Below are positions 1 through 64,000 of a stretch of 64,000 nucleotides of DNA, piece after piece. The DNA comes from Cloeon dipterum (Eukaryota; Arthropoda; Insecta; Ephemeroptera; Baetidae): the NCBI RefSeq assembly GCF_949628265.1, contig NC_088786.1:21659681-21723680 (forward strand). The letters are read 5' to 3'. Made by a program: the position numbers and the translations under genes. The stretch's first letter is position 1. Each line of letters opens with the position of its first letter. The notes under the pieces are model-generated. The model was given only the letters and a program-made list of their open reading frames with translations, had not been told where the DNA came from and did not search any database.

Positions 1-33
1 TTCAATGCGTCAATTTGATTAATGTTTTTTCAG

Positions 34-3000
34 ACCGCAGCTCACCAAAGGAAGTGACACGGAGCTGCCTGCAGAGTATTTGGCCAGTCCCTTAGCTCAA
101 CAGCCACAGGTAAGAGGAAGATGCTAGCTTTGCAAGATTCTCATGTTTTAATTTTTTGTCAGACTCCGCAGCGGAAAACTGAAGAAGAACTGAGAGAGGA
201 GGAGGAATTCCAGCTGGCTTTAGCACTGTCCAAGTCAGAAGCTGAGGAAAAGGAAAAGGAACGTGAGGTAATGCTCGTCAAATTTTTCCACGATTTCTTT
301 AATTTTAAATAGTGTTACCAAGTTTGTCGAACTCAACAATATCTTTAATTGAATTTTGATTATTATTTGTCTATGTTAACTTGCGAAATAGATATTCAAT
401 AATACTTAACATAATAATACTTGAAATGTTGAGCAAAAAGAATTAGTTTAAGAGAAGCAGCAAAGACTTGTAAGAATTGATTGCATATATGATAAGTGTT
501 GCACGCATATTATGCTTTTAATAATAAATTCATTCAATGATACTTAACAGTTAATATTCTTTGCAAATGCATGTTATCAACTACATAATCAATATTTCCC
601 TTTTTTTCATTTCAGAAACAAAGACACAGGACAGAAATGATCAACTCTGCCTACAAGCAACATCAAAGCAGCCCTAGCAAACAGGTGAATAAACAGTCTT
701 CCTCAGTTCGTTGATTTTGGAGGCCCTCAAGTGTACAATTTTCATCTCTTAAAATTGTAGGAGTAGATGTCGATTGAATGAAACATGAGGAGTTACTCAA
801 CTATTTACTTTATTCACAAAGTCAACAAAATTTCGTGAAATCCATTGTTTAGACTTGGAGTTTATTTGAATCATATTTTAAATTGGGATGAAATTGGGTT
901 TATCTTTACTGTCATAATTTACGGTACATTATTAAATCAATTACAGTTAAAAAGTATTTGGTTACATAATTAGAATAATTTTATTACAGTTAATATGGAT
1001 AGACTAAATTAGAATCGAATGTTCTATTTACACAGTTTTAGAAAACGTTGCTTAAAATTGCATGATCCATGCTCTTTTGACATTCCCGCAACGATTAAAA
1101 GCTCAAAATAAAATTTCAGACGTCTAAATTTTATATTTTACAGCCTAGTGATAATTATTTCATTATAACTTCTCTTACGAACAAGCATCCAAATATTAAT
1201 AAAATATGTTTAATTGAACAGTTGGAACAGGAGCTGAAAATTGACAACGGCGAGCAATCTGGCGAGCTGGCTCGCTACCTGAACCGCGGTTACTGGGAGC
1301 AGCGGCAGGAAGGGCTGCCTAGCGCACCAGCCACGGCGACCGCGGCTCCGTTGGGGTCACCCGTGTATGCGAGCCCCAGGAAAGTGCAGGAGAACGGAGG
1401 CAACGAAAACCTGGAGGACTTCATTAAGACGCTGCGTAGCCAGATTGAAATCTTCGTCAACCGCATGAAGAGCAACTCGAGCCGAGGACGCAGCATCGCC
1501 AACGACAGCTCGGTGCAGACGCTGTTCATGAACCTGACGTCGCTGCACTCGCAGCTCCTCAAGCACATCACCGAGGAGGAGGACAAGCGCATTCATTTTG
1601 AGGGTCTGCAGGACAAGCTGGCGCAGCTGCGCGACGCCAGAGCCGCCCTGGATGCGTTGCGTGAGGAGCACCGCGAAAAGCTGCGCAGACAGGCCGAGGA
1701 GCAGGAGCGCATCAGGCAGATGCAGATGGCGCAGAAGCTGGACATGATGCGGCAGAAAAAGCAGGAATATCTCCAGTACCAGCGACACCTTGCTTTGCAG
1801 CGTATTCAGGTAATATTCTTGGCTCAGAATTTTGTGGTTATTAAAATGGCATTAGCATTTATCACATTTCTAATTATTGTGTAAATATGAGTGGTAAAAT
1901 TCCGGTCTACGGAACAAAGACTAGACAAAGTATAATTTTTTAGAGGATTCAATGGAAAATAAATAACTTGTTTCCAAGATTATACGGCCAGTAATGATTC
2001 TATTCTCCATCCATTTAGAGATTTTGGCTAATTTTCTGGCAAAAGTCTTAAAACCTTTTGCAGAGAGCATAAAACGTCTCAAGCAGTATTCTCAAGCTAC
2101 CATTAATAATTACTTCCTTCCAAATGTTGTTCTTACATAATTGTATCATTACTTTATGGATGTGTGCTGATTTGGGGCAGAGTTGCCCTGTCAGCCCATA
2201 ATAAACTTACTTTTGAAACTAAAACGAACCTCTGAAAGATTTGTCTTATCAAATAGAGGCTACATATGAAATATCGTCACGATTGAATGAAATTTCTCAA
2301 CTCGATTTCGATTTTTAAACATTTCTCACAAAGATTTTTAACCTTTGCGGTGCCAATAATTTCACCTTAAACTAAAACATTGACTCTTAAGAGCAGCCTA
2401 TGCCAATTCAAAATCTTACGCTTGAAAACTCAAATGATGAAAACTCAAATTCGGTTATAAAAAACCGTCATGGCGAATTGGACCAAAAGATTCGTCAGAT
2501 ACTACTCATTCCAATGATACAGCTTTAGCACAATATTTACTTATTGTTAGCACTTCATTCATTATCACATTTTCAATAGCCTGATGTTCAAACCGATTAC
2601 TCATTTTATTGCAATTTGAAGGCCACTAAAAGTCTAAGCACGTGAATCAATAATAAGATAAAGTTCGTTTCCTCTTTCGTCATTTCTACGCAACATCTCC
2701 CAATCTTAAAATATTTCTTTGGTGCAACTGTCAATATTTTTTAATAATCGACTGTAATTTTGGCAGCAATATCAATCGCAGCTTAATGGAACTAATATGC
2801 CCGCTATGCCAAGACAGACAGTTAAACGATTGCCAAATTTCCTTCAGGAGCAGGAACGGGAGCTCCAGATGCGGCAGGAGCAGCAGAAGCAGCACTACAT
2901 GGCGATGGGCGCCGCCTACCCTTACGCACCGCAGCACTACCCACCCGAGCAGTACGGAGGGATGCCGCCTCACGCGGTCGCCCCGGCCGCCCACTACCCA

Positions 3001-3456
3001 CCTTACGCCGACTACCAGTACCAGCCGCGGATGATGATGCAGCCCCCGATGGGCAGCATGCCTCCGCAAATGGGACCACCAACCACGCAGCCCCAAGCGA
3101 TGCCCCCGCCGGGCGTGGCCCAGATGCCCTCAATGGGCCAGATGCCGCCCTCCGGACCTGGCATGCCGCCCCAGATGCCTCACGGAGCGCAGGTTCCTCC
3201 AATGGTGCAACCCATGTCCCCTGGCGCGCAAATGCCCCCGCCCGTCGCCATGCCCATGCAGCCGCCGACCAGCTACCCTGCACCCACTAGTGCCCAACCG
3301 CCCCAGATGGCGCAGCAGATGATGCAGCAACCCTACGTTCAACCGTCGCCCATTATCTCGCCCCAGCACGTCCCTCAAATGCAACAACAGCAGCCACCGA
3401 CGCAACCGCAGCCCCCACCGAGCACCCAAACTGCTGAGTTAATCAGTTTCGACTGA
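34..3456 (+). CDS. Hrs: Hrs, ESCRT-0 subunit (3' portion; 5' end outside window)
   Basis: Hrs (HGS) sorts ubiquitinated cargo on early endosomes as an ESCRT-0 subunit. Five exons are inferred: 34-109, 163-267, 616-684, 1222-1809 and 2767-3456, all with GT/AG borders and continuous phase. The first visible exon carries the pre-UIM motif ELPAEYLASPLAQQ. The second carries an acidic ubiquitin-interacting motif (EEEEFQLALALSKSEAEE). The fourth encodes a long charged helical region rich in Glu, Arg and Gln, expected to form the coiled coil that binds STAM. The last exon is Pro/Gln/Met-rich low-complexity sequence ending in AELISFD, a clathrin-box motif at the extreme C-terminus, as known for Hrs. 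The N-terminal VHS and FYVE domains must lie to the left of the window. The identification is secure; exact splice sites are inferred. Confidence 0.95.
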
Positions 3457-5933
3457 GTTCGTAGATTGTTATCCTTATTTTATCTTGTGATTCACAGCAA
3501 GTTTTGGAATTTGGGCTGCAAAGGGTTGCAAATATTATATGGTTTTTGTATACGTTATGTTACAATTCTTCCAAACTATCTTGTATAGGAATGGAATGAT
3601 TCTCTTTAAAATATATAAACATGCCATTGAAAAAACTTCAGGATCTTTAATTTCAAAAATATTTATCGGTATGTATTTCCAATTATAAAAAGTAGTGCTT
3701 TAAAAAAAACCTTTGGTATTGAACAATCATCAGACCCATCTTTCTCACAGGACAACACCGTCATTGATGCGAATTTATTTGATACCGTTAACACATAAGA
3801 AAACAATTAGTTTATCAAATAAATTCGCTCTCCGTGAGTCCTGGTTCAAACTATCATGATTAGCACACGCGCTCACAAGGCGCCCTTGCTCACGGCTTGG
3901 CAAACTTAATTGTGTTTGCGAGAACTGGAAATTACAAGTCCTCTCAATAAACATAATAAATTATAACTTAACAAATAGAAAACCACTGCACAAATGACGC
4001 TGACAAAAAATACCTTACACCTTGAGATCGTTCCGAGAATTAAAATTCATGCACTCAATCGTGTCTACTTGGCCGCTGCAGGTCAAGTGCGTATGATACC
4101 TCTGCTGCAGCGACGAGGGTGGAGCAAAGGCAGCCCGCCGTGCAGGTTGCCTACTCTACTCTGCATGGCGATCTCCATATAGGGGTCAATGTGAAGTTTC
4201 CTATTTAATACCCATTTAATTTTAATTCTCATCGATAATATATATATATATACCCTAACTAAATAACACGCCTCATGCTCCTCTCACTGAAATTAATAAA
4301 ATATAAGCAGCACATGAAAATGATGCAATTAAATCACATTAACCTATCCTATGCTACAAATTGAGAGAAAAGGGGATACAAATGATGCATTCTTCCGTAT
4401 CATTACCATCCAAAATATTATTATCTAATAAATCTGATTTTTAATGCAATGCAGAGCGCGAGAACTGATTAAAATTACAGTAACACACGCATATCACACA
4501 GTGTTCCTTAATAACGGCATCCAGAACTGAATGAGATAATTTAAAGGCTCATTGAGGTGAACTCAATAAATTAAATTCATTAGCTATAATTACTGAATTT
4601 GAACTCTGGTCAGTACTCAGGACTTATCTCGCAGGCCAGTTATATTAATTTTTCTTAATTTAGTAGAAAAAATATTAAAACAGATATCCTCTAAATCACG
4701 AAGTTATATCTCTGAATCTGCTGGTAATAAGCGCTTTGCAAATAAATTAAAAAATCTAAAAACCTTTCTTCAACATTTTCAAATAAAAATCACCATGTGA
4801 GTAAAATAAATTCCAACTCAAGATCTCTGATTTTCAAGCTGCGGCTCTATATTATAATTGTTATCAATCCGGCACATCATGAAGATGAGACTTTAAATGA
4901 GTATTTATTTTAAGCGGGGTTCGTAATATTAGCACTAATTAGCAGACTGTATGAATTTCATTTTAATTGCAACTGGGCAAATGTGACTAGTAAAACACAT
5001 TCCATGCAAATCGAGTAAAGCGACATAATATTAATATCGAAAATGGAATCTCTTTGTTTTTTAACATTGCTTTCGTTCCAGTCTCGTAAATTTCCGGTAA
5101 ATATTTTTAAGTTTCAATACAAATATAAATATTGTGTTCTACTACGTTGTACTAGAATCTTCATTAAAACATATGATAAGTAGACCAAGACTTTGTTTTG
5201 TGTTTCAATTTTAAGATAACGCATTAATGTCCGACTGGAGTCTTCACTAACGGTAATATACTCCGATATGCTACATGTGAAAAATAATCATTAAAAAAAT
5301 TTATGATTTTGTGTGTAAGGCCACAAATTTGTTTTTCAGTCATTCATTTCTGCTGAGGAATGTGAAAAGTTTTTTAAGTCCTAGAAAAATGTTTTCAACT
5401 TTTCACACAGCTGTAAGTGCGTGGTATAAATATTATTATAGGCGATTTGTCATCCAGTCCCGACTCAGTACTTTCAAAACAATAACCATATTTCCGAAAC
5501 TTAGATTTTGATTTAATTGACAAAGTCGTTAATATATAAGTTTAATGTTTGTTAGTTTTATATACACCACAGTAAATGAATTTTCAATAAATTAAGGTTC
5601 CGTTCAATATCATATGGAACCTTCAGAGCAAAATATTTTTTTGCGTTTACAACAAACGCTATTTTTCACTATGGTGTTAAATCACCATAAATTTCATATT
5701 TATTAATTCCAAAAAATTCAATTCCTAAATTATATGCGATCATTTTCATTTGCTAGAAAAGCACTTATCAAGACGGACAGAAAATTTTGCATTTTATAAC
5801 ATGTTTGATTATTTATATGTGAACGGAATATAATATCTCCGATGAAGAGAAATTTTGAAAACAGCCACATTGAAGTTTGAAATTGCAGCAATCATATTAT
5901 TCTTCTCATGAGCACATTTTAACTCATGACATG
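3457..5933. other. Hrs 3'UTR and AT-rich intergenic sequence
   Basis: About 2.5 kb follow the Hrs stop codon. The first few hundred bases are probably 3'UTR; a candidate AATAAA polyadenylation signal lies near 3945. The rest is AT-rich with no convincing exon. A short GC-richer patch at about 4060-4160 has open frames on both strands but resembles nothing I know. Confidence 0.6.
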
Positions 5934-6605
5934 TAGTATGGAGCGATGCCGCCTCACGCGGTCGCCCCAGCCGACTACCAGTACCAGCCGCGGATGATGA
6001 TGCAGCCCCCGATGACTTAGTTCAGTTGCTGCACCCTCCGGACCTGGTATGCCGCCCCAGATATGCCTCACAGAGCGCAGGTTCCTCCAATTGTGCAGCC
6101 CACGTCCCCTGGCGCGAAAATGCCCCCGCCCGTCGCCATGCCCATATACGCCGCCGCCGACCAGCCACCCTGCACCCTCGTAAGGCCCAACCGCCCCGGA
6201 TTGCGCCGCAGATGTTGCAATAACCATCGACTATTACCTGGCACGTCCTTCAAGCGATTAAGCAAAAGCAGTAGCCACCGACGCAAAATGCTGAATTATG
6301 ATCAGTTTCGACTGAATGTTTTTTATTCTTATTTTATTTTAGGATTTACAGCAATTTTTGGGATACGGGCTGCGAAGGGGATCAATTAAAGATTTTTTTG
6401 TATACGATATTATGATACATAATTTGTATAAACTATCTGTGTTGGAAATGGATCGATTTGCTCTGAAATATGCAATTCAAAAAACCTCTGTATCTTTAAT
6501 TTAAAAATATTTATTATTTCAAATTATAAATATCAGTGCTTTAAAAAAAACTTCATTATTGAACAAGCACCAAATCCAGAACATTTTTATCTTTCTCACA
6601 TATCA
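5934..6605 (+). pseudogene. Decayed partial copy of the Hrs last exon and 3' flank
   Basis: This stretch is a diverged direct copy of about 2952-3755: the Pro/Met-rich end of Hrs plus its 3' flank. It keeps near-identical runs such as GCCGCCTCACGCGGTCGCCCC. It also carries in-frame stops (TAG at the very start and in ATGACTTAG), an internal deletion of roughly 100 bases relative to 3052-3145, and a smaller one after the first 30 bases. The terminal LISFD-encoding end is degraded. Similarity continues well past the stop codon into the 3' flank, through a matching poly-A run near 6543 and a CTTTCTCACA block. There is no upstream exon and no poly-A tail at the end, so a DNA-level segmental duplication looks more likely than a retrocopy. 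Confidence 0.85.
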
Positions 6606-6629
6606 CTGTCATTGTCGACGGTGGGCATC

Positions 6630-7207
6630 TCACATGAATGAGCATCTGCTTTTGGACTTTTCCCTGTAACCAAAGAAATGGATTGGTCAGAAAAGTCATC
6701 GGGTAAATTTTTCAAGCACTGCAAATACAATAAAATAGAAACAACGCTAATTTAGAAACAACAAACACAAAACACGACTTACTCCATGCACTGTGTAGCT
6801 GCATTTTCTTTCCTGAAAATGTTAATTTCGTTTCTGAAGCTGTCTAGGTAAGCGCCGGCGAACTCCTCATTCAATTTTTCGAAAACCACTCCAAAACCAC
6901 ATTTGTCCTCAAGATCTTGCTTAACAAAACTAGGAATGCGAGCGAAGCCTTCACTCAGCTTCTCCTGAATTTGCGCGCGGTTTTGATCTGTGGACTGTCC
7001 TTTCTTTTCCAGCTCAACTCCTTTTCTGACCAAGTCCCACACCTCAGCAGTGTCTTTGTTCTTGTCGTCTTGCTGTTGCGTGACAAATAACTTGAAGGCG
7101 TCAACCATGGCAGCGTCCTCGAAATCCTTCAGTTCGGTGTTGCACCATGCCTCCAACTTTTTCGAGTCCACCTTCTTGAAAATCCGCTGGACGTCAGGTG
7201 ATGGCAT
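6630..7207 (-). CDS. Small helical protein, tandem paralogue A (unrecognised family)
   Basis: The first coding exon starts with ATG at 7207, just after a possible 5'UTR splice acceptor (TTTGTGCAG), and stays open to a TAA at 6779 (142 residues). A strong donor GA/GTAAGT at 6783 and an acceptor TTACAG before 6663 allow a short second exon ending in TGA at 6630, giving about 152 residues ending KSRCSFM. The protein is charged and apparently all-helical, with no signal peptide or membrane segment. Motifs shared with the neighbour at 8555-9031 are VWDL-RKG, an STD turn, IPS and VVFEKLNEEF. I do not recognise the family. The two genes lie in the same orientation about 1.3 kb apart, so recent tandem duplication is inferred. 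Which 3' end is used cannot be settled here. Confidence 0.62.
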
Positions 7208-8554
7208 TGTTGTACCGGTCGCTGCACAAATTCTCAAGAGCTATAATATGCCTCAGTTGAATTCTCACTTAGCTGGAATAGACTTCATTCGAAAAGTCCC
7301 CTCTTACGAGTTTGCGCGCAAGTCTAAAGCCGTAGCATGCCAGCTGAAACGCGATCAATACAACGACTATATAATCTTATCATTCAATAATTAACAAAGT
7401 CACACGCAGTTGAGGCTAAATAGAAAGGAAAGTCACAAGCAAAAGCGACACCAATCCACAAATCAGAATTAAAATTATCTTTAGTTTCGTTTCCGGCGGT
7501 TAGTAAATTTTACGTAGGTTATTTTTACACACTCGGCGCGCGGTACGAGTTATTTCGCTTAGCGCGCACCTCACATACAAAAACACACAAGTCGAAAAAT
7601 AAACTGGGCCGTGCGTCTTGAGAATTTCCTCTTGTTTATTCACACGGCGCGAAGGAACACCCTTTGCAGCTCGCTGCTCCTTCTCCACAAAATATATATA
7701 TTCTTGGCGTTGGAGTCGGCTGAACACAAAGTCAATGGGAAGCGCCTATTAAATACATGTGTGCACGCTTCGTTTGGCAGGGAGAGGCAGATGTGTGCCC
7801 TGCATAAAATACCCGCAACGGCTGCCTTTAAATTTTGTAGTGGAAGTTGACGTCACCTGCTGATAGGGCCGCAGGTGTACGTATCATGCCGGCAAAATTA
7901 GACCTAATTTATTTTACAGATTTTGCTGTCGAAGAAAAGCGCGTAAAAATTATGTTTACTTGTGATATTATTTGGAAGACAAAAGGAATAACAAAAATAC
8001 CTAATGGAAAAAACAAATTTTTGTGTCGTGAAACAGTTATTGATCGCATTAACTTTATTTTATCTCAATTAATAAACACTCTTTTACTATACCAAAAATA
8101 TTTAAATGATTTAATCAGTCCAACCTCAAAAAACAAACAGATCAGTTAAGGGAGTTCAAGTCTTTTCGTGTCATGCTCTTATTAAAATTGATTTTCCTTA
8201 CTTCAAGGATGATGGTGTTGACGGCGGGGAACACAATTTAAATTTAAGGCAGTATAACAACTTTCAGCTCACTTCTCAGCATCACAATCATTGGACTGCA
8301 ACAATTGAAGATGATTTTATATTTTAGTATTATGACTTTTTACTACATACAGGTTTTGGAAAATAAATCTAAAAGGCTGCGTTAAGATACTTACATCTCA
8401 CTTATTTATCTTGATATTGAGCTGTCGCGTCCTTGGCATTTAATTGAGTGTGCAGCTCTGACGGAAGCGCTCACTGCAAACAGATAAAAAATAAATTAAT
8501 TTTATTTCAAGATATTACCAAAGGTAATCCAATTAATGAAGAGAAAATAATTGT
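7208..8554. other. Spacer between the two tandem small genes
   Basis: This AT-rich spacer should contain the promoter and a 5'UTR exon of paralogue A and the 3' end of paralogue B. For paralogue B, an acceptor-like TTTGCAG at about 8469 would place TGA immediately downstream of a spliced CAA codon. An open frame at 7847-8149 (+) is unrecognisable and looks fortuitous. Confidence 0.5.
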
Positions 8555-9031
8555 TCAAATGGGACAATCCACATGAATATTTTCGACACAGCTATTTCTA
8601 TCGATCGAAACTTGCCTAGCAGACGGCTCTGTCGATTTGTGCGCTTTCCTATATTCACTAATTTCCACCTTGAAACCCTCGATCAAATCACTGCCGAATT
8701 CTTCATTCAGCTTGTCGAACACAACGGTCAACGCCACGTTCTGATCAACGTCTTCTTTGATGTTGCTCGGGATATAGGCGAGGCCGTCGCTCAACTCTCG
8801 GCGAACAAGGGTCCGAATTTCATCTGTACTTTCGCCACTTTTCTCCCGCAGGGCTCCTTTTCTCAGCAGGTCCCAAACTGTTGCGGTCGGCCCATTTTTG
8901 TGCTGCGTGACGTACGAGACGAAGGCCTGGATCATAGCTTGGTCATCCAGACAGTCGAGTGTGGACTCGTCCCACACGATCAACTTGCGCCCCGCTTTCT
9001 TGTAGATTTTCTGCCGCTCGGCGGAACTCAT
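8555..9031 (-). CDS. Small helical protein, tandem paralogue B (unrecognised family)
   Basis: ATG at 9031 directly follows an acceptor-like TTTTGCAG, as in the neighbouring paralogue, which suggests a shared gene structure with a noncoding first exon. The open frame gives 158 residues ending NIHVDCPI. A donor-like CAA/GTTTCG within the last 25 codons could join to an acceptor near 8469 and give a shorter end at SARQ. Motifs aligned with paralogue A are ATVWDLLRKG, GESTDEIR, LSDGLAYIPS and VVFDKLNEEFGSDL. The product is soluble and rich in charged residues, and no known domain is visible. The conserved motifs together with good codon structure make it a real gene in my view; its function is unknown. 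Confidence 0.62.
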   Translation of the reverse strand: MSSAERQKIYKKAGRKLIVWDESTLDCLDDQAMIQAFVSYVTQHKNGPTATVWDLLRKGALREKSGESTDEIRTLVRRELSDGLAYIPSNIKEDVDQNVALTVVFDKLNEEFGSDLIEGFKVEISEYRKAHKSTEPSARQVSIDRNSCVENIHVDCPI

Positions 9032-10429
9032 CACTGCAAAATTGCTCTTCTCGTGTCACACACACTGACACTTGATGGTTGTTATGGTGCTGTTGGTGTG
9101 CACTACGCGGCTGCTAAGGACGGACTGCTCGGGAACGCAAACGCACACTTTCCTGCCACGAGCGTGCGCGAGAGTCGCGGTTCGCGGTTTCCTTTCGACT
9201 GTGAGAATCGAAGCCGAATCGGTGCCAAAAAATATTATGTGCCTGTGGGAAATTTAAAAGCAGCAGACATATTTAAAATAACAGAAAATATTTTCGTGCA
9301 ATTGTTGTTACGAAAGGCATTTCCACACACGATATATATATATGAGGAAATTTGTTTTCGTTATGGCCGGGTAATAAAGTATTTTTAGGAATCATTGAAT
9401 TAGTAAAGTTGCACAGTGTACACTTTTAATTATCTGCCAATAGTTACATAGAAGCGTTAACAGATTGAGCGCAAACGTTATTTTACATAAAATATAAAAG
9501 ATTTTCCCGATCTGCCCTATTTAGAAAAAATAGGAGGATATAGAAACTGACAAAATAAAACGGGGAATATATTATTAGTATTATCCGTTGTCTTTGTTAG
9601 TGTCAGACTTTTCTTATTTATTTATATTTTTAAGATTTTTAATAACGCGTCTCAATAATGAGCCAAAAATTTGAAAATACGGTACAAGCAGAAATAGTCA
9701 TATATATAACAATATCATGTGACCAACAAAATATCACCGTCCCAATCTCGAGATAATAATATTTTGTTGCGTGACCAAAACCATTTATTTGCACAAGATA
9801 TCCCCAAGCGCGTGTTCATTCAAAAGCTAATTCTTATCTGGAGTACCCTATAGAAATTTTATGTACACATGCCTCGTTTTTATTTGACATTTTCATGATT
9901 TTTATCATGTATTATTGAAGTACTTTCCTTTGGGGTTTTCCTGAACCTTTTTTTATCACACTCGCACCAGCTCAGAACAAAACAATCTAATACAAGCAAC
10001 ACAAAAGATGCATTTGGCATTTAAAATTGGAATTTATTTATATATGCTGGAAAGTAGGTTTTGGAATTATTACAGAAAACTATACGTAATTTTTTTTTTT
10101 AAAAAAAAGAACATTCATACACAGCTAATCGCAGAACACTTGTCGCGTGTAGATGTAAAATAACATCATCTGTTTTCCTTTATGATAATATTTCTTGGCA
10201 GCTGAGCAAAGAATAATGCAGTGTGCCGTAATTATACGCCCATCATTAGAGGCACAGGCTGCAGGGAAATAATCCAGCTACATAATGAGACAGGTATATT
10301 ATAATCTCCCATAAGTCACATCTCATGTTCTGATCCACATTAAAACAATGCAATTGATATCGTTCCATTGTTTTTTATCATAACAATTCAAAAATTAAAA
10401 CAAAGCTGAATCAAAAAATGTTTCCTACC
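9032..10429. other. Intergenic region, no gene seen
   Basis: The right part should hold the promoter and 5'UTR of paralogue B, and the part next to 10430 the 3'UTR of the zinc-finger gene. The remainder is AT-rich with no supported feature. Confidence 0.5.
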
Positions 10430-13400
10430 TTATTGCAGGATGTTTTCGGATTGAATGATGCTATTCTCGAGGATGCAAGTCGCATCCCCCAATACTAGAG
10501 CGTTGTCGTCAAGAACCAACAGATACGTTTGTTGGCCTGAAACAGAAATGAAAGAAGTGCAATCTGAAGCAGTGCGGCGAACAACAAAGCGGAGTTAAAA
10601 AAATATAAAACTCACTTTCAGCTGGTTGATCGGTATTTGCAATATTTGCGGCGGCAGTGTTGGCTTCGTTGATTAAGCTGTTACTGTCTAGCGTTTGAGA
10701 AATATCAATTGTAGTGGTACTTCCTGCAACAAAACGCGAGAGAGTAGGAAATGGCTTTAAACACGGTTATTTGTTTTATGGGTTTTAAGCACCATAAAAT
10801 TCTTAAATAAGCTCTTAATCAAATTGGCATTTGCATTTTAGCTTATAAATTAATTGAGGTCATTTAATAAGCGTTTTTGTATTGAGACTATCAAATTAAA
10901 AAACTATTTAATTCACGAAATAACGATGAACCGGATAACTTTCTCTTATCAAAAGTGTTTGAAGCAAGGACAAGGAGCTGCGCCTCTTTATTGCTTTTTC
11001 ATGAGCATAGATCGCCGCCAAGAGTGTTAAATGTTAGGATTTAACACGAACATCAGGCACATTTAGACAGACGCAGGTTTATGTTTACGGACTCCTGACA
11101 AAGAGATGAGCTTACAAAGTTAATTTCATGCTCACGCTCCGCAGGTAAATTTTCTCTATCTGCTATTATGTTTCCGTTGCATCATATGGCTGATGCGCTG
11201 CGGAGGACAACAATTTTTCTTCAAAAGGTGAAAGAGCAAAACCACGAAAAAGGTCGTGACCATTATCAGCATTGTGAAATCTCAAATGCCTTTTAGAAAA
11301 GCTCAAGTCATAGAGATGGACAAGGACGACGTGGTTTGTTGATGAATAGAAGCGGCTCGCAAAGTATCGTTAGTTCATTAATATTGATCAAAACGTCTCT
11401 CATTAGTCAATTCGCGAAATGACTCTAGCAAACGCTGCGTTGTTAAGTAATTTAAATTGATGGGATTTTTTAACCAAATCAAACTGGCCTGCTTATTTAG
11501 CAATAAAAACGAAATTTAAAATCATAAAAATAGTTAATTTCAATAAATTAATTTCTGGAGGCTCTTATTTGCTGCACATTTTGCAATATGGATCTTTAAA
11601 AAATGAAAAAACCCTGCAGAACATTTAAAATTAAAACAGCAGCAAATTCGTTATGGTAGGTGCAGAGAATAATTTTGATGATGCTAGGGCAAAAACGATA
11701 GACCTGATATCAGTGGCAAAAAATGATAGCTCATCATGGACAAAAAATATATATCATCGCAATTGACAATTTTTAATATTAAAAATAAGTCAATTTTTAG
11801 AATTTAACTTTAGGGAGAAATGAAATCTACTTGGAATTTATAACAATTTTCTGCAAAATAGTTGAGAATTTTTGAAATGATTAGTTGCACCATACCGGCA
11901 TTAACCAATATTATTTCATTTCTTCTGTTTAAACATAAATTTAAATGAAAACATTAACTTCAAAAAACAAGGGGAAATTTAATTTAAAGATAGATTTTAC
12001 AGAAGACTCCAATATATGCTAAAAACTAAGAATTTATACTTCACTCTTTATTCAACCCATCCCTGTTTTGAGTTCGTAGAAGAGCTATATATGGTCCAAA
12101 AACTATCTTTCCATAGACTGCGTGCAAACCTATGATGTAACAATTTGGAAAACCATTTTTGAAAAGCAACCACCCAATTGGATTTTACTTTTTATTTAGA
12201 AGTTATAAGCATTTTAGTTTCATGTCTTGGATAATTCATGATAGTTGAAAGTTATTAAAATTGATCTTGACTATGGTTCTTCAGGGCAAATTTGCCCCCG
12301 TGCATCGCCATTATCAAGCGGAATTGAAAAAGGATGGCTATATCAGTAAAACCTTTGTTTTAATAACCAAGACATTTCATACCAAGTCATTTTTAACAAG
12401 GGAGTAGTACAACCCTGTTATTATTATTTTGTTCTTGTAAGCAAATTTCATATTTTAGATGAAAACTTGAATAAACTTATGTTCTATAATTAATGAAATA
12501 ATTAAAATTTTGCTGTACTTACCAGGGTTGGTAGATGAAGAATTCTTGTTGCTGGGCTTATGCATTTTTGAGTGTCGAATCAAGGAACTTTTATTCCGCA
12601 GTTGTTTACCACAAGATTCGCAACAGAACAGATAATCTCTGCTATGCGTAGATTCATGCACTTTGAGTACACACTGAAATCAAAAGAAGAAGATTCTTTG
12701 GTTAAGATATGGCACTGAACATTAAATAAGCTCAAAACTAACCTGCCATCTAAAACTCCTGTTGCATGTCTTGCAAACAAATGGTTTTATATCGTTGTGA
12801 ATCCGGAAGTGTTCTTTCAAATGGCCAGCTCGCTTGAATTGTTTGTTACAGACGTGACATTCAAACGATCGCTTAGAGGAATGCGTCATCAGGTGCTTAT
12901 GAAGAGCGTCTTTGAATAAAAAAGTTCTTTTGCAGATGTCACACTCAAAACATTTGCCACCTATTTTAAAAATGAATATTAATCAGCCATTTACAAATTT
13001 TGATTCGGTTTACTGCTGTTTTACCTGCGTGGTCATTCATGTGCAGACGAAATTGAGATTTTTCACTAATTCTTTTAAGGCAAATATGGCAACGGAAGAA
13101 TTGGTTATTTTTCTCACAGCTTGCCTGAAATTTCATGTTGCCAAATTAATATATATCGGTTTCCATTATTGTAACAAACCTCTCCATCTAGTATGTCATG
13201 CACGGAAATCAGTTGCGCACAAACAATTTGCTGCCAGCAATCACTCTCTATGACGTTCTAAGAAAAATTCATTTTAAAAAATTTGATGTTCTGTAAATCT
13301 CCAATAAAGGAACTTACTTCAGCAGTAGTTTCTTTGTTGTGCACTTTTTTCGTATGTCTGTGCAATCCTCTTTTGGACTTGTCAACATAGAAACACCTGT

Positions 13401-15142
13401 CACATCTAAATTTGAAGTCTTCTAAATGGAACTGCAATTAATTTATCAAGCTTATTATTTTTTTTGTGAATTGTTGAAATTTTGACAAACCTGTAAATGT
13501 TTAGAGAGTTCCTTGATGCTGCTTACTTTAACTTGACATGAGAGGCAAGAGAAGTTTTCACTCTTTATTTGCTCAGCCACTTCTTCGCAAACTTCTTGCT
13601 CCGATTGAATGAAGTCCACTCGTTCTTTAGACGGAGCTTCTTCGTAATTTCTAGGGTCAGGCTCTTTTGTGAATGAGGATTCAAGCAGTTTCATTAAAGA
13701 CTGCGAAGCATCCTTCTTTAATGAATCAATGCTGTCATCTATCAACAAAAAATAATTGGTAAAAATGGAAATCTGTGTCCTCACATTTCTGTTACCTGTA
13801 AGGGGCTCTCTGTCGTCACAAATATTTCTTTCTGGACTTTGGCATTCCTTGGTGATAATGATTTTCACTGTCTCCTCTGATTGGGATTGATCTGGAGGCT
13901 TTGGTTTGCTACCAAAAGCAGTTCTTTGATACTGAGGCAACAAATCGACAGGCTTAAAGGTGCATGGCACAACTGATTTGATGTGTCGAGCCAGAGTTCC
14001 TGATTCTCTGAAGGACATTCCACAGCTTTCACAAACAAATGGTTTTTCTCCTTAAATTAAGGCACTTCAGTCAGATGAGCTTTCATTTCCAACGGCAAAC
14101 CTGTGTGGCGCCGAACATGTCGCTCCAATGAAGCTTTGGTTTTGCAGGCGAATGAGCAATTTTTTCTGTCACATCTAAATGGCTTATCCACGGAGTGCAC
14201 GGTTGAAATATGAGTTTTCAAAGTTGTGGTCTGATTTTTTTATTTTCAATTAGAGAACATTTAACATGTACCCCTACTTACGTTTCTGTAAGATTTTCCA
14301 CATATATCGCATGCGCATCTTTCTCTCGATCTAGGCTCATAGGATTTGTTTCGCTCGATTAGGCTCAAACCCGCACTGCTCTCTTCAACCGACAGCTAAA
14401 AATATATGTAATCAGTTAGTTCAATCAATGAAATGAATCTTGGTGTAAAATACATTTTGTTGCTGCTCATGCACACATTCTTTTAAATATGCAGGATGGT
14501 CCAAGTGAGGAACACTACTTTCCTCACCAACATTTACAGGAACTTGTAATTCTGCGACCCTTTGGATGAATCTGTTGAGACATTTCACGAAGTATTATAA
14601 TTAGAGTATACATTTTCGTTGTAATAGGCACCTTGGAATTTGTATTCCGTTTAACTTTTGGGAAGAAAACAGGACTAAACTGCAGCCCTCATCATTGGTT
14701 TTGTGTAAAATTAAATCCTCAAACATTTCAAACTCTCTGGAGCAGCCACCACACCGATAGATGTCACAAGTAAACTGGAAGTCCCCTGATAGATTTTTGT
14801 TGACAATCCCTTGTTGAGGATTTTCTGTAATCATTCGGAAGAGAAGATAATTTATGACCGCAGGTGATCAAGGAATTGATCTGACTAATTTAACAATTTT
14901 TTATTGTTTTTACCACACATTTTTTCAGTGAATGGATATATTCAATGATTTTCCCTCTCAATGAAATTAATTGTGTGCATAAAATGCGTTCAAATTAAGC
15001 GTTTCATTACGTTAGTGTTCAAAAAATGTCAAAACACACATCAAAATTTTAATTTTTTAACCATGAAAAATACAAATTATATACCTTGTCCGCCTTGAAC
15101 TTGGCACCCAGTTACTATATTTATGAGCAGGGGTTCTGCCAT
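10430..15142 (-). CDS. C2H2 zinc-finger protein, 14 coding exons, about 663 aa
   Basis: Coding exons in transcript order: 15142-15085, 14824-14632, 14571-14454, 14395-14282, 14230-14101, 14050-13796, 13738-13491, 13431-13318, 13257-13180, 13124-13025, 12960-12743, 12673-12523, 10723-10616 and 10536-10430. Phases join without a stop and sum to 664 codons. The protein starts MAEPLLINIV. It has an isolated N-terminal finger-like CGGC...HK motif, three fingers including CDICGKSYRN and a TGEKP linker, then a roughly 100-residue acidic linker. A second group of seven fingers follows (for example CDICKRTF, CHVCNKQF, CESCGKQL). The C-terminus is a hydrophobic/acidic tail ending SIIQSENILQ. Fingers of this kind bind DNA, so a nuclear transcription factor or chromatin protein is inferred. 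No BTB, ZAD or KRAB domain is obvious. I cannot assign an orthologue. The gene is divergent from Sce. Confidence 0.9.
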
Positions 15143-15434
15143 TGCCATCAGTCTATGGCTGCTCACAATCAGGAGACAGGTATTTAAATTACAACTATTT
15201 ACAAACGTTCAGTTTTAACTTGACCTATGGATCGGAGCTTGTTTACTTTTTTAAATTTCGTACGTCTCCCCTCTCCCTGGATTATTATGCAATTCGCAAC
15301 TTCCAGAGGGGGAGGGTCTCTAATCCTCCTCTTTTTTGCTTCTGTTCTGTTGGCAGCCGTAAAGCAGAAAGCAGAAACAGCAAACAGCCGAACTAGAAAA
15401 CAGAAACAGAGAAGACATTCAAAACAAAACAAAG
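15143..15434. promoter_or_regulatory. Shared divergent promoter region, zinc-finger gene / Sce
   Basis: Only 292 bases separate the two divergent start codons, so both 5'UTRs and promoters must lie here. An AG-rich tract leads into the Sce start (context AACAAAGATG). I see no clear TATA box for either gene. Confidence 0.6.
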
Positions 15435-16590
15435 ATGTCCGCTAGCGACGCCGCTGGACTGACCAAGACATGGGAACTGTCCCTGTACGAACTACACCGG
15501 ACGCAGCAGAATCCGGTTACGGACAATTCGGAAATAGCAGTGTCTCCGCGAAGCCTGCACAGTGAATTGATGTGTCCGATTTGCTTGGACATGCTAAAGA
15601 AGACAATGACCACGAAAGAGTGTCTCCATAGGTTCTGCTCCGACTGCATCATCACCGCCCTTCGCTCTGGAAACAAAGAATGCCCGACTTGTCGCAAAAA
15701 ACTAGTGTCCAAGCGATCGTTGCGTCCAGATCCCAACTTTGACTCGCTTATCCAGAAAATCTACCCGAGCAGAGATGAGTACGAAGCCCACCAGGAGCGG
15801 GTGATGGCCAAGTTGAACAAGAGCCACAGCCAAGCCGCCCTGATGAATTCCATTTCAGAGGGCATCAAGCTGCAGAACCAAAACCGGCCCCAGCGCCGTC
15901 CCAAAGGCACAGAAGCGGACACGACGCCGACTGGGACTGCTCCGTCGACTCCAAATCCACAACCAGAGGCTCAGGGCAGCTCAAGCCACGCTCCCAGCCC
16001 AGTGCCAGCGTCTTCCTCAGGACAGCAACTGCAGCAGACTCAACCACCGCCGCAACAGCAGCAACAACCGCCGCAACAGCAAAATAAGCCGAAGAAGATG
16101 AAAGTTTTGTCCTCTGACGATTCCGGATCCGACATGGGACACGAATCCACTGGAGAAGGAGAAAACTCGTCAGACCAGTCTTCAAACGAAATCGAGTTGG
16201 TCTTTAAGCCTCACCCGACAGAGATGCCCAACAACGCCGCTGTCAAGGCTCTTAAGGAGAACTCTATTCGATTTTTGAAAACTACAGCCAATGCGACAGG
16301 TAAATTTAAACAGCTGAGCAGCATTTTGTATTATTTTCTTTGAAATTTTAAATTCTAAATTTTACTGATCTATTTCAGTTGACCATTTGAGCAAGTATTT
16401 AGCGATGCGCATTGCAATCGATCTGCATTCCGGACCAAAAGAGAGTCTCATCAACTTCTGTATCTACATTTCGCCAACTGCAGGACATTATGTTGTCCTC
16501 AATGGAAACCAGACTTTGAGCCATGTCATCGATCGATTCTGGAAGGTCAAAGACCCACTTGAAATGTTCTACTCATGGAAAGAATCATGA
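15435..16590 (+). CDS. Sce: Sce / RING1, PRC1 E3 ubiquitin ligase
   Basis: Sex combs extra (RING1/RNF2 family) is the catalytic subunit of Polycomb repressive complex 1 and monoubiquitinates histone H2A in the nucleus. There are two exons, 15435-16299 and 16379-16590, joined in phase 1 across a 79-base intron; the product is 358 residues. The RING finger is complete: Cys47, Cys50, Cys63, His65, Cys68, Cys71, Cys83 and Cys86. It is followed by the conserved basic stretch [21 protein letters not shown] low-complexity Pro/Gln/Ser middle precedes the C-terminal RAWUL domain (about residues 255-358), with [16 protein letters not shown] spanning the splice junction. An AATAAA-type polyadenylation signal follows near 16665. 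Length and architecture match the animal family. Confidence 0.97.
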
Positions 16591-17593
16591 TCTGCTTGAC
16601 ATTTATCTAGACTGTAAATTTGTTTGATCAATATGTGAATTTCAATTGTGTATTCTAAGATATAAATAAAATTACCTATTTAACTACACGATATAATATG
16701 AGTTAGGTGTAATTTTAAATTAAGGCCACCTTCATAAAGTTTCTAAAGGCTAGAAACATGTTAACATTTACATACAAACGTTGAAAAAAGAAACAATAAT
16801 TATCACTAAATTTTCTTCCAGCAAGAGTGAATACCCAGTGACACAGTTTTGCAATGGAATGCAAGACTTAAAGTCAATGAGCCTGCGTTGATGTTCACAT
16901 AAAATCTTTTACTTGAACTTCTGATTAAATGAGTGCCAAACAAGATAGCTGAAAATTTAACACGGGCGGTATTGGGATATCTTTTGTTCCTTTTTTTACC
17001 CAAAATTTTTCCGGGACTACTGCATGGGAGAGGAGGGAGAAATCTGAGTTTTTTTCTAGGGCTATCATCTAATCCTCAAAATTGGTTAAAGTTTTGATGA
17101 CGCATACATCACTATTTGACTGAATGCTTGAGAGTTTACAATTAGTACAGTGAAGCAAACAATCGAAAAATAAACTCGAATTTATTTTCAATTTAATTTT
17201 TGTGCTGCCGTCATAAAATGATTGAATTTCAAGTGAGTTACAGCGTTACAGCGCGCGTGAAATTTCAATTAATTAAAAAAAAAATTGGGGATGGTAGTAT
17301 TTTTTCCCCAAAAACGCGAGAGAGACAATATACTTTATTACATATGTACCTAAATTACTTTTCGTCTTCCCTTACTCTCGCTCATTATATTTTAACCATT
17401 ATAGCAGGCTCGCATTGAGCATTGACTGTCTGATGGGATGGGGAGGGTCAAGAACATAATGAAATGATGAGGAAGAGAAAAAATAAATTAAAAGACAAAA
17501 GATTCAGTTTCCATTGGTTTCCATCTCCAACCAATGTTGCGAGTCGGGCACGTCGTGCTGCGCGTGTTTCGATGTCTCGTCTCGTCCTCCTAC

Positions 17594-17597
<4 letters not shown>

Positions 17598-17644
<47 letters not shown>
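17598..17644. repeat. (TC)n microsatellite
   Basis: An uninterrupted TC dinucleotide run of about 46 bases. Confidence 0.97.
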
Positions 17645-17647
<3 letters not shown>

Positions 17648-18203
17648 CTCGACACTCATTTCTCTTTCACTTTTCCCACTTTTCATTTGTTAAACGCTAT
17701 AACCCAATCACAATCAGTTCATCATCCGCAACTAAAAGTATGTAACTAATTTTGCATACATACACATCATTTTGGAAAGACCCCCACCGAAGATGATCTC
17801 TGATGGATTATGTACATATTAGGTGAATTATTTGATCTGAAATGGATTAGTTGGATTTTGCCGATTTTGCTGTTGCTCATGCCTAATATGTGGAAATTTG
17901 TGTAGCTTGCACGATCACTAATTGTAAGCGCCGATTGAATGAACCTGACGACGTGTGAATTAACGTGAACTGTCGGCGGGAAAGAGAAGTCTGAATGCTG
18001 ATTGAAAAACAGGTAAATCGGGGAAAACCCGTAATACCATAATATAAAATCCCAAAATTAAACGTAAAACAAGCTCAAAAATTTATGATATTATCAATAT
18101 TACATATACTTATGCCCATACGAGAAACTAGGAATATTCCGTACTTTTTCTCAAGAAAATATGTAGATCAAAACTTTTCAACTTAATGTATGTGTGTACA
18201 TTT

Positions 18204-18221
18204 ATGTATGTATGTATGTAT
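18204..18221. repeat. Short (TATG)n repeat
   Basis: A short tetranucleotide array of TATG units. Confidence 0.85.
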
Positions 18222-18235
18222 TTTACATATGGAAA

Positions 18236-18365
18236 AGCTACAGTTTTCGCCGCCGAGTTACTGTTTTCACCACCCCTACTTTAACATGGGATTCTCATAA
18301 GAACTTGCGAGATGTGTAACGCGGCAGAAACTGTAACTTTGCGAACTTTACCATAAATATACACT
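18236..18365. repeat. Dispersed repeat, copy 1
   Basis: Shares an ordered set of blocks with 26783-26890: TTTTCGCCGC, TTACTGTTTT / TTACAGTTTT, CCACCC, GCGAGATGT, a GGC(A)GAAACT block and CCATAAATA. Spacing is similar, which indicates copies of one interspersed element. No coding capacity or terminal repeat is visible. Confidence 0.7.
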
Positions 18366-18422
18366 GCAAAGTTTTGATTATTATTTTACAAAATTTTCCA
18401 AACGCATCGTAGTAAGTACGTA

Positions 18423-18426
<4 letters not shown>

Positions 18427-18471
<45 letters not shown>
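18427..18471. repeat. (TA)n microsatellite
   Basis: An alternating TA run of about 45 bases. Confidence 0.97.
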
Positions 18472-18473
<2 letters not shown>

Positions 18474-19072
18474 GTAGATATGTACAAAAAAATAATTGTG
18501 TACGCTAGTCACAGCTAGCCTGCAAAGAATTTCTTGCCCTACGTACTATTCTGGTAATATTATTTACTTGATATCTTGGGAAGAATCTACAATACAATTA
18601 AATTTTTTTAAACAAGGTTGAATCATAGTCGTATTATAATACGTTTATATTGCACAAAATTATATACGTGGACGTGGTATTTTATTGAATTAATTAATTT
18701 TTATACATTTTTCATCTGTGACACATTATTGCGAAATCACATTGAAATAGGATAAAATTCATTACAATTCTGACATTTTATGAAACAAAATTATTTGTTA
18801 TATTTGTAAAATTTTGGAAGAGGTTTGATTATGTTGAACTAGGTTGTTAAGTTTTCCAATACATAAAATTAACTATTAGCTGTTAGCGCGGGAAGTTAAA
18901 ATATATTTTTATTTTCGCAAGAAAATCTTGTTTTGAATAAAAAAATCAATTATTTATGATACACGTTAAAATTATTCAAATCGTGGGATGTAGCATCAAA
19001 ATTACTTGATTTCCTGATAACAACTTTATGAATTTTGATGTTTGGTGAAATTGTGTCGACAGGAATGCAATT

Positions 19073-19795
19073 ATGGATTGGATACACTGCAACAACTGCA
19101 GCAGGCAACCTTGCCAGGACAAAGTCCTGCGATTCCAATTGACTAGCTGCGGCCACATCTTCTGCTCGCAATGTGTCGAGAGCAGCACCAACCCTGCGTG
19201 CAAAGTGTGCGGCTCGAAATGTAACTGCCTGCCGCTGAGCTCAAACATGCCTCCTGAGATCCAGAGTTATTTCTCTGACCCAGAGGAAACCATCCGAAAA
19301 GCACTCCAAATATACGCCTTCCAGAAAGGCCACCGACAGCGTCTGGTCATGCTGCGTGCCAATCGGTCCATCGAGAACCAGCTGTCTGAGGAGAATAAGA
19401 AGTTGCGAGCAAAGATGATCGAGCAAGCCAAATACATCGCCAAACTCGAGAATAAGTTGATTCAATTCAAGCAGATGACAGCTGCTCTCCAGACGCCCCT
19501 GCGAAACAACATGCACCTGACTTCCCCACGGACTCCTTCTTTCCTCTCGCCTGCGCCTTCAGTTAGCTCCCAAATGACTGCTGGTTTTGGGCACAGCCAG
19601 CAGGCGGAGAAAAGAGTTTCGCCTCATTTTGCTGGAACATCAGATATGTTAAACTACAACAGAACGGGCAACGTGTCAGCTGCACATGGAAAGGTTACGA
19701 ACAGCAGAGACATAAGCAACAGGCAGAAGTGCAGCCCAAGAGAACGGTTAGGCAACTATACTCCAGATTCTGGTAGAAGTGGGGGCAAAATGTAA
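19073..19795 (+). CDS. Zip3/RNF212-type RING protein (putative meiotic crossover factor)
   Basis: This single exon encodes 240 residues. The N-terminus is a complete C3HC4 RING starting almost at the first residue: Cys6, Cys9, Cys26, His28, Cys31, Cys34, Cys43 and Cys46. It is followed by a predicted coiled coil at about residues 95-140 (IENQLSEENKKLRAKM and LENKLIQFKQM) and a Ser/Asn/Arg-rich tail. This order, with an N-terminal RING, short coiled coil and disordered serine-rich end, is that of Zip3, RNF212 and Drosophila Vilya/Narya/Nenya. Those proteins act as SUMO or ubiquitin ligases at synaptonemal complexes to select crossover sites. The RNF212 assignment rests on architecture and the MDWIHCNNC-like start; one-to-one orthology is not claimed. 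Start context is AATTATGG. An acceptor-like CGACAG lies just upstream. Confidence 0.85.
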   Translation: MDWIHCNNCSRQPCQDKVLRFQLTSCGHIFCSQCVESSTNPACKVCGSKCNCLPLSSNMPPEIQSYFSDPEETIRKALQIYAFQKGHRQRLVMLRANRSIENQLSEENKKLRAKMIEQAKYIAKLENKLIQFKQMTAALQTPLRNNMHLTSPRTPSFLSPAPSVSSQMTAGFGHSQQAEKRVSPHFAGTSDMLNYNRTGNVSAAHGKVTNSRDISNRQKCSPRERLGNYTPDSGRSGGKM

Positions 19796-20436
19796 GAAAT
19801 ATTGGTGCTGTCAGATTGATGAGTCCAGTGTTAGAGGCTAGAGGCCTTAAGTTATTCAATGTTTTTACTTTGCACGGTATTTATGCAGAAATGTAATTAA
19901 TTATTTGTGACAGATAATAGATTGCAATCAGTCTTCACGCCTGTTGAATTTGATGGAGCCCCTCCTACACTGATATTGTTTGGCTTGAAAGTTGACTAGT
20001 GACGTTAACAAATTGAGGAAAATATTCAACATGTCTGTAATTTTACAACTTCTGCTCAGCACATCCCATGTGTTGCGAGCTCATCAGGTCCCAATAACAC
20101 CGCCTGCCCGCACCTTGACCTTTAATTGAAACGCCTGAAATTAAATATTATATGCCCCTGGAAAGGTGCGAAAATTAGAATGTTGAGATTTTAGAGCTAC
20201 TTAATTAACCACCTTTTGCGATCTCTGTCATTGGGCAGCCAGGAACAGATTCCAGAATTTCTCAGATATCTCCTTAACACTGCGAAGATTATCTTAACAA
20301 TGCGAGTCAACGGCTGGCATAAATGCTATAGAGATGGTGGTCAGATTTAGGATACTTAAGTTGAGCTAGTAGAAAGTCTAAGATGATTATTTATTTTTCA
20401 CAATTAAAGTGTATGCTCCATATTTTCAGTCACTGT
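19796..20436. other. 3'UTRs of the convergent RNF212-like and C1D genes
   Basis: These 641 bases separate two convergent stop codons. No exon is supported; the region most likely holds both 3'UTRs. Confidence 0.55.
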
Positions 20437-20889
20437 CTATTCACGCTTCCTCTTCCCAAACACTTTATGGTTTTTTCCATTTTGCTGAACAGGTTGGTCT
20501 TTAGGCTCCCACAGTCCGCTTCGAATGAATCGCTTCGCAACACCTTGATTCAGTCTTGGTGCTGCCGCTCTGTCCTTCAACTGTTTGGCTTTGTCCAAAT
20601 GTTCTTTCACCCTACCTAGTGCATTTTTAACAGGATGGCTTGTAGCATTTTTTCCTTTCGTTTTTAAGTACACCCAGAACAATGAGTTGATGGTGTAGGT
20701 CTTGAAGAGGTCGATCTGTGCCTTGTTTGCTGCATCCAAATTATTGTATTTATCCTCAAATTCTGGAGATGAAAGCATAGACAAAAGTTCGTCAACTTGG
20801 TCAATTTTCTCTCCAAGCGTTGAGACATTTTTTTCCAATTCCTTGTTATTCAACTCGGACAAGTCGTCACTCCGCTTGGTCTCGGTCAT
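20437..20889 (-). CDS. C1D: C1D, nuclear exosome cofactor
   Basis: C1D (Rrp47/Lrp1 family) is a small nuclear RNA- and DNA-binding protein. It partners Rrp6/EXOSC10 in 3' processing of rRNA and other nuclear RNAs. A single coding exon gives 150 residues, the usual size. The Sas10/C1D domain covers the N-terminal two thirds: a first helix with VDELLSMLS, then NSLFWVYLKTKGKNATSHPV, the hallmark helix of the family. A basic C-terminus ends KVFGKRKRE, likely for RNA binding and nuclear import. A splice acceptor (TTTTTTTCACAG) stands two bases before the ATG, so the 5'UTR is probably split by an intron reaching toward 21050. The gene is divergent from Cdc37 and convergent with the RING gene. Confidence 0.96.
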   Translation of the reverse strand: MTETKRSDDLSELNNKELEKNVSTLGEKIDQVDELLSMLSSPEFEDKYNNLDAANKAQIDLFKTYTINSLFWVYLKTKGKNATSHPVKNALGRVKEHLDKAKQLKDRAAAPRLNQGVAKRFIRSGLWEPKDQPVQQNGKNHKVFGKRKRE

Positions 20890-21612
20890 CCTGTGAAAAA
20901 AAGGTCAAAGAATTTGAAACTACATAATACAAAAAAATACATATTAGATACATTATGTATATTATAATATCACATACATATCTCCATAAATAATTATTAT
21001 CGTTATTATCAAACCATCTGAATCAAACGCACAAACCTACCTTTTATTACTAAAATAATTTTTTCTAAACTGAGATCCACACTACGACACGTTGGTTTGT
21101 TTGTTATTTACTGAACGCTTAGTATAATACACATTGTACCACTAACTTAAACAGGGAAGAGTGAAGAGCAACGCTGCGCCATCTATTATCTATTATTTAA
21201 TGCAGCAATGATTCTGAGACCACGCCCATTTGTTTATAGTCTTCAGCAACACAGCGGATCGCAGAAGAGTATTCGCAGTCCTCGATTCTTAATAATTCCT
21301 CCGAGAGTTTCCACTTCGAGTTGTTAGCTTCACCACTGAGGTAAATATAATGAACTGAAATATTTGTTATGGCCATGATATTGATAATATTAATCTAATT
21401 TAACCCATTTTGTCAAAAAATTATCCGGAGGGGTTGAAAATTGTGATGTTGCGGGCTATCCTTTTCCGATCGATAGAAATTTCTAGAAACCGTAGAATTA
21501 TTGAATCTATATCCCCGAAAATACCCCAGTTTTTCAATTTACTTGATTGGGAGAGATAAGCGGATCATTTCTAGAAAAATCACTGACAGTCTTCTACAAA
21601 TTTTCAGTTAAA
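20890..21612. promoter_or_regulatory. Divergent promoter region, C1D / Cdc37
   Basis: This region holds the C1D 5'UTR intron on one side and a noncoding Cdc37 exon on the other. The Cdc37 leader exon ends at a CACTGAG/GTAAAT donor near 21340 and joins to a TTTTCAG acceptor just before the coding start at 21613. Transcription starts are inferred to lie between about 21050 and 21260. Confidence 0.55.
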
Positions 21613-22686
21613 ATGGTGGACTACAGCAAGTGGAAGGACATCGAAATTTCTGATGATGAAGACGACACCCATCCAAATATTGACACACCATCGTTGTTTA
21701 AATGGAGACATGAAGCTAGAGTGCAAAGAATGGAGGAAGAGAAGAGGGAGCAAGAGAGGCTCGCAAAAGAGAAAGCAGAGTTTGAAAAAAAATTAAAAGC
21801 GTCAAGCGAAAGTCCGAGCGCATTTGCACTAAAACAGTTAGAAGCTGAACGAAAGAAAATTGAAGAATTGGAGCTGGATGTAAAGAAAAAGGAAAAACTA
21901 CGCCCCTGGAATGTTGACACGATCAGCACGTCTGGATTCAGCAAAACTGTCATTAACAACCCTCCACCGAAAAAAGAAGAGGAGCCACTGAGCGAGGAGG
22001 AGCAGGCTAAACGATTGAAGGAATTCACTGCTAAATACGAGAGTCTTTTGAAGAAGTACGGTATGCTACGCCGATTCGAAGACAGCAAGAAATTTTTGAC
22101 GGAATACCCTCAGTTGGTGTGCGAAGACACCGCCCATTATCTGCTGATCTGGTGCATCAACCTGGAGATGGAAAGCAAAAGCAGTTTGATGGAGCACGTC
22201 GCTCACCAGTGCATTTGCATGCAGTTCATCATGGAGCTGGCCAAGCACATGAAAGTTGACCCGAGGGCTTGCGTGCCAGCGTTCTACAAGAGAATGGAGA
22301 GCTCTGAAGCTGAATACTTGGCAAGTTTCAACGACGAACTTAACAGTCTGAAGGAGAGGATCCGCACCAGGGCCAAGCAGAAGCTGCAGCTAATCATGGA
22401 GGAGATAGAGGAGGAAGAACGACAGAAGCGGCTTGGACCAGGTGGCCTAGATCCAGTGGAGGTGTTTGAGTCTCTTCCGAAAGAGCTGCAAGATTGCTTT
22501 GACAGGAAGGACATCCCCATGTTGCAGCAGGTACTGAGTACCATGCCTGAGGAGGAAGCCAAGTATCATCTGAAGCGATGCATCGACTCTGGAATGTGGG
22601 TTCCTGATGGAAAGAAAAAGGAAGCAGAGGAGGCTGTCAAGGTCCCATCCAGCTCTGCTACTGATGATGGTCCAGATGTTGATTAA
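21613..22686 (+). CDS. Cdc37: Cdc37, kinase-specific Hsp90 co-chaperone
   Basis: Cdc37 delivers client protein kinases to Hsp90 in the cytosol. The ATG at 21613 is chosen because MVDYSKW is the invariant family N-terminus and follows a TTTTCAG acceptor; the frame stays open upstream only inside the 5'UTR intron. The product is 357 residues from one exon. Visible features are the kinase-binding N-terminal domain with Ser13 in the CK2 site ISDDEDD, the HPNID and SLFKWRHEARV motifs, a long charged helix, then the Hsp90-binding middle domain. The C-terminal helical domain contains CIDSGMWVPDG. All match the animal family. A candidate polyadenylation signal (AATAAA) lies near 22797, inside the 163-base gap before the convergent DMAP1 stop codon. 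Confidence 0.97.
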   Translation: MVDYSKWKDIEISDDEDDTHPNIDTPSLFKWRHEARVQRMEEEKREQERLAKEKAEFEKKLKASSESPSAFALKQLEAERKKIEELELDVKKKEKLRPWNVDTISTSGFSKTVINNPPPKKEEEPLSEEEQAKRLKEFTAKYESLLKKYGMLRRFEDSKKFLTEYPQLVCEDTAHYLLIWCINLEMESKSSLMEHVAHQCICMQFIMELAKHMKVDPRACVPAFYKRMESSEAEYLASFNDELNSLKERIRTRAKQKLQLIMEEIEEEERQKRLGPGGLDPVEVFESLPKELQDCFDRKDIPMLQQVLSTMPEEEAKYHLKRCIDSGMWVPDGKKKEAEEAVKVPSSSATDDGPDVD

Positions 22687-22849
22687 CTTAACTATCAAGA
22701 CAAAATGTATGCTTTTGCAAGCATTTCTTTTCTTATTAATTGCGTCAAAATAAGAGTTAGTTTCACTGTTGTAAATATGTTTATGGAATTATTAAAATAA
22801 AATTGATGCCATTTATTAAACTAATTCATTTTATTCCTACGATAATCTT

Positions 22850-24545
22850 TTAATTTGATGGTGTTACGACAGTCGGGGTTCCAGGCGAGCCGACAACGTC
22901 AATGATTTCCCCACCTTGTATCTTAGTTGGACTTTGTTGAATCTGGGTGGTTGAAGAGGTGTTGCAGAGAGGGGTTAGCGTGCTGGTCGGCAGGGGGAGA
23001 GGCTTGTGCTGCACGTTCTGGAGCAAAATGATAATTTAATTTGTCATCCCTTCAAATCAAGTTACAATAATACCTTTCCTGGGCAGAGAGCGTCATGCTG
23101 GTGGCGAAGAGTTTGTAGTTCATAAGCACTGTTGGTCAATGCTGACCTCAACTCGTGGAGGAGAACCATGTCACTTCTCAGCTCATTGAAATGCGTGCAA
23201 ATTTCGGGTGTGGCCATGGGGTTAACCTCAACGCCGAGCTCTTGCAGCATCTGTTCAATCGCCTTGCTCTTCTTCTGTCCGACGTTCGAGGGCAGTTTCA
23301 TCCTGTGCGATCTCAGAAACACGCCACTATTTTTAAAGTCCGGAAATTTAATTCCCGTGAAGTCCAATGTGGGCTGATGAAAGCACAAGTAAGAACAAGG
23401 TTGGGGGTTTAATTATTTGTGTTACCACTGCCTCTGGTTTCGGGCGAGCCTGCTGTTGGGGCACTTTTTTCTTTTGAGCCTTCTTGTCCAGCTTTCGCGG
23501 TTCAGCTTGGCTGTCTGCGGCTGTGATCAATTTTTGCAAGTCCTGCGTTTTCTTTTCTCGTTCCTTCTTACGGACTTCTATCTTTCTGAGCTCAGCAAGC
23601 AGCATTTGCTCTTCTTCAATCTACAGAAATATATTTACATACAGCAGGAACATCAAGTCAACAAAATTTACCTGCTCTGGCTTCCTGTCGAACAGCCTCT
23701 TTAACTGCTCTTTTCTCCTCCTCTCATGCTCAGCATCAAAAACAAAAACTTTTGGCTCATGCGGCCCTGTTGATCTTGCCTGCTTGAAAATGGCTTGTTA
23801 AATACAAGTCAGTTGTTGTTTTGTTAAAATTTAACCTTTGTTAAGAGCCCACACACTTCGTAGTAGCGAGATTTGAGTTCTTCGATGGATCTTTGCTTTT
23901 CTGTTTGCCACCTATCATGAATTACCACAAATCTCAGATCAAATCTACGGCATAGGTCAAAGAGTGAGTCAGTCTCTTCCTTTGTCCAGCTATCAACATT
24001 CAAGTGCTGCTGGTATTCTGCGTCTGTGTAAGTTGGAACTGGTACTTTCTGCATATAAATAAAGTTACGTATCCATGAAAATATTCCAATAATGCACAAA
24101 CCTTATTGAACTGAGCAAATGGGTACTCTTTGCCTTCATCAGCAGCTCTTCTCCAGTGATGAAAAGCAGCACCATCTGTCCTGGCGGGGTTTGTAAAGGG
24201 CATCCACTTCCATGGTCTAACTCTTCGCATGCCAAGCTTGGCTTTCATCTGTTTATAACCCGTCCCAACTGGAAGGCAAAAATGCAAAAAAATTATATGA
24301 ATTAACATATCCAATGTTTACGCTTTTTTACCAGTGTCTGAAGGTATTAGAGGAGGAGCGTCTTTGTTGTCAGTGTAAAGCAAAGCATACAGCTCTCTGT
24401 GCATGCCTTCAGGCCTCTTTACCACATCCCGAAGAGGTTTTGGCTTCTTCCGATGCTTTTCATGACCCAGTATAGATTCCTTAGTCATGGGCTCCTGAGG
24501 GACAGGAGCCTCGTTTATGTCTAATATGTCCCGTATGTCAGCCAT
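22850..24545 (-). CDS. DMAP1: DMAP1, Tip60/SRCAP chromatin-complex subunit
   Basis: DMAP1 (yeast Swc4/Eaf2) is a nuclear subunit of the Tip60/NuA4 acetyltransferase and SWR1/SRCAP H2A.Z-exchange complexes. Seven coding exons are inferred: 24545-24332, 24268-24102, 24048-23836, 23779-23672, 23620-23426, 23373-23074 and 23017-22850. They total 455 codons with continuous phase (454 residues, close to the usual length). Hallmarks in order: MADIRDIL start, RPEGMHRELYALL, RPWKWMPFTNPAR, and a SANT/Myb-like domain with SWTKEETDSLFDLCRRFDLR and FVVIHDR. Then come a Lys-rich coiled coil (RKIEVRKKEREKKTQDLQK), GIKFPDFKNSGVFLRS, a second helical segment and the terminal EIIDVVGSPGTP motif. An acceptor ATTCCAG ten bases before the ATG indicates a 5'UTR intron. 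Confidence 0.97.
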
Positions 24546-25332
24546 GATTCTTGAACTGGAATAAGAACAATTCAAATTACAATGTGATACGTGATACATG
24601 GTTATAGAATTTATCTTTTATGAATATGTGTACATAGATTCAATTTTTAATTCAGTTTTATTTCTTCAAACAAATTATTATATAATCATAAATTAAAATC
24701 AACATACATTAATATAGAATGCCACATTCATATTTGCGAGAAAAAGGCAGGCTTTTAGTAGCATTAGCAATTTATCTAATCGATGAAACTCATGATCAAA
24801 GTAATAGCATAATACTAGGTACACAATTATTATTTAACAATATATTTTGCGCATTTCGCAATATGTATCATACATTTGGGAAACTGCAAACTCAGACGCA
24901 ATTTTATTTTTAAAGAAGTTAATGAAATATCGAAAAATCTAGGTTAAGACTCCTTATTTCCCTTTTTAAAAGAGAAAATCAATGCACAAAAATGCACTGT
25001 ATAATTATGATTGGTGAAATCATGAAATAATCGAAATAATAATGCTTTTCTATCAATATCAATGCGAAAAAAATACAGTATAATTATTTTTTAAACCTCT
25101 GATGACGAGCTCGCAGTAGTCGCAGTTGTCACAGCAATGTTACTTCTCACCCTCTCTTGCTTTTTTAAAAATTTTGGATGAATAGTGCAGTGCAGTGCTT
25201 AAAATCGGCTCAAAATTCCATACAAGTATGTTCAAGGTACGGCGGCATTCGGCGGCTTCGGCGCCATATTTGTTTATGCTTGACTCTCTGGTCTGTGCTG
25301 TTTGTTGAGCCCAACCCATCTTTTTCCACAGC
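24546..25332. promoter_or_regulatory. DMAP1 5' region and intergenic sequence
   Basis: AT-rich sequence that should include the DMAP1 5'UTR intron and promoter. Two near-direct repeats of about 30 bases (24978-25007 and 25058-25087, both ending GTATAATTAT) lie in it. No exon is supported. Confidence 0.45.
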
Positions 25333-25407
25333 CATGCAGTTTGACCAACATGATCCTCAACTACGACTTCGCCAGTCTCTTGTTTCAGAAATAAAAATGG
25401 ATAAATT
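25333..25407 (+). CDS. Possible first coding exon of an unrecognised gene
   Basis: An ATG opens 25 codons of plausible coding sequence (MQFDQHDPQLRLRQSLVSEI then KMDKL) ending at a donor TTA/GTATGT. A pyrimidine-rich acceptor at about 25669 could join it in phase 0 to a 21-codon exon ending SSL and a stop, giving a protein of about 46 residues. That downstream exon overlaps an antisense open frame with equally good coding character, so I cannot decide. No family is recognised. Confidence 0.3.
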
Positions 25408-25699
25408 AGTATGTATATGTATTATTGCATTAAGTCCTAAATGTTTTATTTATTTTTGGATTGATAAATTTCTATATAATTATATACAGTAATACTACTT
25501 GATATTTTTATTTACTTGTTATTTTTTACTATGGTGTCTGCCCTTCCCTCCTACGATTGGTTCAGCTTACATAGGCTGACCCTATCAAAAGGGGCTATCG
25601 TTGCTATGCTGGTGACGTATTACTTTGTTTTGTGTATCATTCTTCATTCACAATTCACATGTTTTCAGCGTTCAGTTCTTGTCATCTCACCTCTCACTA

Positions 25700-25973
25700 T
25701 CACTGGAAATGGTGTTGTCTCCTCATCACTTTAATTATTTCCTCCACTTTAGCATCGTTTTCAAAGTTCGATTTTACGTTGGTGTTGACCGACCTTTTCG
25801 CTCCTGACTCGATGAGTTGATCTTTCGTCCAGGTCGTCCTGGTCGTCCAGGTATGTTTCGTAACACAAAATTTCTTCGTGTTTTTCACTGGGATCGTGCT
25901 TCTGCATCATGGCCGCGGCGTCGCCATTCACTCTCAATTTTTCGAATTTTTCCTCTAATTTTGTGGCATGCAA
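25700..25973 (-). pseudogene. Small coding-like locus with an apparent +1 frameshift
   Basis: ATG at 25973 opens a charged helical sequence (MHATKLEEKFEKLRVNG, then HEEILCYETYLDD). Within a GAC-rich imperfect repeat near 25825-25850 the coding character appears to move to a second frame: DQLIESGAKRSVNTNV, then NDAKVEEIIKVMRRQ, stopping TGA/TAG. Neither frame alone explains the whole locus, and no GT/AG intron is evident between them. The options are a recent pseudogene, an assembly or sequencing indel in the repeat, or a real shift. No family is recognised; the product would be about 90 residues. Confidence 0.3.
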
Positions 25974-26441
25974 TTATCATGCGTCAGCAGCGCATTAGTT
26001 GCACTTAATTCGTGGTAAAATAAATAATTTTGCCTCGATACATAATAACTACTGCTGGCCCATCGCATGGAAAGTGTTCTCCGTTCATGGCACAGTCAAT
26101 TTAAAGTTGAGGAAGGTCAAGGCAATCAAGGTCACTGCAGTGCATACAGTGTTGCAAGACTTAATCAAAACTGGACTCATGACACAATGAGAGTGAATTG
26201 GGTGAATTGAGAAAAATTAAAAATATGAACTACTGGAACTTTCATCATAGGCACAGGCCAGTGCGGTTTACGGAGAGGTGGTTTTAAACCAAACCACACT
26301 AAAGCGAGGCTTGGACTTCAATGGTTGCGGTTTTTTCCTCTAAACCGCGCGCGTCGGGGGCAGATGATTAGTAATTTTTTTTACAGAAATTTTGAACAGA
26401 AAAAAATGGCTATGTATTGAATTATTGATCACAAAATTACG

Positions 26442-26726
26442 TTGTCCTGGTCGCGGTAACATTGCGCATCGTTCAACAAACACCCAAATTTTCGCTGTCG
26501 AATTTATTGTTGCCCTTTTCTTGCAGCAAGGAAATTCGCGTTTGGTTCTTAAAAACGACATACATGCATAAAAATACATATAAAATCGTCCTGGTCCCGG
26601 CAAAATTGCGTAACTTTCAAAAACCAAACGCGAATTTCCTTGTTGCAAGAAAAGGTCAACAATCAATTCGGCAATGAAAATTTGGGTGTTTGTCGAACGT
26701 TGCGCAATTTTGCCGGGACCAGGACG
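26442..26726. mobile_element. Inverted-repeat element with three related ends (MITE-like)
   Basis: The core at 26587-26726 is 140 bases with near-perfect terminal inverted repeats starting CGTCCTGGTCCCGGC. A third, diverged copy of that end (TGTCCTGGTCGCGG at 26443) begins a left arm of about 110 bases that is the reverse complement of 26618-26726, with visible mismatches. No coding sequence fits. This is probably a non-autonomous DNA element joined to an inverted partial copy of itself. Confidence 0.75.
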
Positions 26727-26782
26727 AAATCAATTTTTTATCATCATTTATCGAAAAATTAAAATTATGCCTTTTAATAATG

Positions 26783-26890
26783 GAAAAATTACACTTTTCG
26801 CCGCGACTTTTACAGTTTTTGCCACCCATTTTTATATTAACTGGCGAGATGTATAATATGTAACCTGGCGGAAACTAATTTTTCCATAAA
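26783..26890. repeat. Dispersed repeat, copy 2
   Basis: Matches 18236-18365 through the ordered blocks TTTTCGCCGC, TTACAGTTTTTGCCACCC, GCGAGATGT, GGCGGAAACT and CCATAAATA. It lies between two inverted-repeat elements. Confidence 0.7.
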
Positions 26891-26898
26891 TAATTATT

Positions 26899-27331
26899 AA
26901 TTCACCAGTTGCATAAACCCTAAGTGTTCGAAGCCGCCAACAGATGGCGCCACCGTAGACTTTCGATTTAAGGCACCCGTGGCGATTTCAGACTCAATCT
27001 AGCTACTGTGCATTCTTCAATTAATTTGCTATTTTTTGACGTGCTGAAAACCAAAATCGGTTCAGCCAATCGCCGTAGAATCGCGAAAAACTATTTTTTG
27101 AAAAAAAAAAATATTTTCCAACGTTTCTACGGCGAATGGCTGAAACGATTTTGGTTTTCAGCACGTCAAAAAAAAAAGCAAATTAATTTAAAAAAGCAAA
27201 ATAGCTAGATTGAGTCTGAAATGGCAGCGGAAATGCCTTAAAACCGCTTAAAACCAAATTTTTAAAAAAGTCTGTGGTTGCGCCATCTGTTGGCGGCTTT
27301 GATAACTAAGGGTTTATGCAACTGGTGAATT
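26899..27331. mobile_element. 433-base foldback (hairpin) element
   Basis: The left arm (26899 to about 27094) and right arm (about 27116-27331) are reverse complements over most of their length with small indels. Paired blocks include AATTCACCAGTTGCATAAAC, GCCGCCAACAGATGGCGC, AGACTCAATCTAGCTA and GACGTGCTGAAAACCAAAAT. The loop is about 20 bases and A/T-rich. The ends read AATT-CACCAG and CTGGTG-AATT, so a 4-base AATT target duplication is possible, though it is self-complementary. No open frame is meaningful. This is a MITE or foldback element. Confidence 0.85.
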
Positions 27332-27968
27332 GAAACATTATTTTGGTAACATAATTGAACCAGGTATACTCTCATATTATTATTGTTATATCCCAAGTAT
27401 TAATCATGAATATGGAACAATTATTATTTCCCCTGTGAACAGAGAGGTGCCTAAAACGAACCTTTTTATTACTCTCGGCCAATGAGATCGCAAGGACTCG
27501 CTAGTCGCTACCATAATGAAATTGTGTAAAAAATGTAAACATCGTTTGTTATTTGATTATGTTTATCTTCGGTTGTACACTCTCGTGTTTAATAAATATA
27601 ATTATTCATTCAATATTTCTTAGAGAATAATACCTGGTGAGTATTCGCTTATAACTTTTTTTTTTATCAAATTCATAATTAGACATTAATTTAATTTAAT
27701 GATTTTTTTCCAAACTCCAATAATTGGCTTATAGAAATCACATATTTCATATTTATTTGCATCTTAATCCGTTGCGGAAAGGAGCAGCCCTTCATATATT
27801 CGCCCCCATTTCGATAATGCGAACAAAAAGCTCGGAGCCAACCAAATGTCGCCTGATATAATGCACTTTGCGTTGTCTATATCATAAGCTGATGGGATTG
27901 AATGTCATCTTTTTGCAGGTCGCAAGTGTGGTGCTCGCCGTGATTTCCATTGGAAATAAATTGCTCCA
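27332..27968. other. Intergenic region with a probable promoter for the next gene
   Basis: A donor-like CCTG/GTGAGTATT near 27639 and an acceptor TTTTTGCAG at 27919 suggest a noncoding first exon for the gene that follows. A CCAAT motif on the + strand at about 27479 could be part of its promoter. Confidence 0.4.
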
Positions 27969-30087
27969 ATGATAAACTTAAGTAAACTCGCTGAGTTGCG
28001 GAAGAAGAGTTTGGCACAGGAAAGCCCTAGATCAACAAAAAATTCTGTAAGAATAATAAACTTGGTTTGAATTTGGTTATATTTGTGGATCTTTCCTACT
28101 GTAGGACAGCCCGCCCGCCAAGAAGTCGAGAACGAAAGAGGGAGAGGCACCATCGGGCTTTGGCACTTTGCAGCTGAGTAAGTGGAACTTTACTGATCGC
28201 TGTTAAGAACAATTTTATTGTTAAATCTTATTAACTTCTTAGAAATAAATAAGCTCGTCTTTTGCTGTTTGTTTGCCTATTCATATTTTATTTACTTTAA
28301 ATATATATTATGCTGTCCTTCAGAGTGATTGTTCGCACATTCCCGCAGTCATGAATAATCAAAAAAATGCTTAAAACTCATTCGATTTTGTTAACACTAA
28401 TAATTATTCCAGAAAAATTACTATGGATGTAAAATTCTATTGTCAAATATAATAAGCACATTTGTTTTGAAAACATCATAGGCTCAAATTAAATCTAAAA
28501 ATGCATTTTGTCTTTAGTGACTGTTGCTAAGTGGAAGATAGCAACATTAAAATCAATTGCTCATAATCATTGATATTGTTCTTGGAGGTTGTGCAAAAAT
28601 GGCATATTTATCAACTATCAATCACAGCATAATGATAGATAAGATACCCAGATTTTCCTATCGTAGATAGTGTATGGTATTCCTGTATTGTGGGCATTTC
28701 CAACAGTAAATATGGATCATTTCTGTAATTTTCACGAACTCTGGTCATGCAGATCCTGATGGCTCATCAAAACGCCCATTACGCTTGACTCAACGTCAAC
28801 AGTCGCAAGCGCAAAAGCGACAAAGTCCTGTATCACCCACGCGGTAAGATTATGCCTATTGGATAGTAGCCTCACCTAAAAAACTTGAATTGTGTTTATT
28901 GTTCCCTTTTGAAGATTTCAATTACTGCATTTGATACATTTTAGTTTGGCCTGAATGCCCAAAATTCAAATGGTATTTTATGCCTCCATATCCATTTTAT
29001 TATAAAGTAGGGATCAAAAATAGGAAAAATTTTAATGTAAAATTTTGTTGCCCATGTCTGCATATACATAATTATATGAAATAAGGTCTGAGTAAAAGTT
29101 AAATCATATAATTTTTGCCATAATACATATTATAATGTTAATAATATTTCGCGAAATTTTGAATCTTCTCATCGCGATCTATCCAACAGTGTGAGAATTA
29201 TGAGCTGAATTTCCCAGCGAAATGAATTCTGGTTTTCAATCAAAAAATAGTGCCTGCTGTGCTTGATTAGTATTCAAATTTTGGAGCCGATTTTCTTAGA
29301 AATTTAAGCAGCAAAACCTTGGAAACTTAAAATAAGCTTTCCTAGTTTTTAGGCAAAGGAAATTTACTTTTCAGAATTTTGCAGCACAAGATATGCACAT
29401 GAGTAAAGTGACACAGGCCAATTTTAACTTCTTTTCAATTAGAATATTTTTTATCACCCCCTTGCAATGTTATATATGAATAATATTAACTAATTTTAAT
29501 TTGTTCACAGTGACTTAAAAAGGTGCGCCTGGAAGCTATTTTCTTTCAACAACTGTATCTTAGAAAACCTTAGAAAATTTGATCATGGTAATTTTTAATT
29601 TTAAACCTCATGATTTTTTATGTATCTTTTTGTATAAACCATAGTGAAAGAAAATTAAATGAGATAATTATTTAGTCAATAAAATTTGTTATCTTTGGTT
29701 AAAAGTCTTCTAGCAATTAAATGTTTTTGATACAAGAACTTTAATAGTCTGATTGATATAATTAAGAAAATTAGAAATTATTATATAGAGAAAATAAAGT
29801 TAAAAATCAAACAATCGGTGAAGACGTTGATTGAGTTTTCTAACTATTAATTGATTACAATATACTGGTGTATTATTTTGGCTGATCTATAGCCATTCCT
29901 ATTGCTTACAGAGATGAGCGAGCGCTCACTGCGTTTCGTCGATGTGCCGGACGTCAGTAATGCGGACAGAAATCGATTGGTCGAGGGGAAAGAAGTCACT
30001 GCGGTCAGTGCACAACCCCCTGCTGCACTGCTGCTGTCGCAAGAGAAACCGCAGACAAAAAATTCAACTAAATGTGTTCCACCATAA
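27969..30087 (+). CDS. Unrecognised small basic protein, at least four exons
   Basis: Three exons join cleanly in phase: 27969-28046 (MINLSKLAELRKKSLAQES), 28105-28177 (DSPPAKKSRTKEGEAPSGFG) and 28753-28843 (PDGSSKRPLRLTQRQQ...SPVSPT). A fourth begins after TTGCTTACAG at 29912. In the phase handed over by exon 3 it ends quickly at 29958-29960 (about 96 residues in total). The other frame, MSERSLRFVDVPDVSNADRN to a stop at 30087, has far better coding character but would need a missing exon in the 1.07-kb intron or another donor. The product is basic, with SP and PPAKKSR motifs typical of nuclear, CDK-regulated proteins. I do not recognise it. Confidence 0.5.
29150..29360. repeat. Dispersed repeat shared with 40455-40640
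   Basis: Lies in or just beyond intron 3 of the unrecognised gene. Shares CGCGATCTAT, a GTGTG-GAATTATGAGCT block, an AAATTTTGGAGCCGATTT-like block and spacing with the 40.5-kb copy. It is noncoding and probably a transposon relic. Confidence 0.65.
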
Positions 30088-32589
30088 AGGTATTAATTTT
30101 GCTTCTTGACATAATTATTTCCGAATACCAAAATTACAAAAAAAAATATATATGTTTACTATTTTTACCGTTCGGGACAGTTTTCTTTGCCCACTGACAG
30201 AATATGGTGCCATTCTGCTGCGATTTCAAATATAATCTTTGTCCCTCAGCCCTTAACATAAATATAACAGAATTCCATTTGATGTTCTAAATAAATCTAA
30301 AATCAGTTTAGATTTCTGAGTAAAACGAACATCAGAGATTCTAAGTTCTTGACCAATTATTTTTCACGTTTCTAATGATTGGCTGAGCTGAATTTAGGTT
30401 TTAGATTAGAAATTAATTTTGTCTTTGTCTGGTATCCTTTAACAGCATATTGAAATTTTTGGAGGAGAAAAGACAAAAAATATTGAACAAATTTTTTCGA
30501 CTTAAGTTATATTGCAATTTTGGTTTATTGTTTTGTTCACTCAAAAATGTATGCCTCAAAAATCACTGGACTGCATTGTTTAAAACCAGAGGTGAAATGA
30601 TTTGCAGTGCACTGTTTCTTTAAACTGAATGTAGATTTTACCGCCTAGACCCGTTTTTTTATAATTTATTCTATATTTCTTTTCCGGCTGCAATTTTTGG
30701 GAGAATCTTGTAGAACAAGCAATCATTTTACTATATTATTTCGCAGTGTTCATAAGGGCATTTGAAGGCATTAAAATGCGCGATCAAATGGTATTTTGCT
30801 AGACACCCCAGATGAACCAAGCTCACAAATTTGTGAATTAGCTTTTTTTATTGGAATATGGAGCAGAAAAAGTCATGCTGCCCATGTTAGGTCCCCCTTT
30901 CAAGCACAAAAATTTACTTACAAGGAGGAATTTGCACACTGATATGATTCCATTTTCAGTAACTCTAATGATCTAAGCATAACCGGTCCTGCATCGAGAG
31001 GACGGAGCAGTTGATCATGCGCTCACCTAAGAGCAAAGCCAGAGAGTGGCCAGTCTGACCAGCCTTCACCAACTATATAGCTGATGATGTGTTAGGCTTC
31101 CTGTGGTCCAATGCCCAGCGAGTTGGAAGCTGAAATCGGAGCACTTCTCACCTCACCTATGCTGTCTTCCTGATGAGCAATCTTTGATCTCTGTGCGCAC
31201 TTGCCTGTAAGATTCCCTTTGCTATTTTGCAAATTTTATACACCTATTTAAAAAGGAAAGGCTCTTTAGAGTTGAATCTGAATAGTCAGTATCCACTAGT
31301 GAGCTCGCAACATGATGTGAGCTTTAGTTCAAACTATTTTTTTCTTATCATGTACAAAAATATTTACCCTCAATGAAATCCTTGTACAGTGTAAGTAATA
31401 AAGCATTTTATGTTTTTGAAATTATAATTGCAATTCAATTTGTTAATTTCTTAAAATTCCTGTTGATTTCTTTCTATTACTTGGCTGCCATTATAGGCTA
31501 GCCAACAATTATTTGCGTAAAAGGCACTGAAGCACAGGTTTCGAACCTTCAGTATCAGCTTCTTTTCTTTCCACTTAGAGCCATCATTCCAAGAGGTCTC
31601 CTTTGAACACTTGAGGACTTTCCCAAGTGCTCAACGACTGTTTTCAGGTTAAATAATCACAACTATGTAATTAGAAATTTAAAGTCCTTTTTTTAAAAAA
31701 ATAAGGTTTAACCTTCTTACTGCTTTTTAATCTCCATTACAAAACTGTTTTACCATTCTTCACAGTAAAATTATCAAAAAAGAGCCATGTATAACTCAAA
31801 ATGAGTGACTTAAATTTAATTAATAATATCTGAAGTTCCACAAATAAATTATTTCAGCAGTCAGATTTTAACATGAGAACACCAATTAATTGGGATTTAA
31901 AGACTGGCAAGTTATTTTGGATCTAATACTTTTATTTTTTCTGAGCCAATTTCATTACCTAAATTATGAAAATGAAGAATTCTTACGAATCATAGTAATA
32001 TTTGGTACTATACGCTTCCTAATATTTAAAAATCGGTTTCAACAGGCAGAGCATTGATTATTCTGGGCATCATGACGGATGGAATCTGGGCTGACATTTG
32101 AGGCAACATAGTCCCATGCAAAGATCATTAGGGGAGGAACATTGTGCCTATCGAGTGCTTGATCCACCACTTAGGTTTATTGCGCCCTGATACCAATTCG
32201 TTTCAGTTTTTGACCAAATGTATCACCCATTTCAATACATATAATGAGTATACCATAAGAATTTCAAATTTTGCGATCAGTGGATGGCACAAGTCCAGTG
32301 TAATGTTTTTCCACATGTATCTCATGCCGGCCATGACCCTTACAACCCTTTATTGAGGAATAAAACGTTATGTAGGTGGAGAAATCCTCCCAAATCACTG
32401 TTAAGCAAAATATGACTTCCTACGATAAATAAATCTGACGCAACACATGACACATACTTGATCCAACCCAAAACAAGTATCAGTGGTGCACAAAGCATAA
32501 TTTAAGATGACGCGTCCATCCGCAATGTTGCACCAAAAATAATTAATGAATTTGAAATCACCCAAATCACCGCAAACATATCAACTTAA
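30088..32589. other. Gene-free stretch left of METTL5
   Basis: AT-rich sequence without a credible exon on either strand. The METTL5 3'UTR should occupy the right edge. A GC-richer patch at 30980-31210 contains TGATGA and CTGA motifs but no supporting stem; see the rejected items. Confidence 0.5.
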
Positions 32590-33222
32590 TTAATTATTAT
32601 CGTTGAAACTAAATCTAAAGAAGTCCACTTCAATGTCTACTGATTGTTTTTTGTGGAATCGATAAGTGGCAGGCAAATCGTAGCGGAGCTCTGCAACAAC
32701 CTTGGCTTCCACACCCCACTGTTTGGCCTTGCTCAGGACGTGCTGCCTGGTCGAAGTCTTGTGCAGGGAGTAAACTGCACGTGTTGCCAACCTCAAGCCC
32801 TCCTGCAAGAATGTCATGTCCGCACCTTTGTTCTTTTTGGTGCCGAACGGTGGGTTCATCAGCACTGTGTCCACACTTTTTTCCCACCTCGACCCTAAAC
32901 CAGCTTCGACGTCTCCCCTGATGATCTCCACTGCTATTTCAGTTTCCTCCAGATTCTGCTTGGCAATGTTGATGGCCTCCTGGTCTATTTCAAAGCCGTA
33001 ACAAACGCGAGCGCCCTGAAGAGCAGCTCCGATGGCCAGGGTGCCACAGCCCATACCCAGGTCAGCAACCACTTTTCCATCCAGATCCCCGAAAGACTCT
33101 TCTGCGGTGTGAAGCATGCAGGCAGCAACGTGAGGTGAGGTTGCGTACTGCTCGAGCAGCACTTTGGGCTTCTCGAAGCCATCCAGTTGTTGCAACAGCT
33201 CTTCTAGTTTGCGCAGCTTCAT
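32590..33222 (-). CDS. Mettl5: METTL5, 18S rRNA m6A methyltransferase
   Basis: METTL5, with TRMT112 as partner, methylates one adenosine of 18S rRNA at N6. The intronless coding region gives 210 residues, the usual size. The Rossmann-type fold shows the SAM-binding motif DLGMGCG (residues 54-60), an acidic residue after strand 2 (GFEID, 76-80) and the catalytic NPPF motif (123-126) followed by GTKKNKGAD. The N-terminus MKLRKLEELLQQLDGFEKPK and the LEQYATSPHVAACML helix are family hallmarks. The start is fixed by alignment to the family. Its ATG shares bases with the stop codon of SOSS-C (ATGA at 33222-33219), leaving no room for its own promoter unless one lies inside SOSS-C. A shared transcript is inferred. 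Confidence 0.97.
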   Translation of the reverse strand: MKLRKLEELLQQLDGFEKPKVLLEQYATSPHVAACMLHTAEESFGDLDGKVVADLGMGCGTLAIGAALQGARVCYGFEIDQEAINIAKQNLEETEIAVEIIRGDVEAGLGSRWEKSVDTVLMNPPFGTKKNKGADMTFLQEGLRLATRAVYSLHKTSTRQHVLSKAKQWGVEAKVVAELRYDLPATYRFHKKQSVDIEVDFFRFSFNDNN

Positions 33223-34638
33223 TTTGAGTCAAAGCGGGGGAGGACAGGAAGGATGAAATTGCCAAAGGCAGAGTCTTGGGGCACGAAAAATCCAAATGAC
33301 TGGGAATGGGCTAACTGCAGTTGAATGCTACGCTGGTTGCCGGCATCATGAGCCTAAAAATTATTTTCAATTTTCGTCAATCATTAAATTGTGTTGTATA
33401 TTACTTGGTTTTGAGCAGCACTGGCATTGCTGAGTTGGGTGCCTTGTTTTAGTAACAGCTGCTTCTTCTGTTGGTGCAGGTCTTCCAAGATCTTCTTGTT
33501 TTGTATCTCTGTGAAATGTTTGAAATTATTAAATTTTCTAAAAGTGCTCTGAAATTTAAAAACACGTATTGGTGGAATAATGAGTTTTTTTTTAACCCGA
33601 CTACACAGTGGAGCTATTTTTCATGAATAAAACAATAATTCACAGATACTACCAAAATATATATAAAAAATACAAAATCTAGCAACATTATATTATGTAT
33701 AATAAAATCATACAATAAAGTACCTATTTCATGTAAAAACACAAACTGGTACCAGCAACAGAATAAACTGATTTTTTTTAATAAAATACTAAAGAATTTA
33801 CAAAAAGGGACTGGTTTGGGAATGAAATATTTAAGGAGGTACATAAGTTTTAAAGAACCGAGGATGTCTGTGGAGTCCGTTTCAATTTAACAAATGTCGT
33901 AATAATTAAATATAACACTGATTCATAAATACATAATAATCTAATTTTTGAAATAGGCGACCACTCGAGGTTGTGTTCATAATGGCAATAAATTAAACCA
34001 GGCTTCATCCTCATTGCAAAAAATTGTCGTTTTTAATCTCTCGACAATAGTTTCGACGTCATCCAGTACGTCCTAAACATGAGTAAAAAACAATTAAAAT
34101 CAATACAATATCTAACGTCACATCTTAAAAAGTACAAAAAAATTCCGACATAAAAATTCCATACACTTCTGCACAAATATCAATCCACCTATTCACGAGG
34201 CAATTATTGAGGCAAGCTCCAAAGACCAAATGTGAAAAATTCTAAGCCACCCCTTTGTTAAATAAACGCACATCTCACAGGTGGTAGAGAGCCTTTTCGT
34301 TCCGTGAGCTAAAATTTCCCCTTTCAGCGCTTACAAATTTTTTCCAAATATCACAATGCAAGTAGCTGGGGTTACTAATCACATTTTCTGAGCCTTCCAT
34401 TGCCACCGCTTCCTAAACCACCCTCTTCCACAAATTCGTTTCTTGCTTCAACACCTCCACATTCTTCCAATCAAAATTATAGTTGAGAGATTAAAAACGA
34501 CAATTTTTTGCAACGAGGATGAAGCCTGGTTTAATTTATTGCCATTGTGACATGTCATAATAATCTGTTTAAATAGTTTAAGTTCAAACCTTGTCTCATG
34601 TTAGGGGTGACCGGCGGGGTTTGAGATGGAAAAGACAT
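33219..34638 (-). CDS. INIP: SOSS complex subunit C (INIP)
   Basis: SOSS-C (INIP/hSSBIP1) joins SSB1/2 and INTS3 in the single-stranded-DNA-binding complex used in double-strand-break repair. Three coding exons, 34638-34590, 33508-33405 and 33353-33219, encode 95 residues. The hallmark core is IQNKKILEDLHQQKKQLLLK. The C-terminal family signature is SFGFFVPQDSAFGNFILPVL followed by PRFDSK and TGA. MSFPSQTPP is taken as the start; the same exon is open further upstream to an acceptor near 34709, so a longer N-terminus or 5'UTR is possible. Intron 1 (1081 bases) holds an inverted-repeat element. The stop codon overlaps the METTL5 start. No other exon is needed. Confidence 0.92.
33943..34555. 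mobile_element. Inverted-repeat element inside SOSS-C intron 1
   Basis: Inverted arms of about 61 bases at 33982-34042 and 34485-34546 match almost perfectly (AATGGCAATAAATTAAACCA, then CAGGCTTCATCCTC and TTGTCGTTTTTAATCTCTC). The 440-base interior shows no open frame. An 11-base direct repeat CATAATAATCT occurs outside each side (33932-33942 and 34556-34566) and may be a target duplication, though the spacing from the arm ends is uneven. It looks like a non-autonomous DNA transposon. Confidence 0.75.
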
Positions 34639-35038
34639 TTCCAGTGAGGTTTTGTAACCAGGTTTTCCGTGTGACACACGCCTGCTAAAACTTCCACTCG
34701 GCTCGCCTGAAAGACGAAAAGAGGTACAATTTTATAAGGCTCTTATGAAAGATGTAATGACATTCATACTCTTTTTACTATGGAAATGAAGTTGCGTTTT
34801 GTTATAGTGTGCTGAGTGAACGAGGTTTTGTTGCAAAAATGACAGGCAAGAGGTAAGTTGAGCAGATCGGATGCAGAAGGCAGAATGCGGGCTTTGATCA
34901 GCTGATTGTGATTGTGAGCTTGGTTTTCACTAAAATCATTGTTGATGAAGGTTGTGCTGCACTCTGATGGTCTCTCTGTGAACTTTGAGGTTTGAGAGAT
35001 AAGGATTTTGAAAGAAAGCGCCATTGGTGCATGTTACA

Positions 35039-35432
35039 CAGGGTTCGCCAATTTTGCAATGCGCAAAAATGCACCACTGGTTTTTTGCGCAGAAAACCGG
35101 CTGGAAAAACATACCAGTATTGGGTTTTTCCGCATTTTCCGAATTTATCCCATAAATAGTAAATTTTTGCTCCAAATCGGTCTGAAATTTCATAAAATTA
35201 CGTGGAGAGTTTAAATTTTCTGTCTCTTGAAGGATCCTTGAAGGAATCTAATACTGATTTTGGGGATTTTGAAAAATCCTATTTTGGGTCATCCCCAGCA
35301 TGATAATTTTTTATTTTCTATAAGAATGCATGTGTTTTGGAAAAATGCGCAAAATTGCAGAAAAACCCGCAAAAACAGTTTTTTTGCAATGCAGTGGGTT
35401 TTTCCGGAAAATTCGGGTGTTTGCGAACCCTG
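35039..35432. mobile_element. hAT-like non-autonomous element with 8-base target duplication
   Basis: The ends are CAGGGTTCGCCAA and, inverted, CAGGGTTCGCAAA. They are flanked by ATGTTACA on the left and GTGTTACA on the right, a 7/8 match at the 8-base spacing typical of hAT transposons. The 394-base body is partly palindromic, with TTTTTCCG and TGCGCAAAA motifs on both sides. There is no transposase. It sits just upstream of the SOSS-C promoter side. Confidence 0.8.
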
Positions 35433-35440
35433 GTGTTACA

Positions 35441-36887
35441 GGCTATGAAGTTAATTTTCGTAATTATCATTACAATATTTTTAATGTTGCGAATGATACT
35501 CACAATTAGACAAGGCGCCGTTAAATGAGGACAGTGAAAATCCTTTTCCTAAAATCGCATCATGATCGTGGAAAATAATAATAGTTTTTACGATTTTTTC
35601 CAATTATATTATGGATGTCATCAATGAAGGCAGATGCACTATATATACTTAAGAATGTCATAATTTTTAATAGATATGAAAAGAATCAAAGCAGCTGCCT
35701 CGGGACAAAAGAGATGCTGATTTTTCCGTATTTCTACAGAATTTCCTGCTAGTATGTGTCGATTGCACGGTTGCAGCCCTATATTAAATCAATTCGCTTC
35801 CTCTCCTATCTGAGGTCTGGTTGCTTGGATCAATTTTGTTATTTACATTTTTTATTTTATTGAATTTTTTAATATTTTGAAATACAGGCAAAACAATTTT
35901 GGACAAAATATTCCGTGAAGCGATTTTATTTTCCTTATTAACATCATAATATAATCCCTTCAATCATGTTTTGAAACAACAGGTATGACGAGCGTATATC
36001 CTGATCACTATATTTTTGAAATACTTATTTAATGTGTTACTTAATTGATGAGAAAAGATACAAATTAACATGTATTGTGTGCAATATACGCACACAATTC
36101 CATCATCAAATCTATTCCTTCGCAAGTTGAGCTGTGTTTTATTATCTTAACCTCTCTACGAGGGTTATATGAATAAAAATTAATTTGAGAAACTTAGAAT
36201 TTTTGACAGTATAAAGATTTTTAAATGTTAAGAAAATTAAAAAAAAATCCAAATAAAATTTCATCAACAAAGGCGTAATTACCTTGCCAAAGTTTAACAC
36301 TAAACTTGCAAAATCCATAATGTCAATATTATTGACTTTATATTATTTCAACTTTCGACCCAAATAGTTTTTAACATTAAGAAATTCCTAGGTTTTAAGT
36401 TACACAAAAATATTTTAAAGAAGAGACGATTTGCACATAATATAGCTAACTCTTAGATTTCTGTTTGGAAAGCGTAGCTTAGCATTATTTCAAAGATTAT
36501 AAGAAGAACATCTCTAGCTAATCTATAAACTCTATAAAAATAGACTAAAATTACGAAAATGAAAGGGCATTCTAAAATTTGGAAGCCTGTAATAAAAATT
36601 AAACAAATAATCAATAGAGCTTGTTGTGATGTTATTGCATATTCTATAGTAAATACATTAAATCCGTCCAAATTCTACCATTTCCTAATGACTGTGCACG
36701 ATAAAGATGAAATTTGTCTGACTACAAACCGATATTACTTATTACAATTCCATAACAACTCCATAATTTCGCAAGTTATGGTTTTTCCAATAAATTAAAT
36801 TAGATCCAATAAAAAATAAACTATTTTTGAGATTGAAAAACTGAATAGTCTAAAGTTTAATTAATATTTAGTCCGAACAATTTTTAG
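35441..36887. other. Intergenic region with a dispersed repeat
   Basis: AT-rich and gene-free. The part at about 35690-35775 matches 40870-40960 through AAGCAGCT--CTCGG, TTTTTCC-TATTTCTACAGAA and TCCTGCTA, so it is a repeat relic. Paired open frames near 36.5-36.8 kb lie on both strands and are not credible. Confidence 0.5.
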
Positions 36888-37071
36888 CATTGAAATCTAT
36901 GTGCTGTGCAAAACGGTAGAAATTGCGATGAGAGAGATGCAGGCGGAGCTTTCTGGACCACCGGCGAAGATCCCAGCCATTTTGACTGCGAGCGAGGCTG
37001 CTCTTGCCGACAACGGGGGAGACACCAATCGCGGTGCTCCAAATGCAATCTCACTCGCAAATCTTCAATGA
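36888..37071 (+). CDS. Possible terminal exon of an unrecognised gene
   Basis: After an acceptor-like AATTTTTAG, a 61-codon frame with balanced codon use runs to TGA (IEIYVLCKTVEIAMREMQAE, then LSGPPAKIPAILTASEAALA and ISLANLQ). It has clear GC enrichment over its surroundings. No upstream exon can be found by eye, and no family is recognised. It could be a terminal exon, a gene relic or chance. Confidence 0.28.
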
Positions 37072-37529
37072 AGCTATTCAAGAAAATTTCGCAGGGTCAA
37101 AAATATTACAGCTTAAATCATAAAGGGAAAAAAGTACCTTTTTCTAATGAGGTCGACAAGTAGAGATCCATTTACTAAATAGGTTTAAATTTCAGCGCAT
37201 GCATTATGTTGGGTTATATTGCCAAATTTTTAAACAATTTAAAAAATTAGGCAAGAATTTAACCATTCTAAAACCATAAAGCCATGTTTGTTTTTGCCTG
37301 CTGTTTTTTTTTAAATTGCTAATTTGTTGATAAACATTGACACTTTTGCGCTAGGTAAGGATAGTATATTTTATTGATTTTTCAATCTGAAACGCTTCAT
37401 CCGTGGCGCGGGCCACGTCGCAGAATAAATTAGTTCTAATCATTTGCTCGCATGAAAGAGGTTATTTCGCTCTGAGCAGCGTCCCGACCCCTCTTTCAAT
37501 TTATCCGAGCGACACGGCATGAGTAGGAC

Positions 37530-37551
37530 CGAGAGAGAAAGAGAGAGAGAG
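37530..37551 (+). promoter_or_regulatory. GAGA-factor-like site cluster
   Basis: Overlapping GAGAG motifs (CGAGAGAGAAAGAGAGAGAG) occur in a GC-rich island in the invected flank. GAGAG is the binding core of insect GAGA factor; use here is inference. Confidence 0.4.
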
Positions 37552-40454
37552 GCGCTTGGGGTGGCGCGCTCGCGCGTGTGTTAAATAAAATTCACACCCA
37601 ATCAATGTAATCTCTTAAAAAGAAGCGAGCAGCATCGTGTTAATGCAGCAGCGCGTTGCAAAAATAAATTTCACTCCTCCACCGCGCGCACCACCCCTCC
37701 TGCATAAAAAGCTCGGCTTGTTTTATGAGTTTATTTTTTCACTCTTGCGCGGGGAAGGCGCCCCCTCGCCTTTGTGCGGCAGCAACAACGCCTTCGATGG
37801 GGCTCAAGTGGATGAGGAGGGTGTGTGTATCACGTGTGATATTGGTTTGCTGATCAATCGAGGGGATGAAATTCACTTATGCTGCCGCTGCATGCTGATG
37901 TACTGGAAAAAGCATCAGCAGCGCCTCGCTCGCTGCTATCATTACAAAACATGGGCCAATCATGCGGCTACATAATAAACCCGCTGGCTTCGGAGGCTGT
38001 GCTCCTGCTTCCTCTTCTTCTTCTATCACAACCCTCGGTGCACTGTCTATCGCGCTTTCCTGATCAAGAGTCGGAATTTGATGCTCTACGTGCGCCACCC
38101 TCGCTCGCCCTCGCCCGGCGTGCGTTCTATCTCTTTCGGCGCACGCTTTTTCGATTCATTGAACATTGTTTTCCCTCACCTCTTGCCTTGTCGACAAACA
38201 AAATTGCTGGTGTCTTAACACAAAACCTCTGTAGCAAGACTGCAGAAACCCTAAGTTAAAAATAAATAATCTGTGTAGTTCATATATAATAAAACATTAA
38301 GTTAACTGTTTGTAAAGCTGTGGGGCTCAGTGCGGCGAGAGATAATGAAACTGTCATAAATCATTTTTGAAGCATATTGCTAGGTTTATCTGCACCAATT
38401 CTGATGTTCATTTGCTTTTAATTGTAGTATTTGAATGGTATTTAAATTTGAAAAAGATGTAAAAACAATCGGTGAACGATTCTCTATGGTGGAGGAAATT
38501 TTCTATTTTCTGCTTGTATCGTCATCGTCAGGAAGTGAAATTTATAAACTGGGCAAAGAAATCAAGATTAAATTGAAATATAGAAAATTAATTGAGTTTC
38601 ATGTCAAAAGTAAAATTGTACACCGTCAATCCCACATTTTGAAATTATTTATTTACTCTATATTTAGCTATTGGTCATGGTAATTTCAGTTTACTCGCTG
38701 CACGGGCGTGAATGACTCGAGAAATATCTATATAACAGAAAACAGCTAAGCTAACAATTCTTAATCTTAAAAACATTAAAATAGCAATTTTTTACTATTT
38801 AAAAACATTAATTTCTGCTCATAACTTTTCTATATATACATCTTCTTTTAAACATAATTAAAACATTTTCATTGTTAAAATAGTTAATATCAATTTACAT
38901 AACGATCAAAAGTCTTTCATATTAAATTCCTCAGAAAATATTTCTAAAACATCTGAAAGTGGAGATTTTTTAAATTTCTAATTGCAAACCTTTTGGAAGA
39001 AGCGTGAAAACACCTGAAACCCACAAATGCTGTGAAATACAGCAAGGATGTATTGTATAGATGTTGATTGATGCCGCATGAAAAATCACCTGTGACGAAA
39101 AGGCACAGAGAAAACACGAAAAACGCATGGGTTTATCTCTTAACCACAAACATACACACTTCGACTTTTTGTGTGTTTATGGATGAAAAATCGCTAGGGA
39201 GACAGCGGTCTGGCTCAGAGGGAGTAGCACATTTGTACACGTGTGGGAAAGAAAAAGCGCCAGCAGTCTGCGATGACGCGATCCCTGACATGCAACTTCA
39301 ATCACTGTAATTGAAAAGGTGGAAACATCATGTACACGCATTTTGCATTTCATTCATTTTGTGCTCGCGGTGATTGATTTGGTCGAAAGAGAGGGGGCCT
39401 TTCGAGAGGAATCTTTCGAGTTTTGGGCGAGAATAAATGAGTCAAATGTATACTTTTGGAGAGCACCCAACCCAAATGCTTTTTCTCTGCGCCTCCTCTC
39501 TCTTTTTTATCGCGCGCATTTTTAGTAACAAAAGCCTTTTTGGTTGTAATAAATATTTCACTGTCAAAATGGAAATAGCTGCTGCTACCAAAGAAGGAGC
39601 ACGGCCGCCCGATAAGAATCGCTTCCATGCGCTCCTTAAAACACACACACACACAACTCCCAGAGATTTTCTCTCCTCCGCGTGCACGCTGAGCGCCGAG
39701 CGATACTCCGTAGATGCCTAATGGACCTAATGTGTACTTAATAATCTTCTTTGCTCATACACTGTTAATTGCTTTTAGTGTTCCCGCGTCACTTGCTCTC
39801 ACTTGTGATGTCAGAAACACTTGATTGCAACTGCCCTCGCACTGTAAATGGTTAATTTAATATTAGATTTTGTGGAAAGGTTTTTCAACAATTTGTTAAA
39901 TCACATCGTGGATTTTCAATTTACTTTTTCAAGACATGATATTTGTGTTGCTCAGTACAAATTGTATATTTATATATTTTTTATTTTTTTTAGATTAAAA
40001 ATTACACGTCCAAGAAGCTTTTTTAATTTTTCAGTATTGATAATGCAGCTTCCTCGATGTTAGCGAGTTGTTTTTTTTTTTAATTTCGACAGAAATGTAT
40101 GGCTCAACTGAGGACTTTGCGCCCAGACGGGATGGGCAGCTCTTATGAATTAGAGCTGCAAGCAGCACCCGAAATAAGTTAAAGCAGGACATAATATCTA
40201 TCTGTTTCAGCAGTAATTTAGATAATACACAAAATCTACAAGTTGCTATTCTCAATACTTACCTTTCTTTCGTCATAACATATTTTATGAAAGAAGAGCT
40301 TCACAGGCCAACAATTAAAAACATTTTGCATTGTTGACTAAGCAAGTAGTTCATTAAGGTATTGTGTCTGAAATTTAACAATAGTTTTTTATATCTACAG
40401 TGTACAATAATGAAATCAGTTCCAAGGAACAGTTAAAATTCATTGTACCAAATT

Positions 40455-40960
40455 TCTCGAAAACGGGTTTTTAATGATTTTTCGCCTGATTCCCTCTCGA
40501 CGCGATCTATTCAATGGTGTGGGAATTATGAGCTAAATGAAATCATGATTTTGAATAAGGAGACAGTGATTGATTTTACCATGCAAACTTTTGAACCGAT
40601 TTCCAATAAAATTTAAACGGTAACCTGGGAAATTTTAAGCTTGATCCTGGTTATTAAATGGAATTTCAAGTAAAAGCAAACAGGATTTTTCACAAATTTT
40701 CTGTTACGCTTGTATGAGCTCCGCTACTTCTGTAATTAGGAAAGCATGAAAAAGGAAGCAAAACTGGGAAAAATCATCTGTCAGATTAGTGATGAGAAAA
40801 AATGATAGTATATGCAACCCGTGTGGTGTATGTGTCAGGGAGTTGCATACCTCAAATATTTTCAGTTGAAATTAGAAGCAGCTTTCTCGGTGTACAGCAA
40901 GCTGTTTATTTTTCCATATTTCTACAGAAATGTCCTGCTATGTAGAGCATATATGGATAT
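40455..40960. repeat. Dispersed repeat, longest copy
   Basis: Its first part (about 40455-40640) matches 29150-29360 and its last part (about 40870-40960) matches 35690-35775. It therefore seems to be a longer member of one interspersed family of which the other two loci are fragments. Noncoding. Confidence 0.6.
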
Positions 40961-43900
40961 AATTTAGGAAATGAAATAAACTAATTCCCTTTTGACGGTA
41001 TTATAACAGGGGTCGACCTATTTTTGTCTTTTGTGCGTCATTCATACCGCGTAGATAGGTTCTTTGATATTTTAGATCGCCACCGCACGTTTTTATTGAA
41101 ATGCCTTCCGTCTGGCGTATATGAATAAATTTTCCCGTCATCCACACAGCAGTTCGCATCGCGGCAGAAATGTGTTTGTGCCTTGGCTTTTGTCGTAGTT
41201 TATATTGCATCTTGCGTCACATCAAAGGAGCTGTCACCGCTTTCGCTTCTATTTGACGGCGTCGCTTGTCTTCATAACACACATTGTCATCCTTAAAAGA
41301 CGCGTTCAGCGCTCTGCACTGCCGTGCCACGGTGTAATAACAACCATGTTAATATAATAGCGCGGCTGCAAACGCGCCAGTGTAATTACACACCATTGTT
41401 CCACATATTATTATTGCAATCAGTATTTTATTAGCCGAAGAATGCGCAAAGTGACTGCTGGGAAGTGCTTCATTAACCTACATTATAATATTCACTCCCA
41501 GAACCAAAGAGACGCGACGATAATTTTTGCTTGTAGCAATTTGTTTTACTGCTCGCGAGCAGAGCGTAATTCGCTTCACCGGAATGAATGAAATGGTCTC
41601 CTTTCAACAAGAGAGCTAATTTTCTAGTAAGACCAACAAATTTTCTAGTACAGCAGTCCAAATTGCGTATAAAGAGTAATTAAAAATATTTTATATTAAA
41701 GACCGTTTTTCATTATTCTGCAGCTTTTTTCCCCAACGCTGGAAACACGTTTTCAACGTTCGCCGTAAAAGTTAATGAACAGAAACAGTGGCAGAATTAA
41801 ACTGGTTATGGTGTTCAGATGCTGGTGGTAACCTAAGTTGCGCTTGGAAATATGCGCCTTCTTCTGCTCAGTGTTAGAACTAAATAAAGCGCCGTCAACA
41901 AGTCATGCAGGATAGCTGCTTCACGCGTAATGAGCTGTTTATCATGGGAGGTGGGGTTGAGAATGCTTAAGTGTGGCGGACAATTGCTGGAGCTGCCTGC
42001 TTAACAACTTGGCAAAAGCCGCAGGGCCAAAATCTTCGTGTGTGGTCCAGCGAGCGCGGAATATGTGACACTGCGCGGCTCTGCACATCGCGCGTACCCA
42101 TCTCGCGTTTGGGAGGTAGCGCCAACTAGTGGCAGGCTCGGTTCTCCTCCTCGATTTTTCGCCCTGAGTTGTACAATTTTGGAGATCCTCTCGTTGGAAT
42201 CCGGGAATAATGAGCAGCTGAGGGATAACCTGAGCAACGCAATCAGAACCAAACTTTCGCTAAACTCCGACAAAGACCTGCGCAAAATTCCGCCAATTTA
42301 TTTCAAGCATGCGGGTAGCAGATTGAAACACCTGCGAACATTTTGCGCATTTTTTCCTAATCTCGCCGCGTCCCAGCAGTTTTTGCTTACTGCGTCGGTC
42401 GTTTGATTTCCTTCAGAGAAATATGAGAAGACTGCTGCCGCTTAACGCAGATTATTGCTGTTTTTTGTACTCGCGAAGCAGGGACTCGTCTCCGATTTTC
42501 TCATTCTTGTTCTGAACAAACTATTATAGCTTTTTAACAAATGCTTCCTTTTCCATCAAGTCAAAAATTCCATCACATACGATGAACGACAACAAACAAT
42601 AATTAATCCTTTCCCAGAATGCACTCTCAGCATATTAATTAGAGTCGCCCTTAATGAGCAAACTTTCCCTTTGCAATTCAATTGTCTATCTCGTTACTTT
42701 TTTTAAGATTAATCTCATTTCAATTTGTAAATAATGACGGATAAGGTTTAAAATATATTTTATTGGAATGGAGCGCATCATGAAGAAATTCTTTCATTGT
42801 ACTACACTGGATATAGTTTCTGCAATTGAATAGAGAACCCATTTGCTTATGTAGCATTCCTGCAACTATATAAATAAGTTTAAAATCCTTTAACTCGCTC
42901 CCTTCTGCTAAAATGTAATTCATCCAATTATATTGTGAGCAGAGAATATAAAGCTCTAATTAATCCACTATTGTTTGTTCAGCATTACTGACTTACACGT
43001 GTTGAGTATATTTATGGGAGCATTATTATTAATGCTAATAACTCGGTATTACCTTACAAGAACAACTGAAACTACACGTGACTCAAAAACTCGCGAAGGA
43101 AAACTTGCCAATTTAAAGTAATAATGAACAAAAGTTAAATAAACCATAATGCTGGTCAAGAATACGATGCTGACACTGTCTATAGCAGGCAGCAGCATAT
43201 AAAATTATTCTTATATCAATAATCAAAAGTGTCATTATTATTTATGTATTAGTAATTTAAATTAAAGAAAAGCAAATGTTTTTTAAGTTAAAAGTTGTAA
43301 TAATTTCTCCTGCTTGCTGAAAAAATTGTTTTAACCCTCAGTTTTATTTTTAGGAGAAATGGAACGAAGCCATAACTTGTCTTTACCTTTACACTGTCAA
43401 AAGTGCTGATAAAGTTTTTGAGTTGTACTAAATATACAACACATTTTTGACAGGCGAGGACACGACGCAGTTAATATTTAAGATTTTCTTGCATTATTGT
43501 GCAGCAAATATTTTGTTTACTCAGAAGACATTTTTATGTTTTATTTCAGGCCAAACCGTTGCACAAAACACAAAACTTATAATTTATATTTTATTCCCTG
43601 GCACCGTACGCGGCTCAGTGCGCACTACAATTCAATAGGTTATTAAACACAATCTGGCGTAGAACTATTGCCATTATCTATACGTTTTTATCATTTGTTT
43701 AAATAAATAGAATTTGCAGGCTTATAGCTGAATGCTTGTGTATATATTATTATTCTGGTTATTATCACAGCTAAGAAAGTGGTAAAAATTCATATTTTTT
43801 CGACACAGATTGCAAACGCATGTTGGCTTAGCCTCATAATGGTACCCTTTGGTTTTACATAACACAAAATGAGAACCGTGACAGGCATGTCTCGTGATTG

Positions 43901-44725
43901 CATGCCTGTTTGTGTTTGCACAGCAAGCTGCTTCCAGGTCTGGGTGACCATTTCGGGCGTGTCGTGAAAATCCGGCTCTATCTGCTGGGAAAACTTGTAT
44001 ATTTGATTCCTAATGAATTTACTAGAAATTGGAGTTTCAGGCAGCGAAAATCTAGACATTAAATCCTTGACAAAGATATGTCAGTGTCGGCCAGTTCATA
44101 TGTCAATCTAGATTTCATATACCTAGAGAGGCACTATTTGTGCTTTTTTCAGATAGACTTTCTATCTTCTTTCTAGACTTTCTATTAATTTTATTGGTAT
44201 ATAAAATACTATAAATAGAACGATTATATTTATATGATACACAAATTTGGAGTAAATATTCAGCGCTATAATAATATAATTCACCTTCATTTGAAAAAAT
44301 TAATAAAATATTTTTATTTAGTTTATGTCACTGTATAATACAATTTTATATATGGCCTGTATACACAGCAACTCAAAGCCACGTTATTAGACGCACTGGC
44401 TCAAGATTAATTAAGAACTTTCAAGAAGTTTCAAAGCGCCGATTCCGATTTGGCACGCTAAAAATAAATCTTGGTTGAAAACGTACCTGCTGTGTGTAAG
44501 TACAAGTATTGAGCAGCGATTGCTCGCTCACGCAACTCTGTAATCTGGGCGCGGAATTATATAGTACCGGGCATATTGTAAACAGCAGTTTAGTGGTAAT
44601 GGGTGGATAATAAAGTTTGAAACCATTTGATATCATTTGGTGAAATATTGCCGGGGCAGCGGCACAGTGCAAGAGGCTAGCAATAGCGGCCGTAATAAAA
44701 CTGATCAAATTATCACGTAGCAGCG

Positions 44726-45448
44726 GTCGGAGAGAGCGAGAGAGCGCCGCGGCTCCTCCTACCGCGCATTGTAAACATTTACATCATTGGTCGGCGCGAT
44801 ATAATTTCAACGCCCTATTTTTATACCATCTACCGCGCTGCTTCTTCTTTTATCGCACGACCGACCGCTTACAACATGCGCATAAGGTGGCACGGCAGAG
44901 GCGATATTACCTTATGGTGATTAGCCGCACTCCGACTCCCCTTAGCAACTACACTCCTCCCATGCGCCCCTTCCATTATATCAAAACTCCCACCTATAAC
45001 GATTTCCCCTGAGCGCCGGCCGAGCCGCGAGTGTGCCCGCCGAGATGATGATAAACTGATCTCATCCTTGGTGGCGGCAACTACACGAATAAATCTGCTC
45101 CGCCGCGGCGCCGACAGCGCCGAAACACGAGCACCACCATCGACGCCGAGGCGCTGAAAACGCACCCCCGCCGTCGGGCCAGGCACGGACTGCACCACTC
45201 GCCCGGCGATCAGGTACGGACGGAGCCCCCAGCCGCGGGCGACGAGGCCCCCCACCCTCGACGGTCCAACCCCACCCCCCCAGACGAGGCCGGTCGCGAT
45301 CTCCCCTACCGCGCGGTGCAAGTGCGGCCGGAAAATCATGCAGATGAAATAAGTGCGCGATAAGGAGCTGAATATTGATGAATTAATCGCTTAATGAGGC
45401 GTCATGCCAGCCTCCGAACAGTGAGATCAGCCAGAAGTTGATGGAGAC
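44726..45448 (+). promoter_or_regulatory. invected promoter region and 5'UTR
   Basis: The 720 bases before the start codon turn GC-rich. A GAGAG cluster (GGAGAGAGCGAGAGAGCG, 44729-44746) is followed by a TATA-like TTTTATAC at about 44819. The GC-rich stretch from about 44880 to 45340 is likely 5'UTR. Placing the transcription start between 44840 and 44900 is inference. Confidence 0.45.
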
Positions 45449-46223
45449 ATGGCCGCAATTGCGTCGCTTCTTCACCACCACCAACAACTCTTGCTGCGTG
45501 CCGCTTCCGCCGCTGCCCTCATCAACAACTCGCCGCCGTCGACGGTGCCCCTGCACCCGCACCACCATCCACAGCAGCAGCAGCACCATCACCACCACCA
45601 GTCAGTGACCTTTGACACGAGCAGCTGCAGCAGCGGCGCCGGCAGCGACATGTGCAGCCCGGCACCGTCGTCATCGGGCTCAGCCAGCCTGGCGCCGCCG
45701 GCCTCCGTGCTGTCCGAGGAGGCCGCTTCGGACGACGACGAAGTGCTCAGCGTCGGCAGCGAGACGCCGCCGTCGCTGACGGACAGTCCGGCCCTGAGCG
45801 TGTCACCGGGCGCCGACTTCGCCACCGTGCGCAACCACATGCTGATGGAGCACGAGGCCGCCCTCCGCAGCGGCCTCAAGTTCAGCATCGACAACATCCT
45901 GCGACCCGAGTTCGGCCGCCTCCTGCCCGCCGCCGCCGCTGCAGCCGCTGCGGCCGCCGCCGCCCCCGGTGCCAAGAAATGTGATAAAGCGAAGAAGAAG
46001 AGCAAAGACTTGATGCGAATGTTACCCCCCGCGAAGGGCCCTGCCGACGCCCCGGCCCCCGCCACTCCCTCTCAGCCGATCAACCTGTCGGCCAAAGACA
46101 ATTCATCCTCCGCGAGTCCGTCGCCGAGTGCGGCGCCGCCACCCAGTACCAACTCCTCCGGCCAGCCCATGCTTTGGCCCGCGTGGGTCTACTGCACCAG
46201 ATACTCGGACCGACCCTCCTCAG
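45449..46223 (+). CDS. inv: Engrailed-class homeobox gene, probably invected, first coding exon
   Basis: Engrailed/Invected are homeodomain repressors that define posterior compartments. This exon encodes 258 residues and ends in phase 1 at a donor TCAG/GTAAGA. The N-terminus is His/Gln-rich. An acidic patch contains LSVG (residues 100-103), which I recall as an Invected-specific motif of hexapods. EH1, the Groucho-binding repressor motif, is [14 protein letters not shown] (143-156). A 12-residue polyalanine run follows. EH2, the Exd/Pbx-contacting motif, is [18 protein letters not shown] (242 onward) and directly precedes the splice site, as in all family members. The homeodomain exon is not in the window. 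Engrailed identity at class level is certain; the choice of invected over engrailed rests on LSVG alone. Confidence 0.93.
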
Positions 46224-49200
46224 GTAAGACCTTTTTCTGTATAGTTCTCCAGCACAATTAGCATTCTTCTCGAGTTATTTATTTTTGCAAGAAAATTCCG
46301 ATTGCAAATATCAGCACAAATTATGCAAATAATTTTAATCATACAGTCCGAAGCAGATCAACACTGCGTTCGCGCCATTAGTCAAGCTACAAACACGTCC
46401 TCTCGATGAAAAGCTTGTGCCATTAGTGGCGCGCTAGCGATCATTGCAAATGAGAGTGCAATTAAGGAACAATTAATGCTCGTTAATGATTTCAAGCCCG
46501 AGGCGACTTTATGCAATAAATATCACCGCTTGTGCTATGTCATAAAGGTATACACATGCAAGTTAACTTGCCGTTCATGAAGCGGGAACAATCTCGAGAA
46601 TAAGCCCGACCCTATACTGAGTATAGAACTCGCATATAATAGCCCAACGTGTGCGCGGCCGTACACATGTTTCTATCAGCCAGCTACTTGCCCAAGCGCA
46701 CACTCAGCGTTATATTGTATACAACATTGCTCCAATGATCCATCTTTGGAAAGCAGCCACTTGGAATAAATTACAAAAAGGCATCTGTAAAATATCAATT
46801 AGCGAAAGAAATCTATATTGACCAATGTGTATTATAGAAGGTGATTTTGCAACAAACAAAGTAGTCCAAGCGTTTACCTCCCTAAAAATGATTTTTGCAT
46901 TAATTCATTTGCGTCTGATCGAGAGATACAACGTGAGAATAAGAAGTTGCACTCTGCGCGTTGCTCTTATAATGTTTTGAATTTAATTAACGCTGCGCTA
47001 ACGTTGTTAGTAAGGATGAGAAACATCTGCTCCTAGGATGTATTTTCCTTTTTGAAACTTGTGCCGTTGTGGTCATTCAAGTTCCTGGACGCCTAGGAAG
47101 GCTGCGAGGAGCGCGCGTTAATGGCGCTGTTTATTAATTATTCTACATGAATGAAATCCTATACACTTCTTTTTTCAACGAAGATGATTATGGTGATGGG
47201 CAGCCGCAGTGTGGGCTTCAACGGAAAATAATATAACACACACACGCAGCACTCGAGAGCTGATCATGCAAAAGAGAACAAAGATTTTATCTATTTGAGA
47301 ACGCAAGAATGGGCTTATGGAATATTATTATAACTCATCCGCGCGCAGCAAAGCAGAAGCCGCCGCACTCTCCAGCTCCTCTTCTTTTGCCTTTTAAATT
47401 TATGGAGAGAAAAATATCACTCATGATGTAACGAGAGACCTCCACGAGGAGGGATGCTGATGCGTAACTAAGCAAGCTCCTCGTGATGATTGATCATCGC
47501 CAAGAGAGAATCGTAAAATATATGGCCAACAGACGGAATTATTAATTGACGCTGTCCGCAGTCACAACGCGCGTTGCAGACTTGGTGGTCAAGCAGTCTA
47601 TGGAAAACTGAATTTAAATTTAAAATAGTTGAGGTTGTGTGTTGGCTGTGATATTTTATAACTTATGGTTAATACTGCAGTAATTCTATATAATAAAATA
47701 ATGTAATTTTTATTTATCATTATAGTTTAACTTTTCATAACATTATATTTCAAAAATTTTATTTATATTTAAAAACTACAAAAATAAAATAAAATTTTAT
47801 TTTAAATAAGTGAATTTATGAGTTTTTAATAAAATTTTGATTTGGAGCTTTGTGATAATAAAAAATATATATATTTATGTGTGACGTGAAAGTTATAGAG
47901 TAAATTTAAAATTCTAAACAGATTGGTCTTTAAAAATTTCAAATAAATATTTTTTACTCGCACTGCAAATAATACCATAGTACGTATGCTTTTATAACTC
48001 TTAAAAAATTGTCTCTGAATATAATTTTACGCATATAATTCATTATAAAATTGAATAGAATTTGTTAATTTTGCGATTGTACCTCAATATACAATATCGT
48101 ACTTTCAAAATGTTGCAATTCGTGGCAGCAAAATATTTCTTTTAATTCCTTCATTCTGCGTTTCCACTGTTGTGTATTAAATTGGACGATGTTTTTTTGA
48201 AACGAAGTGAGTTGGCCAAATTTGAATCAGTACAGAATATGTATTGGCATTCTAATATTTATTTTAGTCACCGCACGGCAGGCTGCCTCGTTGTCCGAGA
48301 GAGCTCGACTGGCGAGCCGGCGCGCTTGTTCGCGTTTCCTCGGCGCAAATCCGGCCGACGGTTCGCTGTTTGGCAGGCAGTGCAGTAAAAGCAGCACCGA
48401 GCGAGGATTAAACGCCGCGCGTCTGCCCGCTTTTATTGCCAGCGCCTGGGGCAGCGAGAAATTTAATAGGTGATGAAAATCAGAGCAAATTGCCTGCGGC
48501 CTTCGGACCACACAGATTCTGCCGACACCTCGCTCAGCACAATTAAACCGTCGATCGCTAATCCGGCGGCTGTTCGCAAGTATTGACCGCTTTATTTGCA
48601 GCATTCGCGCTCGACTTGCCGCGCTCAATGCACGCCTCTTGTGCAGTCCAATTCGGAGCCGATCGGGCGGCCGCCTTTTGTTGGCATTGTGGCCAAAATG
48701 TTTGCTCGCTCACATGCCTGACGTGCGCTTCGGAATTTCGTAATTTTCCAGCGCACCACCGCCCGCGCGCACGTTTAGGCAAAAAATTTATTGCTCTTTT
48801 GTGCGTGCCCGCCGCGCTCGGATAATTAAAAAAATAATAAAACACACAGGCAGCCAGGAAAAACGCAATAAAAGCGCCGGGCAGCAGACGTTTGCGGCCT
48901 AAATGACCATTTAGCCTCGGCCGCAAACAAGCTAGGGGTGCGCGCGCGCCCTATTTACCCTACACCGCATAACAAAAGGGGGAGTTTTCTGCAGAAACAA
49001 AAGCACTCGCACACGCAAAACTGCCGCTGGCAATTCCAGTCGCGCGGTGACATTTAAATAACAGCTCGGCCCACCGCACACAATTTTTATGCAAATCGCA
49101 TGACGGGCTGATTAGCCCGGTGGGCGTGTGGAATTTAATTGCCCACGGTGCTTATTTTACTGCGGCCATTGTTTTGGGACTAACGAAAAATGCAGCACGT

Positions 49201-52200
49201 TGACGAGCCGCGATGAATCTAGTGCATTTAATTCCGTTTTTCATTAAAAAAGCGTTTTTCCTCGGCCCATTAGCCGCAGTGGTGATCAATTTATGCGCGT
49301 GCCCGTTTCAAGTGCAAATTACACGCGAAACGATATGAAGCATGTAATTTAAATGGTGCTGCGCGCTATGAAATTTGTGCGAGAGAATGCTTGCACTTTT
49401 CTCTCGTGCTCGCCACTCGCAGCTGTCATTGGAGCACTTACAATCAGCGATCCGCGTGCTGCTGGGTTCGACTCTATCCGCTGGTCAGACGACCGAGCCT
49501 CCTGCTGTAGCCGGTGTGCAAATTAATTGAGAGAAAGTAATTGAAATTAAAACCACGCGGCGTGCACCCTTTTCCGAGTAGCTCCAGCAGCATTATTGAG
49601 CAATTAGACCCGATTCGCGAGAAACCGCGTTTCATATATGCAGTGTATGTGCCGTGGCGGTGAAAATAAATGCCCAAATTGGAGTTTTTCCTGCTTCTCG
49701 CTGTTTAATTTGGGAATTATAAAATAAAAATATACTTTATGATGCCAAGAAGGAGATTTCTAAACTTCAATCCGCCGCACGCGTCAAATAATACTTGCCT
49801 TTAAAAGGAGCGCAGAGCATTTTCAAGAGGACAAAAATTAATCATGCCACGCAGGATCCGGGCAACTCCCGACTTAATGAGCTGCAATATCACCCAATTC
49901 TGGCAAACGTTCAAGAGCAGCAAATTTAATAATGGCTGAAAAAATGTGCGATGCTTTTTAATGGCATGTAAGTGTCACTCCGGAGCCGCGACGTTGTATA
50001 AACAAGGGACGGCCAGCGCTTGGAAACCGTAAATTATCCGTTGCGGCCTCTTCGAGTACATAAATTACGTGCGAGCCAATTGCACAACATTTTATCGTCC
50101 GAGAGAGCGTACATTTGTACAAACGCTTGCTTTTTGCTCTCACGGCAGTCACTCGCCACTCTCGCGCGCGCAGCGAAAAGACTGCAGCGTGCGCTCAACT
50201 CACACAATCGCAGCTTGTAATTAATCGAGGTCAGAGAGCGATGATTGAAATAATTTAAAGAGCCGCACAGGCGAGATGATGATTTGGTTCTTCCCTTCCG
50301 AGCAGACACGCTAATTAGGCTTATAATTGCTGGCTGCCGCCTTGCGTATTATCCTCATCATCGCACATTTCTGTTCTCTTGCAAGTGTTAAATCGGAGGA
50401 GTGTGGTTCGTGTCCATCACGCAATGATGGGGAATGTAGACTGATTTTATTGATATTATACTGCACGATGATGGCCTCGTTCATTGTCGTCGCAGCAGTC
50501 TCCCGGGCCCATTCATTTGAGCGTGGCTTTAATTTATGGCCGACTAACAACAGCCGTTTGAGGGTTTCCTTTTCAACAATCGCTGAGACCAAGCAGAGTC
50601 AGCGCGGCAGATGAATCAGCCGCCGGCTTTTTATTGTCATTATTCGGGTGCGAAGATGAGAAATGAAAAATGCACTCTTGCGGTGGCTGCTCTAAGCCGC
50701 GTGCTGATGTTATCTGTCTCTTGTTGAAGAGACGACCCTCTCAAGATTGCGCACCTTCACCTCTTGCGAGCTTCTGTTATCGAGAAGAATTTCTCCGCCA
50801 GGCTCTCGTTTGCCGGATTTTAATTTACAACGAGCCAATCAAGGGATTTAAGCATATTTATGAGGTGGAATTTAAGGAATTCCCATCATCGACCAGCCAG
50901 AGATTCTGCGGCAGCGAAATCGTCAAAATATTTCAACCAGTCATATAAATGCATTCAATTTAACTGTTGCGGACCATAAAACATGATTTTATTCTGACCC
51001 TCTGCGCGCAAGGATGCAGTTTCTGCGTACAGTAAAATCGAAAACAAGCTGCTGAGGTGCTTGCATGACCGTTTTTAACATCAAAGATCTCGATTATGAG
51101 CACAGATGCTGCTTTTACTCCGCGTTGCATTGGCATCGGCGTCAGAGACCACACAAAGTCGTCTCGCATTAAGTGCATTTCTGCTGCAATAGCCTGCTCG
51201 AGAGAGATGAGGTGTCGTCCATCTCGCTTTATTGATGTCTCACTTATAATACATATTCTTTCTCATTACTTGTTATTTAATGTAATGACCGTGAAAAGTG
51301 CAGTCCATTAGCGAAATGCAGCTGCCACTTTGCATCTCCGCAGTGTGAGTTTCCTACGCGTGAAATTGGCTGCGCGGGGAATGTTGCATTCGACGGCAGG
51401 AAAAGCTGTTTTGAAAAGTTGCGAATAAAATATGGTTTGTTACTGCTGGTTAATGCGGGACACAAGTATCAACTTTCTGGTTACATTACGGATTAAATGG
51501 ATTTCAATCAAGCGTCGATAATAAATTTTACAAGTAGTAAAGAGTGGAAAAAAGCCTCAGACTTCTTACACTAAATGAAAATAATCACCAGTTTTTTAAT
51601 GCGACCTCACACCCAACAAACCTGAAAAGGAATATATTAATTACGAGACACAAATTGACGAACATGAGATTCTGCAAATTTCCCTTAGCGATCTATGTCA
51701 AAAATGATTCAGCGAGTTTGATTCCAGCACAGCGGACTGGGATTGGGAACAATTAATAAAAATAAAACCCTGTAGCTATTTACGCATAACGGCGCCAAAC
51801 ACCGAGCCTGCGCAGCTCATTAACTTTTACAACGATGACAAGTTCAAAATTTTTAATTCCCCGGCCGCACCGACGGCATAATAATAATCGTAATCAGTCG
51901 GGTCGCGAGGGAAAGAATTTGTATTCCGTCAATACGCATAAAACGGAATGGCCATTGAATTACACGAGTATTATTATATTGCCACTGCGTGTCGCCGCGA
52001 AACAATAAAAAGTAACGACCTCAACCGCTTCGGAACAAGAGCATATCAGTAAAGTACACCACCACTCTGGTCGGCGGCCAATATTAAATGAAGCAAAAAA
52101 TCGCACGCACACACACAAAATAAAATAAAAGTGCTGCTGTTGTTTGAGCTGCAAGATAAGCATCTCTTTCTTTCTGCGTTCGCTGCTGTGCCAAGCTGCG

Positions 52201-52335
52201 CGCATGATGATCATTTTCCCAATATATATGTAAACGCAAACACAATACATATAGGTATAGGTACATACCTTTTTGTGTGCTAAATTATGAGTGATTTAGT
52301 GTAAATGATGTTTTTGCAGGCACCGTGTGTGACGT

Positions 52336-52337
<2 letters not shown>

Positions 52338-52378
<41 letters not shown>
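52338..52378. repeat. (CT)n microsatellite in invected intron
   Basis: A pure CT run of about 41 bases; equivalently GAGA repeats on the - strand. Confidence 0.97.
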
Positions 52379-52380
<2 letters not shown>

Positions 52381-52474
52381 GTTTCTGATGTTTTGGTTTT
52401 GTTTTGTCTCCGGATGCTGATGGGTGGTCCAGCATCCTTGGTGATGCGAAATCGAGATGAGAATAAGAGACGAC

Positions 52475-52475
<1 letters not shown>

Positions 52476-52529
<54 letters not shown>
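52476..52529. repeat. (CT)n microsatellite in invected intron, second tract
   Basis: A pure CT run of about 54 bases, 97 bases after the first tract and in the same orientation. Confidence 0.97.
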
Positions 52530-52533
<4 letters not shown>

Positions 52534-55500
52534 TCCGAAAGAATTTCGCCTTTCTCATCATCAACGGTGGCGGCAGCAGGTGAATAATTTTCGCGGTATG
52601 CGCCATGCCCTTATCCTGTAGCCTGCACTCGTCTGAGCCAAATCAATTATATACGGCGCGCTTGCTGCTTATGCAAATTAATATATTCTAGGAACTTATA
52701 ATCTGACCGCTTTATCGTGGCGATGCCATTATTTATTGTTCCTCTTGATTTTGTTTGCTCACTTGGGCCGAACTATTTCGCCAATAAAACAAGCTCTTTC
52801 GACTGTTTTAATTGATGTTTGTCACGAGAAAGCGGCTGGCTCACCCCTTCTGTGAGCAAACATAAGTTTTTAACGCTGAAATTCACGAGCAGCCGACGCA
52901 GTTCGCTTAATGATAAATTGATGTATGCGGAATTTCCACGAATTGAAAATTCCATAAATTTTAAATTATAGGGGATCATTCATTTGTTTTGACGTGTCAC
53001 TTCCTTAATGACATAGAGAGCGATTTTCAATTTAAAAAGCGTATATGGTACGTGTGTTTTGCAGCGGCACTCGTCATAAATGGCTTTTTGATGCATCACA
53101 TATCAGATTTTGATTGCTTTTTAACGTCGAGCTGCTGTTTTGACATTTCAATTTGAGTGGGAAATTTCCACCAGCGCGGCTATGAAAACTGAGTTCATTC
53201 CCTTTATAAATTTATTTATCTTAGCACGCATGCTTACTTTTGCAATCCAATTATTTATATTTCCCAAATCATGCTGCTATAATGCTGTTTAAATAGAATA
53301 ATTCGTCCAGCGAAGAATGCAGAATTTCGAAATATGATAATGATATGAAAAGGATTTTTTACCAGCAAGGCCCCTGAAACCAGCATTATCCAGAATATCA
53401 CGCACACCGTAATGTGTACACTTTTGCTGTCAACATTTTTATCGCCATATACTTAATGTGCACGCTAGTTGCAATTATGGTGATGGATATATTTCCATTT
53501 GTTCAAAAATGTTTAATCAAACCAGGGAAATTAAGCAGTCAATGATTGCTTCGAGAATAATTTCATTTTCAAAGCATATTGCATGCTTGATTAAACTAAT
53601 TCTTGTGTTTTGTATTCATTAAAATTCAAATCACTGAATTGGCTTGATAAGATTGCTCGAATTTCATGCTATATTTTACCTTCGTCACGTTCATCTAATT
53701 TCAAATGCAAGAGCGACTGTGTAATTTGTGCGCACTCCCAATGAAAGCTGCTTCATAATTGAGTTGTCAAAATACCGATAATTTATCCCAATCTCTTGTG
53801 TAAGGTGGAAAGGACCTTTTTGACGTGTGTGCCAACGTCAAAACGAGAAATTGGAATTATAAAGAGCGATTATACTTTTCAAAATACCCTATTTTGACAG
53901 CAGATGGCTTCATTCTATATATTGAATGCTCGAGGAGACGCAACTTATAAATATTTCAAGAAAGGAGGAGGAATATTTATTGGCGTGGCTAGCGGGAGAT
54001 TATTGTATTTTGAGAGCTCTCTCGCTATTATTCCGGCGGCCTCCACTCACCACTCGCGCGCGCGGGCGCAGAGATAGAGAAACAGTCTGCAGTGTATGAA
54101 TTCGATATTTGATAATAGGAATGGGGACCACCCAAATAAGCAGAGAATTATTATTTCATTTTGGAAGCTATCATTAGATTGAATGAAATCCATCAAAGAG
54201 CGCATCCTCTCACTCGGCACTGCGCGTATAAAAACAGCCCGTGGAACCACACGCCGCGTAATTACACACCTGCTTTTGAACATTATTTTTTTCTTTCTAA
54301 ATGAGCGTAGTTTTCTAGTTTGTTCTTTTGATATTTGCATTCGTGCGGTCCAAAAAAAAATCACCGTGCTAGTCTGTCGGATTGAATAGTTCACGATCAG
54401 ACCACCAGGATGGAAATAAAAAAGGCTTACATAGTTTTACGACGAAGAGCAAAGAGCGAAAAAATAAACGCGACGGATTATCCATTGTTCGTGTAATTTT
54501 CACGTTTGCGCCCGTTTTCAGTGAACTAGAGGATGCAAAGGTGACTCGTCACGTGATTATTATGCGTGCAGTCAAAATTACAAGCCTGCATGAGCGAGAA
54601 GAGTTAATTTTGGTTGTGCACGCCGCATGTTTAAAAGCACAACAAGCGACTTCCCGGCTGCTGGTTGCTTAATTATTATGTACATTCTCTCATACCTTCT
54701 CTCTCCTTTCTGGAAGTGGAGTAACATGGCTGCATATTACGTTATTTTCATTTGCCAACTTAGGGCGCAAGTAAAATTGTCTGTTTAGAGAGGCTTGTTT
54801 TCCACTGGTTGCACGTGATAAAACGCCCATGATAGCGGCGTTTTTAGAATTGCACTCTGCGCGCAAAGGAAATTATTTGGTCTCAAACATAGAGGCTCTC
54901 AGCACCTTTGTTTTACAAGCTATGTTCACTTAACATGTCAATTTTCGACCAACTTCTCATGAATTCCCCCATTTCCTCTGACTCAACTCGTAACCATTTT
55001 AAAATAAGCACATAAATTTTGCTGTTTATTCAGAGCAGGTCGGCTAAAAGGTGATTAGACCACCAAGTCATGCAGCAAAATTAAGTCAGCGCTATAAATT
55101 TTTAGGGTCGTTTAAAATTTGTATTTTACGAGCAGTTAAATATTTTGAGCCGCACGCCCTGAATTTGAATCCTGCCAAAACGGCATTTCGTCGCGCCGAT
55201 ATCCGCTCACTTATATTTTTTTGGCGGCGCCTGCAGAATGAAACACCGCCGTGGCAGGGAGGTCTGAATGTCTTCATTGTTCTTGCGCAACGCCGGAGCG
55301 TGATCGACCGGACCAAAGCTGCCGTGCAAGCATGAAAATTAATTTTCACCCAAGTGACATTAGCCGGCCGAGTGGAATTTCAATCGGCACCGGACTGGGG
55401 GAGCGCGAATGCGCCTCTTATCCAGAGGCATGACGCGATTTATTTATGATTCGGCTGACCACCGACACAAACGTGCAAGTGTCTGCGTGCGAATTTATTT

Positions 55501-58500
55501 CTGGCGATGGCGCCACTCACACACTTTATTGCAAATCAATAACCCGGACGCGCGAATTTGAATTCCAGCTCATGCTGCAGCGGCGCTTAATTGATGCCGA
55601 GTGAGTAAAATTCAAATCGACTCGCTTGCATATTTATATCTTTGTTTCTTGGCTCTCGTGCTGCGCTGCTGCTGGGTTGGGTGTATATCGTTTAAAAAGA
55701 CTGCTTGGCCGGGTAACACCTATATGGAGGAAAGCGTTGAACTGATATATGAATAAACCGCTCGTGCAGAGGCGAGTGGAAAAGGGCAGGGTTGTTTGCG
55801 TGACGGCTAGGGAAAACGTCATAATTATGGCAAGTGCGCGATCAAGATAGAATGCTATATAATGTACACTTGCACTGCTCTATACGCTGTTATTAAATGC
55901 ATTTATTGGGGAGGCAGCTGAGAGGAGGAGCGAGCCGACCTTCTCGAATGGCGATTCCCAGGACGCAAATTTTCCTCAAAATGATTTAGTTTACGTTTTA
56001 AAGCCGTGTGTACTCTTAACGAGGGAAATCATCGCTGGCTTTGCAAAGTGCGGTCGGCCTATACTCACGGGATAACATCCTGCTGGTCTGCGTGCCACTT
56101 TTGTGAAGAAAAAACACATTTCCCGCGAGGCCGTTGGTCTGACGAGCGAGCGGCCGCGAGGGTTGATGTTTCAATCAAGAAGACACAAAGGCCGCGTTAA
56201 AGTGTTGACAATTTCGATTTTTTTCCTCATCCTCCCACACGTCGACCGACGAAATAATCTCGTGTGGGCACCGCACTACTTCTTCTTAATGTTGAGTCAT
56301 TATATAATCGAGAGTGGCCTTTGTGCCTATCACACACAAACAGAGCGCGCCGCGCGCATAAAAGACGCGCAAAGGCACAGAAGCCAACGCACCACGTCAC
56401 TCACTATCTTTATTTCCTCTCGTGCAATACAAAAACGATAGACTCTCGCTGCTGCACCGCGCACCTGTCTTGCGGCTTTCAATTGTGTGTGTATTAATAA
56501 CAAATTCGAGTGCACAAAAACGCTTTCCCGCAATGTGCCGGAAAATGTGCGCCGGCAGCTGGTTCCCGCAGTCGGCCTGAAATGTTGGGTGAATCGAGCC
56601 AAAAAATTGAGTCTGCTCTCAACAATGGGTGCAACAACATGGACTTCATTAAAAGTGAAAGGCGTTCAGCGCGGCGACCAAAAATTCATGAGATAAGTCA
56701 GCTCCACGTTAAAAAATAATTAATCGGGAACAAGAAACAATTACAAGCATCGTTCAAATACGTCACGTTTAATTGCATTCACTCGTCAGCAACGTAAAGA
56801 GAGAGATGCCGTCTGAGTGCAATGCACGCATTCATGTCACCCGGGTCTTTTGTCATCAAATTACACGCGCATGCACCCCCTCCCCAGCCGACACTGGTAC
56901 GAATTATATTGGATCTCTTGTTGCGGAAAGCAAAGATGATTCACCGGGGAACGAATTCCGACTCAAAATTAATTAAAATAACACGCGTGGAAATTAAATT
57001 GCTGTTGAACGGTCGAATTATGTGAGCGCCGGACTCCCCCGCCTGACTCGCGCATCAAAACAAGGCTCACAAAGCGAAATAGATTCGCTCGGTGTAGTTA
57101 ATGAAAAGATCGTGTTGCTCTCAGTCCACCAGTGCATGACACCTAAATTTGCTACGTTGCTCGACGGCTCGAAATGAAATTGCTGCTCTCGCCCAGAGGA
57201 TTAAATGGAAAATTTGATGCCTTGCCTGCGTTATAAAATTTGGAGTTTCTCTAAAAAGTCATTCTGACAGAAAAAGCAAATTTGTGGTCGGACCAACAAC
57301 GAAGCAACACCGCAAACTGGGTGCATAACTATCGGCTGAATCGACCCTCTTCCAAATCACACCGCACAAAAACAGGGCATCGACAAACGTGTTTGCTTTT
57401 CAAAGTAGCAGCAGCAGCACTAGAAATGAAAGTTCCCATCAATCAAACAAAACTATACATAACATTACAGTGTATGCAGCGGCCTTTCAGTAGTTCCTAA
57501 TTTACCGCACACTTGAAATTACGCTGCCGCTTATGATGCTTTTTTATGCCACCAAATTGAGCAATTTCATTTTGTGCTGGGCAAAGGCACATTTGTACGC
57601 TCACGGTAGAACAAAATTCGTCGGCAGCCTCTCCTCTCGTTTCCTCAGCGCGGCAGCGGCGCGGACCACACATGAAATAATTTGGTCTCCTATCGTAGAT
57701 TAGTAATAAAATATATACACATTTGTGCTGCAGATAATCAAAAAGTGGCCGGTGCTGCGGCGGACTCTTTTTGTCTGTCCAAATGAAGAGTAAATATAAA
57801 AACAGAAGCCAAGGAATTTCCCGCGCTCTTTGCTTCTGGGATCCTCTCGGTGACACATTTACATTTTATTCCGAACCTTTTCCTCGCAGTCTAATTCATT
57901 AATGCGGGTCGCGTTAATAAAAAGGAATCTCTGGTCTTCTTAACGAATCCCCGAACAACAGCACAAATAAATCGGAGCGCGATAAACATCTGGGAGTTCT
58001 GATTTTTTACTCCAATTTTCGGGGGGCCGACCATTAAATTGAGTTGTAATCTGAAGCAAAACGTCGGACGACAGCGAAATGATGATTGATCTGGCCCACC
58101 CCTCGAGGCAGAATCAATTTGTCTGGTGAGGCTGTAATCCAGGAGCCGATTCCCGAAACACACTCCACTGCTTTTTGGCCAATCTCGCGGCTGCTGCATA
58201 GTTCACCATATAACAGCCATAAATACGGCGCGTATTGTGTTTCTTAACGCACACCATATATATGGCAGCAGGCAACGGGCCGAGCGATATATTAGGAAAG
58301 AGCAGGCCGCGCGCTGAGGAATCAAAAAAGGACCACACACACTATGCAGCCAGCTCCACACTTGAGAAGAATGAACGAGAACGAGCGAGCGAGAGAGAGA
58401 AGCAGTGTTGCCACCGCGCGCGTCTGCTGAATAATAATCGGAATTTATTGTGTATCCGAACAATATCAAAAGGCTGACCCAGTTTTTTACCGACTGAGAC

Positions 58501-61500
58501 AAAACCGGACGCAGGAAATAATGAAATAGTGGTCAGCATATGCAAGGCGGCAAATCCGTGACAATTAAATATTAACTCCATCGCTGTTAAGCAAATGTGA
58601 ATTAAATTTTACAAATCGTTAATGTTCATAAAAATACAAGATCTGAGGAAAGCACGCACGCAAGGCAAATTAAGAGTTTGAAGCCGTTTTAATTGAGCTT
58701 TCACGCGGGCGCAATTCGTGCCTCATAATTGGTTTGTAAGGAAGGGAATTGTGAATAAAAATAATCCTTTCTCGCCACTCCGCCCGAGTGAGCTTCCTGT
58801 GAGCGTGCTGAGTTTTGCACGCGAAAATCAATACACGAGTGCGCTGCCGTTTTATTACAATATAACGAAGCGACGAGAACGAACAAGCGCGTAGGAAAAT
58901 GAACAGAAAGGGCGTCAGGAAATGAAGCAATTTATCTGGACTTTATAGCATGTCGCCTACTTCTCGTCTGCTGCTGCTTCTTTTCTCGAGAAAATCGCGC
59001 TCGCAGCACACACAAATCGTGGGCGTTCTATTATCGACGAGAGCCGCAGCCAAAGCACATGCTAAATAAATAAAAGGCTCCGTGTAAAACAAGCCATTGA
59101 CACTGCACTTGATCGGCTTTCTCAGGAATGGCACTTAAAGCCGTTCTTGCTTGAATAGTTCCAATAGGACGCATTTTTCTTCTGTGCCATGCAACATAAA
59201 TGGGGAAAATAAATTATTTTTATCGACTAAAAATTTAATCTTTTTCGTCTATTGATTTTTAACGGTTCTCAATAAACAAAGAAAATAAATGAAAAATTAA
59301 CATTCAAATATATATATCGTGAAATTGATTCATCCCTTTCAATTAGTTGGTTCATGATCCCCAGCATCATTAAATGGGATTACATTTATAGGGAATTAAT
59401 AATTCTGCTCGTAAAACTTTGCTCAATGGCAGAAGAGGATTCATAAATTACACAAATTTAATTCGCTGAGAAAAAGATTTGAGTGATAACGAGATGGCCA
59501 GCTGTTGTGCTATTACCGCACTGCGCTTTTAATGGTTAGTATTAAAATTCCCGCGTCGATTAAATAGGAATGCTAATCAAGCGGTTTCAATTCACTCGGG
59601 CAACTTACTCACGCTCTCTCTGCGAACTTAACACATTACTTTTAATGCCTCTTTATTCCCCGTCGAATGGCATCATCAACTTTTATTAATCCGGTGCTGG
59701 ACATTCTTTTCGCGGCTGCGTGCGGCGGACCTGCCGCGTTCTGGACTTAATTTTTGTCCGAACCAACCGACTTTCGTTGTAAATTAACTAGCCTCCCGTG
59801 TGCACAAAAAGCAGAACAGCAGCATCGAGACTTAATAAAAAGCTCATAAAGCATGCCCAAATTTGGTGCTCGCTGCCTGCTGCCTGTTTCAAAGTATAAA
59901 AGGAAACGTCGCAGCGATTAAAACAATTATTACGACAGAGTTGATCTTTTCTTTCTGTGCATACGTAAAATGCACCTGCACTTTTGTGCCTATTACACTC
60001 ATACATATGACAAAAAGCACGACGCGGGATGGAAATAGGCTAATAAAAATTCCTTTCATCGTGCCGCGTGTCAAAGCGATGCCAGCAGTATGCAAGGAGC
60101 GGTGCACACACTGTCAGGAGAAGAGGAAAAAATAAAATATTCGCTGCGGCCCGCATCTTCCCGGCTTGAAGCATAAATAATCTTGGCAGCAGATGTATCA
60201 ATAAGAGAGGCGCAGGTAGAAGAGTAATTGTTGGGTCAAAAGGGATGTTTCGACCCCCATCACTCATATAATTGCGTGGCGACGGTCGTTCAGCGACCAG
60301 CACACCATACGTCGATTTCTTGCGAATTTTGTGGCAAGTGCGCTTCCTTATTGCGACCTGTTTTATGCCTTCCAGAAAATGATAAAATTTCATATAAACA
60401 CACGGTTTTAACTTCCTTTAAAAGTGAGAATAAATTTTAAACAAAGTATGAAATTGACTCTGCATATAGAAAGAACTCGCATTATATATATGAATCTATT
60501 TCATATCTTTAGCGAGGCACCAAATGAAGATAAGCGCTCACTCAGATCCCGAAACTCAAACAAATAAGAGTCAGTTTGACGTGACGTTTCAATGGAACGG
60601 AGTGGGAAATTCACCATTACCTGGCCGACAGAGACGTGTGTATTATTTTTTCAAAGAACACGCGGCGGCAAAGCCTTGGTCGCGGTGGCGGCGGCATTCA
60701 TGCTAACTTTTGAGTCGGTGGACCTCCCTGAAATAACGTTATATGTTCGAGCAGACGCCTGGATAATGAAAGGCAAATGAAGATTACGCGCTGGGATAAC
60801 ACACGTTGCTGCCGACCAAACGAGACTAGGAAAGTATTAGAGTTTCGTCCTGACGAGGATGGATGTCCTGATATTCAAATGGTAACATTGCTATCTCATC
60901 AGTGGGCTGATTGAGACGTATACCTGCGCTCCAAAGGAGATGAATGTGACACAACAGTCTCCAATAATACCTCGACAGCCATGTGACCAATAAGCCTTTC
61001 AAAATCGTTAATTTCTTGATAGAATAGAATCGGAAATTTATTGAATATGCTTGGTGCACAACGCTTAAACTATATATTTTAGAGATCAAGTTGTGCATAA
61101 TTTCCTTTCTTATCTTAGAGCCATTTTTCTTGCTAAATACTTTCACAACACATTTGGATTGATTATCATCATGGATCACAATGTCAATGAAGGAAATTTA
61201 TTAAAAATTATACATTAAAGACATTTGAGAAATCGGGGCTGCCCAAGTGTTTTCACGGAAATTTCAGGAAATAATCATTCTTTTCTACAATAATAATTGT
61301 TATACAAACGAGTAAATTAGGAAACCCAGCACTATTTTTAAATGAGCATTCATAAGATTTTTTCTCTAACAAAAATCTCCGGGAAATGTAACAATTTAAT
61401 TTTAGCATTCTATATGTGTTCTACAAAAACTTGATAGACGGCAAATTAAAAAAACGCTCTAAGATTATTTCATGATGTTTTTACGATATTTTGTTGAACA

Positions 61501-64000
61501 TTATTTTGAGAATTCAAAGGCATTCTCAGGTGTTAATTATTTTTACCAGAGCCTTCTTGATAAAGTTTTTTTTGTTGAACATTAAAAGTAAATTTAATTT
61601 ACTTTTTAAAGTCTTGTTTAAAAATTTAACCATTGCATTCATTTTAATGTTGTGGTCAAGTCGGAGGGATTTGACCCCCTCTCCCTGCACTTGTTTATCA
61701 CGGATTTTATAAATAACTACATCAAAGAATTTCATCTTCTGGATTTTTTTTTAACTGGATGAACAAATATACAAACCCTATGTATGATTGATTTAAAAAA
61801 TAAATTTACAACTGTCCATTTCAACAGGTATTTATTCGAGCAAGAATTGAGTTTTCTGCTTGGGTATCTTCCTGATAAAGGACTTGAAATCAAACTCAAT
61901 TGCCACCTGCATCTAACTGGGGAAGAACCGAGGGCACAATAGAAAAGGAGAGAAGTTTTGACAGTAGTATACACATACACGCGCAGAGTTTTTGCCCTCC
62001 CGCATTCCGCCCTTTGAGCGGCACGCAGGTAATTGGATTAGATTTCGGGGCACCTTCCCACGCCTCTCCACTCCGCGTCTCGTTCTGCGCGTTATGAAAC
62101 TATCATCATGCGATGACAAATAGCAATCTTTCTGCCTTTGAAGCGCGCGGCACGATGGATGCTCATATTCCAGGGCTCTCGGCCTTAATCTGTGCGCTGT
62201 GAAGTCTATTTGACTGACGGTATAATTGAATTCGCGGAGGTCCGACTTGTTGACATTTTCCCGTGTGTGTGTGCCGTGAGTGTGTACCATTGTCCTTCGG
62301 CGCGGCATTGTTGCTGCCGCGGCTCTTTATTTTGATTGCAACAGCAGATTACGGCGCAAATGAGTCTTTGAATCAGCCGTCACTTGAATGGAATTGATGA
62401 TGAGCTGCATGCAAAAGTGACTGCTGATGGAAGATCAGCCGCCGACAGACGCTCCATCTCTTTGATGCTGCTTGTGGCAAATGTTTAATTTACCAGACGA
62501 GAGCCTATCCGGCACATATATTCGGCCAGGTTTTTTATATGCAAATATCGAATTGATGCGACGCCAAAACAGCTTAACAAGCTGGCTGTTTACCGCACCT
62601 CGCGGATTAATTTTATTTTGAACGAACGCCAAGAAGCTGATTTCAGCGCGCACTGATTTTCGCTTTGAGGCGTTTGTGTAACAGTGTGCGCAGATAAATT
62701 TCAAAAATCAGGATCATTATTATAACTCGCAAAGCAAGGTGAGCGTGAAACAAAATAATCAGTTTGGAGAAACTGTGAAATTGGCAATCCCATTCGTGTG
62801 TGGGCTGCATAACTGTCAAAACACCCATGTGCGAAATTTCAGGCAATTAGGGTTCAAGAGCGTTCAATTGCTGCTCGTATAACAAGTTATTGTTTTTTAA
62901 ATTTTTATTTTCAATAGCCATCATATCAGTGCACGCCTCGCTGTCAATTAAGCGCAGCGCTCGGCTCTTTTTTCCTGAATGTGCAACGATTGCAATCGGC
63001 CTTGCGGGTTCAGATCCCATTAGCTTTTTATCTGATTAATTGATTGAACGCGAGCTAGCTCGAATTATCAGTGCACACACGTGGGAACGGCGCAACGCAC
63101 ACTCACGCGCGGGTCATAAATTTGCATCGCCTCGTCGTCTCAAGTCTCAAGTCAGCGTGGAAATAAAAAGCGAAGAGGCAGTTGGCGAGCTGCCCTTCAT
63201 TACAATTTAATGACACTCCGAAAAAAATCGCGGCAGCGGTGCGGAGAAAGATCCAGTCCGAATAATATATAAAATAAACACACACACACACAGCATCCTC
63301 CGCACAAAATCGCAGAGAGTGCGGCGCGTTCCAGCACTCATTTTCTCGGCGTACCACACAAGTAGACGCGCGGTCCTTCTCTGCCGTCTATTAATTAATT
63401 CGATAACATGAGTAGATAAATGTTTAGATAGCATTCAGGGGCTTGCTCCTTGCTCATTGTGGGCTCAAACAGACACGAGCATAGCAAGGCAAAAAAGCAA
63501 GCTGGCAACGTATGTATATTAGATTAGCACGGCAGGCTGCTTTTCGCCGTCCATTAGGCCGATTAAATATGCATAAATGGGCCACGTGATCGAATGCGTG
63601 AGCTACCAAACGCGCGAGACGGACGCATGCATCTCAGTCAGTCAGCAGTCAGGTCCAGGTATTCCCACCCACCTTGAAGGTGACGTCACGCACTACGCCC
63701 CCCACTGAGTTGGACCTAGCCCGGGGCCACAACACATCAAGTCGGCCTAGAAGGAGATGTCTTCATCAGCATCGGCTTCCTAATCCTTACATAATAGCAT
63801 TAGCCAGGGCCCGGCCCCCTTTATTAATATTACATGCTATTAGAGACGCAAATAACAAAAGGCAGCAGCACACTGCCTGCGCTGGCGCTGGACCGGGAGA
63901 TGCTGGGGATACTTTCGTTTTGTTTCTCGTGTGTGTGAGCAGGAATGTGATTCATTACCGCTTCTTGGCGCCTCAAATTGGGCGAACACGCGTTTTAATG

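Follow-up and report, generated by a model that had tools for sequence, protein, structure and literature searches.

The SOSS-C and METTL5 genes of the mayfly Cloeon dipterum meet in a four-base ATGA overlap. To judge from the sequence of the locus, the two probably form one bicistronic nuclear gene in which METTL5 is translated by leaky scanning plus reinitiation. Most likely it belongs to a pancrustacean pairing of uORF and mORF that entered the literature in 2008, when the upstream protein was still unnamed. The window analyzed is a 64,000-nucleotide stretch of contig NC_088786.1 (assembly GCF_949628265.1), and all coordinates below are positions within it; PMC numbers identify the papers cited. 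The features of the two genes and of their junction are:

34590-34638, - strand: proposed SOSS-C coding exon 1 (MSFPSQTPPVTPNMRQ..., start context GGAAATGT); splice model only
33405-33508, - strand: SOSS-C coding exon 2; splice model, with a Pfam SOSSC match of exons 2 plus 3
33219-33353, - strand: SOSS-C coding exon 3, ending in TGA at 33221-33219; Pfam SOSSC and PDB 4owt_C
32590-33222, - strand: METTL5, a single exon of 210 aa (start context CAAAATGA); open reading frame, genome match and homology
33219-33222, - strand: the ATGA stop/start overlap, in two different frames; read from the sequence
33229-33231, - strand: a TGA in the METTL5 frame, three codons 5' of the METTL5 ATG, which fixes the start

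The original prediction of a stop/start overlap was borne out with exact codon coordinates. The SOSS-C TGA (33221-33219) and the METTL5 ATG (33222-33220) have bases in common on the - strand, giving ATGA at 33222-33219 with the two frames differing. The junction reads ...CGC TTT GAC TCA AAA TGA, overlapping ATG AAG CTG CGC; the last SOSS-C codon is AAA, followed by TGA, and AAATGA includes the METTL5 ATG. Immediately 5' of that ATG the METTL5 frame reads TGA CTC AAA. Because of this in-frame TGA a METTL5 start further upstream is impossible without splicing, and the intervening CTCAAA contains no AG acceptor. The claim that there is no space for a promoter or an acceptor holds only within the six bases that separate this TGA from the ATG; a METTL5 leader could start at any point further upstream, such as within intron 1 or within exon 3 of SOSS-C.

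Both proteins were compared with their families. METTL5 residues 2-208 align with human METTL5 (chain 6h2u_A, residues 5-211; 1.7e-80), a full-length match that includes the NPPF motif, and the protein is therefore complete. SOSS-C was rebuilt by a splice model from three exons (34638-34590, 33508-33405 and 33353-33219) that encode 95 residues plus a stop. It matches the Pfam SOSSC model (PF15925) at 7.9e-17 with its best stretch at residues 52-92, and the conserved SOSS-C/INIP C-terminus FGN-ILPVLPR is present. Human SOSS-C (PDB 4owt_C) aligns with residues 50-94 of the 95, so the C-terminal end is the family's own end. The N-terminus is less sure than the C-terminal end. Exon 1 has an open frame, a GT donor and an AG acceptor, and no ATG occurs in the 122 nt that precede it. 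Exons 2 and 3 match the Pfam model in two stretches, one of them in exon 3, and they score 63.7 bits without exon 1 and 62.9 bits with it. Residues 1-51 alone gave no Pfam SOSSC match, and independent homology support for exon 1, sought with that model, was not found; we infer the exon from the splice model. The proposal that both proteins are complete is thus upheld for METTL5 and for the C-terminal end of SOSS-C, but not for SOSS-C exon 1.

The Pfam SOSSC, human SOSS-C and human METTL5 alignments place the SOSS-C end and the METTL5 start at their family positions. To judge from these alignments, the ATGA overlap is more than a mechanical coincidence of open reading frames. The same placement bears on whether the overlap could be an artefact of the assembly or of the annotation, for instance through a frameshift that splits one gene or through the collapse of a region. 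The locus is known from the assembly alone rather than from reads. However, the two frames belong to unrelated families whose boundaries fall where they should, and in flies there is a precedent in the ORF upstream of CG9666 (PMC2276209), so that an artefact seems exceedingly improbable.

When searched against its own genome (190 Mb in 10 contigs), METTL5 gave one strong match (4.3e-138), the other three matches listed having E values of 0.10 to 1.9. SOSS-C gave three matches, all at the present locus. The single strong METTL5 match and the confinement of the SOSS-C matches to this locus are why both appear to be the working copies of the genome. A METTL5 retrocopy or duplicate, considered as the gene is intronless, was set aside since a second strong match was not found and hence no intron-bearing parent copy was seen. 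Searches for METTL5 relatives in viral and genome contig collections, which hold no animal genomes, gave 11 and 23 pattern matches and 0 tblastn relatives.

The locus has two non-fused ORFs of real proteins on the same strand, with the N-terminal exon of SOSS-C taken from the splice model. Two further features bear on whether they share a message:

32349-32354, - strand: the first AATAAA downstream of METTL5, with a second at 32181-32176
33977-34550, no strand assigned: a repeat element of ~574 nt inside SOSS-C intron 1, with 80-nt inverted ends that are 93% complementary

No AATAAA or ATTAAA hexamer lies between the start of SOSS-C exon 3 and the METTL5 stop codon. Intron 1 of SOSS-C (1081 nt) contains four (34540, 34535, 34037 and 33782). 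As METTL5 is intronless, all splice junctions in the model precede the SOSS-C stop, which may spare a bicistronic mRNA from junction-dependent decay. The hexamer pattern and the intronless METTL5 fit a single bicistronic mRNA, although they are also compatible with an mRNA carrying METTL5 only. We consider the bicistronic mRNA the simplest reading. Transcription from one promoter upstream of SOSS-C exon 1 would yield a spliced mRNA with the SOSS-C frame (95 codons as modelled) ahead of the 210-codon METTL5 frame, ending at poly(A) sites 3' of METTL5.

METTL5 might instead be made mainly from an mRNA of its own, which would arise from an alternative promoter in SOSS-C intron 1 or from alternative splicing that removes or breaks SOSS-C, with the bicistronic transcript contributing little METTL5. 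In FlyBase, monocistronic forms are known for both genes at 45 of the 159 dicistronic loci and for one gene at 69; where the downstream gene has such a form, it usually comes from a downstream or external promoter (PMC4528330). At the present locus a plausible alternative acceptor, TTTTTAAATTTCAG (33562-33549), lies 40 nt before the exon 2 acceptor on the - strand and has the longer pyrimidine stretch. Its use would start the exon at 33548 and shrink SOSS-C to 19 codons, and skipping of exon 2 (104 nt) would leave 18. After either event only short ORFs would precede METTL5. The region 34589-33223 contains three Inr-like matches, none of which has a correctly placed TATA box or DPE. The two Inr-like matches upstream of exon 1 (35000-34640) likewise have neither, and this test is therefore non-discriminating. 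The repeat element in intron 1 could hold the putative alternative promoter. A genome search with it gave 309 candidate places, of which 40 were scored, yielding 78 matches (self and arm matches included), many of them ~80% identical. Taken with these points, a METTL5 produced mainly from its own mRNA is a possibility that we regard as on the unlikely side.

Translation of METTL5 from the bicistronic mRNA would have to contend with the AUG codons that precede it. In the model mRNA those at 34638 and 34599 are in the SOSS-C frame, and those at 33427, 33349 and 33346 are in another frame, where they open ORFs of 21, 12 and 11 codons, respectively, with a common stop:

33311-33427, - strand: a short out-of-frame ORF in SOSS-C, spliced from 33427-33405 and 33353-33311, with the common stop TAG at 33313-33311

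The AUG at 33427 is additional to the out-of-frame ATGATG on which the original prediction had based its argument against simple leaky scanning. Counting the METTL5 start there are four out-of-frame AUGs, compared with means of 1.26 and 1.60 in two synonymous randomizations (P of at least four = 0.008 and 0.017; these values are rough, as the codon pool consisted of the two ORFs only). In the bicistrons of green algae, where there is support for leaky scanning, AUGs are depleted before ORF 2 (PMC11892635). By synonymous randomization no such depletion was seen before METTL5. The ATGATG thus does weaken pure leaky scanning. Nevertheless, the 12-codon ORF that it opens stops 88 nt short of the METTL5 AUG, so that METTL5 translation need not be blocked. 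This distance from the short-ORF stop permits leaky scanning plus reinitiation.

The start context of SOSS-C is GGAAATGT, that start being a product of the splice model that lacks homology support, versus CAAAATGA for METTL5. The optimal fly start context is CAAAATG (PMC2276209, PMC9681215). Provided that SOSS-C exon 1 is right, these contexts fit leaky scanning past SOSS-C plus reinitiation. Some ribosomes would leak past the weaker SOSS-C AUG, translate an out-of-frame ORF of 11-21 codons and reinitiate 88 nt later. Others would finish SOSS-C at its UGA and then start again on the METTL5 AUG that overlaps it. The METTL5 AUG (CAAAAUG) should be strong and would be reached by both routes, and hence a mixture of leaky scanning plus reinitiation and termination-reinitiation is expected. 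The shared SOSS-C/METTL5 mRNA and both initiation routes are what we infer from the features of the locus.

Under a purely coupled mechanism, ribosomes fresh from translating SOSS-C would be the sole source of METTL5. As this is one special form of the bicistron, its probability overlaps with that of the reading given above. AUGA is a recognized overlap form in coupled termination-reinitiation (PMC5972666), and among 24 human transcripts that were tested, five seemed to depend on termination-reinitiation (PMC5972666, PMC3923131). The other features looked for at the present junction gave no support for such coupling. The 100 nt upstream have no match to UGGGA (TURBS-like motif 1) or to UGGRA, RNA folding near the junction is ordinary (z 0.27) with no excess of structure, and the SOSS-C C-terminus is not rich in Asp, unlike that of CASQ2 (PMC5972666, PMC3923131). 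Note that some coupled systems have no TURBS motif (PMC5972666). In the one human case analyzed in detail the downstream protein was made at a level about 82-fold below that of the upstream product, and reinitiation is said to be presumably very rare once a long ORF has been translated (PMC5972666). This rarity and the missing signals also count against the mixed reading, as does a predicted limit of 55 codons for reinitiation (PMC4705651), although conserved fly uORFs have a mean of 70 aa (PMC2276209). Of the termination-reinitiation mechanism first proposed for this locus the AUGA overlap alone stands, and its pure form is, in our estimate, quite improbable.

The statement that such arrangements are rare in animal nuclear genes also went too far, since for Drosophila by itself the 2015 annotation counted 159 dicistronic pairs (PMC4528330). 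The original prediction puts more weight on rarity and on AUGA coupling than is warranted. In FlyBase release 6.04, which holds those 159 pairs (Crosby et al. 2015, PMC4528330), 45 of the loci seem to be dicistronic only, and a later count is of 196 annotated bicistronic fly genes (PMC9681215). Stop-to-start spacing in the FlyBase loci that have polycistronic transcripts only is -34 to 319 nt, a range into which the present ATGA overlap falls. The fly loci were called from cDNA, RNA-Seq and start-site data (PMC4528330), whereas the present locus is called from genomic DNA alone. Dicistronic genes are established as a kind in insects, and the present locus would add one more member.

The closest fly counterpart involves CG9666, which we take to be fly Mettl5. 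Fly SOSS-C has ~130 residues, and the name SOSS-C was given after 2008. In that year Hayden and Bosco reported that CG9666 (Drosophila melanogaster 76A3) has a conserved uORF of 129 aa, with Ka/Ks of 0.29 for the uORF and 0.04 for the main ORF (both p<0.0001), and the most distant relative of the pair was the brine shrimp (Artemia franciscana) EST BQ605225 (PMC2276209). The fly pair resembles the present one in having an ORF of similar size 5' of a methyltransferase ORF; in the fly the uORF is conserved and lies on one transcript with the main ORF, there is purifying selection, and the pair is found as far as Artemia (PMC2276209). The fly uORF has 129 aa versus 95 aa for SOSS-C here. In the available passages of that paper the distance between stop and start is not given, and "soss" is absent from its main text (PMC2276209). 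Given the agreement of the 129 aa with the length of fly SOSS-C, and the identity of CG9666 as fly Mettl5, the CG9666 uORF is probably SOSS-C. The arrangement was probably inherited from an early pancrustacean ancestor.

We know of no link that places SOSS-C and METTL5 in one complex. In this they differ from the Drosophila sloth1/sloth2 peptides, likely paralogues for which joint action in one complex has been proposed, and the sloth ORFs are separated by a 5-nt spacer rather than overlapping (PMC9681215). The two loci are alike in that their ORFs nearly touch or meet, with a non-optimal start context for the first ORF and CAAAATG for the second in sloth1/sloth2, where reporters support leaky scanning and inhibition of ORF2 by ORF1 (PMC9681215). 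Stop/start overlaps are also found in the mouse embryonic GAD mRNA (UGAUG), which has putative TURBS motifs (PMC5972666), and in segment 7 of influenza B (UAAUG), which has a tested reinitiation signal (PMC3035654); neither kind of signal was found at the present junction. In the literature searched, no paper was found that joins METTL5 with "dicistronic" or SOSS-C with METTL5. The terms "bicistronic" and "SOSS" do not occur in the available passages of a 2026 paper on fly Mettl5 (PMC13155753), and those of a 2015 report on CG9666 knock-down make no mention of an upstream ORF (PMC4704710).

If the bicistronic gene is confirmed, an arthropod rRNA methyltransferase gene would depend on non-standard initiation behind a DNA-repair subunit. 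RNAi directed at either ORF could then remove both, mutations in ORF1 could change the output of ORF2, and any genetic study of fly Mettl5 or SOSS-C would need controls for what happens to the partner. The tight AUGA with its nested short ORF would also provide a convenient native test of second-cistron translation in insects. METTL5 has been linked to intellectual disability in humans. A far more speculative proposal, to which we attach very little credence, is that arthropods have an ancient and obligate SOSS-C/METTL5 bicistron whose rRNA m6A writer can be made only by non-standard initiation at AUGA, and that METTL5-modified ribosomes might alter leakiness or reinitiation on the mRNA of METTL5 itself. 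Were it true, there would be a translational feedback loop, and a DNA-repair subunit would be tied to ribosome modification.

Some minor observations concern other parts of the window and the genome. Exact 25-nt arrays of TTAGG or TCAGG numbered 0 in the whole genome; the telomeres may be of another kind, be missing from the assembly or have been missed by the method. The Pfam telomerase model found no match in the genome, nor in 14 controls. The ORF at 6779-7240 (- strand) has no Pfam match. By eye it resembles a second - strand ORF at 8555-9055 in the stretches VWDL-RKG and VVF-KLNEEF, and the two are possibly members of a small tandem family.
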